NCBI RefSeq assembly: GCF_001701045.1
Contig: NZ_CP016757.1
Location: 434,001-498,000, forward strand
Length of the DNA stretch: 64,000 bases
DNA from: Cloacibacillus porcorum
GTDB taxonomy: Bacteria; Synergistota; Synergistia; Synergistales; Synergistaceae
Direction of reading: 5' to 3'
A program made the position numbers and the translations under genes. A model generated the notes under the pieces. The model worked only from the letters and a program-made list of their open reading frames with translations, did no database searches and was not told where the DNA came from. Positions 1 through 64,000 of this stretch are shown piece by piece; within the stretch, counting starts at the first letter, position 1, and each line of letters opens with the position of its first letter.

Positions 1-141
1 GTCGCGTATGACGACAAACTCCCATAGGTGCTTCAGGGAGTCGGAGATATCCCTGTATTCAATCTCTATTCCCTCTTCCCGGCAGCCGCCGAGGATCTTG
101 ACGGTCTTTGGGCACTGCATACTGCCGTATACTGTGAGCAT
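1..141 (-). CDS. Glutaredoxin-like protein, N-terminal part (cut by window edge)
   Basis: Only the first 47 codons are present; the frame runs off the left edge. The start ATG at 141 follows an AGAGGTG ribosome binding site. The protein begins MLTVYGSMQCPKTVKILGGC, with a beta-strand then a Cys-Pro-x-Thr turn, as in glutaredoxin-fold proteins. There is one cysteine in the active-site turn (C10) and another at residue 20, so it would be a monothiol-like member. A thiol-redox role is inferred from the fold; the rest of the gene is needed to confirm it. It is divergent from the TRAP operon. Confidence 0.5.
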   Translation of the reverse strand, partial: MLTVYGSMQCPKTVKILGGCREEGIEIEYRDISDSLKHLWEFVVIRD

Positions 142-390
142 CTTCGGTCACCTCTATAGATAATAGTCTCTCTGGATATGTACAATGATATATTCTATCA
201 TATTTGGTATTCTATTATCAAATTTATATATTTTTAAAACTCAAGAGAAAAATAGGCGGGGTAAGTTTTTTCCTATTTTATAGAAGGTATATTTTGTTAT
301 TTCTAACATTTGAATGGAGAACATGACCTTTTTATTAGCTTTAAAAGAATTTTTGATGATATAAAAATATATTGTTTTAGATTTGGTATA

Positions 391-419
391 TTGACAGGGC
401 TTTCAATAGGCGGTATTGT
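391..419 (+). promoter_or_regulatory. Predicted sigma-70 promoter of the TRAP operon
   Basis: A perfect -35 box TTGACA (391-396) is followed after 17 bases by TATTGT (414-419). It lies in the AT-rich 383-base gap between the glutaredoxin-like gene and dctP. It would give a 5' leader of about 100 bases. I see no other gene in this gap. Confidence 0.6.
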
Positions 420-524
420 ATAGATGTTTCCGGTAATTAGATAATTTTTCCATTTAATGGAATTAAATAATTGGCTATAACCGTATCCCAGGAGTGGGGC
501 GGATAAAAAAGGAGAGTGTAATAG

Positions 525-1514
525 ATGAAAAAGCTTACAACACTTACCGCGGTATTATGTATCATGCTGTTTGCGGCGGCGGCGACGGCCGCTCCGAAAG
601 AATTTGCCATTGCGAACGACTCCACGGATGACACCGTAACTGGACTCATGACGCAGAAACTTAAAGAGGTGCTTGAGGCGAAGTCAAAGGGAGCCTTTAA
701 GGTTGCGACGTTCCCGAACTCACAGCTCGGCTCCGACCGTGAGATCACCCAGAGCTGCCAGAACGGCGAGCTCGCCTTTGTGGTGCAGAACACCGCCCCG
801 CAGGTCAACTTTGTGCCGAAGGCCGCCGTCTTTGATCTTCCGAACCTCTTCCCGAACAAAAAGGTGGCGCGCGCCGCGCTCGACAAGTTCCAAAAGAATA
901 TCGAACCCGAATACGCGAAGGCCGGGATCGTCATGCTCGGCTTCGGAGACCAGGGCTTCCGCGTCCTCTCCTCGAATAAGGCGATCAACAAAATAGAGGA
1001 CTTCAAGGGGCTCAAGCTCCGCACAATGGAGAATAAGTATCATGTCCAGTATTGGCAGTCGCTTGGCGCGAATCCCACGCCGCTCCCTTTCAGCGAGCTC
1101 TATCTCGCGCTGCAGCAGGGTACGGTGACGGGACAGGAGAATCCCTATGAGGTCATCGTCGCGACGAAGCTCTACGAGGTGCAGAAGTATGTGATAGATA
1201 CCAACCACCTTTTCCATACGATCACGATCATCATGAGCAAAAACATCTATGACCAGCTGACGCCGGAGGAGCAGAAACTTGTCCGCGACGCGGCGCGCGA
1301 GGTCATCACCTGGGGCCGCGAGCAGGCCGACAAGCGCCACGCCGACCGGGTGGCCATTCTCAAGAAGAACAACGTTCAGATAATAAAGCTCGACGAGAAG
1401 CTGCTTGGCGAGATGCAGGCGAAGTCAAAGCCCGTCTATGACAATATCAGCAAGGCGGTCGGGGCGGATCTTGTGAAAAAGCTCCAGGACGCGGTGAAGG
1501 AAGCCTCAAAATAG
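525..1514 (+). CDS. dctP: TRAP transporter solute-binding protein, DctP family
   Basis: 329 residues, a normal length for the family. It starts with a signal peptide: Lys-Lys, a hydrophobic core and a cleavage site near ATAA-AP at residues 21-24. The start ATG has an AAGGAGAG site upstream. The mature protein has the DctP layout, including a central stretch with LKLRTMENKYHVQYWQSLGA that holds the arginine usually binding the substrate carboxylate, and GQENPYEV. It acts in the periplasm, capturing an organic acid for the DctQ-DctM channel. The ligand cannot be read from sequence; the AroE-like partner suggests a cyclic hydroxy-acid such as shikimate or quinate. Confidence 0.92.
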   Translation: MKKLTTLTAVLCIMLFAAAATAAPKEFAIANDSTDDTVTGLMTQKLKEVLEAKSKGAFKVATFPNSQLGSDREITQSCQNGELAFVVQNTAPQVNFVPKAAVFDLPNLFPNKKVARAALDKFQKNIEPEYAKAGIVMLGFGDQGFRVLSSNKAINKIEDFKGLKLRTMENKYHVQYWQSLGANPTPLPFSELYLALQQGTVTGQENPYEVIVATKLYEVQKYVIDTNHLFHTITIIMSKNIYDQLTPEEQKLVRDAAREVITWGREQADKRHADRVAILKKNNVQIIKLDEKLLGEMQAKSKPVYDNISKAVGADLVKKLQDAVKEASK

Positions 1515-1550
1515 GATTATCCCTCGCGGATAGAATTCGCTAAATCTGAC

Positions 1551-1595
1551 AGGGGGCCGGGAGTCAGCTGATTTTTCGGCAAGCTTCCGGCCCTC
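1551..1595 (+). promoter_or_regulatory. Intra-operon hairpin after dctP
   Basis: An inverted repeat, AGGGGGCCGG at 1551-1560 and CCGGCCCTCT at 1587-1596, sits in the 135-base gap between dctP and dctQ. There is no long T-run. Such hairpins often stabilise the binding-protein part of the mRNA or reduce read-through, so that the binding protein is made in excess. That role is inferred. Confidence 0.5.
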
Positions 1596-1649
1596 TTTGG
1601 TACCGGCGTCGGAGAGAACGGACAGGAAAAAGAACAAGGAGGAAATGGA

Positions 1650-2126
1650 ATGCTCAAGTGGGTAAATGATCATTTGGAAGAGACGATAATGGCCGTACTG
1701 CTCTTTCTCATCACCGCGATCATCTCATACTCGGTCATCATGCGCTATATCTTCAATGATTCCCCCTCATGGGCCGAGGAGATCACAAGGTTTTTCTTTA
1801 TATGGTCGGCTTTCATAAGCATCGGCCTCTGCATCAAGCGCCAAAGCTCCATCCGCATCGACATCCTGCTCACGGTGCTCTCGGAAAAGGCGTGCAGGGT
1901 GCTGCTGATACTGGTAAATATTTTTATAATCGCGGTTTTCGCCTACTGGCTCAAGGGAGCAGTAAGCGTGACGAAGACGCTCATCAATAACGGACAGACA
2001 AGTCCCGCGCTGCTCGTCCCCATGTGGATCATCTATGGATCGTCCGTCGTCGGCTTCGCCCTGGGGATCGTCAGGTGTGCGCAGCAGGTTTTTATAAACG
2101 CCGCCGAACTCAGGAACGGGAGGTAA
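1650..2126 (+). CDS. dctQ: TRAP transporter small permease, DctQ family
   Basis: 158 residues with four hydrophobic segments (about 15-35, 48-68, 88-108 and 128-148), the normal size and topology of DctQ. The motif SWAEEITRFFFIWSAFI after the second segment is typical. The gene has a GGAGG site and ends six bases before dctM. It forms the membrane complex with DctM and couples sodium or proton movement to uptake of the substrate delivered by DctP. Confidence 0.92.
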   Translation: MLKWVNDHLEETIMAVLLFLITAIISYSVIMRYIFNDSPSWAEEITRFFFIWSAFISIGLCIKRQSSIRIDILLTVLSEKACRVLLILVNIFIIAVFAYWLKGAVSVTKTLINNGQTSPALLVPMWIIYGSSVVGFALGIVRCAQQVFINAAELRNGR

Positions 2127-2132
2127 GATAAG

Positions 2133-3419
2133 ATGTTAGGATATGTATTTGCGGTATTTGCGATTTGCCTCGCCGTCACCGTCCCCGTCGGCATCACGAT
2201 GGGAATTTCGGCGATGGTCCCACACTTTCTCAACCCTATGTTCCCCGCTAAGATCGAATTTATCGTCCGCCAGATGGTTGGCGGCGTTGACTCCACACCG
2301 TTTATTGCGGTGCCGCTCTTTGTCCTGTCCGGCATCATCATGGCCAGGGGCGGCGTCTCGGACAAGCTCTTCAATATGTTCTCCTATTTCGCGGGAGACA
2401 AGACGGGCGGCCTGCCCTGCGCGGTTGTCGTCACCTGCCTCTTTTACGGCGCGATATCGGGCTCCGGCCCCGCGACGGTCGCCGCGATCGGCGCGATGTC
2501 GATCCCGCTTCTCGTCAGCCTCGGATATGACAAGACCTTTGTGACGGCGCTCGTCGCCACCGCCGGCGGCCTTGGCGTCATCATCCCGCCGTCGATCCCC
2601 TTCATCCTTTACGGCCTCTCGTCGGGGGTGTCGGTGGGCGCGATGTTCATCGCCGGCATTCTTCCCGGGCTTCTAATCGGCTTCTGCCTTATGGCCTACG
2701 CCTGCTACTACTGCTGGAAGCACGGAGAGGACAAGGAAAAGCTCGCCGCGTACTGCTATGAACTGCGCAAGAACGGCCTCTGGCACATCTTCTCCAAGAG
2801 CTTCTGGGCGCTCATGACCCCGGTCATCATCCTCGGCGGCATCTACGGCGGCGTGACGACCCCCACCGAGGCGGCCTGCGTCTCCGTGGTCTACGCCCTC
2901 ATCGTCTGCTGCTTCGTCTATAAGACGATGACCTTCAGGGATGTCGTCTCGGCCTTTGTCGAGGCCGTGGTCACCTATGGTCCGATAACCTTCATCCTCG
3001 CGGGCGCGATGGCCTTCGGGCGCGTCCTCACGATCATGCAGGCGCCGCAGACGATCGCGATGATGATCACCGGCCTTGTGAGCTCGAAGATAGCCATCCT
3101 CATCGTGATAAACCTCTTCCTGCTCGTCGTCGGCATGGTGATCGACACCTCGCCCGCGATCCTCATACTGACGCCGATCCTGCTGCCGCTCGTAAAGCAG
3201 ATAGGCGTGGACCCCATCCACTTCGGCATCATCATGGTCGTCAACCTCGCGATAGGTTTCGTGACGCCGCCGATGGGCATCAACCTCTTCGTCGCCAGCT
3301 CGATGACGGGCATCTCGGTGGTGACGATTGCGAGAAAGGCGATTCCCTTCATCGTTGCCTTCCTCGTCTCGCTGCTGCTGATCACATTTATACCGGCGAT
3401 AAGCCTTGCGCTGCTCTAA
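2133..3419 (+). CDS. dctM: TRAP transporter large permease, DctM family
   Basis: 428 residues and about twelve hydrophobic segments, the standard size of the TRAP channel subunit. Recognisable family stretches are GAISGSGPATVAAIGAMSIP (around residue 110), GGLGVIIPPSIPFILYG (around 145) and FVTPPMGINLFVAS near the C-terminus. It is the ion-coupled translocation subunit in the inner membrane. It follows dctQ after six bases and precedes the AroE-like gene by 20 bases, so all four are very likely one transcript. Confidence 0.95.
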   Translation: MLGYVFAVFAICLAVTVPVGITMGISAMVPHFLNPMFPAKIEFIVRQMVGGVDSTPFIAVPLFVLSGIIMARGGVSDKLFNMFSYFAGDKTGGLPCAVVVTCLFYGAISGSGPATVAAIGAMSIPLLVSLGYDKTFVTALVATAGGLGVIIPPSIPFILYGLSSGVSVGAMFIAGILPGLLIGFCLMAYACYYCWKHGEDKEKLAAYCYELRKNGLWHIFSKSFWALMTPVIILGGIYGGVTTPTEAACVSVVYALIVCCFVYKTMTFRDVVSAFVEAVVTYGPITFILAGAMAFGRVLTIMQAPQTIAMMITGLVSSKIAILIVINLFLLVVGMVIDTSPAILILTPILLPLVKQIGVDPIHFGIIMVVNLAIGFVTPPMGINLFVASSMTGISVVTIARKAIPFIVAFLVSLLLITFIPAISLALL

Positions 3420-3439
3420 TATAAGGAGATGCAATCAAG

Positions 3440-4336
3440 ATGGATAAACAGGAAATATTTAACAGCTCGGTAAATACGAAGTTTTTCGGTCTGCTCGGCA
3501 GCCCGCTGGGGCAGAGCGCGGCCCCCTTCATGCACAACAGCGTCTACCAGAAGCTGGGGATCGACGCGCTCTATGTGCCGCTCGAGCTTTCAATGGACCA
3601 GCTCGAGCCGGTGGTGACAAACCTTGAAAACTTTCACTACGCCGGTTCCGGCGTGACGATGCCCTTCAAGACGCAGGTACATAAATACCTCGACGGACTG
3701 GCGGATTCGGCGCGCTTCACGGAGGTCGTCAACACGATAGTCTTCGAGAACGGCAAAAAGATCGGCCACAACACGGACGGGACCGGTTTTGTCCTCTCAC
3801 TTCAAAAGCAGCTTGGGCTTGAGATCCCCGACCATAATTATCTCATCCTCGGGGCGGGCGGCGCGGGGACGGCGATCGCCTGTGCCCTTGCGATGGAGGG
3901 GGCGAAGGACATCAAGTCGCTCTGTATCGCGAAAGATTATTTCTGCGCCGAGACCCTCTTCGACCGCGTAGACCGGCACTTCCCCTTCGTCTGCACCATC
4001 GGCGAGATGACGGAGAAGAGCATCGCGGCGGCGCTTGAAAAGTACGACGTGATAATCCACGCGACGAAGGTGGGAATGTACCCGAAGGTCGACGAGATAC
4101 TCTTCGACCCTGACCTCCTTAAGCCGCACCACATAGTGGCCGACGTCGTCTACGTGCCGGTGGAGACGAAGCTGCTGCGCGAGGCCGCGGCCCGCGGCTG
4201 CCGGACCCTCTCCGGCCTCTGGATGAACACCTATCAGGCGGCGGAGCAGATGCGCCTCTGGCTCGGCATCGAACCGCCGATGGAGTATATGTACAACCAC
4301 AGCCTGGAGTATCTGAAGTCGCAGGGGAAGGCGTAG
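3440..4336 (+). CDS. Shikimate/quinate dehydrogenase family protein (AroE-like)
   Basis: 298 residues, slightly longer than biosynthetic AroE. The N-terminal substrate domain has LLGSPLGQSAAPFMHN (18-33), the catalytic lysine in VTMPFK (near residue 75) and VNTIV; NTDGTGF carries the conserved Asp. The NAD(P)-binding loop is GAGGAGTA. The usual H-S-x-S-P substrate loop reads Q-S-A-A-P, so the second substrate-binding serine is replaced by alanine. Being the last gene of a TRAP uptake operon, it is more likely a catabolic dehydrogenase of an imported shikimate-like acid than the pathway enzyme. A bidirectional terminator follows. Confidence 0.85.
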   Translation: MDKQEIFNSSVNTKFFGLLGSPLGQSAAPFMHNSVYQKLGIDALYVPLELSMDQLEPVVTNLENFHYAGSGVTMPFKTQVHKYLDGLADSARFTEVVNTIVFENGKKIGHNTDGTGFVLSLQKQLGLEIPDHNYLILGAGGAGTAIACALAMEGAKDIKSLCIAKDYFCAETLFDRVDRHFPFVCTIGEMTEKSIAAALEKYDVIIHATKVGMYPKVDEILFDPDLLKPHHIVADVVYVPVETKLLREAAARGCRTLSGLWMNTYQAAEQMRLWLGIEPPMEYMYNHSLEYLKSQGKA

Positions 4337-4349
4337 TAAAATAAAAAAA

Positions 4350-4377
4350 GAAAGGAGTTTATTGCGAAACTCCTTTC
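4350..4377. terminator. Bidirectional intrinsic terminator between TRAP and liv operons
   Basis: A perfect 11-bp stem, GAAAGGAGTTT (4350-4360) and AAACTCCTTTC (4367-4377), with a 6-base loop. It has an A-run on the left and a T-rich stretch on the right, so it can end the plus-strand TRAP operon and the minus-strand liv operon that converge here. Confidence 0.85.
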
Positions 4378-4389
4378 TCCTTTTGAATT

Positions 4390-5361
4390 TTATTCAGGTT
4401 TTACCGCGGTTTTTTTATTTATCCACCAATTTTTCAAACTTCCCCATACTCCCTGTGGGAGCCATATTATGAAACATACCAACGCGATGCCGTATATTAC
4501 CAATCGCAGCGCTCCCGCCATTCGTAGAAATTCAGGCAGTATCGTCAAAGAGATAGCGCCGAAGATTGGTCCCAAGAGGGTACTCATCCCACCAAAAATC
4601 ACCATTACAAGTATATTGATCGATTCACCGATTGTAAACGTTACTGGGCTGATGAATAATATGTAGTGAGCGTAGAAAGAACCTGCCAGACCAGCCAGCG
4701 CCCCGCCCACCGCAAAACTGAAGACCTTGTTTTTCATGGTGTCTATTCCCAGAGATTTGGCAAGCTCTTCATTTTCCCGGACCCCTATCAGGTTGTCTCC
4801 CAGCCTAGATGTCGTGATCCTATAAAAAAACCATGACACGACGGCCACAAAGACAAGCCCCAGATAGTAATAGTGCATGCGTGTTTCAAAGGGTATCCTT
4901 AATCCAAAGATATCTATCGGCGTGGGACGCGGTATTCCCGCGATGCCCATCGGGCCATTGGTAACTGGTATCCAGTTGACCATTATCACATTAACCAGAA
5001 CGCAGAAGAAAGCTGTTGTGATGGCCAATACATGCCCTTTGAGCCGAAGTACGAGTTTTCCAATAATATAGGAAACGATACCGGCGGCTATACCTGAGAG
5101 CCAGAATGTTATCCAAAACGACAGTCCAAACCTTGTGCTGAGGATCGCTGAAATGTAGGCTCCGATACCGTAGAATGCGGCGTGTCCCATCGATACCTGA
5201 CCGGAAAAACCCACGATCAGCGCTAAGGACAGAGCAAGGACTGCATATATCTCCGACATGACAAAGATATGCAGATAATAGTCCATCGTGAATAGATGTG
5301 GCAGTATAAGCAATACAAGAACAGCGGCAAGTATAAGCAGGTATTTTGTCGTTTTGTTCAT
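4390..5361 (-). CDS. livM: Branched-chain amino-acid ABC permease, LivM type
   Basis: 323 residues with about nine membrane segments. Family landmarks are GFSGQVSMGHAAFYGIGAY near residue 55 and the cytoplasmic coupling loop with GVRENEELAKSLGID near 200. It is the second channel subunit of a HAAT-family importer with LivH, powered by LivF and LivG. The start codon overlaps the livH stop (TAATG), so the two are translationally coupled. It is the last gene of the minus-strand operon. Confidence 0.93.
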   Translation of the reverse strand: MNKTTKYLLILAAVLVLLILPHLFTMDYYLHIFVMSEIYAVLALSLALIVGFSGQVSMGHAAFYGIGAYISAILSTRFGLSFWITFWLSGIAAGIVSYIIGKLVLRLKGHVLAITTAFFCVLVNVIMVNWIPVTNGPMGIAGIPRPTPIDIFGLRIPFETRMHYYYLGLVFVAVVSWFFYRITTSRLGDNLIGVRENEELAKSLGIDTMKNKVFSFAVGGALAGLAGSFYAHYILFISPVTFTIGESINILVMVIFGGMSTLLGPIFGAISLTILPEFLRMAGALRLVIYGIALVCFIIWLPQGVWGSLKNWWINKKTAVKPE

Positions 5362-6230
5362 TATTTACCGCCTCCGGCTAGTCCTTCTGGTTTAAATATG
5401 AAGAGCAGAATCATTAGTATAAAAGGATATGCGTCTTTGTATGCGTAGCTTACAAAACCTCCGCCAAGACTTTCGACAAGCCCAATAAGAATCGCGGCGA
5501 AAATTACGCCTTTTATCTGTCCAATGCCCCCCAAAATGATGATTACAAAAGATTTGAGGGTAACGGCGAGCCCCATGTCCGGCTGTACAAAAAACATTGC
5601 CCCGACCATTGTTCCTGCGGCGGCGGCCAGCGCGCCGCTTATGGCAAAGGTGATGGAATAGATACGGCGGACGTTAATACCAGCCAATTCAGCAGCGGTG
5701 CGGTCTTGAGCCACAGCCCTCATAGACTTGCCTGTTTTTGTATATTGTATAAACCAGGAGAGCAGGCATACTAATATTATACATAATACTAATATAGCTA
5801 GCCTTTCTCCCGTCATAAATACTCCCATGATGTCGAAGTGTATCCCATTTAACCCGGACTCGATTTTTCTGGGGTCAGCTTTGAAGAGAAAGAGTGCCAG
5901 ATTAGCCAAAGCCGTTGAGAGGCCAAAAGAGAGGAGCATGCTGTTTATGAGCGGTTTTCCCACAATTGGCCTGAATGCCGCACGTTCTATGATCACACTT
6001 AACAATCCCATTCCGGTCATGGCGACCAGAATAGAGATGAAAAAAGGGATTCCCAATAATGACGTGCTGAAAAAGCCGATAAAGGCGCCTATCATGTAAA
6101 ATTCTCCATGCGCGAAATTAGCGGTTTCCAGAATTCCGAATATAAGGGAAAGTCCCAAGGCGATTAACGCGTAAATACAACCCAGTATGATCCCGTTCAG
6201 CGTTTGTTGAAGAAAAACAGTCAGCATCAT
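5361..6230 (-). CDS. livH: Branched-chain amino-acid ABC permease, LivH type
   Basis: 289 residues, about eight membrane segments. Characteristic stretches are ALGLSLIFGILETANFAHGEF (around residues 23-43), the coupling loop MRAVAQDRTAAELAGIN and a late GGIGQIKG. A GGAGTG site precedes two adjacent ATGs; the first (6230) is used here. It pairs with LivM to form the inner-membrane pore. A strong hairpin separates it from livK upstream. Confidence 0.93.
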   Translation of the reverse strand: MMLTVFLQQTLNGIILGCIYALIALGLSLIFGILETANFAHGEFYMIGAFIGFFSTSLLGIPFFISILVAMTGMGLLSVIIERAAFRPIVGKPLINSMLLSFGLSTALANLALFLFKADPRKIESGLNGIHFDIMGVFMTGERLAILVLCIILVCLLSWFIQYTKTGKSMRAVAQDRTAAELAGINVRRIYSITFAISGALAAAAGTMVGAMFFVQPDMGLAVTLKSFVIIILGGIGQIKGVIFAAILIGLVESLGGGFVSYAYKDAYPFILMILLFIFKPEGLAGGGK

Positions 6231-6266
6231 TGCGCTTCACTCCTTAATTTCAAGAGCCGGATGTGC

Positions 6267-6310
6267 AAGGGCTGTGGAAACAGGCATCAGCTGTTTTGTG
6301 CACAGCCCTT
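6267..6310 (-). promoter_or_regulatory. Strong hairpin between livK and livH
   Basis: Arms AAGGGCTGTG (6267-6276) and CACAGCCCTT (6301-6310) are perfectly complementary, with an inner GAAACAG/CTGTTT extension. No T-run follows on the minus strand, so it looks like a processing or partial-attenuation element that favours the binding-protein message over livHM, not a full terminator. Confidence 0.55.
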
Positions 6311-6333
6311 ATTAAAAATCTCTCTAAAACTAC

Positions 6334-7485
6334 TTATTCGCCTGATATAGGTCCGGCTATGACGACGATATTGCCATCGTTGACCGCAACTATATATTCA
6401 CTGATCTGAAGCTGATTTTTAGCGTCGAAGTGGGCTTTACCCTGCGGACCCTCATATTTTATCGCCGCCAGTGCGTCGCGGACTTTGCTCCTATCCGTAG
6501 AATCTGCCTTTTCAATAGCTGTAGCGAGCATTTTCATGCAATCGTATCCCGCTTGCGCGTACTTTTCGGGATTGATTTTGTACAGAGCCTTATAGTCCGC
6601 GGTGAATTTTTTTGCCGCCGGCGTTGGTATGCTGGCGACAAAGCGGCTGGCACCGACTATTCCGTTGGCGTTTTTCTTAGCGAGTTCTATAAACTTTTCA
6701 TTGAAAGTCCCGCTGGTGGGATCCATTACAAGCATCTTTCCTCCCAGTCCCATTTCATAAAACTGAGACACTACGCGCGAAAGGTCCACGGTTTCACCGA
6801 AGAGGCAAAGAGCGTCGGCTCCTGATGCCTTTAGCTTTGTCACTATCGGATAATAGTCTGTTTCACCCTGGTTGAAATATTCTGTAAATACGGCCTTCCC
6901 ACCCAGTTTTGTCAGCTCGGCGTTGAAAGCTTCGACCGAACCGCGTCCATAATCCGTGTTGATGGCGATATAGGCCCATTTCTTTACCTTTTTGTCGTTA
7001 ACCGCCCATTTCGTAAAGGCCTTGGCGATCATTGCGGAGTTATCACAGCCGCGGAACATCCATTTGTTGCCCATCTCGGTAATCTTGGGGGCAAGTGAGA
7101 TTGGAGTGATCAGTGGTGTCTGTGATCTTTGGGCCACATCCATCATGGCCAAAGTACAGGAACTGCCGAAATCTCCGATAACTCCGGTAACCTTCTGCAT
7201 GCCGACCAATTTTTCCATCGCGGCAACTGCCGTTGCCGGAACATTGGCGCTGTCTTCAATAAATAGTTCAATTTTGTTTCCCTTTATACCGCCGGCTTTG
7301 TTCACCTCACTGACGGCCATTTCTATTCCGTTAAGGGTCAGACGCCCGTCATAGGCGATAGGGCCTGTAGTTGGCATAACTACGCCTATTTTGATGGGGC
7401 CTTTGGGAATGGCCGCGCCGGCAGTGGAAACGCACATCAAAGAAACAAGCAAGGCTGGTATCAGGTACGAGAACAACTTTTTCAT
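6334..7485 (-). CDS. livK: Branched-chain amino-acid ABC substrate-binding protein, LivK type
   Basis: 383 residues from the ATG at 7485, which has a GGAGGTG site. An upstream in-frame start would add 19 residues with no signal-peptide character, so it is rejected. The signal peptide runs to about STAGAA. The mature protein begins IPKGPIKIGVVMPTTGPIAY, the standard entry of periplasmic-binding-protein type 1 (Leu/Ile/Val receptor) domains, and has the FIEDSANVPATAVAAMEKLV helix. It binds an amino acid or a related acid in the periplasm. Exact ligand unknown. Confidence 0.92.
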   Translation of the reverse strand: MKKLFSYLIPALLVSLMCVSTAGAAIPKGPIKIGVVMPTTGPIAYDGRLTLNGIEMAVSEVNKAGGIKGNKIELFIEDSANVPATAVAAMEKLVGMQKVTGVIGDFGSSCTLAMMDVAQRSQTPLITPISLAPKITEMGNKWMFRGCDNSAMIAKAFTKWAVNDKKVKKWAYIAINTDYGRGSVEAFNAELTKLGGKAVFTEYFNQGETDYYPIVTKLKASGADALCLFGETVDLSRVVSQFYEMGLGGKMLVMDPTSGTFNEKFIELAKKNANGIVGASRFVASIPTPAAKKFTADYKALYKINPEKYAQAGYDCMKMLATAIEKADSTDRSKVRDALAAIKYEGPQGKAHFDAKNQLQISEYIVAVNDGNIVVIAGPISGE

Positions 7486-7513
7486 TACAAAAACACCTCC
7501 ATATATTTTTATC

Positions 7514-8221
7514 CTACACTCCGAGGTAGGATTTCCGCACATTGTCGTCTTTTAAAAGATCTGGCCCCTTGCCGGAAAGAACTACTCGTCCGGTTTCCAG
7601 AACGTAGGCGTAGTCTGCGATGGAGAGGGCCATGAAAGCGTTTTGTTCGACCAATATAACCGATGTACCGTTATCGCGTATCTTTTTGATGATGTCTACC
7701 ACTTTCTCAACTATTATCGGCGCTAAGCCAAGCGATGGCTCATCGAGCAGCAGCAGCTTAGGCTCGGACATCAGAGCTCTGGCGATCGCCAGCATCTGCT
7801 GCTCTCCGCCGCTCAAACTGCCGGCCAGCTGTTTCTTACGTTCCGCCAAGATGGGGAAATTTGTAAAAGCCATATCCAGGCGATCGGATATAACTTTGGG
7901 ATCTTTAATGGAAATGCCGCCCATTTCAAGGTTTTCCTGGACCGTCATCTTTGGCCATACCCTTCTACCCTCCGGGCACTGGGATAGGCCGGCGGCTACG
8001 ATTTCTTCTGGATGCATATTCTGGATAAACTGTCCGTTAAATTCTATAGTGCCGGAGGTCGGTCTTAAAACACCAGACAGACACATCATGAAGGTACTTT
8101 TTCCGGCTCCGTTTGCTCCGATCAACGTCACGATAGAGCCTTTTTCCGCCTCAATGGTAATGTCATGTAAAGCCTCTATCCTCCCATATCCAGCGCAAAG
8201 ATTCTTAACGCTAAGAAACAT
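7514..8221 (-). CDS. livF: Branched-chain amino-acid ABC ATPase, LivF type
   Basis: 235 residues, normal for LivF. Walker A is GANGAGKST (around 34-42), the signature is LSGGEQQMLAIARAL, and Walker B is LLLLDEPSLGLAP. The stretch CPEGRRVWPKMTVQENLEMG is typical of LivF and not LivG. Its start lies inside the end of livG (11-base overlap). It hydrolyses ATP on the cytoplasmic side together with LivG. Confidence 0.94.
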   Translation of the reverse strand: MFLSVKNLCAGYGRIEALHDITIEAEKGSIVTLIGANGAGKSTFMMCLSGVLRPTSGTIEFNGQFIQNMHPEEIVAAGLSQCPEGRRVWPKMTVQENLEMGGISIKDPKVISDRLDMAFTNFPILAERKKQLAGSLSGGEQQMLAIARALMSEPKLLLLDEPSLGLAPIIVEKVVDIIKKIRDNGTSVILVEQNAFMALSIADYAYVLETGRVVLSGKGPDLLKDDNVRKSYLGV

Positions 8222-8993
8222 TTTGCCGGAACCCCCTTCCTAAATATGCTTCTATTACTCTGGGATCTTTTGCCACCTCACTGGGAACGCCCTCAGTGAG
8301 TTTCTCTCCATAACAGAGAACGGCAAGCCTGTCCGAGATAGAAACGACAAGATTCATATTATGTTCGATCAGAAACACGGTAATTTTTCGTTCATTTCTT
8401 ATTTTTAGGATGATATCTATAAGTTCTTTTGTCTCCGCGGGGTTAAGACCGGTGGCTGGTTCATCAAGGAGCAGTAATTTTGGAGATGTCGCCAGAGCTA
8501 GAGCTACCGCCAGCATTCTTTGTTTCCCGTACGGGATGTTTTTAACTAAAAAGTTTTTCCAGTCATAAAGTCCGCAAAACTCTAAAATTTCGTCTGCTTG
8601 TTTCTGTGTCTCAATATTTTCTTTTTTGGATACAGGCCCGTTCCATAAGATATCAATGATATTTGCGTGCCGGTGTTGGCTGAAGCCGATCTTTATGCTG
8701 TCGGCTACGGTAACGTCAGCGAAGATGTTCGTCTTCTGAAACGTCCGGACAAGTCCCAGCTTTGCCGTTTCATACGGTTCTTTTCCAGTTATATCATGGC
8801 CGTCAAAAGATACCGTCCCGGAAGTAGGTTTTAAAAAACCGCTTACAAGATTAAAAAAAGTTGTTTTCCCTGCGCCATTAGGACCTATCAGAGACATTAT
8901 CTCTCCTTCCCTGACATCCAGATCGACTTTTTCAACCGCTTTTAACCCTCCAAAATGTATGGATAAAGCTCGGGCTTCTAGTAGGGCTTCCAT
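8211..8993 (-). CDS. livG: Branched-chain amino-acid ABC ATPase, LivG type
   Basis: 260 residues. Walker A is GPNGAGKTT, Walker B LLLLDEPATGLNP, and the segment LGLVRTFQKTNIFADVTV is the LivG-specific region. The canonical LSGG signature is degenerate: the matching stretch reads IPYGKQRMLAVALAL, lacking the usual Ser-Gly-Gly. Some LivG proteins show this, leaving one complete ATP site made with LivF. The start has a GGAGGAAGGT site. It is the first transporter gene after iclR. Confidence 0.92.
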   Translation of the reverse strand: MEALLEARALSIHFGGLKAVEKVDLDVREGEIMSLIGPNGAGKTTFFNLVSGFLKPTSGTVSFDGHDITGKEPYETAKLGLVRTFQKTNIFADVTVADSIKIGFSQHRHANIIDILWNGPVSKKENIETQKQADEILEFCGLYDWKNFLVKNIPYGKQRMLAVALALATSPKLLLLDEPATGLNPAETKELIDIILKIRNERKITVFLIEHNMNLVVSISDRLAVLCYGEKLTEGVPSEVAKDPRVIEAYLGRGFRQNVS

Positions 8994-9016
8994 TTGTACC
9001 TTCCTCCCTCTATGTT

Positions 9017-9775
9017 TTAGTCGCAGTTATTTTTTCTGTCGTTGATCAATTGTTTTACGATATTGTCAGCCGATAATCTCAATAATGACTCAAGAGAAGT
9101 CAGTTTGGGTTCTACGTCGAATTTAGGGCCTGCGATGCTCAGTGCCGCTATCAGGCTGCCGTCGGAGTTGAATAGAGGGACGGCTATCTCCGCCGCCCCA
9201 TATGTCATTTCTTCGACGCTGATAGCCTTGCCCTCGGCGCGTATTCTCTCTATCTCCAGCTTGAGAGCTTTTGAATCCGTGATCGTAAGTGGTGTGTAAG
9301 TTTCAAGTGTCGACTCTAGAATGTGGTTTTGCAGGCTTGGCTGCGCGTAAGCCAACAAAATTTTTCCGCAGGCGGCGGCATGAAGTGGGAATACCTTGCC
9401 CATTTCAGCGACAAGCTTTATGGTTCTTTCCGGTTCTACCTTATCAAGGCAGATTCCACGATAACCATCCTGTACCAGCAATAGGACTGTCTGACGGCTT
9501 TCTTCACATAGCCGGACCATTTCATCATGGGAATGTCTTGTGAGTTCGAGGCGCAGCCGCCACGAATTTGTCATGCTTAAAAGCTTGAATCCTATTCTGT
9601 AATTGAGTGTTTTCGCGTCCTGTGTGACCCAGCCGTTTTCCTCAAGAGAATCTAATATTCGTTGAACCGTACTTTTCGAGATATTTGTCCTCAGAGCAAG
9701 TTCTCTGATTCCAATATTGTCGTCTGTTTCCAGAAGTACTTCGACTAACGCCATAACTTTTGAAGGCAGGCTCAT
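9017..9775 (-). CDS. IclR-family transcriptional regulator
   Basis: 252 residues from the ATG at 9775, eight or so bases after AGGAGGAAG; a TTG one codon upstream is a weaker alternative. The N-terminal winged helix-turn-helix contains GIRELALRTNISKSTVQRIL (about residues 23-42). The C-terminal effector domain has the IclR stretch ISVEEMTYGAAEIAVPLFNSDG. It lies 24 bases before livG in the same direction, so it probably controls, and is transcribed with, the liv operon. The effector is likely the imported substrate or a metabolite of it. Confidence 0.9.
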   Translation of the reverse strand: MSLPSKVMALVEVLLETDDNIGIRELALRTNISKSTVQRILDSLEENGWVTQDAKTLNYRIGFKLLSMTNSWRLRLELTRHSHDEMVRLCEESRQTVLLLVQDGYRGICLDKVEPERTIKLVAEMGKVFPLHAAACGKILLAYAQPSLQNHILESTLETYTPLTITDSKALKLEIERIRAEGKAISVEEMTYGAAEIAVPLFNSDGSLIAALSIAGPKFDVEPKLTSLESLLRLSADNIVKQLINDRKNNCD

Positions 9776-9842
9776 CAAACTTCCTCCTCGGATTAAAATC
9801 GGGGCATATAACCCGTATTTAAAACTGGGACAGCTGACCTAG

Positions 9843-9870
9843 ATTATATATACTTAGAATCTTTTGTCAA
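9843..9870 (-). promoter_or_regulatory. Predicted promoter of the iclR-liv operon
   Basis: On the minus strand TTGACA (complement of 9865-9870) is followed after 16 bases by TATAAT (complement of 9843-9848), a full-consensus pair. It lies about 70 bases upstream of iclR. Just upstream of it, AGAAT-AA-ATTCT at 9894-9905 is a perfect palindrome and a half-site TTAGAAT lies in the promoter spacer, a candidate IclR operator. Confidence 0.7.
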
Positions 9871-10068
9871 TATAGTGTGATTGTTTTAAATTAAGAATAA
9901 ATTCTAATTGATGTAACTGTGCAACATGCGCAGGAAGCATGCCAAGTTTTAGCTTTGTTTATCGACATTTTATAGTGCCGCGGATGAATTTTATCGTCTC
10001 CTCCGCGGAAGGGATATTTAATGTAAAATAAACGAAAGGATATCCGGCAGAGATCGGGGGCTGTGCGT

Positions 10069-11241
10069 ATGATTTTCAGCGGCGGGGGAACGCAGGGTAA
10101 AAATAAAAAGATAGTTCTTCTCGCTGCGGGCTTTTTCCTGATGTTCGGCTATTCCAACGTCTCTTATCTGCTGCCGATCTATTACGCCAACGTGGGATTT
10201 ACGCCGGCGCAGTCGGGTTTGCTTGTCTCCGCCTTTTATTTTGCCACGCTTATTTTCCGCCTTTTGCTCGGCAACGTGCTTGTCCGCAGCGGCTTTAAGC
10301 GTCTGTTTGTCATCGGCGGCATATCTACGGTGGCCGCCTCCGTCTGGATCGTTCTTGCGGGGAGCTCCTTCTGCAGCGCCTTTGCCGCGCGCTTCCTGCT
10401 CGGCGTGGGGACCGCCTTTTCGCAGATATCCCTTGCCACCTACCAGTCCCTGGCCTTTGAGGAGAGGGAGCGCGGTTTGGCCTTTTCGCTGATCATGGCG
10501 GGCGGACTGGCGCCGATGATGACGATCGTGCCGATTGCGGATTGGCTGCTGGCGCACGGCTGTTTTACCCTTTATATTATCATTCCCGTTTTGCTGACCT
10601 CCGCGATGGCCTTTCTGACTGTCTTTGTCCTCAACACCGAGGATGTCGTCCTCGACTCCTCACACGCGGCGGCGAATCCCCTTCGGGGCATCGGGGACTG
10701 CCTGAAGATACCTGAGTTGTCTCTGGCGCTCTTTTCGATGTTCCTATTTTCATTGACGGACGCCGCCTCCGCCTTTATGGCTTCGATGACCTCCAGCTAC
10801 GGTCTGATGGCCTCCTATTTTCTCTCGAGCAATGCCGTGATCGGCGTGCTGGTACGCCTCTTTCTCGGTAAGGTGCTTGACCGCTATCCGCGCAGGAGGC
10901 TCTCGGTGCCGATCATTGCCGGAATGTCGCTCATGCTGCTTTTTGCCTCGATCAGCCCCAGCCGCGGTTCGCTGATGCTCTTGGGGGTCGTCTTCGGTGT
11001 CGGCATGGGTTTTGGCTTCCCGCTGCATCTGGCGCTTGTCTCTGACAACGCGCCCCTGCGGCTGCAGCCGCAGGCGATCGCCCTGACGTGGTTTTTGGTA
11101 GCCTTTGATTTTGCGCTTGTGCCGCTGACGACCTCTTATATCAGCGGCTTCACCGATCCGGTGACCGGATTTCGCGCCGTCGTCGTCTTCATCTTAGCGG
11201 GAGCGGCTTATGAGGCATATCTATGGAGGAAGCTGGCCTAG
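10069..11241 (+). CDS. Major facilitator superfamily transporter
   Basis: 390 residues with about twelve hydrophobic segments. The ATG at 10069 follows a GGGGG stretch; a GTG at 10063 is an alternative. The N-terminal half has the MFS motif-A-like loop (LLGNVLVRSGFKRLFVIGG) after segment 2, and its counterpart FLGKVLDRYPRRR follows segment 8. Substrate cannot be called from sequence; small-molecule efflux is the usual guess for this type. The 290 bases before it hold the divergent iclR promoter and a CCGCGGA/TCCGCGG hairpin at 9978-10008. Confidence 0.85.
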   Translation: MIFSGGGTQGKNKKIVLLAAGFFLMFGYSNVSYLLPIYYANVGFTPAQSGLLVSAFYFATLIFRLLLGNVLVRSGFKRLFVIGGISTVAASVWIVLAGSSFCSAFAARFLLGVGTAFSQISLATYQSLAFEERERGLAFSLIMAGGLAPMMTIVPIADWLLAHGCFTLYIIIPVLLTSAMAFLTVFVLNTEDVVLDSSHAAANPLRGIGDCLKIPELSLALFSMFLFSLTDAASAFMASMTSSYGLMASYFLSSNAVIGVLVRLFLGKVLDRYPRRRLSVPIIAGMSLMLLFASISPSRGSLMLLGVVFGVGMGFGFPLHLALVSDNAPLRLQPQAIALTWFLVAFDFALVPLTTSYISGFTDPVTGFRAVVVFILAGAAYEAYLWRKLA

Positions 11242-11267
11242 GCTTCGCATTGGACGGGAGGTTTCCG

Positions 11268-11296
11268 TTGACTGATTTTCCCCAGGATGTTACTCT
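11268..11296 (+). promoter_or_regulatory. Possible promoter of the membrane protein at 11334
   Basis: TTGACT (11268-11273), a 17-base spacer and TACTCT (11291-11296). The -35 is good and the -10 moderate. It lies in the short gap after the MFS gene, about 40 bases from the next start. Confidence 0.4.
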
Positions 11297-11333
11297 GGCC
11301 GCAGTTTTTCATTAAAGAACGGAGGCTGGGGAT

Positions 11334-11855
11334 ATGTCATATTACGGCAAATATGGCGCGGATGGCCACGGCGGAGAGGTTCCCGCACAGAACACAGTGG
11401 ATAATAGTTCTTTCGGTAAGCCAGCGTTACGTATTGTGGGCGGCGGAGGCGATAAATGGCTGACCGGCCAGCAGCGTCCCGGCTCCGGAACGCTTTCGTA
11501 CGGTACGGTGGCCGGCGGGGAGCGGCGTGATGCCTCCGACTGGCAGATACCGCTGCCCGCCGCCTTCTGGCTCGTGGGTGTACTGCTGAATCCGCATGTC
11601 CGCGGTTATATATTCAGGTTTTTATGGCTGTTTGTCTCCAAGGGCGTGCGTCCTGAGCTGTATTATCTCTGTTCGTATGTCTTTGATTTTATTCTCATTG
11701 TCGTCGTTTCGTGGGTAGTGACCTGTTCAGCCCGCAGGTATAGGGGACCGGCTGTCTGGAGCCTTCTCGCTATGGCGCTTGCCGCCGCCAATATCGTCTT
11801 TTTTATTCCGACGATGATGGACGCCTTTCGGCTGTATTCGCATCCGTTTTTATAA
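11334..11855 (+). CDS. Hypothetical membrane protein
   Basis: 173 residues, start ATG after ACGGAGG. The first 75 residues are polar and glycine-rich with no recognised motif. Three hydrophobic stretches follow: around 80-98 (ending in LLNPHVRGY), 115-140 (YVFDFILIVVVSWVV) and 147-168 (WSLLAMALAAANIVFFI). I do not recognise a family. A terminator follows directly, so it is probably a single-gene unit. Confidence 0.65.
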   Translation: MSYYGKYGADGHGGEVPAQNTVDNSSFGKPALRIVGGGGDKWLTGQQRPGSGTLSYGTVAGGERRDASDWQIPLPAAFWLVGVLLNPHVRGYIFRFLWLFVSKGVRPELYYLCSYVFDFILIVVVSWVVTCSARRYRGPAVWSLLAMALAAANIVFFIPTMMDAFRLYSHPFL

Positions 11856-11869
11856 CTTTGCGGAGACTG

Positions 11870-11909
11870 CGCCGCCGCTGCCGCTTTTTCATGACAGGGC
11901 GGCGTTTTT
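11870..11909 (+). terminator. Intrinsic terminator after the membrane protein
   Basis: Arms CGCCGCC (11870-11876) and GGCGGCG (11898-11904) are followed directly by five T (11905-11909). The loop is long (21 bases) but the arms and T-run are clear. Confidence 0.6.
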
Positions 11910-11957
11910 GTGTTTCACGTTATTTTAGCCTTTGCCGTCTGTGGGCGGTAGGCGGCG

Positions 11958-13283
11958 TCAGTTACTCTTACTTCTTGCCATATCTTTCAGCTCCTGCAGC
12001 TCCTGCGGCGTGATGTCTTTTGAGAAATAGGAGCAGTAGACGGAATTGTTCTGCAGCAGAGGCTCGGTTCTCAATTCAGGCAGCTTTTCCGCCGCCGCTT
12101 CAAAGTGCGGCGTGCCGGGAATGGGGGAGAATTCCGCGAGCTTTGGCGTCCCCCCGTGGTCGCGGACGAAAGTTATCGTATCCCGGACGGAGGCGGGATC
12201 CTGTCCGGGAAGTCCGAGCAGGATGTAGGTCTCGCAGTCCTTTGTATCATATCCCGCCGCAAGCAGGTTTTTTACCGCGGCGGCGTATTCGCCGCGCGCC
12301 ACTTTGCCGGAGCTGTCGCGCGCCACTCCCGGATCGATGCTTTCGAGCGACAGGCGGATGGTCTTGAAGCCGCTCTCGTAAAGTATACGGGCGCATTCCG
12401 CGTCTATCTGGCGTACATGGAGGCCGTTAGGGGTATGGAGGCGCAGCCCGCCGTCCCAGCGCGCCATGATCTCGTCGCACAGAGGGTAAAAGAAATTTTC
12501 TTTATCCAGCAGCAGCGCGTCGTCGTAGAAGGCGAAGTCTTTTGCGCCCAGGGCGGCCTGGAAGCCGATCTCGAGCAGGACCTCTTCGAGGCTTCGCCGG
12601 TGGTATCGCGGCCACAATACGTTTGAGGCGCAGTAACGGCAGGAAAAGGGGCAGCCGAAGGAGGTCATGACCACGCCGTAGGACAGCCTGCCGTAGAGGT
12701 CCATCGCAGGATAGGGCGCCTCCGGCTCGCAGCGGTCTCCAATGATGTAATCGGCCCCGAGTCCCGCCGCATGCTCCGGGCAGAGGCCTGCATATATGCC
12801 GCCGAGTACCACGGGGCTCTGTGGAAATATCTCCTTTAATACGCCGATTGCCCAGCTCACGCCGGGGTACCAGTAGGTCATCGCCGAGGTGAGAAGGATG
12901 TAATCGGGGCGCGCCTGTCTCTCAAGTAATGATATTATTTCACTTTTGGTCAGACCAAAGTGGCTGTATCTTCGCGGTATCATGCGGTAAACTTCGGGTT
13001 TCCCGATCTCTTCCTTTCGGACCTTCACCCTCCCGAAGCTCTTTTCTCCGTCGGCTGCCTGCGCGATGCAGTCAAGCAGACGGACCTCGTTATGCTCTCT
13101 GAGGCTCTGGAGAAGGTAAAGAAGGCCCAGCGGTTTGGACCAGAGATCCATGAAGGCGAAGTCCCGCACCGGTGGGTTCACGCCGAGGAGCCGCGCGCCG
13201 CGGAGGCCGAGCAGCTCCTGCGTGGCGAGGGGTTTGGAGGTTGTTTTGGAGTGTCCAGTTTGTGAAATAATTTTGTCCGTCAT
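11958..13283 (-). CDS. B12-binding-domain radical SAM protein
   Basis: 441 residues. The N-terminal part resembles a cobalamin-binding Rossmann domain (LLGVNPP, LTSAMTYWYPG, VVLGGIYAGLCPEHA). The radical-SAM cluster motif is C-x3-C-x2-C in FGCPFSCRYCASNVLWPRY, around residue 215. The elongator-type layout continues with FAFYDDALLLDKENF and a late ILLGLPGQDP. It would reduce S-adenosylmethionine with a 4Fe-4S cluster to make a radical; the substrate is unknown. It is a lone minus-strand gene, with the window's B12 metabolism 25 kb away. Confidence 0.85.
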   Translation of the reverse strand: MTDKIISQTGHSKTTSKPLATQELLGLRGARLLGVNPPVRDFAFMDLWSKPLGLLYLLQSLREHNEVRLLDCIAQAADGEKSFGRVKVRKEEIGKPEVYRMIPRRYSHFGLTKSEIISLLERQARPDYILLTSAMTYWYPGVSWAIGVLKEIFPQSPVVLGGIYAGLCPEHAAGLGADYIIGDRCEPEAPYPAMDLYGRLSYGVVMTSFGCPFSCRYCASNVLWPRYHRRSLEEVLLEIGFQAALGAKDFAFYDDALLLDKENFFYPLCDEIMARWDGGLRLHTPNGLHVRQIDAECARILYESGFKTIRLSLESIDPGVARDSSGKVARGEYAAAVKNLLAAGYDTKDCETYILLGLPGQDPASVRDTITFVRDHGGTPKLAEFSPIPGTPHFEAAAEKLPELRTEPLLQNNSVYCSYFSKDITPQELQELKDMARSKSN

Positions 13284-13639
13284 CGCTACCCTTTCTTCGG
13301 AAAATATAAACTTTTAAACGGTTCAGAGTTTAATGCAAAATGTCTCTTTACGGAAGTCTTTGACTCCGCTTTATGCGATAAACACACTGAGAGTGCAGGA
13401 AATTTGTGCTTTCCGCATAATGAAAACGCGGTCAGACCATAAGTGAAGATTTCGCAAATAAAAATATCATATCTAAAATAGGACAAAAGTTTATAAGTAC
13501 GCAGAAATAAAATTAACCGCCCAAAATCATGGAAAAATTACTGGTACCAAGGTTATTAATTGCGTTCACAATATGTTGAACTCATTGTTTGTGGTAAATT
13601 GTCATAAATTATTGGACTATTTAGAATACGTAAAAAGGC

Positions 13640-13668
13640 TTGCCAACTTCCCTAAAAAGTAGTATAAG
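13640..13668 (+). promoter_or_regulatory. Predicted promoter of the GntR-aconitase-citrate lyase cluster
   Basis: TTGCCA (13640-13645), a 17-base spacer and TATAAG (13663-13668), close to consensus. It overlaps an inverted repeat GGTGTAC-tgggta-GTCCACC (13668-13687) at the expected transcription start, a plausible operator for the GntR regulator that follows. The rest of the 420-base gap from 13284 is AT-rich with a TGGTACCA palindrome at 13542 and no gene. Confidence 0.6.
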
Positions 13669-13704
13669 GTGTACTGGGTAGTCCACCAAGGAGGTTTTTT
13701 CACA

Positions 13705-14403
13705 ATGATAGACGCGCCAGTTTCAAGAGGAACTCGAATCTATGAAAAAGTGGTTGAAAAACTGAAGGGTGAAATAGCCGCGGGCAATATTCTTCCTGGC
13801 GATCCGCTTCCTTCGGAGCGTCAGCTTATGGATACTTTCGGCGTGAGCCGCAGTTCGCTGCGCGAGGCCTTCCGTGTGATGGAGCTTCTTGGGCTTATCG
13901 AGTCGATCCCCGGTAAAGGGCGCTTTGTGCGTCACCCCCGCACCATCTCCGCGGACCGCAGCACGATCCAGCTTGAGGATTCCGCCATACTTGAGCTTAT
14001 GGAGGCTCGCCGCATACTTGATCCCGCGATCGCCGGTGAAAGCGCGATGCGCGCTACTCCCTCGGATCTCACAAGGATACTGCGCGTCATAACGGCGACG
14101 GAAAAGACTCTTTCCAGCCCCGAAGAGCGCGCGCAGGCAGACTTTGACTTCCATCTTCTGCTTGCCGAGGCGACGCATAATTTCGTATTCATAAACCTTA
14201 CAAGGATGAATTTTGACCTGATCCTCGCGACGCACGAGAGGATATATAACCTTCTCGACGACAAGGACGCCTTTCTCAACGAGCATAAGGAAATGTACGA
14301 GGCGATCCTCGATCATAACGTGGAGAGGGCGCGCGAGGCGGCCTCCCAGCATATCGACAGGATTTACCGCACGCTGCACAAGGGAATTGCGGCGGGCGAA
14401 TAA
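13705..14403 (+). CDS. GntR-family regulator, FadR subfamily
   Basis: 232 residues from the ATG at 13705, directly after AAGGAGG; an upstream GTG would swallow that site and is rejected. The N-terminal winged helix is textbook: LPSERQLMDTFGVSRSSLRE with RVMELLGLIESIPGKGRFV. The C-terminal FCD domain has conserved D and H residues (ARRILDPAIAGES, DFDFHLLLAEATHN, EHKEMYEAI, HIDRI) that bind a metal and a small acid. It heads the catabolic cluster and is its likely regulator, sensing an organic acid intermediate. Confidence 0.9.
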   Translation: MIDAPVSRGTRIYEKVVEKLKGEIAAGNILPGDPLPSERQLMDTFGVSRSSLREAFRVMELLGLIESIPGKGRFVRHPRTISADRSTIQLEDSAILELMEARRILDPAIAGESAMRATPSDLTRILRVITATEKTLSSPEERAQADFDFHLLLAEATHNFVFINLTRMNFDLILATHERIYNLLDDKDAFLNEHKEMYEAILDHNVERAREAASQHIDRIYRTLHKGIAAGE

Positions 14404-14460
14404 ATATAAAAAGAAAACAAGTGTGGGACAGACAACAAATTTGTAGGAGGAATTGTGACA

Positions 14461-15021
14461 ATGGAGAAAAAAATCAGAGAGCTCTTTCCGGAAATCGAAT
14501 GGATCAAGGACCCCGAACTGCAGGCCAAGGTAGTGGCCTCATATGTGGACGCCCTTAAGACAGGCGGCTGGGAGCCCGAGGATATGGACAAGATCCCCTT
14601 CACGCTCCTTATTCCCAACTGCCCCTTCTCTTATCTAGAGCACGTCCGCGGCGTAACGCGCGTCGCGAAGAGGGCGATGGATGAGTTCAACGCCATCTAC
14701 TCCGCAAAGGACGCGAAGTTCACGATCGACAACGACCTTCTTGTCGCCGGCGCGCTTCTTCACGACGTAGGCAAGCTGGTGGAGTATGAGAAGAACGCCG
14801 CCGGCGAAACGGTGAAGTCGACGATGGGCAAGAACCTCCGCCATCCCTTCTCGGGGACGGTCATCGCGCTGCGCAACGGCTGCTCCGACGCGATCGGCCA
14901 CATCATCGCCAACCACGCCCACGAAGGCGACGGCACGCTCCGCAGCCCCGAAGGCGTACTCGTCAACAAGGCCGACTTCATTAACTTCGAGTCCGTGAAG
15001 TCGTTCCTTGGAATGAAATAG
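14461..15021 (+). CDS. HD-domain metal-dependent phosphohydrolase-like protein
   Basis: 186 residues; ATG 14461 has AGGAGG ten bases upstream. The HD pattern is complete: H in LEHVRGV, HD in GALLHDVGKLVEY, H in the HPFSG segment and HAHEGD. This architecture hydrolyses phosphate esters or nucleotides, but small single-domain members are poorly assigned. Its place between the regulator and the aconitase pairs ties it to the catabolic cluster. The function within a tricarboxylic acid pathway is not obvious. Confidence 0.75.
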   Translation: MEKKIRELFPEIEWIKDPELQAKVVASYVDALKTGGWEPEDMDKIPFTLLIPNCPFSYLEHVRGVTRVAKRAMDEFNAIYSAKDAKFTIDNDLLVAGALLHDVGKLVEYEKNAAGETVKSTMGKNLRHPFSGTVIALRNGCSDAIGHIIANHAHEGDGTLRSPEGVLVNKADFINFESVKSFLGMK

Positions 15022-15062
15022 TTAATATTATCCACCTAATCGAATACGGAGGGATATCTAAA

Positions 15063-16343
15063 ATGGGCAAGACATCTATCGTCAAGATCATGGAAAAGGC
15101 ATCCGGCCATCCTGTAAAGGTCGGAGACCGCGTCTGGTGCAAGATTGACTGGGCGACCTGCCGCGACTTCGGCGGCGCGAACGTCGTTCTCCAGTTTGAA
15201 AAGGAGATGGGCAAGGACGCGAAGGTATGGGACCCCGACAAACTCGCCTTCACCTTCGACCTTCAGGCTCCCGCTCACTCGGAGAAGGTAGCCACCAACC
15301 AGAAGATAATTCGTGAGTTCTGCAAGAAACAGGGCGTCACCCGCGTCTTCGACATCAACCACGGCATCGGACAGCACGTAATGCTTGAAGCCGGAATGAT
15401 AAAGCCGGGCGACGTCGTCCTCGGTACCGACAGCCACATGAACCTCCTCGGCGCCGTAGGCTCCTTCGCTACCGGCGTCGGCAACTCCGACATCGCCGCC
15501 TCCTACATCGCGGGTACAAACTGGTTCCGCGTTCCCGAGACGATGAAGATCGAGGTGACGGGAAAGTTTAAGAGGGGCGTCTGCATGAGAGACCTCCTCA
15601 CCCATATCGTCGGCGACCTCGGCGCCGGCGGCATGGACTTCCTCGCCGTAGAATTCACCGGCGAGACGATTGAAAACGCGACCCTTGACGAGCGTATCAC
15701 GCTCTGCTCGATGGTCACCGAGATGAGCGGCAAGGTTCCCCTCATCATGCCGAACGGCGAAGTGCTTAAGTGGCTTGTGGAGCGCGCCGGACCCGAAGTG
15801 GCGAAGCTCGCCGAAGAGCTCAAGGCCGATCCCGACGCCGAATACTGCAAGGTCCTCCACTATGATGTGACGGATCTTGAACCGCTCGCCTCCTGCCCCG
15901 ACGCCCCCGACAACGTGAAGCCGGTGCGTGAAATCGCGGGTACGGTCGTAGACCAGGTCCATATCGGCTCCTGCTCGAACGGGCGTTATGAAGACATCAA
16001 AGCCGCTCACGAAGTGCTGATGGCCGGCGGCGGCAAGGTCAGCCCGAAGGTGCGCACGATCATCACCCCCTCGACGACGGAGATACAGCTGCGCTGCGTG
16101 CAGGAGGGAATGGCCGCTGACTTCCTCAAAGCCGGAATCGTCTTTACGAACCCGACCTGCTCGCTCTGCACGGCGGAGCACTACGGAGCGATGCCGTCAG
16201 GAGACGTAGGCTGCTCGACGACGAACCGCAACTTCATCGGCAAGGTCGGCAAGGGAAGCCACACCTACCTTATGAGCCCGATGACCGCGATGGCTACGGC
16301 CGTCAAGGGCTGCATCACAGACCCCAGAGATATACTGAAGTAG
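15063..16343 (+). CDS. Aconitase-family large subunit, divergent LeuC-like
   Basis: 426 residues, the usual length of 3-isopropylmalate/homoaconitate dehydratase large subunits. Conserved parts are GTDSHMNLLGAVGSFATGVG and GSCSNGRYEDI. The 4Fe-4S ligands are C in GSCSNG and both C of TCSLC. Two features are unusual: the cluster loop reads NPTCSLCTAEHYG where most relatives have NPGCGPCMG, and the N-terminal SHD motif is absent, the region reading WATCRDFGGANVV. The partner small subunit is the next gene. It likely dehydrates/hydrates a tricarboxylic or substituted malic acid; the changes point to a substrate other than plain isopropylmalate. Confidence 0.85.
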   Translation: MGKTSIVKIMEKASGHPVKVGDRVWCKIDWATCRDFGGANVVLQFEKEMGKDAKVWDPDKLAFTFDLQAPAHSEKVATNQKIIREFCKKQGVTRVFDINHGIGQHVMLEAGMIKPGDVVLGTDSHMNLLGAVGSFATGVGNSDIAASYIAGTNWFRVPETMKIEVTGKFKRGVCMRDLLTHIVGDLGAGGMDFLAVEFTGETIENATLDERITLCSMVTEMSGKVPLIMPNGEVLKWLVERAGPEVAKLAEELKADPDAEYCKVLHYDVTDLEPLASCPDAPDNVKPVREIAGTVVDQVHIGSCSNGRYEDIKAAHEVLMAGGGKVSPKVRTIITPSTTEIQLRCVQEGMAADFLKAGIVFTNPTCSLCTAEHYGAMPSGDVGCSTTNRNFIGKVGKGSHTYLMSPMTAMATAVKGCITDPRDILK

Positions 16344-16358
16344 AGGAGGAAGAGTGTT

Positions 16359-16883
16359 ATGAGCGAAATTCTCAAAGGCAGAGCGTGGGTATTCAGCGAT
16401 GACGTCGACACCGACCTCATCTATCACAACAAATATCTCGCGGAGACCGATCCCAAGAACATGCCGCAGTACGCCTTCGAATACTATCCCGGCAAAGAAA
16501 ACTTCGCCAAGGAAGTTAAGCCCGGAGACTTTGTGGTGGCCGGCAAAAACTTTGGCTGCGGCTCAAGCCGTGAACATGCCGTCTACTGCCTCGAGTACGC
16601 GGGAGTCCCCTGCGTCCTCGCGGAGACCTGCAGCCGCATTTACTACCGGAACGCGATCAACAACGGCTATCCCGTCCTCTTCGTGAAGGGCATCTCCGAA
16701 GCCATCAAAGAGGGAAAGATCAAAGACGGCGATCAGCTTGAGGTTGAGCTCTCAACGGGAACGATCAAAGACGTCACCAACGGCAACACCTTCCATGGCG
16801 ATGCCGTCAGCGATCTCGAAAACGACATAATGAAGGCCGGCGGCCTCATGAACTACATGAAGGCCAAAGCGGCTGCGAAATAG
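16359..16883 (+). CDS. Aconitase-family small subunit, LeuD-like (first copy)
   Basis: 174 residues with the swivel-domain motifs: [15 protein letters not shown] at the N-terminus, [15 protein letters not shown] (around residues 58-72) and [12 protein letters not shown]. The GSSRE loop carries the substrate-binding serine and arginine. It starts 15 bases after its large subunit, so the pair is cotranslated. The C-terminal part is about ten residues longer than the second copy. Confidence 0.9.
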
Positions 16884-16909
16884 AGAGTAACAGAGGGAGG
16901 ATAAATCTT

Positions 16910-18166
16910 ATGGGCAAGACATTTGCAGAAAAGGCGCTGGGCAAGGCGGCCGGATACGAAGTGGTAGCCAACCAGGTCGTAACGGTCGAGCCGGACTGGT
17001 GCATGAGCCACGACAACGGCGCTCCGATCGCCAGGACCTTTAAGAAGATCGGCGTCAAAAACGTAAAATATCCGGAGCGCATCTGCTTCATCCTTGACCA
17101 CGCCGTCCCCGCGCCTTCCAGTGACCACGCGGTGAACCACAAAGAGGTCCGCGAGTTCGTGAAAGAGCAGGGCATCCCCAACTTCTACGACGTGAAGAGC
17201 GAAGGCGGCGTCTGCCACCAGAAGATGTGCGAAGAGGGCTATGCCCTTCCCGGACTCGTTATGGTGGGAAGCGACAGCCACACCTGCACCTACGGCGCAT
17301 ATGGCGCCTTCTCGACCGGCATCGGCCGTTCCGAGATGGCGGCGGTCTGGGCCACGGGCAAACTCTGGTTCAAAGTTCCCGAGAGTATGAAGGTTGTCGT
17401 CACCGGCAAATTTAAGCCCGGCGTCTCGGCGAAGGACTTCATCCTCAAGTTCATCGGCGACGTGCGCGCCGACGGAGCCGACTACATGAGCGTCGAGTTC
17501 CACGGCGACGGCATTGAGAACATGAGCATTGCCGAGCGTATGACCCTCTGCAACATGGGCATTGAATTCGGCGCGAAGAACGCCGTCTGCAAACCCGACC
17601 AGAAGGTCCTTGACGCGATAAAAGCCAACGCGAAGAGCGACAAGTGGGAGCCCCTCTGGGCCGACGAAGACGCGGTCTACGCGGCTGAGTACCACTATGA
17701 CCTCGGCGACATCGAGCCCGGCGTCGCGAAGCCGCACAAAGTAGACAACTACGCTCCCATTGAGGAAGTAAAGGGCACCCCGATCCACGAGGCGTTCCTC
17801 GGCTCCTGCACTAACGGGCGTATCGAAGACCTCCGCCTCGCCGCCGGCATCCTCAAGGGTAAAAAAGTCGCTGTCCGCACGGTCGTCATCCCCGCCTCCT
17901 GGATCGTATACCGCCAGGCGATGAAAGAGGGACTCTTCGACATATTCCTCGACGCCGGCTGCATCATCTGCAACCCGGGCTGCGGCCCCTGCATGGGCAA
18001 CCATGAGGGAATCCTCGCCCCCGGCGAGGCGGCGATCAGCACGGCCAACAGAAACTTTAAGGGACGCATGGGCGACAAAGAGAGCTTCATCTATCTCGCA
18101 AGCCCGATGACGGTGGCAGCATCTGCAATCAAGGGCGAAATTTCAGACCCGAGGGAGGCGCTATAA
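16910..18166 (+). CDS. Aconitase-family large subunit, LeuC-like (second copy)
   Basis: 418 residues. It has the canonical set: DWCMSHDNGAPIARTF at the N-terminus, GSDSHTCTYGAYGAFSTGIG, GSCTNGRIEDLRLAAGIL, and the cluster loop NPGCGPCMGNHEG. All three cluster cysteines are present. Compared with the first copy it is the conventional enzyme of the pair, and by context probably interconverts citrate and isocitrate or homologous acids. Only two bases separate it from its small subunit. Confidence 0.92.
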   Translation: MGKTFAEKALGKAAGYEVVANQVVTVEPDWCMSHDNGAPIARTFKKIGVKNVKYPERICFILDHAVPAPSSDHAVNHKEVREFVKEQGIPNFYDVKSEGGVCHQKMCEEGYALPGLVMVGSDSHTCTYGAYGAFSTGIGRSEMAAVWATGKLWFKVPESMKVVVTGKFKPGVSAKDFILKFIGDVRADGADYMSVEFHGDGIENMSIAERMTLCNMGIEFGAKNAVCKPDQKVLDAIKANAKSDKWEPLWADEDAVYAAEYHYDLGDIEPGVAKPHKVDNYAPIEEVKGTPIHEAFLGSCTNGRIEDLRLAAGILKGKKVAVRTVVIPASWIVYRQAMKEGLFDIFLDAGCIICNPGCGPCMGNHEGILAPGEAAISTANRNFKGRMGDKESFIYLASPMTVAASAIKGEISDPREAL

Positions 18167-18168
18167 TC

Positions 18169-18660
18169 ATGTCGGTAAAAGGTAAAGTCTGGAAATACGG
18201 CGACGACGTCAATACGGACGTCATCTTCCCGGGGAAATACACATATACCATCAAGGAACGCGCGGACATGGCGAAGGTTGCCTGCGAAGACCTTGACCCC
18301 GAATTTACAAAGAATGCCCAGCCGGGAGACATCATCGTCGGCGGCAAAAACTGGGGCTGCGGCTCCAGCCGTGAGCAGGCGGTCTCCTGCCTCAAAGAGC
18401 GCGGCATCGCGGCGATCATTGCCAAGAGCTTCGCGCGCATCTACTACCGTAACTGCTTCAACGAGGGGCTGCCTATCATCATCTGCGCCGACGCGGTGGA
18501 CGCCATCAACGCCGGCGACGTTGTGGAGATAGACTTTGACCGCGGCGTAATCATCGCCGGCGGCAAAGAATATCCCTTTCCCCCCTATCCCGAATTCGTG
18601 CAGGGACTGATCAAGGACGGCGGGCTTATTCCGCACGTCAAGAAAGAGCTCGGTCTATAG
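18169..18660 (+). CDS. Aconitase-family small subunit, LeuD-like (second copy)
   Basis: 163 residues. Motifs are GKVWKYGDDVNTDVIFPGKY, VGGKNWGCGSSREQAV and FARIYYRNCFNEGLP. The GSSRE loop is intact. It follows its large subunit almost without a gap, so the two form one cytoplasmic dehydratase. A long hairpin separates this gene from the dehydrogenase that follows. Confidence 0.92.
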   Translation: MSVKGKVWKYGDDVNTDVIFPGKYTYTIKERADMAKVACEDLDPEFTKNAQPGDIIVGGKNWGCGSSREQAVSCLKERGIAAIIAKSFARIYYRNCFNEGLPIIICADAVDAINAGDVVEIDFDRGVIIAGGKEYPFPPYPEFVQGLIKDGGLIPHVKKELGL

Positions 18661-18667
18661 CACCGTT

Positions 18668-18708
18668 GATTAGATGTGCCGTTCGCGTCGCGGCCGGCAC
18701 ATCTGATC
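18668..18708 (+). promoter_or_regulatory. Long hairpin between second LeuD-like gene and dehydrogenase
   Basis: A 14-bp stem (18668-18681 with 18695-18708) broken only by one T-G pair; core arms are AGATGTGCCG and CGGCACATCT with a 13-base loop. No T-run follows. It probably stabilises or partly attenuates the polycistronic mRNA. Confidence 0.55.
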
Positions 18709-18782
18709 TGCGTAATATGGGTAAGTTGAGTATTTAAAGAAAACTTAGAAGCAATAAAAAATTAAGAGGAGGAACTACAACA

Positions 18783-20054
18783 ATGGCACGCAACATAATG
18801 AAGGTAAAAGAGACGAAGGACCGCTACGATGTAACCTACATGGCGGGAGACGATTCCGGCTTCGATATGATGGAAGGCGCGCTCCTCGTCCTTGAGGCGA
18901 TGAATCTGCCCATCAACTGGCACCGCGCCGACCTCGGCTGGTGCATGTGGGAGAAGTCGAACAAGAAATTCGGCGAAGGCGATCCCCGCTGCAACACCGT
19001 TCCGCCCGAAACGATCAAATCGATCCGCGATACGGACGCCACCCTTATGGCGGCCATCACCTCAAAGGCCGGCGTAAAGGGCTTCAAGTCCGCCATCCTT
19101 CAGATGCGCCAGCTCTTTGACCTCTACATCAACATCCGCCCCGCGAAGAAGCTGCCGGGAATCGGCACCCCTCTCGCGAAGGACCCCGACATCGACATCG
19201 TCATGTTCCGTGAGAACACGGAAGACCTCTACGCGGCGGTTGAATTCTTCCCGCTTCCCAAAGAGATGTTCGACCTCCACAAGGGCATGGACCGCTTCCG
19301 CGAGGGCAAGGGCGACGTCGCCGTGTCATGGCGCGTATTCTCCGAGCAGGGCTGCGAGCGCATAATCCGCGCGGCGTTTGAATATGCGAAGGCGACCGGC
19401 CGCAAGACGGTACACTGCGGCAACAAGGCCAACGTCATCCGCCAGACGGACGGCATGATGAAGAGAAAGTTCCTTGAGATCGCGAAGGAATACGAGCAGT
19501 ACGGCATTAAAGCCTACGAAGAAAACGCCGACGCGACGGCCATGTGGCTCATCAAGAACCCGCAGGACTACAGCGTAGTCGTGGCCTCCAACGTCTTCGG
19601 CGACATCCTCTCCGATGAAGCGTCACAGCTCACGGGCGGACTGGGCTTTGCCCCCTCGGGAAATATCGGCGTAGACGCAGCCATATTCGAGCCGTCAAGC
19701 GGGTCTGTCCCGAAGTATGCCCACCAGTACAAGGTCAACCCCAGCGCGATGATCATGACCGCGAAGATGATGCTTGAATACCTCGGCCTCGATGAAGACG
19801 CGGCGAAGATCGAAAAGGCCCTCGGCGAAGTCCTCGTTGAGAACAAGCCCGGAACCCTTACATACGACGTCCTTCGCGACTTCCGCGGCGACCCCGACTG
19901 GGAGAAGAACGCGGCCTCCACGATAGAGATGGCTACGGCGATCGCCCAGAAGCTCAACCCCGAATTCAAGGGCGAGAAGCTCGAGGCGGCCAAAGAAAAA
20001 GTCCACAAGATGTGCGCCTGGGACGAGGCCTCACTTATCGGATTCGCCGACTAA
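18783..20054 (+). CDS. Isocitrate/isopropylmalate-type dehydrogenase
   Basis: 423 residues, longer than LeuB. The beta-decarboxylating dehydrogenase motifs are present: MFRENTEDLYAAVEF, the substrate loop with TSKAGVKGFKSAILQMRQLF, the metal-binding aspartates in VVASNVFGDILSDEASQL, and a late glycine-rich coenzyme loop with SGSVPKYAH. It would oxidise and decarboxylate a 2-hydroxy tricarboxylic acid to a 2-oxo acid, isocitrate to 2-oxoglutarate being the simplest reading. The RENTED motif favours isocitrate-like substrates. It lies between the dehydratases and citrate lyase. Confidence 0.85.
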   Translation: MARNIMKVKETKDRYDVTYMAGDDSGFDMMEGALLVLEAMNLPINWHRADLGWCMWEKSNKKFGEGDPRCNTVPPETIKSIRDTDATLMAAITSKAGVKGFKSAILQMRQLFDLYINIRPAKKLPGIGTPLAKDPDIDIVMFRENTEDLYAAVEFFPLPKEMFDLHKGMDRFREGKGDVAVSWRVFSEQGCERIIRAAFEYAKATGRKTVHCGNKANVIRQTDGMMKRKFLEIAKEYEQYGIKAYEENADATAMWLIKNPQDYSVVVASNVFGDILSDEASQLTGGLGFAPSGNIGVDAAIFEPSSGSVPKYAHQYKVNPSAMIMTAKMMLEYLGLDEDAAKIEKALGEVLVENKPGTLTYDVLRDFRGDPDWEKNAASTIEMATAIAQKLNPEFKGEKLEAAKEKVHKMCAWDEASLIGFAD

Positions 20055-20069
20055 TTTTTAAATAACGAA

Positions 20070-20102
20070 CGCCGCTCCGCAGTTATCCTAAGCGGGGCGG
20101 CG
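20070..20102 (+). promoter_or_regulatory. Hairpin in the gap before citD
   Basis: CGCCGCTCCGC (20070-20080) pairs with GCGGGGCGGCG (20092-20102), 11 bp with one wobble. A second GC-rich inverted repeat lies near 20170-20195. No T-run. The 217-base gap has no gene; it may uncouple citDEF expression from the upstream genes. Confidence 0.45.
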
Positions 20103-20271
20103 GCGCTAAATAATCCAGCGGCCTTCCAATCGGTAAGAATCAGAATCGAGAGGCGGGCCGCGTCAACTATCGCCGGACGGCGGAAACGCCGGCGTTGCGG
20201 CGGCAAGTGCGGCATTATATAAAAATAACCGACGATCAGTAAGAAAGACCAGACCAAGGGGGAAAAGAAAA

Positions 20272-20544
20272 ATGAAGACATCCCAGGCCGGCACACTCGA
20301 ATCAATGGACTGCCTCGTGACCCTCACCGAAGCGCCATCGGGAGCCGGAATCAAAATAGAGATAACGGGAGCCAGCGCGGCCCGCTTCAAAAGCGCGATG
20401 GAAAAGAAAATAACCGACACCCTGTGCGAGCTGGGGACGAAAGACATCGAAGTCAGAGTCCAGGACAACGGAGCCCTCGACATCGTCCTCGGCGCGAGAG
20501 TCGAAGCGGCCTACAAAAGACTGCAAAAGGAGAGTGTTAAATAA
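20272..20544 (+). CDS. citD: Citrate lyase acyl carrier protein (gamma subunit)
   Basis: 90 residues, the normal size. The N-terminal AGTLESMDCLVTL matches the AGTLES-D site where known CitD proteins carry the phosphoribosyl-dephospho-CoA group on serine, here Ser11. The following fold includes LGARVEAAYKRL. It carries the acetyl/citryl group between the alpha and beta subunits. It abuts citE directly. Codon choice shifts here toward GAA, AAA and ATA compared with the dehydrogenase gene. Confidence 0.9.
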   Translation: MKTSQAGTLESMDCLVTLTEAPSGAGIKIEITGASAARFKSAMEKKITDTLCELGTKDIEVRVQDNGALDIVLGARVEAAYKRLQKESVK

Positions 20545-21405
20545 ATGAGACGCACAATGCTCTACCTTCCGGGCAACAACCCCAACATGCTCACGAGAGG
20601 CTACCTATTCGGTTCCGACGGAATAATCCTCGACCTTGAAGACGCCGTGGCGATGGTAGAAAAAGACACGGCGCGCATACTCGTCTCCAAATACCTCCAA
20701 CAGGGAGAATTCGGAGACTGCTACGTCTCAGTCCGCATCAACGGCATAGACACCGAATACTGGAAAGACGACCTAGCGGCCATAGTCCCCAACAAACGCC
20801 TCGACGGAATCCGCGTCCCCAAAGTCGAAGACGAAAACACCGTAAAAATAATAGACGAAGAACTCTCCAGACTGGAAGAACAAAACGGCCTTCCGGTGGG
20901 CAAACTCAGCCTCCACTGCCTCCTTGAGACCGCGCACGGCATCTGGAACGCCTACGAAATAGCCAAAGCCTCCCCGCGCATAGAGGCCATAATCCCCGGA
21001 GGAGAAGACCTCCGCGCCGACCTCAAAACCAACCGTTCAGACGACAGCACAGAACTCGAATGGGCGAGAAGAATGCTCGTCTTCGCGGCGCGCGCCGCGG
21101 GAGTAGAACCCCTCGACACAGTATTCGCGCGCATAACCGACGACGAAGGACTGCGCAAAGAGACCGAATTCATAAAACAGCTCGGCTTCTCCGGCAAATC
21201 CATAATCCACCCCAACCAGATAAAAATAATCCACGACATATTCACCCCCACCGAACAAGAAATAGCCAAAGCGCAGAAAATAATCGCCGCGGCCAAAGAG
21301 GCGGCGGCCCGCGGACAGGGAGCGGTAACAGTAGACGGCAAAATGGTAGACATCCCCGTAGTCAAAAGGGCGGAATACACACTCGTCCGCGCCGGCCTGG
21401 CATAA
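20545..21405 (+). CDS. citE: Citrate lyase beta subunit (citryl-ACP lyase)
   Basis: 286 residues. It begins MRRTMLYLPGNNPNML and has the metal-site stretch GIILDLEDAVA, then INGIDTEYWKDDL and PGGEDLRADL; FSGKSIIHPNQI is the family signature near residue 220. It cleaves citryl-ACP to oxaloacetate and acetyl-ACP in the cytoplasm. It starts right after citD and is followed by citF. No citC, citX or citG is in the window, so activation of the carrier must be encoded elsewhere. Confidence 0.93.
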   Translation: MRRTMLYLPGNNPNMLTRGYLFGSDGIILDLEDAVAMVEKDTARILVSKYLQQGEFGDCYVSVRINGIDTEYWKDDLAAIVPNKRLDGIRVPKVEDENTVKIIDEELSRLEEQNGLPVGKLSLHCLLETAHGIWNAYEIAKASPRIEAIIPGGEDLRADLKTNRSDDSTELEWARRMLVFAARAAGVEPLDTVFARITDDEGLRKETEFIKQLGFSGKSIIHPNQIKIIHDIFTPTEQEIAKAQKIIAAAKEAAARGQGAVTVDGKMVDIPVVKRAEYTLVRAGLA

Positions 21406-21430
21406 ACTGGTCAACAAGAGGTGAAATGAC

Positions 21431-22978
21431 ATGACGAAAAACGCAGTAAAGCGGGAAATCCCCGACTACATAGAGGGCTACGGCCAAGTAAAACACTACC
21501 AGGGAGCCTTTGCGAGAAAACCCGAAGGCAGCATATCGGGAGCCAAACTCCGCTGCTACAACAGCGACATCACCGACAAAACAGTATCCTCAATCAAAGA
21601 GGCCATCAAAGCGGCGGGCCTCAAAGACGGCATGACAATCTCCTTCCACCACCACCTCAGAAACGGAGACTACGTAGTCAACATGGTCCTGGACGCCTGC
21701 GCCGAACTTGGCATCAAAGGACTCACCCTCTTCCCGACAGCCCTCTTCGGAGTCCACAAAAAAGTCATAGACCACATCAAAAGCGGAGTAGTGACAAAAA
21801 TCATGGGCTCAGTCAACGGCCCCATAGGCCAGCTCGTCTCCGAAGGCGGCATGCAGGTACCCGTAGTCCTCAGAAGCCACGGAGGGCGTCCCCGCGCCGT
21901 AATGGCGGGAGACGTCCACATAGACGTCGCCTTCATCGGAGCGCCCACGGCGGACAAATACGGCAACATCTGCGGCACCCTGGGCAAATCCGCCTGCGGC
22001 TCCCTGGGCTACGCCTACACCGACGCCGACTACGCCGACAAAGTCATAGCAATAACAGACAACCTCGTACAATACCCTGCGGCGCCCGTCTCCATCCCCC
22101 AGACCAAAGCCGACCTCGTAGTAGAAGTCCCCTCCATAGGCGACCCCGCAGGAATAGTCTCCGGAACCACCAAAGTCACCAGAGACCCGCTGAGACTCCT
22201 CATCTCCAGCTACGCCTCGCGCCTCATAGAAGCCAGCCCCTACTTCAAAGACGGAATCTCCTTCCAGACCGGAGCCGGAGGCATCCCGCTGGCAGTCACC
22301 GCCTTCATGAAAGAGGCCATGCTCAAAAAAGGAATCAAAGGCAGCTTCGGACTCGGAGGAATAACCGGCTACTTCGTCGAACTCCTCAAAGATGGGCTCG
22401 TGGACAAACTAATGGACGTCCAGTCATTCGACCTTGAAGCCGTCAAATCCATCGGAGAAAACCCCAACCACATAGAAATCTCCGCCGACTGGTACGCCAA
22501 CCCGTGGAACTGCGGAGCTGCGGTAAACATGCTGGATGTAGTGATCCTCGGAGCGACCGAAGTAGACACCGACTTCAACGCCAACGTCAACACCGAAGCC
22601 GACGGAGCGCTGCTCCACGGGACCGGAGGCCACCAGGACACCGCGGCGGGAGCCAAACTGACAATAATAGCGCAGCCGCTCCTGAGAGGCAGAATCCCCT
22701 GCGTGACGGACAAAGTCTACAACGTCACCACACCGGGAGAAGTAGTCGACGCCATAGTGACCGAATACGGAGTCACCCTCAACCCGAGAAGAAAAGACCT
22801 GTTAGACGCCGTATCTGGTCTCAAGGGACTTCCCATAATCAGCATGGAAGAACTGGCGGCGAGGGCGAAGAAAATGTCCGGTCCGACCGACCCCGTGGCG
22901 ACCACAGACCGGATAATAGGAGTAGTCGAGTGGAGAGACGGCACCGTTATCGACGTCGTCAGACAGCTTAAAAAGTAA
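21431..22978 (+). CDS. citF: Citrate lyase alpha subunit (citrate:acetyl-ACP transferase)
   Basis: 515 residues, the expected size. Landmarks are ISFHHHLRNGDYVVN, the glycine-rich FGLGGITGYFVELL and VTLNPRRKDL. The segment GDVHIDVAFIGAPTADKYGN fits the CoA-transferase-like fold. It exchanges citrate for acetate on the carrier protein. With the aconitase pairs and dehydrogenase it could join 2-oxoglutarate, isocitrate, citrate and acetate plus oxaloacetate in one route; direction is inferred. A terminator follows at 23004. Confidence 0.94.
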   Translation: MTKNAVKREIPDYIEGYGQVKHYQGAFARKPEGSISGAKLRCYNSDITDKTVSSIKEAIKAAGLKDGMTISFHHHLRNGDYVVNMVLDACAELGIKGLTLFPTALFGVHKKVIDHIKSGVVTKIMGSVNGPIGQLVSEGGMQVPVVLRSHGGRPRAVMAGDVHIDVAFIGAPTADKYGNICGTLGKSACGSLGYAYTDADYADKVIAITDNLVQYPAAPVSIPQTKADLVVEVPSIGDPAGIVSGTTKVTRDPLRLLISSYASRLIEASPYFKDGISFQTGAGGIPLAVTAFMKEAMLKKGIKGSFGLGGITGYFVELLKDGLVDKLMDVQSFDLEAVKSIGENPNHIEISADWYANPWNCGAAVNMLDVVILGATEVDTDFNANVNTEADGALLHGTGGHQDTAAGAKLTIIAQPLLRGRIPCVTDKVYNVTTPGEVVDAIVTEYGVTLNPRRKDLLDAVSGLKGLPIISMEELAARAKKMSGPTDPVATTDRIIGVVEWRDGTVIDVVRQLKK

Positions 22979-23003
22979 GAATACTATAAATTAAATATCG
23001 CAG

Positions 23004-23033
23004 TGCGCCTCCGGCTTGGGGGCGCATGTTTTG
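23004..23033 (+). terminator. Intrinsic terminator of the citDEF operon
   Basis: TGCGCCTCC (23004-23012) pairs with GGGGGCGCA (23018-23026) around the loop GGCTT, followed by TGTTTTG. It ends the cit transcript just before the small-RNA promoter, so that RNA starts independently. Confidence 0.75.
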
Positions 23034-23059
23034 TATAGGGTTGGAATGTCTGATATAAT
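23031..23059 (+). promoter_or_regulatory. Promoter of the CRISPR-repeat-like small RNA
   Basis: A perfect extended -10, TG-A-TATAAT (23051-23059, TATAAT at 23054-23059), with TTGTAT at 23031-23036 and a 17-base spacer. The expected transcription start, 6-7 bases after the -10, is 23065-23067, exactly the first base of the diverged CRISPR repeat. Confidence 0.7.
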
Positions 23060-23065
23060 TTACAA

Positions 23066-23155
23066 GTCGTGCCTTTTAGGCACGTTAGTTGAAACTTTGT
23101 GTTATATGTATTGACGACGAAAACATCTCTTTTTTATAAAAGGGATGTTTTTTTG
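23066..23155 (+). ncRNA. Putative crRNA-like regulatory RNA (CreR/CreA-like) upstream of cas3
   Basis: Three parts are visible. First is a lone 30-base repeat relative (23066-23095) ending TTAGTTGAAAC, 10 of 11 bases like the array repeat's 3' handle. Its hairpin arms CGTGCCT/AGGCACG differ from the array arms CACGCCC/GGGCGTG by three paired changes that all keep pairing. Second is a 25-base spacer-like segment (23096-23120). Third is an intrinsic terminator (arms 23121-23133 and 23138-23150, then a T-run). The spacer-like 5' end matches a PAM-flanked site at 23162-23186. Cas5c could process it and Cascade use it to repress a nearby promoter. RNA expression is inferred. Confidence 0.65.
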
Positions 23156-23161
23156 TATTTT

Positions 23162-23186
23162 ATATCTTTACTTATAACACAAAGAA
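23162..23186 (-). promoter_or_regulatory. Predicted Cascade target site of the crRNA-like RNA
   Basis: Read on the minus strand, a TTC PAM (complement of 23184-23186) is followed by TTTGTGTTATA, identical to the first 11 bases of the spacer-like segment at 23096. Positions 13-15 and 18-19 also match, 16 of 19 in all, then matching stops. Partial, seed-only pairing is what regulatory Cascade guides use to bind without cutting. The site overlaps the predicted promoter at 23167-23195. Confidence 0.55.
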
Positions 23187-23195
23187 GGTTAAAAT
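23167..23195 (+). promoter_or_regulatory. Predicted promoter facing the small ORF and cas operon
   Basis: TTTACT (23167-23172), 17 bases and TAAAAT (23190-23195). The -35 is moderate, the -10 five of six. The predicted Cascade site covers the -35 and most of the spacer. Other possible cas promoters are TATAAT at 23414-23419 and TTGTAG-17-TAATAT at 23475-23503, so assignment is open. Confidence 0.4.
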
Positions 23196-23230
23196 TATTT
23201 GTGTTGAACATAAGAATGATGGAGATGATC

Positions 23231-23395
23231 ATGGTGCATTTATTTTCAAATAAAAAAATATCACTTGTCATAAGATTTTGTGGAATGAAATTGAAATTGA
23301 ACTATGTTTCTTCTAATTCTCCCCTTTGGCTTGACTCTACTATGTGGGTAAGAGCTAAATATAAAAATATGGTCTTTGATAAAGCAAATGAATGA
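23231..23395 (+). CDS. Possible small basic protein before cas3
   Basis: 54 codons from an ATG with GGAG six bases upstream; earlier in-frame starts at 23201 (GTG) and 23216 (ATG) are possible. The peptide is rich in Lys and aromatic residues (MVHLFSNKKISLVIRFCGMK at its start) and AT-rich in codon use, unlike the chromosome. I recognise no family. It lies just downstream of the predicted Cascade-controlled promoter, which would fit a repressed toxin (CreT-like) gene, but it could equally be non-coding leader. The remaining bases to 23548 hold only candidate promoters. Confidence 0.3.
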   Translation: MVHLFSNKKISLVIRFCGMKLKLNYVSSNSPLWLDSTMWVRAKYKNMVFDKANE

Positions 23396-23548
23396 ATTAT
23401 TTGAAAATTACGTTATAATATAAAAATAGATCATAGCATTTTATAAAGTTCTTTATATGTGTATTGCTACTTAATTGTAGTTTTGTTGCATGGTTCATAA
23501 TATATACACAGATCGGATGAATAAATATTCGGAAGATGGGGTGTAATA

Positions 23549-26125
23549 ATGGATCAAACAGAATATATAGCGCATCTCAGGGATAAGGAACCCCGGTCTC
23601 AGAGTGTAGAAAAACATCTTTTAGAAACCGCCGTTCTGGCTAAGCGGTATGCCTCCGTCGCTGGATTGGGGGGAATTGGTGAATTATTGGGGCTTCTCCA
23701 TGATCTTGGCAAATATTCCTCTGATTTTCAACAATATATAAAAAGTTTGTCTGGATTTTATGATCAGGATCATGATGACGACAGCTGTTCTCAGAGAACA
23801 GAGAAAAATAAGCAAACGTTATCTATGAAGGGGAAAATAGATCATTCCACAGCGGGAGCCCAGTTTATATGGCAGCAGCTGGGTTGTAATAAGAAAGACT
23901 GGATAAAACTCACCGCGGCGGAGATGCTGGCGGTTATTCTAGCCGGACATCATGGCGGGTTGATGGATATTTCATCGGAGGGGGGCGACCTTTTTCTCAA
24001 GAGGATGAAAAAAGAAGATGGAAAAACTCATCTGACTGAGGTCGCAACAAAAATATCTCCTGAAGTTCGTGATCGGGTCGACAAGCGGCTGGCATCCTGT
24101 GTGACGATTTCAAAACTTAAAAAATTAATATTAAATATTAAGGTGAAGGAAGATGCAATCACAGAAGAATCCCTTAAAGATCTGGAGTTGGCGGCGGACG
24201 ATGGCTCAGCAAAGCTAAAATGCAATGAAATAAAAACGGCTGGGGCGGCCAGATTGTGGTTCGGTTTGGGCTGTCTGACAAAGTTTCTGTTCAGTGCACT
24301 GGTAGACGCAGACAGATGCGGCACGATTGATTTTTGTGTTGACGGCGCCGCCGAGGCCAGACAAAATTCGAATTATACAGGCTGGAGCATCCTTTCGGAA
24401 CGGCTGGAACGGTATCTTTCCCATTTTTCAGCGGATACTTCTGTAAACAGGATACGCAGGGATATTTCAGATTCATGCCGTGATGCGGCGCAGCGGGGCC
24501 GCGGCATATTTACCTTGACCGTTCCCACGGGCGGCGGAAAGACTTTGGCCAGCATGAGGTTTGCCCTCGAACTGGCGAAACGTTCCGTAGACGACGCACA
24601 TCCCATCGAGCGGATTATTTATGTTCTTCCATACACGACGATAATTGATCAAAATGCCGCCAAGACACGTGAAATCCTTGAGACGGAGGCGGATCGTGGT
24701 AAAGTTGTGTTGGAGTGTCACTCGAATCTGCTTGAGGAGAACGAAACTTGGGAGGGAAAGCTCCTATCAGAAAATTGGGATGCGCCGGTTGTCTTTACCA
24801 CCAACGTTCAGTTCCTGGAGGCTCTTTTTTCCGGTGGGACAAGGAGTATCAGGCGAATGCACCAGATGGCCGGCTCTATCATTATTTTTGACGAGATACA
24901 GGCCTTGCCGATCAAGATGGTACATCTTTTCTGCGGTGCTTTGAATTTTCTGCTTGAGCAGTGTGGCGCTACGGTCCTTCTCTGTACTGCCACACAGCCG
25001 CTGCTCAATGGAGTATCAAAAGATTACGGCTCACTGCGCTACGGTGCGGAGGATGAAATTATTCCTGACGCCAGAATGTTGTTTGATTCTCTTAAAAGAG
25101 TGGAGATCAAGGACTGCACGAAGATAGGCGGCTATTCAATCGGAGAACTGGGTGATATGGCAATTGAAAAGCAGCAGGAATTTATCTCAATTCTAGCTAT
25201 TGTAAATACTACTGCCGTCGCCAGGAAGCTTTATGTCGATATAAGGTCTAAGCTTGAAGCGGAGTCCGCAGTGAGCGTTGTCCACCTGAGTGCGTTGATG
25301 TGCCCAGATCACCGCAAGGTGGTTTTGGATGGTATTAACGAGCGGTTGAAGGCTGTAAAACCCATAATCTGTGTCTCTACACAGGTGATGGAGGCGGGGA
25401 TAGATGTCGATTTTGGCAGTGGGATACGCTCTCTTGCAGGCTTCGATTCGATCGTGCAGGCTGCCGGCCGCTGTAACCGGGAGGGACAAAAGGCGACGGC
25501 GCCCATGTTTATCGTCAATCCAGCCGATGAGAACCTTGATAGGCTTATTGATATTAAAGCAGGGCGTCATGCTGCGGAGAGGGTTTTGAACGAGCTTTCA
25601 TTAAATGCAGAAGGCGGGAAAGAAGATATTTTATCACTGGAAAATATTACGCGTTATTTTCAATACTATTTTTATGAGCGCCGCCAGGAAATGAGATATA
25701 ATGTCGAGACCGATCACGGAGAAGATACTCTGTGGAATCTACTCTCGCTGAACGTCAAAGTTCCTACGCCTCCCGGACGAAAAATCAGGCAGGCATTTGC
25801 CACTGCGGGAAACCTTTTTAATGTCATTGACGCGCCTACAAAGGGCGTTATCGTTCAATACCGCGAAGGTGAGGAGCTTGTAAATCAGCTGGCCCTTGAG
25901 GATGACCCTTCCATGGTAAAAAAATTGCTGCACAAAGCGCAGCGGTTTTCAGTAAACGTTTATCCATATCAATTTGATGCCCTCTACGAATGCCGGGGGA
26001 TATATAAACAGTCTCTCTGCGGTGCAGGCTGCACTGAGGTCTGGATTCTGGCGCGGGAGTTTTACGACGATGAATTTGGTCTGAGTATGACATCAATTGG
26101 GAAATTAAAATTGGAGGTGACATAG
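23549..26125 (+). CDS. cas3: Type I-C CRISPR helicase-nuclease Cas3
   Basis: 858 residues. The N-terminal HD nuclease has LLHDLGKYSSDF (HD at 51-52), DHSTAGAQF and AGHHGGL. The superfamily-2 helicase follows with VPTGGGKTLASMRFAL (Walker A, near 330), DEIQAL, CTATQPLL and the late AAGRCNREG motif VI. It degrades DNA after Cascade recognises a target. GC content drops from the cit cluster to this operon, suggesting acquisition by transfer. The stop overlaps the cas5 start by one base. Confidence 0.95.
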   Translation: MDQTEYIAHLRDKEPRSQSVEKHLLETAVLAKRYASVAGLGGIGELLGLLHDLGKYSSDFQQYIKSLSGFYDQDHDDDSCSQRTEKNKQTLSMKGKIDHSTAGAQFIWQQLGCNKKDWIKLTAAEMLAVILAGHHGGLMDISSEGGDLFLKRMKKEDGKTHLTEVATKISPEVRDRVDKRLASCVTISKLKKLILNIKVKEDAITEESLKDLELAADDGSAKLKCNEIKTAGAARLWFGLGCLTKFLFSALVDADRCGTIDFCVDGAAEARQNSNYTGWSILSERLERYLSHFSADTSVNRIRRDISDSCRDAAQRGRGIFTLTVPTGGGKTLASMRFALELAKRSVDDAHPIERIIYVLPYTTIIDQNAAKTREILETEADRGKVVLECHSNLLEENETWEGKLLSENWDAPVVFTTNVQFLEALFSGGTRSIRRMHQMAGSIIIFDEIQALPIKMVHLFCGALNFLLEQCGATVLLCTATQPLLNGVSKDYGSLRYGAEDEIIPDARMLFDSLKRVEIKDCTKIGGYSIGELGDMAIEKQQEFISILAIVNTTAVARKLYVDIRSKLEAESAVSVVHLSALMCPDHRKVVLDGINERLKAVKPIICVSTQVMEAGIDVDFGSGIRSLAGFDSIVQAAGRCNREGQKATAPMFIVNPADENLDRLIDIKAGRHAAERVLNELSLNAEGGKEDILSLENITRYFQYYFYERRQEMRYNVETDHGEDTLWNLLSLNVKVPTPPGRKIRQAFATAGNLFNVIDAPTKGVIVQYREGEELVNQLALEDDPSMVKKLLHKAQRFSVNVYPYQFDALYECRGIYKQSLCGAGCTEVWILAREFYDDEFGLSMTSIGKLKLEVT

Positions 26126-26838
26126 TGGACAACAGAATTTCTTTTAAAGTCAGGGGGAAATTCGCACTCTTTACGGATCCTGTAACAAAAATTGGCGGCG
26201 AGAAGTGCACCTATCAGATCCCCACCTACGAGGCGCTGCGTGGTATAGCCCGTTCAATTTACTGGAAGCCGACCTTTATCTGGCGGGTAGACAGGGTACG
26301 GGTCATTAATCAGATACGCACGCAGACAAAGGGAGTCAAACCGCTGAACTATAACGGCGGCAACAGTCTTGCCTTCTATAACTATTTGGCAGATGTCGAG
26401 TATCATGTGCAGGCTCACTTTGAGTGGAATCCTTTGGCTTCAGAGTTTATCTCGGATCGTAATGACAATAAGCATTACATCATGTTAAAGAGATATCTCG
26501 AACGTGGCGGAACGCGTGATATTTTCCTTGGCGTGCGCGAATGTCAGGGATATGTGGAGCCGATTGAATGGAGCGATAGGCCGGAAGGATTCTACAAAGA
26601 TGTCGACGAGATATCATTCGGACTGATGTTCCACAGCTTCCTTTATCCGGAAGAATCCGGAAAAGATGAGCTTTACAGCCGCTTTTGGTATCCCAAAATG
26701 CGCCGTGGCGAAATCGATTTCACCGGATATGAAGGAAATTTGATCTCTAGGTTTGTGCGTCCGATGAAGGGTACCAAGTTTGTAAGTAAAAACGGCGGCA
26801 CCCCTAAAGATTTTGACACGGCCAATGCCGAGGTGTGA
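26125..26838 (+). CDS. cas5c: Type I-C Cas5 (Cas5c/Cas5d), crRNA endonuclease
   Basis: 237 residues starting at GTG 26125, with a GGAGGTG site inside the end of cas3. The RAMP fold start FKVRGKFALFTDPVTKIGG and IPTYEALRGIARSIYWKP are typical. In type I-C systems, which lack Cas6, Cas5 cuts the repeat RNA; the NKHYIMLKR segment carries the Lys-His pair expected at the active site, with a tyrosine in the SIYWKP stretch. It would leave an 11-base 5' handle. Confidence 0.94.
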   Translation: MDNRISFKVRGKFALFTDPVTKIGGEKCTYQIPTYEALRGIARSIYWKPTFIWRVDRVRVINQIRTQTKGVKPLNYNGGNSLAFYNYLADVEYHVQAHFEWNPLASEFISDRNDNKHYIMLKRYLERGGTRDIFLGVRECQGYVEPIEWSDRPEGFYKDVDEISFGLMFHSFLYPEESGKDELYSRFWYPKMRRGEIDFTGYEGNLISRFVRPMKGTKFVSKNGGTPKDFDTANAEV

Positions 26839-26840
26839 TT

Positions 26841-28781
26841 ATGAGTTGGATGCAGAGGCTTGAAGAGACGTACGAAAACGCGTATAAGAGAAGGACTTAT
26901 TTCACTACATTACCTGTTCCGCCGGCGCATGTGGAACAGCAGGCGCATATTGAAGTTGTGTTGGACGGCGGGGGAAATTTTTTGTCCTCCGAAGTCGTAA
27001 ATAAAGAGGCTACCCTCATTCCGGCGACAGAGGCTTCCGCAGGCAGAACCAGCGGCGGCGAGCCTCACCCGCTATGCGACAAGATACAATATGTGGCGGG
27101 AGACTATAAGGACCACGGCGGAATTTCCAATGCCTATTTCGATGATTTTAAGAGCGGAAGTGAAATCAAAGCCGGATATTTATCACTGCTCACTGCCTGG
27201 AATGATTTTTACGATCATCCAATGCTGAAGGCCGTGCTTAAATACACTGGCAAAAGATCTTTGATTTCCGACCTTGCGGCGTCAAACGTGCTATTTCTTG
27301 ACGAGAGCGGCAATCTTCTCACCGAGTGGGATGGCAAAGATTCTCCGCCAATATTTAAAGTTCTGACAAAAAAGAAGGACAAGTCAGGAAAAAGTGTCTT
27401 TGACCAGGGAGGGGCGCTTGTGCGATGGCGCGTCCAAATTCCAGGCTGGTTGGAGGATCGCGTATGGGAATGTGACGAACTGACGGATTCTTGGATTCGC
27501 TTTAACGGCTCGCGCCAAAATGCGAATTCTCTCTGCTATATTACTGGAGAAGAGAGACCGTACGCGGTAAACCATCCGGCTCGTCTCCGTTATTCGGGTG
27601 ACAAGGCGAAACTCATATCTGCGAATGACCTTAGCGGCTATACGTTCAGAGGGCGCTTCTTAACACCGGAAGAGGCCTGCACTATCGGATACGATGTTAC
27701 GCAGAAGGCCCACTCTGCCCTTCGGTGGCTCATAGATGACCGGGGTTTTAAAAACGATAGTCAGGTTATTGTAGCATGGGCGATAAATACCGCAAAGATA
27801 CCGCCTTTGTGCGTCTCAAGCGACGAGCTTTTTGCAGATGCTCCGGAAGACGATGAATTGAGCGAGGTCTCTTTTAACAATATAGAGGACCTTGGCGCGT
27901 CATATGCGAAAAAACTTAATAAAAAACTTGCCGGATATAGGGCGGAGCTGAAGGATCGGGACGACATCGTCGTCATGTCGCTGGACTCCGCAACTCCGGG
28001 AAGGATGGCGATCACCTATTATCAAGAGATAAAAGGCTCGGATTTCCTTGCGCGGGTGGAAAATTATCATAAAAAATATGCGTGGCGCCAGTATTTTGGT
28101 AAAGAGAGAGTGTTTGTGGGCGCCCCGTCTATTTTTGATATCGCTCAGATGGCCTTTGCCGGAAAAACGGGGCCTTCATTGCTGAAATCTACCATCTCAA
28201 GATTACTTCCGGTTATTTCAGAGGGAATGGCATTCCCATGGGATCTGCTTCTTGCGGTCTGCCATAGGGCAGCACAGCCGCAGTCAATGGAATGGTGGGA
28301 ATTTGAAAAAATACTTGGCATTGCCTGCGGGCTTTATTCCGGATGCCACTCAGAGAGGGGATACAAAATGGCACTTGAAGAAGAGAGAAGGACACGCGAT
28401 TATCTTTACGGAAGGCTTCTTGCCGTGGCGGACAAGCTGGAGGGACGGGCTCTTTATATTGCAGGAGAGAGCCGAGATACCTCCGCAATGAAACTGATGA
28501 CGAGATTCGCCGAGAAGCCGTTCGAAACATGGCGGCAGATAGAGATAAATTTGGTTCCATACCGCAGCCGCCTTCAGGCTAAAGCGGAAAAAGAGCTAAA
28601 CTTCTTCAACATACTGATGGATAAAATATACATGTCATTTATACCAGGGGAATTTGAAGACAATGCCCCACTTTCCGCGGAATTTCTCTTAGGTTTTCAC
28701 TGTCAGCGCTATGAATTATGGCAGAAACAGAAAAGCAACGAAACGCAAAGCGATACAGCCGATAATTCGATAATTAAATAA
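26841..28781 (+). CDS. cas8c: Type I-C Cascade large subunit Cas8c
   Basis: 646 residues from ATG 26841, six bases after GAGGTG; a GTG at 26835 overlapping the cas5 stop is an alternative. Cas8c/Csd1 landmarks are DFKSGSEIKAGYLSLLTAWNDF, the AHSALRWLI segment and the late YKMALEEERRTRDYLYGRLL. It recognises the PAM and, through internal translation, often also supplies the small subunit. Position between cas5c and cas7c is the standard type I-C order. Confidence 0.94.
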   Translation: MSWMQRLEETYENAYKRRTYFTTLPVPPAHVEQQAHIEVVLDGGGNFLSSEVVNKEATLIPATEASAGRTSGGEPHPLCDKIQYVAGDYKDHGGISNAYFDDFKSGSEIKAGYLSLLTAWNDFYDHPMLKAVLKYTGKRSLISDLAASNVLFLDESGNLLTEWDGKDSPPIFKVLTKKKDKSGKSVFDQGGALVRWRVQIPGWLEDRVWECDELTDSWIRFNGSRQNANSLCYITGEERPYAVNHPARLRYSGDKAKLISANDLSGYTFRGRFLTPEEACTIGYDVTQKAHSALRWLIDDRGFKNDSQVIVAWAINTAKIPPLCVSSDELFADAPEDDELSEVSFNNIEDLGASYAKKLNKKLAGYRAELKDRDDIVVMSLDSATPGRMAITYYQEIKGSDFLARVENYHKKYAWRQYFGKERVFVGAPSIFDIAQMAFAGKTGPSLLKSTISRLLPVISEGMAFPWDLLLAVCHRAAQPQSMEWWEFEKILGIACGLYSGCHSERGYKMALEEERRTRDYLYGRLLAVADKLEGRALYIAGESRDTSAMKLMTRFAEKPFETWRQIEINLVPYRSRLQAKAEKELNFFNILMDKIYMSFIPGEFEDNAPLSAEFLLGFHCQRYELWQKQKSNETQSDTADNSIIK

Positions 28782-28800
28782 AATTAGGGAGGAACAGCAG

Positions 28801-29622
28801 ATGTCACTGTCGAAAAAGATTGATTTTGCGGTAATATTTTCAGTAAGAAACGCGAACCCTAACGGAGACCCCTTAAACAGCAACAGACCAAGAATCAGTT
28901 ATGAGGGAATAGGAGAAGTCTCTGATGTCTGCCTGAAACGTAAGATTCGGGACAGACTGCTTGAAGATGGCCTTGAGATATTTGTTCAATCGGAAGATCG
29001 TAAGGTTGATGAAGCAACATCATTGAAGGCAAGAGCCGACGCTGTTTTAAATAAAAAAATGACTAAGAGCGAAACAGAGAGAGCTGTGTGCGAAAAATGG
29101 TTTGACGTTCGTGCCTTTGGTCAAGTCTTTGCATATAAGGCCTCTAAGAACGAAGATCCGGGAGTCTCCATTGGCATTCGTGGTCCGGTAACCGTACAGA
29201 CAGCGTTCTCTACCGCTCCAATCTCTATTACCAGTACTCAGATCACAAAAAGCGTCAACGGAGAAGACACAAAAGATGGTAAAAAAGCCTCTGATACAAT
29301 GGGTATGAAGCATCGCGTAGATTCCGGCATATATGTGTTCTTCGGAAGTATGAATCCGCAACTGGCGGAGAAGACAGGATTTAGTGATGCCGATGCGGCA
29401 AAAATAAAAGAGGTTCTTCCCAGACTTTTTGAAAACGACGCCTCTTCCGCGCGGCCAGATGGCACCATGAAGGTGCAAAATGTCTTTTGGTGGGAACATA
29501 ATTGCAAAAGTGGACAATACTCCTCCGCGAAAGTTCACGATTCTCTTAAAGTTGAACCTGACGGCACGTATGAGATTTACGAGCTGGACGGGATCACGCC
29601 GGAGATAATTCCTGGATTTTAG
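28801..29622 (+). CDS. cas7c: Type I-C Cascade backbone subunit Cas7c
   Basis: 273 residues, with a GGAGG site. The N-terminus IDFAVIFSVRNANPNGDPLN is the Csd2/Cas7 signature, followed by the SNRPRISYEG loop, and the central SIGIRGPVTVQTAF and MGMKHRVDSGIYVFFG are conserved. Several copies form the filament that holds the crRNA. It lies 20 bases after cas8c. Confidence 0.95.
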   Translation: MSLSKKIDFAVIFSVRNANPNGDPLNSNRPRISYEGIGEVSDVCLKRKIRDRLLEDGLEIFVQSEDRKVDEATSLKARADAVLNKKMTKSETERAVCEKWFDVRAFGQVFAYKASKNEDPGVSIGIRGPVTVQTAFSTAPISITSTQITKSVNGEDTKDGKKASDTMGMKHRVDSGIYVFFGSMNPQLAEKTGFSDADAAKIKEVLPRLFENDASSARPDGTMKVQNVFWWEHNCKSGQYSSAKVHDSLKVEPDGTYEIYELDGITPEIIPGF

Positions 29623-29634
29623 GCTGAGCTGTTA

Positions 29635-30306
29635 ATGTATGCCGATGACGATCTCCTTCTGATATCAGGTCTGCAGCATCTGGCTTTCTGCGAAAGGCAG
29701 TGGATGCTTATTCATGTCGAGCAGCTATGGGCCGAGAATCTTCTTACCATCGAGGGAGATCATCTGCACACGAATGTACACCAGATCGGGAGTGAAAGCC
29801 GTGGCGAGGTAAAACTTGCCACGGGCCTCCAGCTCCGTTCGTTTGAGCTGGGGCTTTACGGCGTAGCGGACATGGTTGAATTCCATCGCGACGATAGAAA
29901 TGGCGTCGTCATTCCAAGCTTCAGAGATAAGGGAAAAAGATGGCGGCCGTATCCCGTAGAATACAAACGCGGGCGCAGACGTTGGGATATCGCGGACGAA
30001 GTGCAGATGTGCGCACAGGCTATTTGCCTTGAGGAGATGTTGTGCTGCTCTATTACAGAGGGCGCTATCTTTTATGGTGAACCAAAGAGAAGAACAAAAA
30101 TAGCACTTACTGAGGAGCTGCGCAGTGAAGTTGCCGCAAAATGCAACAGGGCGCGCCTTTTGGCCTCCGGCGCGGAGGCACCAGCCTATACGCCTGGAAA
30201 ACAATGTAAAAATTGTTCTATGCGGGAGCATTGCATGCCAGAAGAAACTCATTTGGCGGACAGATCGCGGAAATATTTAGACAATATATTTAAGCAGAAA
30301 TGTTGA
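29635..30306 (+). CDS. cas4: CRISPR adaptation nuclease Cas4
   Basis: 223 residues. Iron-sulfur ligands are C19 (HLAFCERQW) and the C-terminal cluster CKNCSMREHC. The RecB-like nuclease core shows VEYKRGRRRWDIADEVQMCA, with the Glu-x-Lys pair. It trims prespacers and selects those with the correct PAM for Cas1-Cas2. The ribosome binding site is weak, and translation may depend on cas7c, 12 bases upstream. Confidence 0.93.
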   Translation: MYADDDLLLISGLQHLAFCERQWMLIHVEQLWAENLLTIEGDHLHTNVHQIGSESRGEVKLATGLQLRSFELGLYGVADMVEFHRDDRNGVVIPSFRDKGKRWRPYPVEYKRGRRRWDIADEVQMCAQAICLEEMLCCSITEGAIFYGEPKRRTKIALTEELRSEVAAKCNRARLLASGAEAPAYTPGKQCKNCSMREHCMPEETHLADRSRKYLDNIFKQKC

Positions 30307-30322
30307 CCTTGGGGGAAAGACA

Positions 30323-31357
30323 ATGAAAAGATTGCTGAACAGCCTCTTTGTAATGACCCAGGGAGCGTGGCTTTCCCAAAAAGGAGAAAACATAATAGTT
30401 CACCTGAATAAAGAGGAAAGCCGTGCCTTCCCGATTCACATATTTGACTCTGTGCTGTGTTTCGGGCAGGTAAGCGTGACACCGCCGCTTATGGGGGGGT
30501 GTGCTGAGCATGGAGTGTCAATCTCTTTCTTCACTGAATATGGGAAATTTTTGGCTTCGGTTCATGGTCCTGTCAGTGGAAATGTCCTCCTACGCAAAGA
30601 GCAATATCGTATATCAGACTCACCGCAGCGCAGCGCCGGCATCGTACGGAGCCTTCTTGCGGCAAAAATAAGCAACAGCCGTGTTGTCCTCCAACGTTTC
30701 TTACGGGATCATCCGCAGGATGGTACTATAGAAAAATTTTTTAGGGAGAATATCGGCCAGCTTGAAGGGTATCTTGCGCAGCTTCGTGACAAAGACAACA
30801 TAGAAGAGATGCGTGGGATAGAGGGGATATCGGCAAGGCTCTACTTTGATCTGTTTGATAAACTCATAATACAGCAGAAGGACGACTTTAAATTCACAGA
30901 AAGAAACAGACGCCCGCCAAGGGACAGGGTGAATGCGATGCTCTCTTTCGTCTACACACTCCTTACAAACGACGTAAAATCAGCGCTGCATGGCGTTGGG
31001 CTGGATCCCGCCGTAGGTTTTTTGCACAAAGACAGGCCCGGGCGCGCAAGCCTGGCTCTTGATATGATGGAAGAGTTCAGGAGTTGGTGGGCTGACAGAT
31101 TTGTACTCTCCCTCATAAACCTTAAGCAGGTCAAGGGCTCAGGGTTCACATTTTCAGAAAGCGGAGCCGTTATCATGACAGAGGAGGCGCGCAAAACGGT
31201 GATATCCGAGTGGCAGTCACGTAAACAGGACGAAGTGCTTCATCCATACACTGGTGAAAAAATTCTGATAGGCCAGCTGCCTCATCTTCAGGCTATGCTG
31301 CTTGCACGGCACATACGCGGCGATATGCAGGAATACCCGCCATATATCTGGAAGTAG
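30323..31357 (+). CDS. cas1: CRISPR integrase Cas1
   Basis: 344 residues, the size of type I-C Cas1. The catalytic histidine lies in GFLHKDRPGRASLALD and the acidic partner in the following DMMEEFR stretch (near residues 234-250). The first glutamate ligand sits in the preceding helical domain. It forms the spacer-integration complex with Cas2. A GGGGGAAAG site precedes the ATG. Confidence 0.94.
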   Translation: MKRLLNSLFVMTQGAWLSQKGENIIVHLNKEESRAFPIHIFDSVLCFGQVSVTPPLMGGCAEHGVSISFFTEYGKFLASVHGPVSGNVLLRKEQYRISDSPQRSAGIVRSLLAAKISNSRVVLQRFLRDHPQDGTIEKFFRENIGQLEGYLAQLRDKDNIEEMRGIEGISARLYFDLFDKLIIQQKDDFKFTERNRRPPRDRVNAMLSFVYTLLTNDVKSALHGVGLDPAVGFLHKDRPGRASLALDMMEEFRSWWADRFVLSLINLKQVKGSGFTFSESGAVIMTEEARKTVISEWQSRKQDEVLHPYTGEKILIGQLPHLQAMLLARHIRGDMQEYPPYIWK

Positions 31358-31366
31358 GGATGAGAG

Positions 31367-31657
31367 ATGCTTGTTGTGGTAAGCTATGACGTCAATGTCA
31401 GCAGTGAAGGCGGTGCGAAGCGTCTACGGAAAATCGCCAAACTCTGCGAAAACCATGGGCAGAGAGTCCAGTTCTCTGTCTTTGAATGTTTGGTTGACCC
31501 GGTACAATGGTCCGAGTTAAAATTTCAGTTAGAGAAGAGCATTGATAATCAGAAAGATAGCCTGAGATACTACTTTTTGGGAGCAAACTGGCAAAGAAGA
31601 GTAGAACATGTCGGAGCGAAAGAACCATATGATCCTCAAGGATTACTTTTGCTGTAA
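31367..31657 (+). CDS. cas2: CRISPR adaptation protein Cas2
   Basis: 96 residues, starting LVVVSYDVNV with the conserved Asp8 and later GQRVQFSVFEC. It is the structural dimer of the Cas1-Cas2 integrase. It follows cas1 after nine bases and is the last protein gene before the array leader. Confidence 0.95.
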   Translation: MLVVVSYDVNVSSEGGAKRLRKIAKLCENHGQRVQFSVFECLVDPVQWSELKFQLEKSIDNQKDSLRYYFLGANWQRRVEHVGAKEPYDPQGLLLL

Positions 31658-31841
31658 CATGTATATTTGTGTGTGCGCGAACCCCAAGCATCCGAAAAAA
31701 TGTTAGAGGGTTCGCGCCCTTGTCTATATCTGGCTTATACAAAGTTTATTTAAAAAACGTACCATGAAAAAGCGGACGAAAAGATGCGTTCGCGCAATAA
31801 GGGAAATTTCTGTTAGAATGAGTGCCTTTAGAAGCACTGCC
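31658..31841 (+). promoter_or_regulatory. CRISPR leader
   Basis: 184 bases between cas2 and the first repeat. A long inverted repeat GCGCGAACCC (31675-31684) and GGGTTCGCGC (31708-31717), with the CCCCAAGC stretch inside, resembles leaders next to other type I-C arrays. The remaining AT-rich part should hold the array promoter and the integration-directing bases. No ORF. Confidence 0.7.
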
Positions 31842-34052
31842 GTCACGCCCTCACGGGCGTGCTAGTTGAAACGATTGACACGCTGGAACGTGTAGCTTTT
31901 AAGGTGTCACGCCCTCACGGGCGTGCTAGTTGAAACCAAATAGACACGATTATGTCCCGCACAGCCCCGGTCACGCCCTCACGGGCGTGCTAGTTGAAAC
32001 GATTAAGACACCCACATGATTTTGTTCGCCCTCCGTCACGCCCTCACGGGCGTGCTAGTTGAAACGTGCCTTGGTTGGCAACGGCACCAATATCACGCGT
32101 CACGCCCTCACGGGCGTGCTAGTTGAAACACCTACTGTAAGGTCAAGAAACATCAGCCCGAATGTCACGCCCTCACGGGCGTGCTAGTTGAAACTTCGCC
32201 TCCTTTACTCCTTTACTCCCTTAACCGTCACGCCCTCACGGGCGTGCTAGTTGAAACCAACGATGGACGTGGAAAACGTCGTCGATGCGGGTCACGCCCT
32301 CACGGGCGTGCTAGTTGAAACTACTTCCATAATTGCCCTAAAGACCAGGTAAAGTCACGCCCTCACGGGCGTGCTAGTTGAAACTTTTTTAGATAAGTCG
32401 ATAGAAAATGTTGCTCTGGTCACGCCCTCACGGGCGTGCTAGTTGAAACAAATGTAATCAATATTTGGTGTTCTTTTTTGTTGTCACGCCCTCACGGGCG
32501 TGCTAGTTGAAACCGTGTCCCTTCTGCGGGCACATGCAGTATCTCGTCACGCCCTCACGGGCGTGCTAGTTGAAACCTTCATTCGTCGTTTTTGCCTGCG
32601 ACTGTCCGCGTCACGCCCTCACGGGCGTGCTAGTTGAAACTGGTGATAGAGGACCAAATATCTTTAATGCTCTGTCACGCCCTCACGGGCGTGCTAGTTG
32701 AAACCTTTTTAGTTACTATATCAGGTAATGATGCTAACGTCACGCCCTCACGGGCGTGCTAGTTGAAACCTTGGTTAAAGGGCTGTAGCCCAGAACCGTT
32801 GAGTCACGCCCTCACGGGCGTGCTAGTTGAAACATGTATTCGGAGCTCTTTGCCGCAGCAATCGCAGGTCACGCCCTCACGGGCGTGCTAGTTGAAACTG
32901 TCTTTACAAAAGAGATATTGAAATCGTATTTCGTCACGCCCTCACGGGCGTGCTAGTTGAAACCGCATATTCATGATACTGACCGATCATGAGCGGTCAC
33001 GCCCTCACGGGCGTGCTAGTTGAAACACTTGGAGCTTCGCTAGATTTTTCATTGCTTGCGTCACGCCCTCACGGGCGTGCTAGTTGAAACAATTACCATA
33101 GATGACAGCGGCACTATCGGATTGTCACGCCCTCACGGGCGTGCTAGTTGAAACATAGATTGCCAAAGGTCGGCAATCGTATCGTTGGTCACGCCCTCAC
33201 GGGCGTGCTAGTTGAAACCGATCAGTCCGTTTACATCGATAAAGACTTTTGGTCACGCCCTCACGGGCGTGCTAGTTGAAACTTTTCCGCCTTAAATTTA
33301 TAGCCCATGTACTTAGTCACGCCCTCACGGGCGTGCTAGTTGAAACTGGAGTACGTGGTCGGCTGTCATATCGGCATAGCGTCACGCCCTCACGGGCGTG
33401 CTAGTTGAAACATATCCGCCTTATATAGAATTGTTCGCACGGGAAGTCACGCCCTCACGGGCGTGCTAGTTGAAACGTTCCGCAAGAACGTCAATTTCAC
33501 GACATGAGGGTCACGCCCTCACGGGCGTGCTAGTTGAAACCTGCTGCGCCTGGGCCTGTGCGCGCTGCTTCCGGTCACGCCCTCACGGGCGTGCTAGTTG
33601 AAACAGCACCCCGGCACGCTTACATTAGAGGCGCATAGTCACGCCCTCACGGGCGTGCTAGTTGAAACCTCCTGGGACGATTTATGCGGAGCAGCGCGGC
33701 GGTCACGCCCTCACGGGCGTGCTAGTTGAAACCGCAGATTATGTCTCCGTATATCCCATAGGGGGCGTCACGCCCTCACGGGCGTGCTAGTTGAAACGCT
33801 ATCAGCTGGACGGGGACAGGAGGGGCACAAGTCACGCCCTCACGGGCGTGCTAGTTGAAACATGTGACGGGGATCTCGCTCGACAAAGAAATATGTCACG
33901 CCCTCACGGGCGTGCTAGTTGAAACTCCATGCCACAGTCGACCTCAATCAGCGCGTCAGTCACGCCCTCACGGGCGTGCTAGTTGAAACCATACGTTGCC
34001 GGGCGCAAACCATTGCCCGACAGTCACGCCCTCGCGTGCGTGCAGTTGAAAC
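31842..34052 (+). CRISPR. Type I-C CRISPR array, 35 repeats and 34 spacers
   Basis: Thirty-four identical 31-base repeats start GTCACGCCCTCACG and end GCTAGTTGAAAC, forming a 7-bp hairpin with loop TCAC. Period is 63-65 bases, so spacers are 32-34 bases. I counted starts at 31842, 31906, 31970, 32035 and so on to 33959. The 35th, at 34023-34052, is degenerate: several changes in the hairpin and one lost base. This marks the leader-distal end and, with cas2 and the leader on the left, sets transcription to the plus strand. I noticed no duplicate spacer and no spacer matching this window. Confidence 0.98.
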
Positions 34053-34116
34053 TCCCGCATATCTGTACGCGAATATGGAAGCATCAAGCGATAATAACAT
34101 ACATACCGTCTTTGCC

Positions 34117-34593
34117 CTATGCCTCCTGCACCGCGCCCTTCATTGACATTGCTATCAGGTGCGAGCGGACGAAGCCGTAGCTGCGCAGGTCGTCGAGGAA
34201 GCGGTGCATACGTTCTTTCGAGGAGAAAGCCGCTTCGATGAGGAAGTCCAGCTCGCCGTAGATCTACCAGAAGTGGATGACGTCGGAGGATGAGCGCAAA
34301 ATGGGGATGAGGATGTCGTTGGGCTTTTTATCGTATTTCTGGCCGCTGTTGAATTTGAAGCTTATCATCACGTGGAGCGCGCGGCCCAGCGCGTCGGTGT
34401 CTATCTCCGCTTTGTAGCCGGTGATGACGCCGCTTTCTTCCAGGCGCAGTATTCTTTCGCGCACCGCGGGACGCGTCATGCCGACCGTTTCGCCGATCTC
34501 TTTGTATGTCTTTCTCGCGTCCTGCTGAAGCTCCCGCAGAATCTTCCAGTCGGTCGCGTCCGGATTATTTTTGTTCGCCGCCATCGCCGTCAC
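34117..34593 (-). pseudogene. Lrp/AsnC-family regulator broken by an in-frame TAG
   Basis: The reading frame encodes 158 residues but codon 110 is TAG (34264-34266). Before it are the Lrp helix-turn-helix (DWKILRELQQDARKTYKEIG, MTRPAVRERILRLEESGVI) and the start of the ligand-binding domain (ALHVMISFKF). After it the same frame continues with GELDFLIEAAFSSKERMHRF and ends naturally at 34117. Canonical relatives read through this region, so it is a single nonsense mutation. The truncated product would keep DNA binding but lack most of the effector domain. The array ends 64 bases beyond its stop. Confidence 0.8.
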
Positions 34594-34781
34594 CTTCCTT
34601 CGCCCCTATGTTACCCGTATCGCGGCCTTTGTTCAATTCCCAGGCATAAAAATGTTTTTGCCTTACAAACGGAGGCGTAAGCTGCCTTCTTCTTTCGCGG
34701 CGGTATTTATTTACCGGCGTTTTTAGGGGAAAATAATAATGATGAGAGCGGTGACGAGACAAATCAAAGGGAGTGGTTGTA

Positions 34782-35021
34782 ATGGGTGAAGAGAAGACGG
34801 CGATAACCTCCGCCTGGGATAATATCAATTTTTGCAGCTGTGTCGATCGCGAATGCCCCAATAATCCGGCTAACTGCACGCTGGGCTGCACCCCCTGCGT
34901 GGAGAAGTGTCTGCGGCAGAATGAGATACCGGTCTGTTTTTTCAGGAAGCAGCAGCCTGATATGGACCGCAAGCAGGATTATTCTTTTGAGGGTTTCGCA
35001 AGGTTTACGCTGGGCAAATAG
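34782..35021 (+). CDS. Small cysteine-rich protein
   Basis: 79 residues from the ATG after GGGAGTGG; a GTG at 34773 would remove that site. Cysteines cluster in NFCSCVDRECPNNPANC and TLGCTPCVEKC, eight within about 40 residues plus one later, suggesting metal or Fe-S binding. It resembles a small uncharacterised family of Cys-rich proteins (possibly DUF6485). Function unknown. A strong terminator follows. Confidence 0.65.
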   Translation: MGEEKTAITSAWDNINFCSCVDRECPNNPANCTLGCTPCVEKCLRQNEIPVCFFRKQQPDMDRKQDYSFEGFARFTLGK

Positions 35022-35036
35022 CTGATATTTCCACAT

Positions 35037-35068
35037 ACAAAGGGCGCCCCGCCGAGGGGCGCCTTTGT
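35037..35068. terminator. Bidirectional terminator between Cys-rich gene and metH
   Basis: ACAAAGGGCGCCCC (35037-35050) pairs with GGGGCGCCTTTGT (35056-35068) with one bulged G. T-rich sequence follows on the right. It can stop both converging transcripts. Confidence 0.8.
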
Positions 35069-35095
35069 CGTTTTACTTGCGGAAGTTTTCTGTTT

Positions 35096-37450
35096 TTATA
35101 GAGAGTCGGCGTACCGCACGGTCTCCATCGCGTCTTTCGCGTAACGGTCTGCGCCGGTATATTCGGCGAGGCTCTCGGTGAGCACCGCGCCGCCGACGAT
35201 CACCTTAACGTCGGGGCATTCTTTTCTTAGAAGCTCTATCGTATCCTTCATGCTGGCGACGGTGGTCGTCATCAGCGCCGACAGTCCGACGAGCTTCGCG
35301 CCAGTCTCCCTCACCGCTTCGAGCACGCGCTGTGGGGGGACGTCTTTGCCGAGGTCTGTGACGTTGAAGTTGTAGTTTTCGAGGATCACCTTCACGATGT
35401 TTTTGCCGATGTCGTGGATATCTCCGTGGACGGTGGCGATGACGATCTTTTTGCCCTTCTGTGTATCGCCGCTGGTCTTTACCAGCTCCGCGCGCAGCAC
35501 CTCGAAGGCCGCCTTCGCCGCCTCGGCCGATTTTATGAGCTGGGGCAGGAATATTTTCCCGCTCTCGTAGTCTTTGCCGACGGCGTCCAGAGCGGGGATG
35601 ATCTCTCTTTCCACGATTTCAAGCGGCGGATGTTTGATGAGCAGCGCCGCCGCCGCTTTGGCCGCCTCGTCTTTAAGGCCGCGCGCGATCGCGTAGCCGA
35701 TCTGCGGTGTATCCTCCTTGGCGGATGGCGCCTGCTGCGGCGCGGCGGCGCCATATTTTTCGATGTATTCTTTTGAGTCGACGTCCTGTTCCAGCAGTAC
35801 GCGCGCCGCGGCTACGGTCTCCGTCATTCCCGCGTCGCCTGGGTTCATTATCGGCGCGTCGAGCCCGGAGGCGAGCGCCATCGCCAGCATCGTCCGGTTG
35901 ATGATCGGACGGGCGGGAAGCCCGAAGGAGACGTTGCTGACGCCGAGCACCGTCTTTACGCCGAGCTCGCGCTTTACGAGCGAGATCGCCCGCATCGTCT
36001 CGTGCGCCTGGTCGGGCTGGGCGCTGACCGTCATCATGAGGCAGTCGATGTAGATATCCTCGCGCCTCAGCCCTGCCGCTTCAGCCGCCGCCACAATGCG
36101 GCGCGCTATTGCCAGACGGGCCTCCGCGTCTTTGGGGATGCCGTTCTCGTCCAGCGTGAGGCCGAGTACCGCGCAGCCGTATTTTTTCGCGATCGGCAGC
36201 ACCGCGTCAAGCGATTCTTTTTTTCCGTTTACCGAGTTCAGCAGCGGTTTCCCGTTATATATGCGGGCGGCGCGTTCGAGCGCCGCGGGCGAGGCCGAGT
36301 CGAGCTGCAGCGGCAGGTCCGTCACGGCCTGGATCTCGCGCACCGCCTCGGCGAGCATTGCCGGTTCGTCTATGTCCGGCAGCCCCATGTTTATGTCGAG
36401 CACCTCGGCGCCCTGCTCCTCCTCTCGGATCGCCTCGCGCAGCACGAAGTCCATATCGTGCGCCCGCAGCGCCGCCTGTAGAGCTTTTTTGCCGGTGGGG
36501 TTGAGCCGTTCGCCGATGACGGTGACGCGCTCAAAGCGTGCCTGCCGCGAGGGCGAGCAGATGCCGCCGCGCGGAGCCGCCGCCGTTTTGACTGGAGCCA
36601 TGCCGCTTATCATCGATTTTGTAAGTTTTATGTATTCCGGCGTCGTGCCGCAGCAGCCGCCGACGAAACGCACCCCTTCGCCGACGAAAATTTTTACGCA
36701 GGCGGCGAACTCCTCCGGCGTGATGTCGTAGCGCGTCGCGCCGCCCTCCATCACCGGCAGTCCGGCGTTGGGCTGGACCAAGACGGGCAGGCGCGTAGCC
36801 GCGAGGATGCGCTTGACGACCGGCGCGAGCTGTTTGGGGCCCAGCGAACAGTTTACCCCGAGGGCGGCGACGCCGAGCGCCTCGAGCGTCATCACCATCG
36901 ACTCCACGGAAGCGCCGAAGAAGGTCGTCCCGTTTGCCTCGAAGCTCATCGTGGCGAATATGGGCAGGTCGGAATTTTCCTTCGCGGCGATAACCGCCGC
37001 CTTCAGCTCGTAGAGGTCGGTGAAGGTTTCAAGGAGGATGAAGTCTGCTCCCGCCGCCGTTCCCGCGCGGACGACTTCCGCGAAGACCTCTACAGCCTCA
37101 TCGAAGGGAAGGTCTCCCGCCGGTTGGAGCACGCGTCCGCAGGGGCCGATGTCGAGCGCCGCGTATTTTCCCGGCGCGCCGCCGATGGCTCTCTTGGCGG
37201 TCTTTACCCCCGCCTCTACCATCGCCGCGAGGTCTATTCCCGCCTTCTCGGCCTTGAAGCGGTTCGCGCCGAAGGTATTTGCGAGAATGACGTCGGCTCC
37301 CGCCGCGAGATATTCCCGGTGTATCGCCTCTATCGCCTCCGGAGCGGTGACGTTGAGCGTCTCCGGCACCGTTCCCAGCTCAAGGCCGCCTCTCTGGAGC
37401 ATCGTCCCCATCGCGCCGTCGAATAACAAAATTTTATCAAGCTCTATCAC
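35096..37450 (-). CDS. metH: B12-dependent methionine synthase without activation domain
   Basis: 784 residues against about 1200 for E. coli MetH. Domains in order: homocysteine-binding (1-290, zinc cysteines in GVNCSLG and GGCCGTTP), methyltetrahydrofolate-binding (about 310-560, starting ERLNPTGKKALQAAL), cobalamin cap (about 580-655) and cobalamin-binding with VHGDIHDIGKNIV, whose DxHxxG histidine ligates B12. The reactivation domain is missing but is encoded by the overlapping upstream gene, as in Thermotoga. It methylates homocysteine to methionine. Confidence 0.95.
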   Translation of the reverse strand: MIELDKILLFDGAMGTMLQRGGLELGTVPETLNVTAPEAIEAIHREYLAAGADVILANTFGANRFKAEKAGIDLAAMVEAGVKTAKRAIGGAPGKYAALDIGPCGRVLQPAGDLPFDEAVEVFAEVVRAGTAAGADFILLETFTDLYELKAAVIAAKENSDLPIFATMSFEANGTTFFGASVESMVMTLEALGVAALGVNCSLGPKQLAPVVKRILAATRLPVLVQPNAGLPVMEGGATRYDITPEEFAACVKIFVGEGVRFVGGCCGTTPEYIKLTKSMISGMAPVKTAAAPRGGICSPSRQARFERVTVIGERLNPTGKKALQAALRAHDMDFVLREAIREEEQGAEVLDINMGLPDIDEPAMLAEAVREIQAVTDLPLQLDSASPAALERAARIYNGKPLLNSVNGKKESLDAVLPIAKKYGCAVLGLTLDENGIPKDAEARLAIARRIVAAAEAAGLRREDIYIDCLMMTVSAQPDQAHETMRAISLVKRELGVKTVLGVSNVSFGLPARPIINRTMLAMALASGLDAPIMNPGDAGMTETVAAARVLLEQDVDSKEYIEKYGAAAPQQAPSAKEDTPQIGYAIARGLKDEAAKAAAALLIKHPPLEIVEREIIPALDAVGKDYESGKIFLPQLIKSAEAAKAAFEVLRAELVKTSGDTQKGKKIVIATVHGDIHDIGKNIVKVILENYNFNVTDLGKDVPPQRVLEAVRETGAKLVGLSALMTTTVASMKDTIELLRKECPDVKVIVGGAVLTESLAEYTGADRYAKDAMETVRYADSL

Positions 37451-38141
37451 CGCAGTAAGCTCCTCTCTTTCTGTATGGGCAGGCTCCTGCGGCGGCGCAG
37501 GCCGCGCAGCTCCTGTATCTTTTCTGCGGCCTGTCGGCGATGCCGATGATGGCCGTCACGGATTTTATCGGTACGAGCATTCCTGAATGGGTAAGAGAGA
37601 GGCCGATGACCCTTCCAGCATTGAGCGCCATGATTATCTTTGCCGATTCGGCGGCCTCTACGCCGGAGTAGCCGGGGCTGAAACGCATCGTCAGCCAGAT
37701 CTCACCTTTGACGGCCGCCGGCGCGGTGCGCGAGGCCTCCGCCATGATCGCCGGTTCCGTTTCGTCGCAGAGCCTCTCTATCTCGGCGGAGGCGCAGGCG
37801 TCGAGGATCATTGCCCTGGAGATCGATTCTGCTTGTGTGCGTGTGATAAGCCTGTCCACGCCGGCCCCCAGCGTCACCGCGAGCAGCGCCGCCCGCCGTG
37901 ATTCTCTGCATAATTCAACAAGCGCCGCACCATGCAACCGCAGCTCCGGCGTTATCTCTACGGCGTCGTCATCTGCCCTGATATCGAATATTTTATATAT
38001 GGCCCGCGGAGACGAATGACGCAGAAGCTCCGCGTAACAGTTCTCCATCTCGGCGGAAAGCTCCGCCTGCGGCTCGCCGGATACACCGAGCAGCCGCAGC
38101 GCCTCGGCGCGGACGGAGGGCGGCAGTCTGCCGTCAGCCAC
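37437..38141 (-). CDS. Methionine synthase reactivation-domain protein
   Basis: 234 residues matching the stand-alone MetH activation domain. The RFSPGYSGVE stretch carries the R-x3-G-Y-type S-adenosylmethionine-binding motif, and GLSLTHSGMLVPIKSVTAIIG is typical. A C-terminal cysteine cluster (SCAACAAAGACPYRK) resembles the tail of related proteins. It would re-methylate inactive cob(II)alamin on the MetH encoded downstream, whose start it overlaps by 14 bases. Its own start overlaps the metF stop. Confidence 0.85.
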   Translation of the reverse strand: MADGRLPPSVRAEALRLLGVSGEPQAELSAEMENCYAELLRHSSPRAIYKIFDIRADDDAVEITPELRLHGAALVELCRESRRAALLAVTLGAGVDRLITRTQAESISRAMILDACASAEIERLCDETEPAIMAEASRTAPAAVKGEIWLTMRFSPGYSGVEAAESAKIIMALNAGRVIGLSLTHSGMLVPIKSVTAIIGIADRPQKRYRSCAACAAAGACPYRKRGAYCGDRA

Positions 38142-39003
38142 GTTTTACCCTCAGCGAATATAGCACGCCGCGGATGTTTTCGCAGATGCGCTTGGCGATG
38201 TCGGGCTGGTTCATCGTATAGAGATGGATGCCGTCAACGCCTTCGGCGAGCAGGTCGATTATCTGGTTTGTCGCGTAGGCGATTCCCGCCTCGCGCATCG
38301 CCATGCTGTTATGGCCGTAGGCGCGGATTATCTTCTGAACCCCCTCGGGAACCGAAGCGCCGCACATCGAGACCATGCGGTTTATCTGCGTCGGAGAGGT
38401 TATCGGCATGATGCCAGCCTCGATGGGCGTCGTGACGCCGAGCTTTCTCGCCCTCTCCCGGAAGCTGTAAAAGGAGGCGTTGTCAAAGAAGAGCTGGCTG
38501 ATGAGCACGCTGACGCCGCACTCGCACTTTGCCTTGAGGTGTTCCAGGTCCTCCTGCATCGAGTAGGCTTCGAGGTGTTTCTCAGGATAGCAGGCGGCAA
38601 AGACACGAAAATCATAATTGTCGTTGATGAATTTTATCAGTTCGCTCGCGTACTTGAAATCCTTCGTGCCCTCGTTGTTGATATCGCCGCGCATCGCGAG
38701 AATATTCTGGATACCCTTTTCCTTCAGCTTGTCGAGCGTGGCGCGCATCTCTTCGCGAGTGCTGCCGACGCAGGTGAGGTGGGCCAGCGCCGGGATCGCG
38801 TAATCGCGCTGGATGCGCGAGGCGATCTCCGCGGTGTTCTCGCGGCTTGTGCCGCCCGCGCCGTATGTGACGCTGATAAGGTCGGGATCGAGGCTCGCGA
38901 GAGCGTCCACCGTGCTGAATATCTGGGAGAGATCTCCCGCCCCCTTGGGTGGGAATATCTCAAAGGAGAAGGTGGGCTTGTCAAGTTTGAAGAAGTTTTT
39001 CAT
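38134..39003 (-). CDS. metF: 5,10-methylenetetrahydrofolate reductase
   Basis: 289 residues from the ATG at 39003, after AGGAGA; an upstream start would add 15 unrelated residues. It begins MKNFFKLDKPTFSFEIFPPK with the catalytic Glu in FEIFPPKG. SVTYGAGGTSRENT and HLTCVGSTREEM follow, then DINNEG. The flavoprotein supplies methyltetrahydrofolate for MetH. First gene of the metF, reactivation-domain, metH operon. Confidence 0.94.
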   Translation of the reverse strand: MKNFFKLDKPTFSFEIFPPKGAGDLSQIFSTVDALASLDPDLISVTYGAGGTSRENTAEIASRIQRDYAIPALAHLTCVGSTREEMRATLDKLKEKGIQNILAMRGDINNEGTKDFKYASELIKFINDNYDFRVFAACYPEKHLEAYSMQEDLEHLKAKCECGVSVLISQLFFDNASFYSFRERARKLGVTTPIEAGIMPITSPTQINRMVSMCGASVPEGVQKIIRAYGHNSMAMREAGIAYATNQIIDLLAEGVDGIHLYTMNQPDIAKRICENIRGVLYSLRVKRG

Positions 39004-39040
39004 CGTCGTCTCCTGCCTGTCATGTAATAATAAAATATAT

Positions 39041-39083
39041 AAAAACACGCTCCGGGCCGGTCGAGATGATCGGCCGCCCCGGA
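39041..39083 (-). terminator. Terminator of the asmA-cobU-cobS-HAD transcript
   Basis: On the minus strand a long GC-rich stem (TCCGGGCCGGTCG at 39051-39063 paired with CGGCCGCCCCGGA at 39071-39083, with small mismatches) is followed by a T-run (complement of 39041-39045). It separates this operon from metF. Confidence 0.7.
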
Positions 39084-39084
39084 T

Positions 39085-39915
39085 TTATCCCTGCCGGCTG
39101 TTCCTTTGCAGCGCCGCCACGGCCTGTTCCACTATCTGGGCTGCCCCGTCCTCGGTGTTCGACGGCGCGATGATATCCGCCGAGGCCTTTACAATCTCCT
39201 TCGCGTTGCCCATCGCGACGCCGGTACCGGCCCAGCTTATCATCTCGATGTCGTTCACGCCGTCTCCGATCGCCATCACCTCTTCGCGCGCGATCCCGTA
39301 GTGTTCGCTGACCCGCTCCAGCGCCTTGGCCTTGTTGACGGTGGGGTGGACCATCTCGACGAAGGCTCCCCATGAGGTGGCCTGATAAATCCGTTCGCCG
39401 AACTCTCCGCGCACGGCGGCGCACATCCGCTCAAATTCCGGCTGGTCGAAAGAGATGCCGAGCAGCTTCGCGGAGTCCAGACCGCACTCCCAGAAATCCT
39501 CTCCGAGTTCGACGGCCCGCAGCCCGCAGATATTTTCGTAATATGTGCAGCGTTCGTCGGAGCGGTCTTTGACGACGAGCTTATCGTCGGCGTATATCTG
39601 GATATACCAGCCCCGTTTTCTGAAAAAATCCAATATCTCGCGCGTGAGCTCCCTGCCGAGAGTTCTCTCATAGACGGTCTCACCCGATATCGGATCGCGT
39701 ATCAGCGCGCCGTTATAAAAGATCGAGGTGCTCTCGATGCCGATGTCGCGGATATGTATCATCGCGGAGGGGTACATGCGCCCCGTAGCCGCGACGACCC
39801 TTATGCCGCTCTCCTGCGCCGCGCGCAGCGCCTCTTTGGTGCGCCGGGTCAGGCGGCTGTCGTTGTCGAGCATCGTGCCGTCCATATCGAGGGCGATAAG
39901 TTTCGGAGTCATCAT
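39085..39915 (-). CDS. HAD-superfamily phosphatase, Cof type
   Basis: 276 residues; the ATG at 39915 overlaps the cobS stop as ATGATGA. HAD motifs: I is ALDMDGTMLDND (nucleophile Asp), II is VAATGR, III/IV is the lysine-containing NKAKALERV and AIGDGVNDIEM. The large inserted cap is of the Cof/YbjI type that dephosphorylates sugar phosphates or nucleotides. Cotranscription with cobU and cobS raises the possibility of a phosphatase step of cobalamin nucleotide-loop assembly (alpha-ribazole or adenosylcobalamin phosphate). That link is inference. Confidence 0.85.
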   Translation of the reverse strand: MMTPKLIALDMDGTMLDNDSRLTRRTKEALRAAQESGIRVVAATGRMYPSAMIHIRDIGIESTSIFYNGALIRDPISGETVYERTLGRELTREILDFFRKRGWYIQIYADDKLVVKDRSDERCTYYENICGLRAVELGEDFWECGLDSAKLLGISFDQPEFERMCAAVRGEFGERIYQATSWGAFVEMVHPTVNKAKALERVSEHYGIAREEVMAIGDGVNDIEMISWAGTGVAMGNAKEIVKASADIIAPSNTEDGAAQIVEQAVAALQRNSRQG

Positions 39916-40742
39916 ATCGCCGCCCACACCATCAGCGAGGCCAGCTCTGCCGCCACCGCCGCCGCCCCCATCACGTCGCCGTTCACGCCGCCGAGACGTT
40001 TATTCATATGCAGGGCGATAACGAAGCCGATGACCGCCGATACCGCTACGCAGACGGAAAAATGAAAGATAGAAACCGGTAAAAAGATGACGAGGCAGAG
40101 CGCCGAGATAAACAGGTCATAGGAGGTGAAGGTATCCACCCAGCCCTTGCCCATCCCATATTCCCAAGGATATTTCCCGAAAAATGCCGCGACATTCTCC
40201 GCGAAGCGGGCCGCCGCCGCCGAGGTGACGCAGGCCGCCAGCCGCATATCTGGGGATACCGTGGCGAGCAGAGAGGTCCAGAGGCCGAAGGCGATTATCA
40301 GCGAAGCGCCGCCGAAGGAGCCGAGACGGCTGTCCTTCATCACCTCGCGCAGCCCGTCGCCGGTGCGTCCGGAGCCGATGCCGTCCCACAGGTCTCCCCA
40401 GCCGTCGAGGTGGAGCGCCCAGCCGATGAGAAAATAAAAGGCGGCGCCGACCCAGGCGCCTGCCAGGGCGTTAAGGCCCAGCACCGAGACCGCCGAGACC
40501 ACAAGTCCGGTGAGCAGTCCGAGCAGTCCTCCGGCAAGCGGCGCGAGCGCCAGCGCGCGGTTCCCCTCGGGAACAGTTTCCGGCCACCACTCCTTGGGCA
40601 GGGGGATACGTGAGAGCAGCGTCCATATGACGACGAAGCGCGCCGCGAGATCCCTCTTAAAACCCTTGTCGTGAAGCTCTTCGTCAAGCTTTCTCGAATA
40701 CTCCCTTAACTTTTCACGATAATCGTCCATTGGGTTCACCAT
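39912..40742 (-). CDS. cobS: Adenosylcobinamide-GDP ribazoletransferase
   Basis: 276 residues with several membrane segments. The family motif D-G-x2-D-x2-D-G appears as LHLDGWGDLWDGIGSGRTGD near residue 110. Residues 1-35 form a charged extension not found in short CobS proteins; an internal ATG at 40730 with GGTG upstream is an alternative start. It joins adenosylcobinamide-GDP to alpha-ribazole at the inner membrane, the last step of B12 assembly. Confidence 0.88.
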   Translation of the reverse strand: MVNPMDDYREKLREYSRKLDEELHDKGFKRDLAARFVVIWTLLSRIPLPKEWWPETVPEGNRALALAPLAGGLLGLLTGLVVSAVSVLGLNALAGAWVGAAFYFLIGWALHLDGWGDLWDGIGSGRTGDGLREVMKDSRLGSFGGASLIIAFGLWTSLLATVSPDMRLAACVTSAAAARFAENVAAFFGKYPWEYGMGKGWVDTFTSYDLFISALCLVIFLPVSIFHFSVCVAVSAVIGFVIALHMNKRLGGVNGDVMGAAAVAAELASLMVWAAI

Positions 40743-40831
40743 CCATAATAATTCCGTTATTATGCCGCGCCGGGCACGGCCATGTTTTATAGTCGGTCAT
40801 ACAAAAATAACAGCGGCCTGTGCGGCGCGCT

Positions 40832-41392
40832 TTACTCCGGCCCGCCGCCCTTTATCCAGAGCGGGCAGCCGGCGACCACCAGCGCGACATTCTTCGCGTA
40901 TCCGGCGCAAAGCTGATTCATGCGCCCCTGCAGGTCGCGGAATCGGCGTCCCATCAGATAGGGCGGCACGAGGCCGAAGCCGACCTCGTTGCTCACAATT
41001 ATAAGCGAAGCACCGTTGCCCACGCTCCCGCAGAGCTCCCTCACGAGCGAAGCGATCTCCCCTTCGCGCGCAAACCAGGCCGCTTCGTCCTCTCCCTCGG
41101 ATTCCGGGAAAGAGAGAAACAGCCGCGTCAGCCACATAGTCAGGCAGTCCAGCAGCAGCAGGCCGGAGGCCGAGGCGACGGCGCGCGGCAAATCCCGCGG
41201 CTCGCCCTCCCAGGTACCCCATTCTGCGGGCCTGCGGCTTTGGTGTATCTCTATCCGCTTCTTCATCTCGCCGTCCCGGCAGTCCGCGGTGGCGAGATAG
41301 GTGACATGTTCTTTCTGATTAAGGGCGAGCTCCTCGGCGAAGGTGCTCTTTCCGCTCCTTGCGCCGCCGAGGATGAGCGTTATCTCTCCCAT
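40832..41392 (-). CDS. cobU: Adenosylcobinamide kinase/guanylyltransferase
   Basis: 186 residues. It begins MGEITLILGGARSGKSTFAE with the P-loop GGARSGKS. The guanylylated histidine lies in KRIEIHQSRRPAEW, and LLLDCLTMWLTRL with IIVSNEVGFGLVP complete the signature. It phosphorylates and then GMP-activates adenosylcobinamide, feeding CobS. It starts two bases after the asmA-like stop. The 89 bases to cobS hold inverted repeats but no gene. Confidence 0.94.
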   Translation of the reverse strand: MGEITLILGGARSGKSTFAEELALNQKEHVTYLATADCRDGEMKKRIEIHQSRRPAEWGTWEGEPRDLPRAVASASGLLLLDCLTMWLTRLFLSFPESEGEDEAAWFAREGEIASLVRELCGSVGNGASLIIVSNEVGFGLVPPYLMGRRFRDLQGRMNQLCAGYAKNVALVVAGCPLWIKGGGPE

Positions 41393-41394
41393 CG

Positions 41395-44300
41395 CTACAG
41401 ACCGAAATCGACGTTCTTGAGCAGATTCTCAAGCGTCTGCTCGAAAACCTGTCCCTTCGCGTCGCCGCCAAGGCCGCCGTCGCCGGGGCCGACCGGTATC
41501 TCAAATTTGAAGCGGAATGTCGTGTTGCCGTCCTGCGTGAGACTCTTCTCGTCAGGGTCGCTGTTGCTGGTCGGTATAGAATCCTTTGCCGAATTCTGGC
41601 GCACTGCCCGCTGCACCTTTACATTATAAAAATCGGGAGCGGTTACCGTGCCGCCGATATTCATCGTCACAAAGCGGAACTCGTTCTTCGCGAAGCCCGA
41701 AAGAACGCCGCCGAGCACGCTTTGCAGCACCTCGCCTTTGTCGAGCTGTCCAGCGGTGTAGTCCAAACCGGCGGAGACCAGCCCCTGAAAGGCCCCGATG
41801 AGCGAATTCAGCGCGCGGATATTGACCTTGCCCATCGCGAAGAGGCTGATATCCTCCTTGCGGCTGATATAACCGTCAAGCATCACATAACGGTAAAGAG
41901 GGTCGTTCTTTGGGGCCGTCGCCTGACTGCCGGGGAGGATGTTGAGATCCCCTCCGTCATAGGTGAACGTCGCCTGCACCGAGTCATAGCGCAGCGGTTT
42001 GCCGCCCGTAAACTTCTTCGCCGTCTCAAGGACGTCAAAGCTCGTCACCTCTCCCTTGTGCAGGTAGAGGGCGCCTCCGGCACGTACCGTCGATTCGCGG
42101 CCAAATTCGCCGCCGCCGCGTATCTTAAGATCGCCGAGTCCTGATATCGACCCCTTCAATTTAGGCGCGGCCTGCTTCACGAGCATCTGCACATCCGTGC
42201 TCAGCACCGTGAGGTTGCCGCCCCATTCACTGTTCTTAAGGTCGAATCCGACGCCTCCCGTGAGCGTTCCGCCGTTGGTGGAGGCGTTCAGGTCTTCTAT
42301 CATTATGTAATTCTGCGAGACGAAGAAAGGCGCTTTAATGTTTTCAAAGCGAATCCCCATAAGCCTCATCTTCGGCGCAGAGAATACCCCCGTCCCCGTC
42401 AGCTCGGAGAGCTTGCCATCGCCCTTCATCGAAAAATCGGCCACGCCGCCGAAGCGCGAGCGGAAACTCTCCGGCAGATAGGCGCCGAACTGGCGCATGT
42501 CTATCTTTTCTCCCCTTATGTTGAACTTACCGCGCCAATCATTCTCATCCTCGTAAAAATGTCCGTATGCCTTGAAAGTCCCGTTCTTGAGCAGCGCGTG
42601 CGCGTCGCTGATCACAATATCCTTCAAAGAACCGTGATACTGAACCTCTACGATAGGCAGCAGGAAGCCGCGGTAACGGAAGGGGGCGATACGTCCCGAA
42701 CCGTCGAACTTGGGATCGCCCACCGTCCCGGAGACCTTGATCTCCGTCTCGATCAGCCCCTGCACCGCGCGGACCACTGGCAGGTGCCTGCGCAGCAGTT
42801 CGTAGACATTCAGCTTTTTTACCGAGGCCACGAGATCCAGCTTCGCGCCGGAGAATGGTTCGCCATCCTTTGGCATCTCTATCCTGCCGCTGCCCGTCGT
42901 CGCGCCGTTAAGGAATATCCCATCGGCCTTTTTGATCAGTATCTCCCGCGGATTGCCCTCGATGGCCCCGTTTATCTTCTGCACCTTAAAATTGCGCCAG
43001 TGCACGTTGTCTCCCGTGAAATCAAAACTCCAGTCAAGGCCGCCGCCCGCCGCCGAACCGGCCGTCACCGTGCCGGAGACCTCGCCGCCGATATCCTCTC
43101 CCGCCTTGAGCAGGCCGTTGATTATTGAGAAATCTACGCGGGAGACCTTGCCGTCAAGCTTCCACGAAGTCGGGCTCTGCATGCCGTCCGCCCGCTTTAC
43201 GGGCAGCGCGACATTGCAGGCCAGCGTGCCGCGTCCGCCGCCGGCGTTTATACTTATCGGGTCCATGCTCAGAGTGTTTCCCGAATATTCAATATTCATA
43301 CCGAGCTTCGCCAGCCGCAGATCGCGGAAACGCGCCGCGCCGGTATTGACGCTGGCTTTGACGACCGGCGCTTTAGGCGAGCCCGTGAGGCTCCAGCTCC
43401 CGGATGCGACGCCCTCCACATCAAGCGTCTTCAGCACCGAAATCAGCGGATAAAAGCGTTCGGCGTCCACGTTTCGGAAGGTCCCGTCAAAGCTGAGCTG
43501 CTTGTCCGCCGAGGCGGCGAAGGCGGCCGTTCCCTTTGCCGTGATCCGCGCGCCGTTCCATTCCGCCGAAGACTTCAGCAGAGAGACCTTTTTATCTCCC
43601 ATGCTGTAAGTGGCGGAGAGGCTGATATCGGAGACCTTGCCGACCTTATCGGCGGTTATCAGCGGCGAGGCCGCCTCCGCGCCGATTACCCAATGGCCGA
43701 TTAGCCCCTTGCAGCTTCCTTTAAGAGAGACGCTGCCGCTCACCTTGACATTTTCCGTCTGCGGCAGGCTTTTCAATATCTTTTCAACGGGGAAGCCCTC
43801 TGTGGAAAAGGCGAGATCCGTAGGCACCTTCTCGCCGAAGCTGAGCCTTCCCTTGAGCGCGAGGGCTCTGCCGCCGGTGGTCGCCGACATATCGAGCACC
43901 CCGGCGGGCTGTCCGTTAAAGACGGCGCTGCCGTGAAGCCCGTTAAGGGCGATATCCTGATAACTGAGGTTGGAGGGGGCCATCTCTATGCGTCCGACAA
44001 GGGCGTTGAGCGGTCCCTTGAGGTCCGCGCTGAGAGAGGAGATGCTGCCCTTGAGGAAAAGCGCCCTGCCGGCCGTCTCCTTCTCAAACTGCGCCGTCCA
44101 GTCGGCGAACTTCAGATTCTTAACGTCCGCCTTAAGCGTGAGATAGCTGTCCGCGGAGGTCGTATTCAGGCTGAAACTGCCGGAGAGGGAGGAATCGAAA
44201 ATCTTCCCCTGTCCCACCTCCACGCTGATCTCGCCGGGGCGGTAGCTCCACTTCGTCTGCACCTCTTCGAGCGGGATGCCGCGGATGACGGCGTGGTGAA

Positions 44301-45147
44301 GGCTGCCGCTGCCCTCCGTGACGATGTCCTTGCCGCTGCCGGAAATCTTGGCGCTGCCGGAGAGCACGCCGCGCACGCCGTACCTCTCAAGCGCCGGCAC
44401 GAGGTCGGCTACCGTGGTAAGATTCAGCGCTTCCAGCGATATCTGCATATCCATCGAGGGATAAAGAGCGCCGGAGAGCGAAACGCCGCCGTCCTCCAGA
44501 GCGGCGGAGAAATTGTCTGCGCGCCATACCCCCTGTGATTTGCCGATCGAGCCGCTCACGGAAAAATCCTTGCTCTCCACCGTTCCCTTTACGTCGAGAT
44601 CATAATTCAGCGAATTCTTGATACGGATGCGGCTGGGTTTGAAATTAATCGTGCCCCACTCCGTCCGCAGCGTGCTGTCGCTGATCATGACCGTGTCGAT
44701 GGGGATATCCGTCGGTCCGTCGGACTTCTTCTCCGACTTGGGCATCAGCTCCTGCAGCGCTTTGAGCGAAGTACCCACGCCGTCCAAGCCGATAAGCGAG
44801 ACGCGCGGACTGCCGGATAACACGCTCGGCAGAGAGATATCCACGCCGATATTTCTTATAAAAAGCAGCTTGTCGCCGGAGCGGGATATCTCGACATTAG
44901 ATGCGGTGAAGCCGGTGACGGGGTTTCCCTGCAGCGGTGACATCGTGACCTTCAGATTCAGCTGCTTTTCCGCCGCCTCCTCCACCTTGCCCTGAACGAA
45001 CTCGCCGAGGAAATTCATCTTTGTTAAGACAAAGCCTCCCCCCGCGATCAGGACGATAAAAATCGCCACACCGATCATCCATTTTCTTGCCGCCGATCTT
45101 TTGTTCTCTATATCCTTATCCAAAACAAATACCACCTTATGATGCAT
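41395..45147 (-). CDS. AsmA/TamB-like giant inner-membrane-anchored protein
   Basis: 1250 residues, the largest gene here. An N-terminal membrane anchor (about 23-45, KWMIGVAIFIVLIAGGGFVL) is followed by more than a thousand residues of repeating beta-rich segments with patterns such as G-x-(V/L)-x-G and AHLL-x-NGTF, as in AsmA/TamB/YhdP lipid-transport proteins. Those bridge the periplasm and move phospholipids or help outer-membrane assembly. The protein supports a diderm host. It is the first gene of a transcript that continues into cobU-cobS, an unexpected pairing. Confidence 0.78.
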   Translation of the reverse strand: MHHKVVFVLDKDIENKRSAARKWMIGVAIFIVLIAGGGFVLTKMNFLGEFVQGKVEEAAEKQLNLKVTMSPLQGNPVTGFTASNVEISRSGDKLLFIRNIGVDISLPSVLSGSPRVSLIGLDGVGTSLKALQELMPKSEKKSDGPTDIPIDTVMISDSTLRTEWGTINFKPSRIRIKNSLNYDLDVKGTVESKDFSVSGSIGKSQGVWRADNFSAALEDGGVSLSGALYPSMDMQISLEALNLTTVADLVPALERYGVRGVLSGSAKISGSGKDIVTEGSGSLHHAVIRGIPLEEVQTKWSYRPGEISVEVGQGKIFDSSLSGSFSLNTTSADSYLTLKADVKNLKFADWTAQFEKETAGRALFLKGSISSLSADLKGPLNALVGRIEMAPSNLSYQDIALNGLHGSAVFNGQPAGVLDMSATTGGRALALKGRLSFGEKVPTDLAFSTEGFPVEKILKSLPQTENVKVSGSVSLKGSCKGLIGHWVIGAEAASPLITADKVGKVSDISLSATYSMGDKKVSLLKSSAEWNGARITAKGTAAFAASADKQLSFDGTFRNVDAERFYPLISVLKTLDVEGVASGSWSLTGSPKAPVVKASVNTGAARFRDLRLAKLGMNIEYSGNTLSMDPISINAGGGRGTLACNVALPVKRADGMQSPTSWKLDGKVSRVDFSIINGLLKAGEDIGGEVSGTVTAGSAAGGGLDWSFDFTGDNVHWRNFKVQKINGAIEGNPREILIKKADGIFLNGATTGSGRIEMPKDGEPFSGAKLDLVASVKKLNVYELLRRHLPVVRAVQGLIETEIKVSGTVGDPKFDGSGRIAPFRYRGFLLPIVEVQYHGSLKDIVISDAHALLKNGTFKAYGHFYEDENDWRGKFNIRGEKIDMRQFGAYLPESFRSRFGGVADFSMKGDGKLSELTGTGVFSAPKMRLMGIRFENIKAPFFVSQNYIMIEDLNASTNGGTLTGGVGFDLKNSEWGGNLTVLSTDVQMLVKQAAPKLKGSISGLGDLKIRGGGEFGRESTVRAGGALYLHKGEVTSFDVLETAKKFTGGKPLRYDSVQATFTYDGGDLNILPGSQATAPKNDPLYRYVMLDGYISRKEDISLFAMGKVNIRALNSLIGAFQGLVSAGLDYTAGQLDKGEVLQSVLGGVLSGFAKNEFRFVTMNIGGTVTAPDFYNVKVQRAVRQNSAKDSIPTSNSDPDEKSLTQDGNTTFRFKFEIPVGPGDGGLGGDAKGQVFEQTLENLLKNVDFGL

Positions 45148-45614
45148 TCCTAATATTATATTGTTTACATACGTCCCATATGCGCCGCGGCGCCTTTAAA
45201 CTCTCCTACAGCCTGAGAGACAAAATAATTCTATCACGTTAAAGGGATTTTAAAACGTATATATGGCATATCGGAAGACAAAGCAATATTATGCACACGC
45301 ATAAAGTGAGGAGTAGACGATATACTAAAATAAAGTTATCATATTTGTCAGTTTGTGAGCTTTACTTGAGAGGCGGGTGAGACCATGACGATGACGGTGC
45401 TTTGAGGCGGCGCGTTTAGCGCGGTGCACGTGATGCATTATTGCATGGATCTCGCGAAGGCTTCTCTCCTGCAGATGTAGGCCTTTTATTATCCTGTAAT
45501 ATTCCCATCCTGCTTTTATCTAACGGTTCCGCATGGACGGCCCGCAGCATATGCGCGGGGCGATGTGCCGTGCGGTTGGACAATATTTTAAAATTTTAGG
45601 GAGTGTAGCATGTT
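45148..45614 (+). promoter_or_regulatory. 467-base gap with a structured leader before the ABC operon
   Basis: No gene is seen. Close to the ABC binding-protein start lies a nested hairpin: CCGCATGG (45529-45536) pairs with CCGTGCGG (45568-45575) with one wobble, enclosing CCCGC/GCGGG arms. Further up are small hairpins ATGCA-TTAT-TGCAT and CGCG-TTTAG-CGCG, and a weak terminator-like AAGGC/GCCTT with T-rich tail near 45458-45490. Together these could be an attenuated or ligand-sensing leader, but I recognise no known riboswitch consensus. Confidence 0.35.
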
Positions 45615-46718
45615 ATGAAAAAAATCATTGCCATTTTACTGACCGCCGCCCTATTCTCCATTTCCAGCCTGTCGGCTCTGGCCGCCGAGGTTCCCACACT
45701 GCGCGCCAGCTACAGCATGACGACGCACCAGGAGGCATTTATGGTCGCCATGGCGCGCGGCGAGAAATTCAAGGATTCCGGCGTTTGGCTCAAGCCAGTC
45801 GTTGAGAGAGAAAAATTCGACCTCTACGCAGACGGCAAAAGGGTCGCTCGCCTCAACGTCATTGTGACTAAGAGCGGTTCCGAGGCGACCTCGCTCTTTG
45901 CGCAGAACCATCTTGACCTGACCACGAACTCATTTCCCGCGATGCTCTCCGGCATTGACCGCGGAACGAAGATAAAAGTGCTCGCGCCTCTGCAGGCCGA
46001 CGCTATCGCGATGGTGGCGAGGAACGACATCAAAGCCAAGGGCTGGAAGGGATTCTCAGACTATGTTAAGAAATCCAAAAAACCGGTAACGGTGGGATAT
46101 CATTCGCCGACAAGCGCGCCGAAGATCGTCTTTGAGGCGGCTATGGACGAGGCGGGGTTCAAGATTACCGGCGACGCCAACGCGACAAAGGCCGACGCCG
46201 ATATTCTCATGATCGACCTCAAGGGCATTCCCAACGTCATTCCTGCTCTGGTAGCCAACCAGGTGGAATTCGCCGTTGTTCCCGCGCCGACCCCTGAAGT
46301 CATCGAGGCGAAAAAACAGGGCCGCGTCGTCCTTCAGATGAAAGAGCTGCCGCCGGCTGGCGCCTGGGAGAGCTTTCCCTGCTGCTGCATCGCGGGCCGC
46401 GAAGAGGTGATAGAGAAAAACCCAGAAGCGGTAAAAGCCTACGTGCGTCTGCTTACCGCCGCAAGCGACTGGTGCCAGAAGAATAAGATGGATGCCGCAG
46501 CCGAAACCGCCGACTGGCTCGGTCTTGAGCCTGAGGTGATCGCGAAGGCGGAGATGGAATTCTCGACGAGGGTGACGAAGACTTGGCTCAAAAACGCCGA
46601 GCTCTATCCCGAAATGCTCAACCGCCTTGGCCAGCTCACCGGTAAGCTCAAAGACAAAAAACTCAGTGAAGTAAAGGACGTAGTATTTGACTTCCGTTTT
46701 ACGCAGGTAGATAAATAA
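45615..46718 (+). CDS. ABC transporter substrate-binding protein, NitT/TauT-type
   Basis: 367 residues. Signal peptide to about residue 23 (LSALAAEVP). The mature part has the NMT1/SsuA-like layout: TLRASYSMTTHQEAFMVAMA, a lobe hinge with TVGYHSPTSAPKIVFEAAMD, and VVPAPTPEVIEAKKQGR. A run of three cysteines (ESFPCCCIAGREE) is unusual for a periplasmic protein. It delivers an unknown small ligand (sulfonate, nitrate, pyrimidine or metal-complex types are all in this family) to the next two gene products. Confidence 0.85.
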   Translation: MKKIIAILLTAALFSISSLSALAAEVPTLRASYSMTTHQEAFMVAMARGEKFKDSGVWLKPVVEREKFDLYADGKRVARLNVIVTKSGSEATSLFAQNHLDLTTNSFPAMLSGIDRGTKIKVLAPLQADAIAMVARNDIKAKGWKGFSDYVKKSKKPVTVGYHSPTSAPKIVFEAAMDEAGFKITGDANATKADADILMIDLKGIPNVIPALVANQVEFAVVPAPTPEVIEAKKQGRVVLQMKELPPAGAWESFPCCCIAGREEVIEKNPEAVKAYVRLLTAASDWCQKNKMDAAAETADWLGLEPEVIAKAEMEFSTRVTKTWLKNAELYPEMLNRLGQLTGKLKDKKLSEVKDVVFDFRFTQVDK

Positions 46719-46725
46719 AATATGC

Positions 46726-46766
46726 GAAGGGCACGGCCCGCACGGCAGAGGCGTGCCGTGCCCTTC
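46726..46766 (+). promoter_or_regulatory. Intra-operon hairpin after the binding-protein gene
   Basis: A perfect 12-bp stem, GAAGGGCACGGC (46726-46737) with GCCGTGCCCTTC (46755-46766). It sits between the binding-protein and permease genes and would favour binding-protein mRNA, as seen for dctP and livK in this window. Confidence 0.6.
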
Positions 46767-46788
46767 TTACCGGAGACTGGAGACAACG

Positions 46789-47625
46789 ATGAAATCATTC
46801 TCTTACAGGATACTGCTGCCCGCCGCGGCGCCGCTGCTCGTCCTCGTCATCTGGCAGTATGCGGCGCTGAAACTGGAAAACGAAGTCGTACTGCCTACCG
46901 TGCCGCAGGTATGGCGGCTCTTCATGCACCCCAATGAAGACATACTGCGCCTCGGCTCCATGATGCAGAACCTCGGCATGAGCACGATGCGTGTGCTCTG
47001 CGGCTACTTCGCGGGGCTGGCGCTCGCGCTTCCGCTGGGCATACTGATGGGCCACTACAAAAGCGTCAACCGCTTCATGGGCGCGCTGGTTGAAATGCTG
47101 CGCCCCATGCCTCCGCTCGCCTGGATACCGCTGATCCTTGCCTGGTTCGGCGTCGCGAGCTTCGCCACTTTGTTCGGAATCGAAGAGGGCGAATGGTACA
47201 CTTTTTTTAATAACATAAAATTCTCCATGCTTATCATCATCTTCATCGGGGCCTTCTTCCCGATACTGCTCAACACCGTCCACGGTGTCTCCAGTGTGCG
47301 GACGACGCTTGTGGACTCCGCGCGCGTGCTTGGAGCCTCCGAGCGCGACATCTTCATGAAAATACTGCTGCCTGCCGCCGCACCCTCTATTGTCACCGGT
47401 ATGCGTCTTGGTCTGGGCGTAGCCTGGATGTGCCTCGTGGCGGCGGAGATGATGCCCGGCAGCATCTCCGGAATCGGATATGTCATCACCCACGCCTACA
47501 CGGTAGCCCGCACCGATATCGTCGTCGCGGGGATGATAAGCATCGGGGCGATGGGGCTGGCGATAGACGTGGCCTTTCGCCGCTTCGAGGAAAAATGCTT
47601 CGCATGGCAGAGGCTGTCGCGGTGA
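46789..47625 (+). CDS. ABC transporter permease, SsuC/TauC type
   Basis: 278 residues from the ATG at 46789 with GGAGAC upstream; a longer in-frame start lies within the hairpin and is rejected. Five or six membrane segments. The EAA loop reads VDSARVLGASERDIFMKILLPAAAPSIVTGMRLGLG, the contact site for the ATPase. It forms the homodimeric channel of a NitT/TauT-type importer. Confidence 0.88.
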   Translation: MKSFSYRILLPAAAPLLVLVIWQYAALKLENEVVLPTVPQVWRLFMHPNEDILRLGSMMQNLGMSTMRVLCGYFAGLALALPLGILMGHYKSVNRFMGALVEMLRPMPPLAWIPLILAWFGVASFATLFGIEEGEWYTFFNNIKFSMLIIIFIGAFFPILLNTVHGVSSVRTTLVDSARVLGASERDIFMKILLPAAAPSIVTGMRLGLGVAWMCLVAAEMMPGSISGIGYVITHAYTVARTDIVVAGMISIGAMGLAIDVAFRRFEEKCFAWQRLSR

Positions 47626-48386
47626 GGCCGCTTATCGAAACGCGCGGCGTGCGCAGAGAATTTGTCCTTGACGGCGGGGAACGCGTGCTTGCCCTGGACG
47701 GTGTTGACATAGAGGTCCACGATAAAGAATTTGTCTGTCTGCTGGGGCCCTCCGGCTGCGGAAAATCGACCTGGCTGCGCCTTGTCGCCGGTCTTGACGA
47801 GCCTACCACAGGGGAAATCCTCTACAAGGGAGAACCGGTCAAAGGCCCGGGGCGCGAACGCGGCATGGTCTTTCAGGAATACTCCCTGCTGCCCTGGCGC
47901 ACCGTGGCGGAAAACGTCGCGCTGGGTCCGGAGTTCAATGGCGCTGGCAAACGGGAAAGGCGGGAAATGGCGATGGACTACCTGGCGCGCGTCGGCCTGG
48001 AAAAATTCGCCGACGCTAAGCCACACGAACTCTCCGGCGGTATGCGTCAGCGTGCGGCGATCGCGCGGGCCCTCGCGAACGATCCCGAAGTGCTCCTCAT
48101 GGACGAACCCTTCGGCGCGCTCGACGCGCACACGCGAGTGCTGCTCCAGAAAGAACTTCTCCGCATCTGGGAGCTGGACCGGAAGACCGTCGTCTTCGTC
48201 ACCCACAGCGTTGACGAGGCACTCTTTCTCGCGGACCGCATAGTCGTCATGACGGCCCATCCGGGACATGTGCTGGAAGATATCAGAGTGAAATTTGAAA
48301 GGCCGCGCCATCGGTCGGTAGCTGGCTATGGCGAAATGACGGAGAGGATATTCGCCCTGCTTGAGAGTGGAGAGCAGGAAAACTAA
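47622..48386 (+). CDS. ABC transporter ATPase, SsuB/TauB type
   Basis: 254 residues from GTG 47622, eight bases after GCAGAGG and overlapping the permease stop by four bases; ATGs at 47595 and 47604 are alternatives. Walker A is GPSGCGKST, signature LSGGMRQRAAIARAL, Walker B VLLMDEPFGALDAHTR, and the switch histidine lies in FVTHSVDEALFLADR. MVFQEYSLLPWRTV is the usual Q-loop of NitT/TauT ATPases. Last gene of the operon. Confidence 0.92.
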   Translation: MRPLIETRGVRREFVLDGGERVLALDGVDIEVHDKEFVCLLGPSGCGKSTWLRLVAGLDEPTTGEILYKGEPVKGPGRERGMVFQEYSLLPWRTVAENVALGPEFNGAGKRERREMAMDYLARVGLEKFADAKPHELSGGMRQRAAIARALANDPEVLLMDEPFGALDAHTRVLLQKELLRIWELDRKTVVFVTHSVDEALFLADRIVVMTAHPGHVLEDIRVKFERPRHRSVAGYGEMTERIFALLESGEQEN

Positions 48387-48437
48387 CCTTCCCTTTTATG
48401 GCGGGCGCCGCCTGCGCCCGCATGAACCCATGTGGCC

Positions 48438-49103
48438 TTACCGCGGCGGCAGGCTCTTTCTATTGGTGGATTTTGGCGCGTAATCGCGCATACCGGGGAC
48501 CGCGCCGCCCGCGATCTCCCAGAGATAGAGCGAAGCTAGACTGCCACAAGGGGAGTAGCGTTTTCTGTATTTTTCAAAAAGCGCCGGTGTAATCTCCTTG
48601 TGGTGATAAAGCATCCGCAGCCCGCGGCGGATGCCGAAATCCCCGTAGCTCAGCACATCGCGCCGCTGCATGGAGAAAATCAGCAGCATCTCGGCGGTCC
48701 AGACGCCGATGCCGCGGAGGGCGCTCAGCGTCTCGATCACCGCCCCGTCCTCCATATCCCACAGCGCGGCGGGGTCAAACTCTCCGGCCTCCGTCTTCCG
48801 CGCGAGCTCAGTGATATACTCCGCCTTTCTGAACGAAATACCGAAACCCTGCATCCGTTCCAGGCCGGCGGTGCAGACGCTGCGCGGCGTCACCTCGCCG
48901 AGACCGGCGGAAATCCGCGCCCAGACCGTCCTCTGCGCCTGCGTCGAAATCTGCTGCCCCGCGATATGGTGGACGAGCGCGGAAAAAATATCCGGCTCTA
49001 CATGCCAGCCGGAGAGCGGCCCGATCTCCCCGATCGCCGCCGCGAGTTTCTTATCCCTTTTCTTCAGATAATCCAGCTCTTCCTCGGTATATGAAAAATT
49101 CAC
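48438..49103 (-). CDS. DNA-3-methyladenine glycosylase II-like (HhH-GPD)
   Basis: 221 residues. The helix-hairpin-helix is LSALRGIGVWTAEMLLIFSM, followed by the catalytic aspartate in YGDFGIRRGL. IAGQQISTQAQRTVWARI matches the AlkA core. It lacks the extra N-terminal domain of E. coli AlkA and any Fe-S cysteines, like the short AlkA of Gram-positives. It removes alkylated bases in repair. Single gene, convergent with the ABC operon. Confidence 0.9.
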   Translation of the reverse strand: MNFSYTEEELDYLKKRDKKLAAAIGEIGPLSGWHVEPDIFSALVHHIAGQQISTQAQRTVWARISAGLGEVTPRSVCTAGLERMQGFGISFRKAEYITELARKTEAGEFDPAALWDMEDGAVIETLSALRGIGVWTAEMLLIFSMQRRDVLSYGDFGIRRGLRMLYHHKEITPALFEKYRKRYSPCGSLASLYLWEIAGGAVPGMRDYAPKSTNRKSLPPR

Positions 49104-49219
49104 GTGCTGCTCACGCCCTTATCCCCGTATATCTTAATTATAAGGGAAAAGGCAGACGCCTGTCAGCGGTACGGCCGAAGGGGGCAAGGCAAATGTATAA
49201 ATCAGCCGCCGCCCGGCGG

Positions 49220-50308
49220 CTACGGCTTTCTGCGCGTTCTGAGCGGCGAGCCGGCAATCATGAAAAGCAGCAGTACGATACCCACCGCGCCGTTGGCGCT
49301 GTAAATGATATTTACAAGACTCTTGAAAGAGATAAACGCGCCTGCCAGACAGCCCGCGGCGGAGAGCGCCGCCGTCAGCAGATAAAATTTCCGCGACCTT
49401 TCGGCGGCAAAACGCGCCGATACCGCCCACAAAAGCGGCACGGCAGAGGAAAATATGCCGCCCATGATGATAAATGAAAAGGCCAGCGCGATTTCGGGAT
49501 GTATCTTCGCCGCGAGAATCAGCGAGGGGATGTCGGAGGCGGCCACCTCTTTGATGGAGGCGAACATTCCGCACATCAGCACGATAATGCCCAGCGCGAA
49601 GCCGACCGCGCCCAGCGAAGCGCCGAGCACCGCCTCCTTCGCCGAATTGGCCCGGTGCCCCATCGCCGCGGTGAAGGCCGCAAGCCACAGCATCTGGTTG
49701 CCGCTGTAAAAGACGCCGGCGGTGAACCAGTTCGTCCCCGCCCGGTAGATGTCGACCTCTCCCGCTTCGACGAGTTTAGCGCCGGCCATGATGCCGCTGA
49801 GATTTCCCAGCGCCGAATAGAGGCCGATGCCGACCGCGAACAATATCAGGACCGGGCCGATCATACCGATGACGTCTACGATCCTGCCGAGGCCGAGCAT
49901 CACCGTGCCGCCAGACAGCACCGCCATCAGCGCGCAGCCCACATAGACCGGCAGGCCGTAATACTGGGCGACCGTCGCCCCCGCGCCGCCGATCAGCACG
50001 ATAAAAGAGGCGTAGATACAGACGACCGAAAAATAATCATAGACGCCTCCTATATGGCGTCCGCAGTAACAGCGAAAAATATCGTTGGTGTTTTCAAATT
50101 CCGTGGCATAACCGGTGAAGGCGAAGCTGCCCGCCGCGTAGGCGATGACGACCAAAGTCAGTGCCGCCGTAAGAAAACCGTTCAGCCCATAGCCGGTGAA
50201 ATACTGAAGCACCTCCTGCCCCGTAGCGAAACCGGCTCCGACGAGCAGGGATATCGTCGACCCCGCAAAAATCACGACATTCCACAAACTTACCTTTTCG
50301 GTTCTCAT
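49220..50308 (-). CDS. YkvI-family membrane permease-like protein
   Basis: 362 residues with ten or more hydrophobic segments. The N-terminus GSTISLLVGAGFATGQEVLQ, with an unwound first helix containing Gly-Ala-Gly-Phe-Ala, is typical of LeuT/APC-fold carriers and of the YkvI family. Substrate unknown. A TATAAT (complement of 50331-50336) lies just upstream as a likely -10. Single-gene unit. Confidence 0.8.
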   Translation of the reverse strand: MRTEKVSLWNVVIFAGSTISLLVGAGFATGQEVLQYFTGYGLNGFLTAALTLVVIAYAAGSFAFTGYATEFENTNDIFRCYCGRHIGGVYDYFSVVCIYASFIVLIGGAGATVAQYYGLPVYVGCALMAVLSGGTVMLGLGRIVDVIGMIGPVLILFAVGIGLYSALGNLSGIMAGAKLVEAGEVDIYRAGTNWFTAGVFYSGNQMLWLAAFTAAMGHRANSAKEAVLGASLGAVGFALGIIVLMCGMFASIKEVAASDIPSLILAAKIHPEIALAFSFIIMGGIFSSAVPLLWAVSARFAAERSRKFYLLTAALSAAGCLAGAFISFKSLVNIIYSANGAVGIVLLLFMIAGSPLRTRRKP

Positions 50309-50416
50309 CAGAGGTCATCCTTTCACGTCTATTATACTTGTCATAAAAATGAAGATACTTTCCACGCTGTTAAATTATAAAACGGCAAGTCCAACAATAG
50401 TCCAACAAGCCCGGAG

Positions 50417-50828
50417 CAAACGCATCAATAATGATCATAGACGATAAACAACGGTTTCCTGCAAGTTGGAAAAGAGAAAAACAGCGATTTAGCTCTGATA
50501 GGGGAAACGATAAATCGTGATTTACCAAAGATTTTGGCGCCATCTCAGAGGGAGCTCCCCGCGAAGCGGGGTGAGGGAGAGTTGACCTTATGTCCTCCCG
50601 CGGCTTTTGCCGCGGGCTCTGTTTTGCGCGGGAACCGCGCCAAACAGAGCAACACTCCTTCCGTCTCGCCGCAAAAGCGGCGGCGATCCACCTTCCTCAG
50701 AGAGGAAGGCTTTAAGAAAAAACCGCCGTTTATCATCGATAGGCCATAAGCTAAACCGCTATTTGTCATTTACCATATCAAAGCTAAATCGCCATTTATC
50801 TTCTTTCTGATTTTTCTTGATGCGTTTG
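50417..50828. repeat. Dispersed structured repeat, copy A, with terminal inverted repeats
   Basis: A 412-base element bounded by perfect 12-base inverted repeats CAAACGCATCAA (50417-50428) and TTGATGCGTTTG (50817-50828). Inside are further inverted arms (GCGATTTAGCT/AGCTAAATCGC) and a core (50519-50764) that recurs inverted at 57681-57924. The core holds hairpins such as CGCGGCTTTTGCCGCG and GGCGCGGTTCCCGCGCC on either strand. Open frames crossing it are artefacts of its composition. It fills the 643-base gap between the YkvI-like and macrodomain genes; 50309-50416 also has a direct repeat AGTCCAACAA at about 50388 and 50399. Confidence 0.8.
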
Positions 50829-50951
50829 CCCTGCAACAAATCCGCCATGCCGTAATTTGCGAATTTCCCCTGCGTCCTGCCTGCGGGAGGAGGGACCGGG
50901 CGGCGGAATTTCTGTTAAAATTGTCGCATCACCTGTGAAAGGAGCGGCAAT

Positions 50952-51419
50952 ATGGCTTTTGAAATAATCCACGGAGATATTACCAAGGTAAAGGCCGACG
51001 CGATCGTCAACGCGGCTAATACGTCTCTGCGCGCGGGCGGCGGGGTATGCGGCGCGATATTCGCGGCGGCGGGCGCTGAGGATCTGACACGCGCCTGCGA
51101 GGCCGTCGGCGGCGTCGCCACGGGAGCCGCCGTCGTCACCCCCGGATTCGCGCTGCCGGCGAAATATATAATCCACACCGCCGGCCCCGTCTGGCATGGC
51201 GGCGGCGCGGGGGAGCCGGAGCTTCTCGCCTCCTGCTATAAAAGCTCGCTGAAACTCGCCGCGGAAAAGGGCTGCCGCTCAGTGGCCTTTCCGCTCATCT
51301 CCGCCGGCATCTTCGGATATCCGAAAGACGAGGCAATGCGCGTCGCCGAGGCGTCGATAAGAGAATTCCTGCGGGAAGACGATGACATGAGGGTAATGCT
51401 GGTGCTCTTCGCGGGCTGA
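50952..51419 (+). CDS. Macrodomain protein (ADP-ribose-binding/hydrolase)
   Basis: 155 residues with a GAAAGGAG site. Macrodomain motifs: [33 protein letters not shown], and [19 protein letters not shown]. The NAAN asparagines and the GGGV loop match the YmdB/MacroD group, which hydrolyses O-acetyl-ADP-ribose or removes ADP-ribose from proteins. Single gene; terminator at 51479. Confidence 0.93.
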
Positions 51420-51478
51420 CAGCGCCGCGTAACATTCCTTATAGCCGGTAAAATCGAAACATAGCGGCGAGACGCTGA

Positions 51479-51509
51479 AAGCCCCCGCAATATTCCTGTG
51501 CGGGGGCTT
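51479..51509. terminator. Terminator between macrodomain and aldo/keto reductase genes
   Basis: AAGCCCCCGCA (51479-51489) pairs perfectly with TGCGGGGGCTT (51499-51509). It lies in the 242-base gap between two converging genes; T-run is short. Confidence 0.6.
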
Positions 51510-51661
51510 ATAGCGTAATGTGACATACCTGCGCCGGGCTTCGGCCGTCTAAAAAAATCAATGTACGTCCGCCTCCGCGGAGGGAGGCCCCGCCGCACGG
51601 TGGTTTTAAGCCGTAAGGCCGTCTATCTTGCAGCTGAACGGCCATGCCCGGCGGGCCTTCG

Positions 51662-52813
51662 CTACGCGCCGAATACCGCCTTTGCCTGACGCATATTTTC
51701 GACTACGGGCACGCCGAAGGGACAGCGGCTCTCGCAGGCCCCGCACTCGATACAGTCCTGTGCCCTGTGGGGCAGCGCCGCGTAATGCTCGCGCACCGTC
51801 TCCGGCACCGCGCCCTGCGCCTTTGCCAGACTGAGGAACTTCGTCACCGCCGCGACGTCGATCCCCGCGGGGCAGGGCGCGCAGTGACCGCAGTACATAC
51901 AGTGGCCGCGCCAGCTTATCTTCGGCAGCGAGGCGAGAGCCGCCGCGTAATCCCTCTCCGCCGCCGGAGCCTCGGAATAGGCGATACTCTCCCGCAGCTC
52001 TTCCGGCGTACGCGCCCCGGAGAGCACAGTTGCGACGGCGGGGCGCGTCAGCGCGTAGTGGAGACACTGCCAGGGGGTGAGCGCGCGTCCCGCGGGCGAC
52101 AGCTCTTCGTCCAGCAGATCGCCGCCGCCGAAAGCCTTCATAACCGTTATCGCCACGCCGAGACGGCTGCACATTTCGTAAAGCGATTCGCGCTCCGCGT
52201 CCATATTCAGCAGCGGTTTACTGTAACTCTCCTCGCTCCAGAGCCGTTCGCAGTCCTCGCCGCCCGGCTGCAGATCATAGCAGGGGTTGACGCTGAACAT
52301 CAGCACCTCGACAAATCCGCTCTCCACCGCCGCGGCGGCCGCGGCGGGGTTATGGCTGCTGACGCCGATATGCCTTATCCTTCCCGCTGCTTTGAGCTCC
52401 TGCGCGTAGCGCATCATGGGCCCCTCCGCGATCCCGCGCCAGTCCTCCGTCGAATCGCAGTAATGTATCATGCCGACCTCGACATAGTCGGTGCCGAGCA
52501 GCCGCAACAGCTCCTCAAAACTCTCGCGCACCTCTCTCTCGTCGCGCGTGCGCCGGTACTGTCCATCCTCCCACGTCGTGCATAGATGGGCCTGTAAGAC
52601 GAACTCCCCGCGCCGCCCCGCGAGCGCGCGCCCAAGATTCTCCCTCACCAGGGGGTCCGAGGAATAGAGGTCTATATAATTCACGCCGCCCGCGGCGGCG
52701 ATATCCACCAATTCTTTCGTATAACGCCCGTCGTGACCGACAAATCCCTCGCAGCCGAGGCCGATCTCGCTCACCATAATTCCCGTCGAGCCAAGTTCAC
52801 GATATTTCATCAT
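51662..52813 (-). CDS. Aldo/keto reductase with C-terminal ferredoxin domain
   Basis: 383 residues. The TIM-barrel reductase part has IDLYSSDP, YVEVGMIHYCDS and GVSSHNPAAA, covering residues 1-270. Two 4Fe-4S motifs follow: CMYCGHCAPCPAGI and CIECGACESRCPFG. This fused form is common in anaerobes. The canonical catalytic Asp-Tyr-Lys-His set is partly altered, so the substrate is not predictable. GGGAGG precedes two adjacent ATGs. Confidence 0.88.
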   Translation of the reverse strand: MMKYRELGSTGIMVSEIGLGCEGFVGHDGRYTKELVDIAAAGGVNYIDLYSSDPLVRENLGRALAGRRGEFVLQAHLCTTWEDGQYRRTRDEREVRESFEELLRLLGTDYVEVGMIHYCDSTEDWRGIAEGPMMRYAQELKAAGRIRHIGVSSHNPAAAAAAVESGFVEVLMFSVNPCYDLQPGGEDCERLWSEESYSKPLLNMDAERESLYEMCSRLGVAITVMKAFGGGDLLDEELSPAGRALTPWQCLHYALTRPAVATVLSGARTPEELRESIAYSEAPAAERDYAAALASLPKISWRGHCMYCGHCAPCPAGIDVAAVTKFLSLAKAQGAVPETVREHYAALPHRAQDCIECGACESRCPFGVPVVENMRQAKAVFGA

Positions 52814-52997
52814 TCGTCCTCCCGGCGGCTCCGACGCGCGGAGCCGTTCAATAATTTTTGTGCGATGAGACTATAGTACTTGGAGTTGGCTCTAAGTCAA
52901 GAACCCACACCGCTCCTTTGTGGCCTTCCGCGGCTCCTCCCACTGTTAAAGTTGTCACACCTTGACTTTACACAACCCAATAAGGAGGACTGCGACA

Positions 52998-53534
52998 ATG
53001 CAGAAAGAGAACCAGAGAGTTCACCCGTATTCCCTACCCGTACCACGGCTGAACACCGTCCCCATACCGGAGGCTGTCCGTGCCTACAAGCCGCTTGTAA
53101 AGGCCGTCGCGAAACGCTACCAGGGGCGCGGCGCGGAATACGACGACCTCGTACAGGAGGGCTGCCTCGCGCTGCTCATCCTCGTCCCCAAATGCCCCGA
53201 CCCCCAATGGCTCGCGCTTTTCCTCAAAAATCATCTGCCCGGATACATAAGGGATGCCGCGGCGCGCCTCCGCCGCGCGCACGCCGTCGGCAAAGGGCTG
53301 CCGTTCGAAGAGCTGGAAGAGATACTTGGCGCGGAAGAACAAAACTACCGCGAAATCGAACTGCGCGAGACGCTCATGCGCGCCCTTTCCCCCGATGAGT
53401 TCGACATCACGCTGGCGCTCCTTGAGGGCTACAGCCAGCGGGAGATCGCGCGCACCCTGGGCGTCAGCCAGCAGGCGGTCGCGGCGCGCCTCAAAACGAT
53501 CCGTAAAAAGATAAAAAAGGCCATGAACGAATAA
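52998..53534 (+). CDS. Small sigma-70-like RNA polymerase sigma factor
   Basis: 178 residues from the ATG at 52998, nine bases after AAGGAGG. Region 2 is KPLVKAVAKRYQGRGAEYDD then LVQEGCLALL; region 4 is LLEGYSQREIARTLGVSQQA with VAARLKTIRKKIKKAM. No anti-sigma gene is adjacent. An inverted repeat AGTCAAG/CTTGACT flanks the upstream 70 bases. The genes it controls are unknown. Confidence 0.78.
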   Translation: MQKENQRVHPYSLPVPRLNTVPIPEAVRAYKPLVKAVAKRYQGRGAEYDDLVQEGCLALLILVPKCPDPQWLALFLKNHLPGYIRDAAARLRRAHAVGKGLPFEELEEILGAEEQNYREIELRETLMRALSPDEFDITLALLEGYSQREIARTLGVSQQAVAARLKTIRKKIKKAMNE

Positions 53535-53647
53535 ATTGCCTAGATTAAGTAAATTATGCTATACTATACTCGGTAAAATCACCTGCACTAGTCAACAAAA
53601 CCTGGACAGTTGACTTGCTTAACTCTGTATAGTAGGGGGGTATCTCG

Positions 53648-54478
53648 TTACGTCCTACTCCTAAAACTGCCGTTTCCGCTATACGCCTCCTTATACTGTT
53701 TCGGCGTCATGTATCCCAAAGCATAGGCCGGACGCTCTTCATTGAAGAATTTTATGTATTCCTCTATCTCCCGCTCTATGTTTTCTTTGCCTGTTACATG
53801 AAAGTCTGTAAACAGCTCCGCTTTCAGCCAGCCGTTTATCGCTTCCATCGCCGCATTGTCCGTAGGAGTTCCGCTTCTGGACATGGAGTGGGCTATATGG
53901 TTCAGTTCCAAGATGTCGTTGTATTTCTTGGAGGCGTATACCGCGCCCTGGTCTGTGTGCAGTATCGTCTGCCATTCCGTTTTTTTATCTTTATTCATTA
54001 TCAGTCCTTCCAGCCCGTCTATGTATGTCATTCTGTCTCCGCGCCTTGAAGACAACGCATGGCTTACTATTTCGTTGTTCCATAGGTCCATATACAGTGT
54101 CAGCTCATAGTACGTACCTTTGAAGCAGAATGCCGTCATATCGCTCGCTATGTACTGCATCGGTGAGTATACCGGCAGGCCTGCAAGAAGCAGGTTGGGG
54201 AATAATCTGTACGGATTGCCTGGTTTTTTATAACGGTAGTGTTTTGCCTTGCTCTTTATACCGGCAGCCCTGCAACATTTATAGGCGTACGGATCTGAAT
54301 GGACTATTCCGGTGTCAAGGCGTATCTTCGCGTTAAGCCATCTGTATCCGTGCGACGGATATCTTTTATGATATTCCATAAAGAGCATTACGCTTCTAGC
54401 AAAATCCCTCGCTCTTTTGGACGGTTCAAACAGGCTGCGTTTCCAGTTATAGAAGCTGCTTCTGGGAATCCCCGTCAC
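53648..54478 (-). CDS. IS3-family transposase OrfB (integrase core)
   Basis: 276 residues from an in-frame start, but the frame is open upstream to the slippery site at 54591-54598, so it is normally made as an OrfAB fusion. The DDE core is visible: D in YIASDMTAF, D in ILHTDQGAVY and E in NAAMEAINGWLKAELF. The HTH-like start TGIPRSSFYNWKRSL and the C-terminal FFNEERPAYALGYMTPKQY are typical. It appears intact. Confidence 0.92.
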   Translation of the reverse strand: MTGIPRSSFYNWKRSLFEPSKRARDFARSVMLFMEYHKRYPSHGYRWLNAKIRLDTGIVHSDPYAYKCCRAAGIKSKAKHYRYKKPGNPYRLFPNLLLAGLPVYSPMQYIASDMTAFCFKGTYYELTLYMDLWNNEIVSHALSSRRGDRMTYIDGLEGLIMNKDKKTEWQTILHTDQGAVYASKKYNDILELNHIAHSMSRSGTPTDNAAMEAINGWLKAELFTDFHVTGKENIEREIEEYIKFFNEERPAYALGYMTPKQYKEAYSGNGSFRSRT

Positions 54479-54522
54479 ACGGCACAGGATGACTACAGGA
54501 AAATACTCGGATAGTTCCAGAA

Positions 54523-54888
54523 TTACTTGGTATTCGAGCTGTCTAAAAGGATATATTCCTTTACCGGACCATCTCCTTTCACCTCGTAGCCTTTTTTTAA
54601 TCTTGCTTCCGCTACTTTCGCTTTAATCAACTCAACAATGAGTTCTTTTTTTGTCATGGACTCATAATCTGATAGGTCAGGCTGTCTTTCGGAAGGCTTG
54701 TAAACATAACTGTCCGAACCGTTTCCGGAAGACTTGGGCGGCAGACTGTTGGAATCACGATACATCCGCATATAGTCCCTAGCCGTGTCGTCGCTGATGC
54801 CGTAGGCTTCGGCAGCCTCGTAACGTGTCATTATCCCCTCATAAACTTTTCGTCCGATTTCAAGACGCTCTTCTTTCGTGTATCGCAT
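54523..54888 (-). CDS. IS3-family OrfA (DNA-binding)
   Basis: 121 residues from the ATG at 54888, which has AGGAGGCC upstream; a longer frame to 54957 lacks such a site. The helix-turn-helix is in RYEAAEAYGISDDTARDYMRMY. Near the end, the minus strand has A7G (complement of 54591-54598), in frame as AAA-AAA-G, where a -1 slip enters the OrfB frame without meeting a stop. Confidence 0.88.
   Translation of the reverse strand: MRYTKEERLEIGRKVYEGIMTRYEAAEAYGISDDTARDYMRMYRDSNSLPPKSSGNGSDSYVYKPSERQPDLSDYESMTKKELIVELIKAKVAEARLKKGYEVKGDGPVKEYILLDSSNTK
54591..54598 (-). promoter_or_regulatory. Programmed -1 frameshift site of the IS element
   Basis: Seven A followed by G on the minus strand. In the zero frame the codons are TTA-AAA-AAA-GGC; a -1 slip gives AAA-AAA-AGG and continues open into OrfB. 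This is the common IS3-family slippery heptamer. Confidence 0.75.
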
Positions 54889-55103
54889 TACAGGCCTCCT
54901 GTGCATATAAACATGGCTCTTGTGCCACAAGATATTATTGTCATGTATAAAAGACAATTATATCTTGTCTCACTTTTACCCCCTATATGTACAGGATTAG
55001 TTTAGCAGTGCATCACCTAGCAATAAAGTAAAAAATATGAAGGAGCGAACTAAGTTGAAAACTCAGAACAGAGACCGCTGTAATATTTCTGTATTGAACG
55101 AGA

Positions 55104-57029
55104 GTGCACCCCCCCCCAGAAGTAAAGTCAGGTTTAAGATATCCCTGTCCCTTTATTTTAATTCTTCTCTTACTTTCACTTACACTCATACTGAACACGG
55201 CGCGGCCCGCTGCGGCGCTGACAAGCGCGGACGTAGTCTATTACGGAACCTATCCTCAGACTAAGAATGCCTCGGAAGATTTTCCAGCCGAACCCATCGC
55301 GTGGCGTGTGCTTGAGGTCAGCGGCGACAAGGGGTTCCTGCTATCCGAGAAGGTGCTGGACTATATGTATTTTAATAAATACCCCACTAGCCCCCCTGAT
55401 ATCACCCCTTCTCAGTATTGGCTATGGTGGAGCGAATCCCCAATACGTAAATTTCTCAACGGTAAAAAATACGTGCCATCCGTATCGGCGGATATAACGG
55501 AGCTTGTCGTCGAAAATCCCAAAGATTACAGCTTCTACGAAAGGGCCTTCGTTTCAGGCGAACAGAACTGTATATTAGAGGAGAATCTGGACAACAGCGC
55601 GACGCTTTTTTCAAATGATATTCCGGCAGGACCCAACACAGACGACAGAATTTTTCTGCTCTCCGTCGCGGAGCTTCAGGATAAAAGGTATGGATTTAAC
55701 AGTGGCGAAAACGACGATCCAACGCGTGATGCCCAACAGACGGCCTACTGTGACAAGAATGGAACACTTAATGGATATTGGTGGACCCGTTCTATTGCAA
55801 ACGACCTGTCGCAGTACGAAGTGGTGAATGTATATCCCGAAGGTTTGCTTGCCGGCAACCCCATCTATAACTGGATTCTCGGGATTCGCCCCGCCTTTTA
55901 CTTAAATATGAAAAACGTCATCTTTACCTCCCCCGCGAACGGAGGCAAGGCCGGCGGCGTGACGTCGGTCCTGTTGAAGCAGAACTATACCTCCGACGAT
56001 AAGGGCAGGTATGAGCAGAAGCTCACTATAGCTGCTAATAAATATAAACTTGAATCAGCCGCGCTTACGACGGGCGCCGTGGCTCCTGGCACCGACATTA
56101 AGCTGTCGATAGAATACGCGGGGGCCTCTACCGGTCCGGAATATCATCTTGCCGCGGTCGTGACCGAAGGAGACAGGGCCGTTTACTACGGCAAGATAAA
56201 AAGCCTCGCCTCGGCGGCTGACAGGGACGGCTCCGCAAGCTTTACAATTCCGGAGTTCAGGGAGGGAGACAGTCTTCACGTCTTGGTCGAAGGGCGCAAC
56301 AACAACCATAACTATATGACAGACTTCGCGAGCATGCCGAAACTCCTCGCCGGCACCGGTACTGGCAGGCCGCAGGCGGCGCTGTCAGAGGATGTCGTCG
56401 AAGAGCCTGCCCCTAAGACCACGGCTATAGAGGTGAACCCCTCCGCACTTACCACTGTTAAAGGATACGCCACGCAGTTATCCGTTATCTTCGTTCCCGA
56501 AGGAGCCTCCGAAAAGATAATCTGGAGCAGCGACAAGCCGGATATTGCCGCAGTAGACTCCAGCACAGGCGTCGTAAAGGCGCTTGGCGCGGGAACTGCC
56601 GTCATAACGGCCTCCACGCCCGGCGGCAAAACCTCGTCGTGCGCGGTGACAGTGACGGAAAAAACGCAGGCGGAGGGCATCGTCCTGACACCGGCCTCTA
56701 TGACTATGCACAAAGGCACAAAAGAAAAAATCACAGTCTCCTTTAACGGCATCGCAGAACAGCCGCTTGTCTGGAGCAGCAGTGATGAAAAGATAGCTAA
56801 AGTTGACGGACAGGGTAATGTCACCACGCTCTCCGAGGGAAAATGTATGATAAAGGCTTCCACCGCGGACGGCGCGGCGAGCGCCGAGTGTGCGGTCAAA
56901 GTTACGCCGGACTCCGGCGGCGGCTCAGGAGGCGGTTCCGGCGGCTGCAACGCTGGGCTGGGGCTAGGCGCGCTCGCGCTTTTGGCGCTCCTTCCCTGCG
57001 CAGTCAGGAAAAACAAAGGCGGTAAATAA
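55104..57029 (+). CDS. Synergist-CTERM cell-surface protein with Ig-like domains
   Basis: 641 residues as drawn from a GTG inside the C-tract region. After a hydrophobic signal segment (ILILLLLSLTLIL, cleavage near RPAAA) comes a DUF6273-like domain (YYGTYPQTK, EPIAWRVLEV, WWTRSIAND, GIRPAFYLN), a linker domain, two BIG2 Ig-like domains (AIEVNPSALTTVKGYATQLS; IVLTPASMTMHKGTKEKITV) and a tail of Gly-Ser linker, GGCNAG, a hydrophobic helix and KNKGGK, the Synergist-CTERM sorting signal. It is exported and surface-anchored. The better start lies upstream in another frame across the C9 tract. Confidence 0.85.
   Translation: MHPPPEVKSGLRYPCPFILILLLLSLTLILNTARPAAALTSADVVYYGTYPQTKNASEDFPAEPIAWRVLEVSGDKGFLLSEKVLDYMYFNKYPTSPPDITPSQYWLWWSESPIRKFLNGKKYVPSVSADITELVVENPKDYSFYERAFVSGEQNCILEENLDNSATLFSNDIPAGPNTDDRIFLLSVAELQDKRYGFNSGENDDPTRDAQQTAYCDKNGTLNGYWWTRSIANDLSQYEVVNVYPEGLLAGNPIYNWILGIRPAFYLNMKNVIFTSPANGGKAGGVTSVLLKQNYTSDDKGRYEQKLTIAANKYKLESAALTTGAVAPGTDIKLSIEYAGASTGPEYHLAAVVTEGDRAVYYGKIKSLASAADRDGSASFTIPEFREGDSLHVLVEGRNNNHNYMTDFASMPKLLAGTGTGRPQAALSEDVVEEPAPKTTAIEVNPSALTTVKGYATQLSVIFVPEGASEKIIWSSDKPDIAAVDSSTGVVKALGAGTAVITASTPGGKTSSCAVTVTEKTQAEGIVLTPASMTMHKGTKEKITVSFNGIAEQPLVWSSSDEKIAKVDGQGNVTTLSEGKCMIKASTADGAASAECAVKVTPDSGGGSGGGSGGCNAGLGLGALALLALLPCAVRKNKGGK
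55109..55117 (+). repeat. C9 homopolymer at the start of the surface-protein gene
   Basis: Nine C. The upstream start with a good site (AAGGAG then TTG at 55054, or ATG at 55037) reads into this tract but leaves it in the wrong frame. With eight C the upstream frame would join the signal-peptide frame exactly; with ten C it meets TAA soon after. This is the pattern of slipped-strand phase variation, or an assembly error in a homopolymer. Confidence 0.6.
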
Positions 57030-57038
57030 AGGCTAAAA

Positions 57039-57071
57039 CACGGAACGGAGAATGAAAAACTCCGTTCCGTG
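57039..57071 (+). terminator. Hairpin terminator-like element after the surface-protein gene
   Basis: CACGGAACGGAG (57039-57050) and CTCCGTTCCGTG (57060-57071) form a perfect 12-bp stem with an A-rich loop. No strong T-run follows. The 245 bases to the next gene contain nothing else I can support. Confidence 0.55.
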
Positions 57072-57316
57072 TGCCATTATGCCGGGAGATAATCGAATGT
57101 CTGCGAAACACCGAGGATTCCACGCGCCGCTGTTGATCGCGATACTCTTTTCAATCTGTCTCTTCCTCATCTTTTGCCTGTTGACTCACGAGGTGCGATA
57201 TGGATAGAGAGTTCCGTAAAATGCTTATATACGGAAAGAGATAAAACCTTTCTCGAAAAATAGTCTGCCGGCGGTGACGGGCTGTACCCTCAACCACAGA
57301 ACAGGAGTGAGACGAA

Positions 57317-57577
57317 TTGCGCTTAAAAGACGCGAAACGATTCTTCCGCGACCTGATGGAAGATACAACTATACGCGGTAAATGTATTGAGATCGCCATG
57401 CTGCCCAAAAGAGAACGTGGTATGGCACTCCGCGCGCTCGGATACTCATTCACCCCTAAGGAACTGGACGACGTGCTTTGCCGCGAATTTTACCTCATGA
57501 CGGAAGAGGAGCGCCGTCTGTTCGGCCCCGGCGACCTGCGTGATATCGTGATGGGTATGTGGGGCAATTGCATGTGA
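57317..57577 (+). CDS. Nif11-like small protein
   Basis: 86 residues from TTG 57317, seven bases after AGGAGTGAG. The segment ALRALGYSFTPKELDDVL and the preceding charged helix resemble the Nif11 domain, known both as a small nitrogen-fixation-associated protein and as leader of ribosomal peptides. The short tail ending GMWGNCM has one cysteine, and no modification enzyme is adjacent. A terminator follows, so it is a unit of its own. Assignment is tentative. Confidence 0.5.
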   Translation: MRLKDAKRFFRDLMEDTTIRGKCIEIAMLPKRERGMALRALGYSFTPKELDDVLCREFYLMTEEERRLFGPGDLRDIVMGMWGNCM

Positions 57578-57578
57578 C

Positions 57579-57601
57579 GGCGGCGGCAAGCCGCCGTTTT
57601 T
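57579..57601 (+). terminator. Intrinsic terminator after the Nif11-like gene
   Basis: CGGCGG-CAAG-CCGCCG (57581-57596) followed by five T. Confidence 0.8.
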
Positions 57602-57680
57602 GCCGTCGGTCTCCGGTCCTGTTGAGCTAAATCCGCGGTGCGTCTAAACGCCGATCCATCTTTGGTTAGAGAAAAGAGAT

Positions 57681-57924
57681 AAATAGCGGTTTAGCTTTTA
57701 CCCTATCGATGATAAACAGCGGTTTTTTCTTAAAGCCTTCCTCTCTGAGGAAGGTGGATCGCCGCCGCTTTTGCGGCGAGACGGAAGGAGTGTTGCTCTG
57801 TTTGGCGCGGTTCCCGCGCCAAACAGAGCCCGCGACAAAAGCCGCGGCAGAACAGAAGGTCAACTCTCCCTCAGTCCCTACGGGACAGCTCCCTCACAGA
57901 GGGCGCCAAAATCTTTGGTAAATC
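57681..57924. repeat. Dispersed structured repeat, copy B (inverted relative to copy A)
   Basis: The reverse complement is nearly identical to 50519-50764, from GATTTACCAAAGATTTTGGC through AGAGAGGAAGGCTTTAAG to AAGCTAAACCGCTATTT. The GAGGGAGCT..GAGGGAGAG part differs most. Downstream at about 57949 TTGATGTGTTTGCCC matches one outer inverted repeat of copy A; the other is missing. No gene lies in 57602-58043. Confidence 0.82.
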
Positions 57925-58043
57925 GGTGTTTAGACGTGCTGCTGGTCTTTATTGATGTGTTTGCCCAGTTTTCCCCGCCCCGCTGTTTGACAATAAAAAA
58001 TGCCGGTAATATCATATAAGGGTTGTATTTGAAAAGAGGTTAC

Positions 58044-58700
58044 ATGAATTTGAATGTTTTGCTTATAAAACGTTATCTGGTATTTATTCTCGGGGTCCTC
58101 ATCAATTCATTCGGAATCAGCTTTATCACAAAGGCCAGCCTCGGCACTTCGCCGATAACGAGCGTTCCCTATGTGTTCAGCCTGCGTTTCACGCCGACTC
58201 TGGGGGAATGTTCCTTCGTCCTCAATATGTTGTTTATCTTCCTGCAGCTTTTGCTGCTGCGGCGTGATTTTCAGAAGATCCAGCTGCTGCAGATCGCGGT
58301 GAATTTTGTCTTTAGCTGGTTTATCGACGTGAGCATGCTGCTTTTGGCCTCCTTCGCGCCGGTGAGCTATGCCGCGAAGCTCGTCTCACTGGCGGCGGGC
58401 TGCGCGATACTCGCCTTCGGCATCAGCCTCGAGGTCTACGCGAACGTCCTGATGATTCCCGGGGAAGGGGCCGTCTACGCTATCTCCAAGGTGCTGAATA
58501 AGGAGTTCGGCGTCGTCAAGGCGGGCTTCGACATCACGCTGATGCTCACGGCGGTGACGCTTTCGCTGCTGTTTTTCCGTGGGCTGAACGGGATAGGGGA
58601 GGGGACGGTGATCTCGGCCTTTATCGTCGGGATGATCGTCAGGCTGTATAATAAACGGCTCGGTTTTATCGGCAGTTATCTGAATCCGCAGCGTCAGTGA
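58044..58700 (+). CDS. YczE/YitT-type membrane protein
   Basis: 218 residues from the ATG at 58044, five bases after AGAGG; a TTG further up is less likely. Five or six hydrophobic segments. It has the family start FILGVLINSFGISFITKASLGTSPI (as in YczE/YyaS proteins) and the mid-protein GEGAVYAISKVLNKEFG. Function of the family is unknown. The end overlaps the end of the convergent acetyltransferase gene. Confidence 0.78.
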   Translation: MNLNVLLIKRYLVFILGVLINSFGISFITKASLGTSPITSVPYVFSLRFTPTLGECSFVLNMLFIFLQLLLLRRDFQKIQLLQIAVNFVFSWFIDVSMLLLASFAPVSYAAKLVSLAAGCAILAFGISLEVYANVLMIPGEGAVYAISKVLNKEFGVVKAGFDITLMLTAVTLSLLFFRGLNGIGEGTVISAFIVGMIVRLYNKRLGFIGSYLNPQRQ

Positions 58701-59176
58701 CGCGGTGTTGGCGGCTGTTTCAGCGTCATACGCAGTACGGAAAGCCGCTGTCCGTGACGGTCGGTATTCACTGATTTTTCAAAAATGACGAAGCCTAGAC
58801 GCTTATAGAATAGGACTGCGCCAGTGTTTTGTTCATATACCTTGACGTACCTAATGCCGTATCTCGTACGCGCATAGTCCACAAGGGCGGCGCCGATGCC
58901 TCTTTTGAAACTTTCGGGGACCACGTACAGCATTTTCAGCTCCTCGCCCGCGATGGCCGCAAAACCCTTGACGGCGGCGCGGCCGAAGCAGACCAGCTTC
59001 AAGTTACGCAGATCACGGCTCACGTAAGGGCGTTTTAGTCGTACCGTCTCGCCGCCGTCTCCAAAAAAGTCGTGCGTCGCGAGCATGGCCTGTTCCCAGA
59101 TGTCAAGAAGCCGTTCTTCCAGAGCGGCATCAAGCCGTGCCGGTTCGTATAATTCCAGTTCCCAGTCAGGCCGCAT
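58694..59176 (-). CDS. GNAT-family N-acetyltransferase
   Basis: 160 residues. The acetyl-CoA motif is LYVVPESFKRGIGAALVDYA (R/Q-x2-G-x-G/A form) around residues 88-107, with VYEQNTGAVLFYKRLGFV as motif B. The ribosome binding site is weak. It is likely cotranscribed with the EFR1-type gene, 13 bases upstream. Acceptor unknown. Confidence 0.85.
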   Translation of the reverse strand: MRPDWELELYEPARLDAALEERLLDIWEQAMLATHDFFGDGGETVRLKRPYVSRDLRNLKLVCFGRAAVKGFAAIAGEELKMLYVVPESFKRGIGAALVDYARTRYGIRYVKVYEQNTGAVLFYKRLGFVIFEKSVNTDRHGQRLSVLRMTLKQPPTPRH

Positions 59177-59189
59177 GGAGAGAGGCGGC

Positions 59190-59960
59190 CTATTCGGAGG
59201 CCGGCTTCGTATTGTAGCCCTCGTTGTAGTAGCGTCTCTTGCCGACTGTCCGCTTGCCGTACTCGATCGCCTCCGCGGGGCAGCCGCTGATGCAGGCCAT
59301 GCAGTGGGTGCAGCGGCCGTTCCATTCAGGACGTCCCTCTTTGATTTCGATGCCGTTCAGCGGGCAGAGTTCGGCGCATCTGCCGCAGCCGGTGCATTTA
59401 TCGGTGGCGCGGAAGGATTTGCTCTTTACCGCCAGCAGGTAGAATAGGGGATTGACGACGGCGCTTTTTATGATGTCGATAAAAGAGGGTCTGTAATCGC
59501 TGATATAGGCTCCGCGGCTGATGCTCTCGGCGATCGCGAATATCTGCGGCGTCGTCGCCCTGATTATGCTCTCGGATCGCTCCCGGTCCGGTACGTTCAT
59601 GAGCGCCACGTAGTTCTCCGGCATGTCTACGGAGGCGAGCCCCATGAACTCCAGCCCCTTCGACTCGCAGAGCTTTTTCGCGTAATGCACGGCGTTTCCG
59701 GCCTCGGAGGCGCAGGTGACGACGAAGTAGGCTTTTTTACAGCCCTCGAAGGAGGCTGCGCGGATGAAGCTCTCGACGGCGCGCGGAATGCGCCAGGCGT
59801 AAATCGGCGCGGCAAAGACGAGGGGCCGCTCGGATTTTATCGCCGCCCCGGCGTCACGCCTCATGAGCCTGTTGAGGGAGGCGGTTTCATCTTTCGTGAC
59901 CGATTCGATTACCTGTGCCGCGTAGCGGCTGTTTCCGGTTCCGCTGAAATATAGAATCAT
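59190..59960 (-). CDS. EFR1-type flavodoxin/ferredoxin fusion protein
   Basis: 256 residues. The N-terminal flavodoxin-like domain starts ILYFSGTGNSRYAAQVI with the FMN phosphate loop; two 4Fe-4S motifs follow, CTGCGRCAELCPLNGI and CTHCMACISGCPAEAI. This arrangement is the EFR1 family of anaerobes, presumed electron carriers or iron-sulfur flavin reductases. AGGAG precedes the ATG. Confidence 0.88.
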   Translation of the reverse strand: MILYFSGTGNSRYAAQVIESVTKDETASLNRLMRRDAGAAIKSERPLVFAAPIYAWRIPRAVESFIRAASFEGCKKAYFVVTCASEAGNAVHYAKKLCESKGLEFMGLASVDMPENYVALMNVPDRERSESIIRATTPQIFAIAESISRGAYISDYRPSFIDIIKSAVVNPLFYLLAVKSKSFRATDKCTGCGRCAELCPLNGIEIKEGRPEWNGRCTHCMACISGCPAEAIEYGKRTVGKRRYYNEGYNTKPASE

Positions 59961-60210
59961 TAGCTCATACTCCTTTGTATTCGGCCCTCAATGATACTTT
60001 ACGGCGGGCCTAAAAAGCAATAGGAAAAGTGAAAATAGCCGCCGTAATCGCCCGTCGGAGTAGTTTTTCGCAGGTTTTTGCGGTTTGCGTCCTATGGTCA
60101 TGCGCCGTTCTGTCCAAGCTGCCATTTGGCCTGGCGCGCAAAGAGGGATATAATGTAGCCTATGTGTATTATTTTGCGGAATATATTTCGTTTGCGGAGC
60201 GGGAGGCGTT

Positions 60211-61599
60211 ATGGATAACAGACTGAGCCAGAGGGAAGTTGAAATATTCGAGACGATGTCCGTGCCGAAGGCTGTGGCGGCCCTCGCCGTGCCCACCGTT
60301 ATCAGCCAGATCATCGCCATGGTCTATAATCTCGCCGACACCTGGTACATCGGACAGCTCAACGATACGAACATGATGGCGGCGGTGACGCTGATTTTCC
60401 CCGTTTTTTTGATGCTCTCCGCGCTCGCGAACCTCTTCGGCATCGGCGGTGCGAGCCTGCTTTCAAGGTCGCTTGGCGAACATAATTACGTGCGCGTGCG
60501 CGAGGCCGGGGCTTCGAGCGCCTGGATGGCCGTGGCCGCCACGCTGGCCTATTCGCTGGTCACGATGATATGGCGCGTGCCGCTGCTGCGCATGCTCGGC
60601 GCGGACGACGGCACGATAGATTACGCGAGCGGCTATCTATTCTGGACAGTTGCCGTCGGCGGCCTGCCGACGGTGATGAACATGGTGCTCGCGCACCTGA
60701 TCCGTTCCGAGGGGGCGTCGCGCGAGGCGAGCTTCGGCATGAGTTTCGGCGGGCTGCTGAATATGCTGCTTGACCCATTTTTTATCTACGACTGGGGGCT
60801 GGGGCTGAAGATGGAGGGGGCGGCGATCGCCACCTGTATCTCCAATATCGCGGCTACCTCGTATCTGCTGTATTATCTCTTCCGCACACGGCGGGAGAAT
60901 GTGATCTCGCTTTCGCCGAAGTATTTCCGTTTCAAAAGGAGCGTCGCCGGGGAGATATTTTTTGTGGGACTGCCCTCCTCGATACAGTTCATGATGAGCG
61001 TCCTCTCCAACGCTGTGCTGAACTACCTTATGGCGGCATACACGGCAAGCGCCCTCTCCGCCGTCGGCATCGTCAAAAAGGTCGATATGGTGCCCACCTA
61101 TGTCGTTCAGGGGATCTGCAACGGCGTCATCCCGCTTTTGGCCTATAACTATGCCTCCGGGAATTATAAACGCCTCTGGCGGTGCGCCTATTTCGCGGGC
61201 GTCTGTTCGCTCTGCGTCACCTTTTCCTATCTGGCGCTCTGCGAATCCTTCGCCCCCTTCATCATCAGAATATTCATCGATAACGCCCGGGCCGTTGACC
61301 TGGGGGCGGTATTCCTGCGCCTGCACTGCATGTCCACGCCCTTTCTGGCGATATTCTTCCTCGTCATCGCCTTCTTCCAGGCGACGGGACGCGGCACGCC
61401 GGCGCTGTTCATCTCTTTTTTGCGCAAGGGCGCGATAGACATTCCCTTCATGATCGTGATGAACGCCGTCTGGCCGATGTACGGGATAATGGCCGTTCAG
61501 CCGATGATGGATTTTATCGTCGCCGTTATCTGTCTCTCCATCTACCGGATAGTGCAGAAAAAGGACCGAAGGGAGCTGGAGCTAAAGAAAACGGCATAG
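60211..61599 (+). CDS. MATE-family multidrug/cation exporter
   Basis: 462 residues, about twelve membrane segments in two halves. It has the DinF/NorM-like PTVISQIIAMVYNLADTWYI and GIGGASLLSRSLGE in the first half and GLPSSIQFMMSVLSNAVLNY in the second. It exports drugs or cations in exchange for sodium or protons. A GGAGCGGGAGG site precedes the ATG. The 250-base gap upstream has an AT-rich segment but no gene. Confidence 0.93.
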   Translation: MDNRLSQREVEIFETMSVPKAVAALAVPTVISQIIAMVYNLADTWYIGQLNDTNMMAAVTLIFPVFLMLSALANLFGIGGASLLSRSLGEHNYVRVREAGASSAWMAVAATLAYSLVTMIWRVPLLRMLGADDGTIDYASGYLFWTVAVGGLPTVMNMVLAHLIRSEGASREASFGMSFGGLLNMLLDPFFIYDWGLGLKMEGAAIATCISNIAATSYLLYYLFRTRRENVISLSPKYFRFKRSVAGEIFFVGLPSSIQFMMSVLSNAVLNYLMAAYTASALSAVGIVKKVDMVPTYVVQGICNGVIPLLAYNYASGNYKRLWRCAYFAGVCSLCVTFSYLALCESFAPFIIRIFIDNARAVDLGAVFLRLHCMSTPFLAIFFLVIAFFQATGRGTPALFISFLRKGAIDIPFMIVMNAVWPMYGIMAVQPMMDFIVAVICLSIYRIVQKKDRRELELKKTA

Positions 61600-61848
61600 G
61601 CGCGCTTTCGCACTGTCTACATCTTTGCCAAGCCATTTATGGCTGCTCGCGTCAGTCTGACATGACATGCCGGACGATGTGCTTTGGGCTTTTTATTTTC
61701 CGGCCTCTCACTCTTTATACCCTTCAACCTGGTCACTATTCAGGGCGACTATATGCTGCTGGAAAAGAAGCAGAAGAACTGAGAACGCTGCTATAATTGT
61801 TACCGTTGTCGCAACTCCATTCCTGGCAGCAGGAGGGAGGGATTTTCC

Positions 61849-61947
61849 GTGACAAAAGTGGCGATCTCTTTTTTAATCTCTGTTATGGCTGGCGTGGCTG
61901 CCAACTTCATCAGCAAATGGTTAGACAGAGAGGATGACGACGACTAG
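61849..61947 (+). CDS. Fst-like type I toxin peptide 1
   Basis: 32 residues from GTG 61849 after AGGAGGGAGG; a GTG at 61858 is possible. The sequence is a hydrophobic helix (VAISFLISVMAGVAANFI) followed by SKWLDREDDDD, matching the plan of Fst, which has a membrane helix and an acidic tail of the form LDEEDD. Such peptides damage the membrane unless an antisense RNA blocks translation. A 36-base upstream block (61805-61840) is identical before peptide 2. A -10 TATAAT lies at 61792. The 249 bases from the MATE gene hold no other supported gene. Confidence 0.7.
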   Translation: MTKVAISFLISVMAGVAANFISKWLDREDDDD

Positions 61948-61957
61948 CCATAGCAAC

Positions 61958-61990
61958 AAAAAAGCCAAGGCTGCCACCTTGGCTTTTTTT
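61958..61990. terminator. Bidirectional terminator shared by toxin and antisense RNA
   Basis: AAAAAAGCCAAGG (61958-61970), loop CTGCCA, CCTTGGCTTTTTTT (61977-61990). T-runs on both strands. Confidence 0.88.
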
Positions 61991-62026
61991 GATTCTCCGT
62001 AAAGAAGCGATCTCTTTTGTTGCCTA
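61958..62026 (-). ncRNA. Predicted antisense RNA antitoxin of peptide 1
   Basis: Expected to start near 62026 from the promoter at 62032-62059 and end in the shared terminator, about 65-70 bases. It contains the complement of GCGATCTCTTTT (62007-62018). The same 12 bases occur at 61861-61872, just after the toxin start codon, so the RNA can pair with the toxin mRNA there and again at the terminator stem, as RNA II does in the par locus. Confidence 0.6.
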
Positions 62027-62031
62027 TATAT

Positions 62032-62059
62032 ATTGTAGCACACCCCGACGCATCGTCAA
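62032..62059 (-). promoter_or_regulatory. Antisense RNA promoter
   Basis: Minus strand: TTGACG (complement of 62054-62059), 16 bases, then TACAAT (complement of 62032-62037) preceded by TGC, an extended -10. Points toward the toxin gene. Confidence 0.65.
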
Positions 62060-62133
62060 GGCGGGACTCCTGTTTAGTTAGGCATGTTATAATATTGTAA
62101 CAGAAAATGCTCCACGAGGGGAGGCGAACCACA

Positions 62134-62349
62134 ATGTGCGACGGTGCTTACTGGCTCTTCAACAGGAATCTAAAGGAAATAGAAAAGATCGAGCGCGAGA
62201 TGGCAAAGGAAAAAGCCGAACATGACAAGTGGTTCAAAAGGCTTCCTCTCGAAAGACGACAAGCATTGGAGAGAATGATCTGGTGGGACAATGTCATAGT
62301 CATTAGCGTTCTCTTTGGGCCTCTGGTCGTGTTCTTTCTTATGAATTAA
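62134..62349 (+). CDS. Small protein with a C-terminal membrane helix
   Basis: 71 residues from the ATG at 62134 after GGGGAGGCG; a longer frame from 62107 removes that site. Residues 10-48 are highly charged and likely coiled-coil (KEIEKIEREMAKEKAEHDKW). The C-terminus is a hydrophobic helix (VIVISVLFGPLVVFFLMN). TATAAT at 62088-62093 may be its -10. No family recognised. It lies between the two toxin-like genes and could be part of the same mobile cassette. Confidence 0.6.
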   Translation: MCDGAYWLFNRNLKEIEKIEREMAKEKAEHDKWFKRLPLERRQALERMIWWDNVIVISVLFGPLVVFFLMN

Positions 62350-62443
62350 AACTAACAACAGAGAATGCCGCTATATATACGCTATATATAATTGTACAGT
62401 TGTCGCAACTCCATTCCTGGCAGCAGGAGGGAGGTGATTCTGT

Positions 62444-62533
62444 ATGCACGCGGTACTAATCTCTTTCACAATCTCTGTTGTCGCGGGTGCCGTCGCAAAT
62501 TACATCTGCAGGTGGCTCAACAGAGAAGAATAG
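62444..62533 (+). CDS. Fst-like type I toxin peptide 2
   Basis: 29 residues from ATG 62444 after GGAGGGAGG. Hydrophobic helix (VLISFTISVVAGAVANYI) then CRWLNREE, a clear relative of peptide 1. Its 5' leader (62399-62434) is identical to that of peptide 1 and a TATAAT lies at 62387-62392. A terminator hairpin follows at 62547-62577, then tRNA-Ala. I see no convergent antisense promoter or 12-base repeat downstream, so it may be an orphan or depend on the first antitoxin. Confidence 0.6.
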   Translation: MHAVLISFTISVVAGAVANYICRWLNREE

Positions 62534-62546
62534 GCGGGAAAAGAAA

Positions 62547-62585
62547 AAGCCCTGCAAATCTAGTGATTGCAAGGCTTGTTATTTT
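62547..62585 (+). terminator. Terminator of toxin peptide 2
   Basis: AAGCCCTGCAA (62547-62557) pairs with TTGCAAGGCTT (62567-62577) with one mismatch, followed by GTTATTTT. Confidence 0.6.
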
Positions 62586-62586
62586 C

Positions 62587-62662
<76 letters not shown>

Positions 62663-62736
62663 AAAAGACAAAAGGAATTATACTGACTTCCGGCGGCGAT
62701 GTCAAGAAAATCTTTTCATCTCGCGCCGCGGATTTT

Positions 62737-63156
62737 TTACCGCACGTTTAGCTTAAGTTTCACATTAGCGGGGAGCACCTTGAGTTCCGTGAGCCGGAGG
62801 CGGAGATATTCCTTTTCGTAGAGTTCGAGAATGCCGGTTGCATCGACCCAAACGCCGGGGCGGGGGTAGGGCTTGTCCCATTTCACCTCAAAGCCGGGGT
62901 TGAGGTCCGAGCCGCAGCAGCCGGGGCCCCGGCGCGTTACGGAGTAGAAGGTCTCTCCAGTCTCGTCGTCGGTGTATTTTTCAAATATGCCCTGCAGCCG
63001 TATTTTTTTGCCGATGTAGTCTTCGGCGTTGAGGTATATTTCGTTGGTCAGCGATACGAAGACCCGTTCTTTTATCTCGATCACCTTTTCCGCTGCGGAG
63101 AGCGGCGCGGCGCAGAGGACCAGCAGGCAGAGCGCCGCAGAGAGAGGCCGTCTCAT
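62737..63156 (-). CDS. Periplasmic protein of the metal-transporter operon
   Basis: 139 residues with a signal peptide (LSAALCLLVLCAAPLSAAEK). The mature part looks like an OB-fold: YIGKKIRLQGIFEKY, a central GPGCCGSDLNPGFEV with adjacent cysteines, and VDATGILELYEKEYLRLRL. This resembles the C-terminal domain of a family found near metal transporters (YcgQ/TIGR03943-like). Its ATGA start overlaps the znuB stop, so they are cotranslated. A role in metal handling is inferred. Confidence 0.65.
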   Translation of the reverse strand: MRRPLSAALCLLVLCAAPLSAAEKVIEIKERVFVSLTNEIYLNAEDYIGKKIRLQGIFEKYTDDETGETFYSVTRRGPGCCGSDLNPGFEVKWDKPYPRPGVWVDATGILELYEKEYLRLRLTELKVLPANVKLKLNVR

Positions 63157-63965
63157 CTCAGCCTGCCCGCCGCGGTAAAGATGAGGAAGAAGGCGAGGTT
63201 TACGAGCACGATGCTTGCGCCCGCCGGCATGCTTGCCGTGTACGAGAGCACCAGCCCGACGAGGAACGAGGAGAGCGAGACGGAGGCGGCGGAGAAGACC
63301 ACGCCGCGGAAGCTCTTGAAGAAGCGCATTGAGGTAACGGCGGGGAATATTATCAGCCCGGAGATTAGCAGCGCCCCCATCAGCCTCATGCCGACGGCGA
63401 TCGTCACACCCGTGAGCACGGCGATCACGATGTTGCAGAGGCCCGCCTCCACGCCGGTGGCCCTTGCGAAGTCCTCATCGAAGGTGACGGCGAAGATTCT
63501 GTTGTAGCAGAGGAGAAATAGCAGCAGCACTCCCGCCGAGGACGCTATGCTGAGCCGGACGTCGCTCTTGCTCATCGCGAGGATGCTGCCGAACATATAG
63601 TTGCAGATATCGGTGTTGATACCGCCGGAGAGCGATATCGCCGTCACCCCTGCCGCGAGCGAGCTGACCGATATCAGTCCGATCGCGGCGTCGCCTTTGA
63701 TGCCGCTGCCGTCCGTCAGCCTCAGGAGCAGCACCGCCGCCGCGACGACCACGGGAATGGTGATCCCCAGCGGCGAGGCTCCCATCGCCACCGCCGCCGC
63801 GAGGGCCCCGAAGCCCACATGCGACAGGCCGTCGCCGATCATCGAGTAGCGTTTGAGGACGAGGCTGACTCCCAGCAGCGCGGAGCAGAGCGAGACCATG
63901 AGCCCGACGGAGGCGGCGCGCACGAGGAATTGGTAGGAGAGCATCTCCGCGATAAGGTCAAGCAT
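63153..63965 (-). CDS. znuB: Zinc/manganese ABC transporter permease, ZnuB type
   Basis: 270 residues with seven or eight membrane segments. Family landmarks: LLGVSLVLKRYSMIGDGLSH near residue 40, ITISL-type loops and VGMRLMGALLISGLIIFPAVTS near 190. It forms the channel for Zn, Mn or Fe import with an ATPase and a binding protein. The start codon overlaps the stop of an upstream gene. Confidence 0.9.
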   Translation of the reverse strand: MLDLIAEMLSYQFLVRAASVGLMVSLCSALLGVSLVLKRYSMIGDGLSHVGFGALAAAVAMGASPLGITIPVVVAAAVLLLRLTDGSGIKGDAAIGLISVSSLAAGVTAISLSGGINTDICNYMFGSILAMSKSDVRLSIASSAGVLLLFLLCYNRIFAVTFDEDFARATGVEAGLCNIVIAVLTGVTIAVGMRLMGALLISGLIIFPAVTSMRFFKSFRGVVFSAASVSLSSFLVGLVLSYTASMPAGASIVLVNLAFFLIFTAAGRLR

Positions 63966-64000
63966 TGGCGCCGCTCCCCGCGCCGGGGCTGGGCCAGCCC
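63958..64000 (-). CDS. C-terminal end of an upstream gene, probably the ABC ATPase
   Basis: A frame open from the window edge ends at TGA (63958-63960), overlapping the znuB start as ATGCTTGA. It would encode a tail ending PGAGSGANA. By operon convention this is the ATPase (znuC), but the fragment has no motif. Confidence 0.35.
   Translation of the reverse strand, partial: GWPSPGAGSGANA

Follow-up and report, generated by a model that had tools for sequence, protein, structure and literature searches.

The intergenic gap between citF and the type I-C cas operon of Cloacibacillus porcorum contains a compact small RNA gene that probably encodes a CreR-type, cas-regulating crRNA, so that Cascade carrying its guide would bind a nearby promoter without cutting and repress the operon. 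The gene lies within a stretch of 64,000 nucleotides (hereafter the window, whose numbering is used throughout), and comparable guides recur in other type I-C loci. Type I-C is among the commonest CRISPR subtypes and, to our knowledge, the control of its cas gene expression is poorly known.

The cas operon and its surroundings

The operon comprises a complete type I-C set, all on the forward strand: cas3 (23549-26125), cas5c (26125-26838), which adjoins cas3 without a gap and codes for the presumed processing nuclease, cas8c (26835-28781), cas7 (csd2, 28801-29622) and the genes cas4, cas1 and cas2 (29635-31657). There is no further open reading frame (ORF) besides the cas genes in the stretch from cas3 to cas2, and an array of 34 repeats follows (31842-33989, also forward; repeat GTCACGCCCTCACGGGCGTGCTAGTTGAAAC). 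The assignment to type I-C is based on Cas5c, Cas8c/Csd1, Cas7/Csd2 and Cas3 (NCBIfam TIGR01876, TIGR01863, TIGR02589 and cas3), with no Cas6.

The citE-citF region on the other side of the gap (20101-22977) has a second copy, 99.6% identical, 2.65 Mb away (G000:C1; 9205-11700 of locus L096). A CRISPR element is found directly downstream of citF in both copies, the lone repeat described below in one and an orphan array of seven repeats in the other (G000:C1:3112433-3112826, about 8430-8850 of L096, minus strand; repeat GTCGTGCCCTTCGCGGGCACGGTAGTTGAAAC). The handle of the orphan repeat is that of the main array, and its stem is nearer to that of the lone repeat. No cas genes were recognised among the ORFs listed around the orphan array, which may share the I-C Cas proteins of the main operon.

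The guide RNA gene

The gap, from the end of citF (22978) to the start of cas3 (23549), has a G+C content of 28%. The small RNA gene (23066-23156) is self-contained, with an extended -10 promoter, a lone degenerate repeat, a guide of 24-25 nt and a terminator. Its predicted promoter (23031-23059, forward strand) has a -35 box TTGTAT (23031-23036), a 17-nt spacing and an extended -10 TGaTATAAT, with the TG at 23051-23052 and the hexamer at 23054-23059. This combination (TTGTAT-17-TATAAT) is the top PWM scorer of the gap (region 22951-23560), in which consensus promoter matches, given its AT-richness, are by themselves not above chance (three found against 4.1 expected). From the promoter spacing, transcription is predicted to start at G23066, exactly where the lone repeat begins.

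The repeat itself (psiR, 23066-23095, forward strand; GTCGTGCCTTTTAGGCACGTTAGTTGAAAC) is located outside the array, 453 bp upstream of cas3, and is thus an ectopic, degenerate copy next to the cas operon, with a handle distance of 0. Its handle (TTAGTTGAAAC, 23085-23095) is common to the array (CTAGTTGAAAC), and its 3' end is identical to that of the array repeats 9 kb downstream (TAGTTGAAAC). The 7-bp stem (23068-23074/23078-23084) reads CGTGCCT/AGGCACG, as against CACGCCC/GGGCGTG in the array, and still pairs over its whole length; the sequence has therefore been altered while the pairing was retained. The spacer-like guide (23096-23120, forward strand), recognisable by its sequence and by its pairing with the target, occupies the 24-25 nt ahead of the stem of an intrinsic terminator (23119-23156, forward strand; 15-bp stem at 23119-23152, then a T-run). 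Terminators are above chance in the gap before cas3 (two found against 0.3 expected), and the predicted 91-nt guide RNA folds far better than its shuffles (z -4.8). A search of Rfam gave no match that reached or approached the gathering score.

The target site and the promoter that contains it

The guide has a TTC-flanked partner 80 bp downstream. This target protospacer is on the minus strand (23159-23183, read from 23183 to 23159; TTC + TTTGTGTTATAaGTAaaGA) and adjoins the PAM at 23184-23186 (minus strand). Guide and target are identical at positions 1-11, 13-15 and 18-19, that is, at 16 of the first 19. The original prediction had placed the promoter, the lone repeat, the guide and the terminator where we find them, and had described the exact match of the first 11 guide bases to 23173-23183 next to TTC; all of this holds. 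Its identification of TTC as a type I-C PAM agrees with work on the I-C Cascade of Neisseria lactamica, which accepts TTC and TTT and, used for CRISPRi in the absence of Cas3, causes repression from sites that overlap a -10 (PMC10865793).

The match is difficult to reconcile with chance. An exact TTC-flanked match as long as the 11 nt seen in the local 420 bp was obtained in two of 20,000 Markov shuffles. Across the 3.585-Mb genome, TTY+TTTGTNTTATA occurs twice, and the exact form with the PAM and 11 bases is found solely at the target. The second PAM-seed site (G000:C1:1751012), which differs at position 6 and offers no useful pairing past position 11, was set aside.

These data bear on two explanations that dispense with a regulatory role for the match. 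It is very improbable that the element is a relic of a CRISPR array, i.e., a repeat in decay that has stayed next to the operon and matches AT-rich DNA in its vicinity by coincidence. The orphan array described above, of similar stem and adjoining the near-identical citE-citF copy, does indicate that repeats persist near this gene pair. However, a relic would hardly have its own promoter and terminator fitting a guide RNA exactly, nor retain its stem pairing despite the change of sequence; the probability of the match by chance is about 1e-4, and other I-C loci show this arrangement as well. That the lone repeat acts as a decoy, sequestering Cas proteins in the manner of RNA anti-CRISPRs from phages, with an incidental match to the target, appears even more far-fetched. 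A solitary repeat with its own promoter would suit such a role, as described for phage solitary repeats (PMC10651486), but this one is positioned immediately ahead of the cas operon of the host, with no mobile-element genes seen adjoining, and carries a PAM-matched guide that would be superfluous for a decoy.

The target falls between the -35 and -10 boxes of a second predicted promoter, TTTACT-17-TAAAAT (23167-23195, forward strand; -35 at 23167, -10 at 23190), which is the second-best of the gap. A distance of 350 bp, which includes a 54-codon ORF, separates it from cas3. No intrinsic terminator was found between the target and cas3 in this 350-nt leader, and the promoter is predicted to drive the leader and cas3 onward. 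A weaker promoter, also ahead of cas3, is predicted at 23392/23414 and could drive cas3 past the repression.

Similar guides in other type I-C loci

Cas5c was searched for in 188 genomes of the phylum of the window (36 of them with a match), and the search was widened to the class that includes a Methylomicrobium genome (370 genomes) and to the phylum that includes a Paludibacter genome (396 genomes). In about 100 type I-C loci, we have examined the DNA upstream of cas3 and the gap between cas3 and cas5. Repeat handles with at most one change were accepted, and positions 1-5 and 7-11 of the guide had to be found again in the vicinity, preceded by TTC or TTT (the published rule for CreA); one seed mismatch was tolerated when positions 13-17 matched well.

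Fourteen further loci have a degenerate repeat with a seed- and PAM-matched guide, bringing the total with the window to 15, eight of them in its own phylum. The guide is upstream of cas3 in the window and in L049, L050, L063, L069, L070 and L128 (the last from the Methylomicrobium class); L049 and L050 are near-identical loci of one genus. In another eight (L074, L076, L109, L114, L122, L126, L127 and L132) it is located in the cas3-cas5 gap, ahead of the Cascade genes. A search of related genomes for repeat, seed and target had been suggested together with the original CreR/CreA-like reading, and this reading is now supported by the 15 loci and by the distribution of mismatches described below.

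The scan was compared with several controls. Of 41 hairpin repeats found ahead of cas3 in 70 I-C loci, five are matched by a seed and PAM partner, against none of 8,200 candidate-shuffles, and the wider scan gave seven loci at handle distance 0-1, against zero in ten shuffles of every region. Among 838 tiles of real DNA outside the region upstream of cas3, matches appeared in eight loci, all of them in the cas3-cas5 gap and none elsewhere; the first real-DNA negative control thus contained the cas3-cas5 gap guides, which are part of the finding. Most of the scanned I-C loci have no detectable guide, and in those of Bacteroidota no convincing one was found.

In the loci examined in detail, the target is situated at or near a predicted promoter ahead of cas3 or cas5. 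L070 has a divergent guide gene with an extended -10 (TGTTACAAT) and a terminator, and its target is just past a TTGACA-16-TATAAT promoter ahead of cas3, with mismatches only at 6, 12 and 18 in the first 19 positions. The order seen in the window (guide gene, targeted promoter, cas3) is repeated in L069, with a TTC PAM and mismatches at 9, 12 and 18, and in L122, there inside the cas3-cas5 gap. L063 contains a mini-CRISPR with two repeats and a target just downstream of the TTGACA promoter of cas3, while in L049/L050 the target is found immediately before the repeat, in the cas3 leader. The repeat stems of these last two loci differ in sequence and retain their pairing.

The nearest relative, G021, allows a comparison over a short distance: in a DNA search of 60 relatives, the sole match was to the final 70 bp ahead of cas3 in G021, and the G021 contig breaks 93 bp upstream of this gene. 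Other handle-like sites of G021 were considered and are not the piece beyond the break. The same-genus genome G001 gave a sub-threshold Cas5 match only and has no I-C operon. Matches in L002, L003 and L005 correspond to AT-rich or terminator similarity and not to relatives, and candidates in L133, L147, L158, L054 and L156, together with the L049/L050 hairpin, were dismissed because they are duplications or inverted repeats or are probably fortuitous.

Clustering of mismatches at positions 6 and 12

Positions 6 and 12 of type I guides remain unpaired, and CreA still functions when they are mutated (PMC8501985). Since a scan that ignores these positions favours mismatches there, the analysis was repeated in a position-blind manner, requiring at least 13 matches out of 17. 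Positions 6 and 12 accounted for 18 of the 47 mismatches, against 5.5 expected (P about 3e-6). The set includes some chance matches, which would weaken this signal; shuffling all regions 20 times yielded 12 of them, about 0.6 per pass. Mismatches at 6 and 12 would provide a signature, readable from the sequence, of pairing within Cascade by natural guides with a regulatory role.

Outside the count of 15, the cas3-cas5 gap of L123 contains a possible guide (ACGAAAGTTGTACTTCG) with a TTC-flanked partner and mismatches at 3, 13 and 16.

Comparison with known regulatory guides

CreR RNAs have been reported for types I-B, I-E and V-A (review PMC13131331). We found no published I-C CreR in the open literature, the scope of the original CreR study being taken from reviews. 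Like CreR, the element of the window would be a crRNA-like RNA whose source is a mini-CRISPR next to the cas genes, with a partial match to a putative cas promoter and a proposed role in autorepression; the PAM-flanked partial (seed) complementarity characteristic of CreR is found here with TTC and positions 1-11 and 13-15. It differs in belonging to type I-C, without Cas6 and with presumed processing by Cas5c, in a degenerate repeat that keeps its hairpin, in the 350 bp from its target to the first cas gene and in being predicted from sequence. We regard it as probably the logic of CreR in a subtype without Cas6.

The resemblance extends to CreA, the guide of the CreTA modules of Haloarcula hispanica and Halobacterium hubeiense (type I-B) and of Acinetobacter (type I-F), which also combines a degenerate repeat and a guide with a TTC PAM and the seed positions 1-5 and 7-11; in H. 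hispanica it has the same one-repeat design ending in a terminator. In contrast to CreTA, the window has no recognisable toxin RNA, and the targets in comparable I-C loci face cas3 or cas5. The scaRNA of Francisella, acting with Cas9 (PMC9458426), is likewise a degenerate-repeat guide that represses through a short match instead of cutting, but it is a type II element whose target is a lipoprotein operon and not the cas genes.

A model for repression of the operon

Repression of the cas operon by Cascade is proposed because the element has a guide of 24-25 nt, a TTC PAM and a seed within a promoter. In type I-B, 10-11 matching seed bases, or guides of at most 24 nt, repress without cutting (PMC8501985, PMC10989794). 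An RNA of roughly 90 nt would be made, extending from the start of the lone repeat to the terminator, and Cas5c (presumably) would cut below the repeat stem, leaving an 11-nt handle, the guide and the terminator hairpin. Pairing of the seed (1-11, 13-15) would then bring the loaded Cascade to its site between the -35 and -10 of 23167-23195. Such a short and imperfect match should not permit cutting by Cas3, and binding would therefore only block RNA polymerase at a promoter that is predicted to read through the leader into cas3-cas5-cas8-cas7-cas4-cas1-cas2. The outcome would be a negative feedback in which Cascade, when free, represses the operon that encodes it, whereas occupation of Cascade by crRNAs or anti-CRISPRs relieves the repression.

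If this is correct, RNA-guided self-repression reaches a Cas6-less subtype in at least two bacterial groups, and anti-CRISPRs against the I-C Cascade are predicted to raise cas expression. Guides of this kind could then be found by their repeat, seed and PAM, with no other information than the sequence.

The 54-codon ORF between the target and cas3

The original prediction had left it undecided whether the cas genes or a toxin would be repressed. The targeted promoter is located just upstream of the 54-codon ORF (23231-23395, forward strand), which, coding or not, is part of the leader, has 28% G+C and is preceded by a good ribosome site (GGAG, 6 nt before the ATG at 23231). Its open frame is mildly longer than chance (34 of 2,000 shuffles, p about 0.017), and the layout of the guide is that of CreA. 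These features would suit a toxin-antitoxin module of the CreTA or CrePA type, in which the guide represses a toxic ORF, or an RNA starting at 23202, and cells that lose Cascade die or stall. We consider this unlikely. Searches of the 188 phylum genomes, of NCBIfam, of PHROGs and of plasmids found no relatives of the ORF, and a Pfam search gave a sub-threshold match only, with no family above the cut-off. In CrePA, where the guide also represses a nearby promoter, possibly that of a small ORF, the protein toxin CreP typically has a KilA-N domain; the ORF of the window has none. CreT toxic RNAs have a start codon followed by two rare codons, identical to each other in the known CreTs (other designs are possible), but here the ATG at 23231 is followed by GTG CAT TTA TTT TCA, with no repeated rare codon. 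Moreover, no terminator was found ahead of cas3, and in L069, L070 and L063, which have no intervening ORF, at most about 100 bp separate the target from cas3.

Along with the position of the targets at or near cas3 and cas5 promoters, these observations favour repression of cas expression over control of a toxin, and no known type of toxin was recognised at the locus. An intermediate possibility, which we consider quite unlikely, is that the promoter under the guide serves a new 54-codon protein together with cas3 onward, coupling I-C expression to a Cascade-repressed product that is possibly a toxin.

Further features of the comparison loci

Some of the loci have additional peculiarities. 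The guides of L127 and L132 are related to each other, and L132 has two repeats, the second of them near-canonical. In L128 (about -155 to -116 from cas3), the stem of the degenerate repeat (CCTAC/GTAGG) appears to enclose an inserted hairpin (ATTTTCAA...TTGAAAT). L063 retains part of a former CRISPR array, inversely oriented, upstream of its mini-CRISPR (-850 to -680 from cas3). Finally, L049/L050 have, right after the guide (-97 to -48 from cas3), a near-perfect 14-bp inverted repeat without a T-run (GTCGATTACCTCTT), which may cap the RNA or serve as an attenuator in the cas3 leader.

Follow-up and report, generated by a model that had tools for sequence, protein, structure and literature searches.

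A solitary, diverged CRISPR repeat located between citF and cas3 on this bacterial chromosome, beside the cell's own type I-C cas operon, probably forms the core of a CreR-type (cas-regulating RNA) gene with one repeat, which would encode a crRNA-like small RNA and act as a brake on that operon. The window referred to throughout is the whole stretch of DNA that was analyzed (64,000 nucleotides), and its relevant features are listed in Table 1. As read from the sequence, the unit would comprise a predicted promoter, the repeat, a 23-nt spacer-like segment and a predicted intrinsic terminator. The TATAAT of the small-RNA promoter ends 7 nt before the repeat, placing the predicted transcription start at approximately 23066, the first base of the repeat. 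This promoter was not listed by a consensus scan because its -35 hexamer matches at only 3/6 positions. The element is not an ordinary CRISPR array or mini-array, as promoter and terminator flank exactly one repeat, the terminator follows 23 nt later, and no further repeat copy was found upstream of the array.

Table 1. Features of the window and of comparable elements in other type I-C loci (strand as given for each locus; promoters and terminator are predictions).
Feature	Position	Strand	Details
Predicted small-RNA promoter	23031-23059	+	TTGTAT-17-TATAAT, extended -10 (TG before; TGATATAAT); read from sequence
Diverged repeat (psi-R)	23066-23095	+	30 nt, GTCGTGCCTTTTAGGCACGTTAGTTGAAAC; upstream of cas operon
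Parts of psi-R	stem 23068-23074/23078-23084, loop 23075-23077, 11-nt 5' handle 23085-23095	+	
Spacer-like segment (psi-S)	23096-23118	+	23 nt; seed TTTGTGTTATA at 23096-23106; seen as inverted repeat
Predicted intrinsic terminator of small RNA	23119-23152	+	15-pair stem, T-run
Predicted targeted promoter	23167-23195	+	TTTACT (23167), 17 nt, TAAAAT (23190); points to cas3
Target	23173-23186	-	PAM TTC 23184-23186 (minus-strand reading), then TTTGTGTTATA 23173-23183
Possible 54-codon ORF	23231-23395	+	GGAG 6 nt before ATG
Type I-C cas operon	23549-31657	+	cas3, cas5c, cas8c (csd1), cas7, cas4, cas1, cas2 (Pfam)
CRISPR array	31842-34052	+	repeat GTCACGCCCTCACGGGCGTGCTAGTTGAAAC, 31 nt; last repeat 34023-34052 decayed
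G005 element	L075 3878-3903		8-nt seed; 14/15 scored positions match
G005 target	L075 3986-4005		upstream of and adjoining extended -10 (4013) of cas3 (ATG 4053)
G086 element		opposite strand	repeat GTCGATGGTGTGGAGACATTATCGTGGATTGAAAC vs array repeat GTCGCCCCTCACACGAGGGGCGTGGATTGAAAC; 9-pair stem of unrelated sequence, same handle
G167 element	L083 3538-3627 (cas-oriented coordinates)		degenerate first repeat, spacer, better-preserved second repeat
G023 element	between cas3 and cas5c		8-pair stem of unrelated sequence; 14/15 positions match
Lacticaseibacillus paracasei plasmid element	NZ_CP065155		13-nt seed; target between TTGTCT-17-TAGAAT and cas5c

Compared with the repeat of the array, the stray repeat differs in sequence and keeps its fold. 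Both form a 7-bp stem, in which three pairs are exchanged on both arms: A-T in the array is G-C in the stray repeat at pair 2, and C-G is T-A at pairs 3 and 7. The loop reads TCAC in the array and TTT in the stray repeat, while alignment of the two handles (CTAGTTGAAAC in the array, TTAGTTGAAAC in the stray repeat) gives identity at 10/11 positions. An earlier note on this DNA had described these two-sided changes with retained pairing as well as the conserved handle, and both descriptions were confirmed by sequence, fold and alignment. When six random substitutions were simulated on the 14 stem positions, all seven pairs remained intact in 0.04% of cases if only Watson-Crick pairs were accepted, and in 0.28% if G-U pairs were also allowed. 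The stray repeat shares a G at position 4 with most type I-C repeats of the phylum, and one array repeat of another locus (L081) has a stem identical to that of the array repeat of the window; going by these repeats, the copy that changed may be either the stray or the array repeat. The last repeat of the array, which the same note had called decayed, indeed has one stem pair broken and one handle base missing, as is usual at the leader-distal end.

The conclusion previously drawn from these observations, namely that selection acts on recognition by Cas5c, stands in part. Selection on the repeat is further supported by the elements of two relatives (G086 and G023), which carry fully paired stems of unrelated sequence on a conserved handle. 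However, recognition by Cas5c is only half of the story, as an 11-nt, PAM-adjacent match to the predicted promoter upstream of cas3 had been missed, and it is this match that suggests a purpose for the repeat. A perfect hairpin is also not universal among such elements, since the first repeat of G167 and the Lacticaseibacillus repeat fold weakly while their handles are kept.

The seed TTTGTGTTATA has one further copy in the window, which lies 77 bp downstream on the opposite strand, adjoins a TTC and matches at 11/11 positions. The spacer-like segment and its target are mismatched at position 12 and match again at 13-15, producing 14 matched bases in positions 1-15. TTC followed by the 11-mer seed occurs a single time in the 3,585,187-base genome (3.59 Mb, single contig). 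When the region up to cas3 was dinucleotide-shuffled 5000 times with the spacer held fixed, the observed match was equaled in 0/5000 cases, and neither the 34 array spacers nor the other 138 GAAAC sites of the window gave a comparable match. TTC functions as a PAM in type I-C, and self-killing by the type I-C system of Xanthomonas required at least 27 matched bp (PMC8406640); a match of the length found here should therefore not trigger destruction of the chromosome.

The target is placed exactly between the -35 and -10 hexamers of the predicted promoter upstream of cas3. This promoter agrees with the consensus at 9/12 positions and is weaker than most of those targeted in relatives, and both promoters of the window are consensus matches only, of which shuffled sequence yields about as many. 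A scan for terminators detected none from the targeted promoter to the start codon of cas3 (ATG at 23549). A second -10-like site (TATAAT at 23414) lies between target and cas3 and, given this site, the 363-nt gap and the possible 54-codon ORF, cas3 may have a promoter of its own.

The arrangement is consistent with the following mechanism. Transcription by RNA polymerase would begin with the first base of the repeat and end at the terminator approximately 57 nt beyond the repeat. Cas5c, which does the job of Cas6 in type I-C systems, would then recognize the hairpin and cut on its 3' side, so that a short spacer keeps the 11-nt 5' handle. Because the crRNA of type I-C Cascade has no 3' stem-loop (PMC7684278), one repeat and a terminator may suffice, and the minimal one-repeat design suits an effector of this type. 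Cascade carrying this RNA would bind the TTC-flanked partial match and block the promoter around it, which reads towards cas3 and the operon. Around 14 matched bases would allow Cascade to bind, whereas destruction of the chromosome by Cas3 would require more. Once array crRNAs or anti-CRISPRs draw Cascade away, the operon would be de-repressed, closing a feedback loop as reviewed for CreR.

Among CRISPR subtypes, type I-C ranks with the commonest. Within the phylum, a type I-C csd1 is present in 33/188 genomes. The loci of these 33 genomes were scanned together with seven Cas3 relatives from other bacteria and twelve plasmid loci (a thin sample outside the phylum) for seeds that follow a repeat handle and have a second copy adjoining a PAM. 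After array self-matches (L076 and L077) and matches without a CRISPR repeat (Shewanella L035 and Vibrio L037) had been removed, and a match on Thermus pTT27 discarded as an ordinary array, five further elements remained. Four belong to relatives within the phylum and one to a Lacticaseibacillus plasmid; each has a diverged repeat, a different seed and a partly matching target, and the PAM is TTC in all except one, where it is TTT. With only six elements, including that of the window, among roughly 50 loci examined, the feature is not general to type I-C. The six elements differ in their seeds, which suggests repeated evolution or re-aiming of the circuit.

In the four phylum relatives (G005, G086, G167 and G023) the target falls in the promoter or 5' UTR of cas3 or cas5c, and the targeted promoter is clearly a cas promoter, where in the window it is a predicted promoter upstream of cas3. 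The G086 element matches at 15/15 scored positions, with mismatches exactly at 6, 12 and 18 and with the TTT PAM, and its target lies just downstream of the TTGACA-16-TATAAT of cas3. The target of G167 lies downstream of the TTGACA-17-GATACT of cas3, and that of G023 just downstream of the -10 of the TTGACA-18-AATAAT of cas5c. Per 5000 shuffles, the observed match was equaled once for G167 and never for G005, G086, G023 or the L. paracasei plasmid, these being per-locus counts without correction for the large number of sites scanned, a limitation that weighs most on G167. The G167 element is a two-repeat mini-array whose first repeat retains only the handle and whose second retains the hairpin, which fits the division of labor of a two-repeat creA.

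The mismatches between guides and targets concentrate at every sixth position. In structures of type I Cascade, every sixth base of the guide is flipped out and not read. Across the six guide-target pairs, positions 6, 12 and 18 were mismatched in 13/18 cells, compared to 9/90 cells elsewhere in positions 1-18 (Fisher p about 1e-7), although part of this pattern was selected, because the scans that yielded G086, G167 and G023 demanded a match at positions 1-5 and allowed a mismatch at 6 (and 12). Position 18 was never scored in the scans and is mismatched in 5/6 pairs, and position 12 is mismatched in the window and in G005, both of which were found without tolerance there. A mismatch at every sixth base offers a simple rule for finding more elements.

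The same RNA, acting at the same site, could alternatively be the antitoxin half of a CRISPR-addiction module (CreTA/CrePA), in which case the targeted promoter would drive a toxin within 23196-23548, for example the 54-codon ORF, and loss of Cascade would release that toxin. Degenerate ectopic repeats are characteristic of CreTA, and the 363 nt between target and cas3 accommodate an ORF preceded by a GGAG. In Citrobacter rodentium, moreover, a type I-E CreTA occupies a cas intergenic region and includes a small ORF without homologues (PMC12055562). Against this, searches of Pfam, of phages and of the phylum's 188 genomes turned up no domain match and no homologue for the 54-codon ORF, its base composition is flat by codon position, and the promoter runs on towards cas3 with no terminator found in between. 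In G005, G086 and G167 the target abuts the start of cas3, so that a toxin gene is excluded there by space. Since CreT toxins can lack homologues (PMC12055562), the addiction module nevertheless keeps an appreciable, if minor, chance of being correct. In a toxin-antitoxin module the 54-codon ORF would be a candidate CreT/CreP; otherwise it would belong to the cas3 5' UTR. It is rather improbable that we are looking at the first type I-C addiction module, with one RNA repressing a new 54-codon toxin in the cas3 leader as well as restraining the cas operon; were an addiction module present, loss of Cascade would be punished and anti-CRISPR attack sensed.

Two further explanations fare worse. The repeat is very unlikely to be a functionless relic of an older array or of an old solitary repeat-spacer unit, with a hairpin retained through recency or chance: stray repeats lacking obvious context do exist (as on contig C15 of G046) and a terminal array repeat does decay, but here all six substitutions fall in complementary pairs, promoter and terminator flank a single repeat, the PAM-flanked seed match is unique, and the same anatomy recurs with other sequences in five loci. 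A phage-derived RNA anti-CRISPR (Racr) that titrates Cas5c and Cas7 shares the anatomy of a solitary repeat behind a promoter and has already been validated for type I-C (PMC10651486), yet is scarcely credible for an element that sits in a bacterial chromosome between citF and cas3 next to its own cas operon, rather than on a virus or plasmid, and that has a seed match to the promoter upstream of cas3 for which a Racr would have no need.

A CreR-like gene thus remains our preferred reading, and it resembles the described CreRs in several respects. CreR has been reported for types I-B, I-E and V-A (2026 review, PMC13131331; also reviewed in PMC12737573). Shared with these is a predicted crRNA-like RNA from an ectopic, diverged repeat, which here lies apart from the array and retains a 7-bp hairpin and the handle bound by the effector. 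Next to a PAM, the spacer likewise has partial complementarity to a promoter, which in the window is the predicted one upstream of cas3 and may be that of the cas genes, and repression without cleavage is predicted, the complementarity of 14 matched bases being too short for cleavage when held against at least 27 bp. The element differs in its subtype, in which Cas5c takes the place of Cas6 as the repeat processor, in having one repeat and a terminator rather than a two-repeat mini-CRISPR (the G167 relative has two), and, in the window, in the possible ORF of the leader. Standalone repeats and mini-arrays with spacers partly matching cas promoters have reportedly been predicted in many type I systems by Shmakov et al. 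in 2023. As the 2026 review names I-B, I-E and V-A, a type I-C CreR looks new relative to those cases. No report of one was found in the literature searched, which included neither the original CreR paper nor Shmakov et al. 2023, and priority is not claimable.

With CreTA and CrePA (PMC8501985, PMC9458426, PMC12055562), the element has in common a degenerate repeat, a short partial-match spacer and a position inside the cas locus, and the haloarchaeal CreTA shares the TTC PAM of the window. Unlike these modules, it has no recognizable toxin, and the targeted promoter of four relatives runs straight into cas3 or cas5c. The Cas9-associated scaRNA and tracr-L also use a short partial match to direct a CRISPR effector to repress transcription, but belong to type II and differ in RNA architecture and effector.

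Searches with the element itself added little. In a DNA search of the family with the whole element, the matches were just short stretches, most of them AT-rich, near the terminator and promoter, Rfam gave weak matches alone, all below the gathering score, and no Cas5c was found in viral contigs. The type I-C system was absent from a same-genus genome (G014) by Cas3 and Csd1 search. The nearest relative with this system is G046 (Cas3 73% identical), whose contig begins 93 nt before cas3, leaving the stray-repeat region outside the contig. G046 does contain a solitary type I-C-like repeat (GTCGCCCCGCACGGGCGCGTTAGTTGAAAC; G046:C15:20047-20076, L158), the handle of which is TTAGTTGAAAC, as in the stray repeat of the window. 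It is located on contig C15 and not on the contig with the cas genes, and it was rejected as an orthologue of the stray repeat as it is unlinked to cas.

The 92 nt before cas3 (23457-23548) are partly conserved in G046 and include an AT-rich palindrome, GAATA(A)ATATTC, which may mark either a second promoter or a cas3 leader element. On the L. paracasei plasmid (L118 5793-5998, NZ_CP065155.1), an 11-codon ORF with an RBS-like GAGGGTGAT lies between the targeted promoter and cas5c and is followed by a G+C-rich hairpin, an arrangement reminiscent of a CreT toxin in a gap similar to that of the window. The same plasmid carries an IS3-family insertion in its cas4-cas2 stretch.
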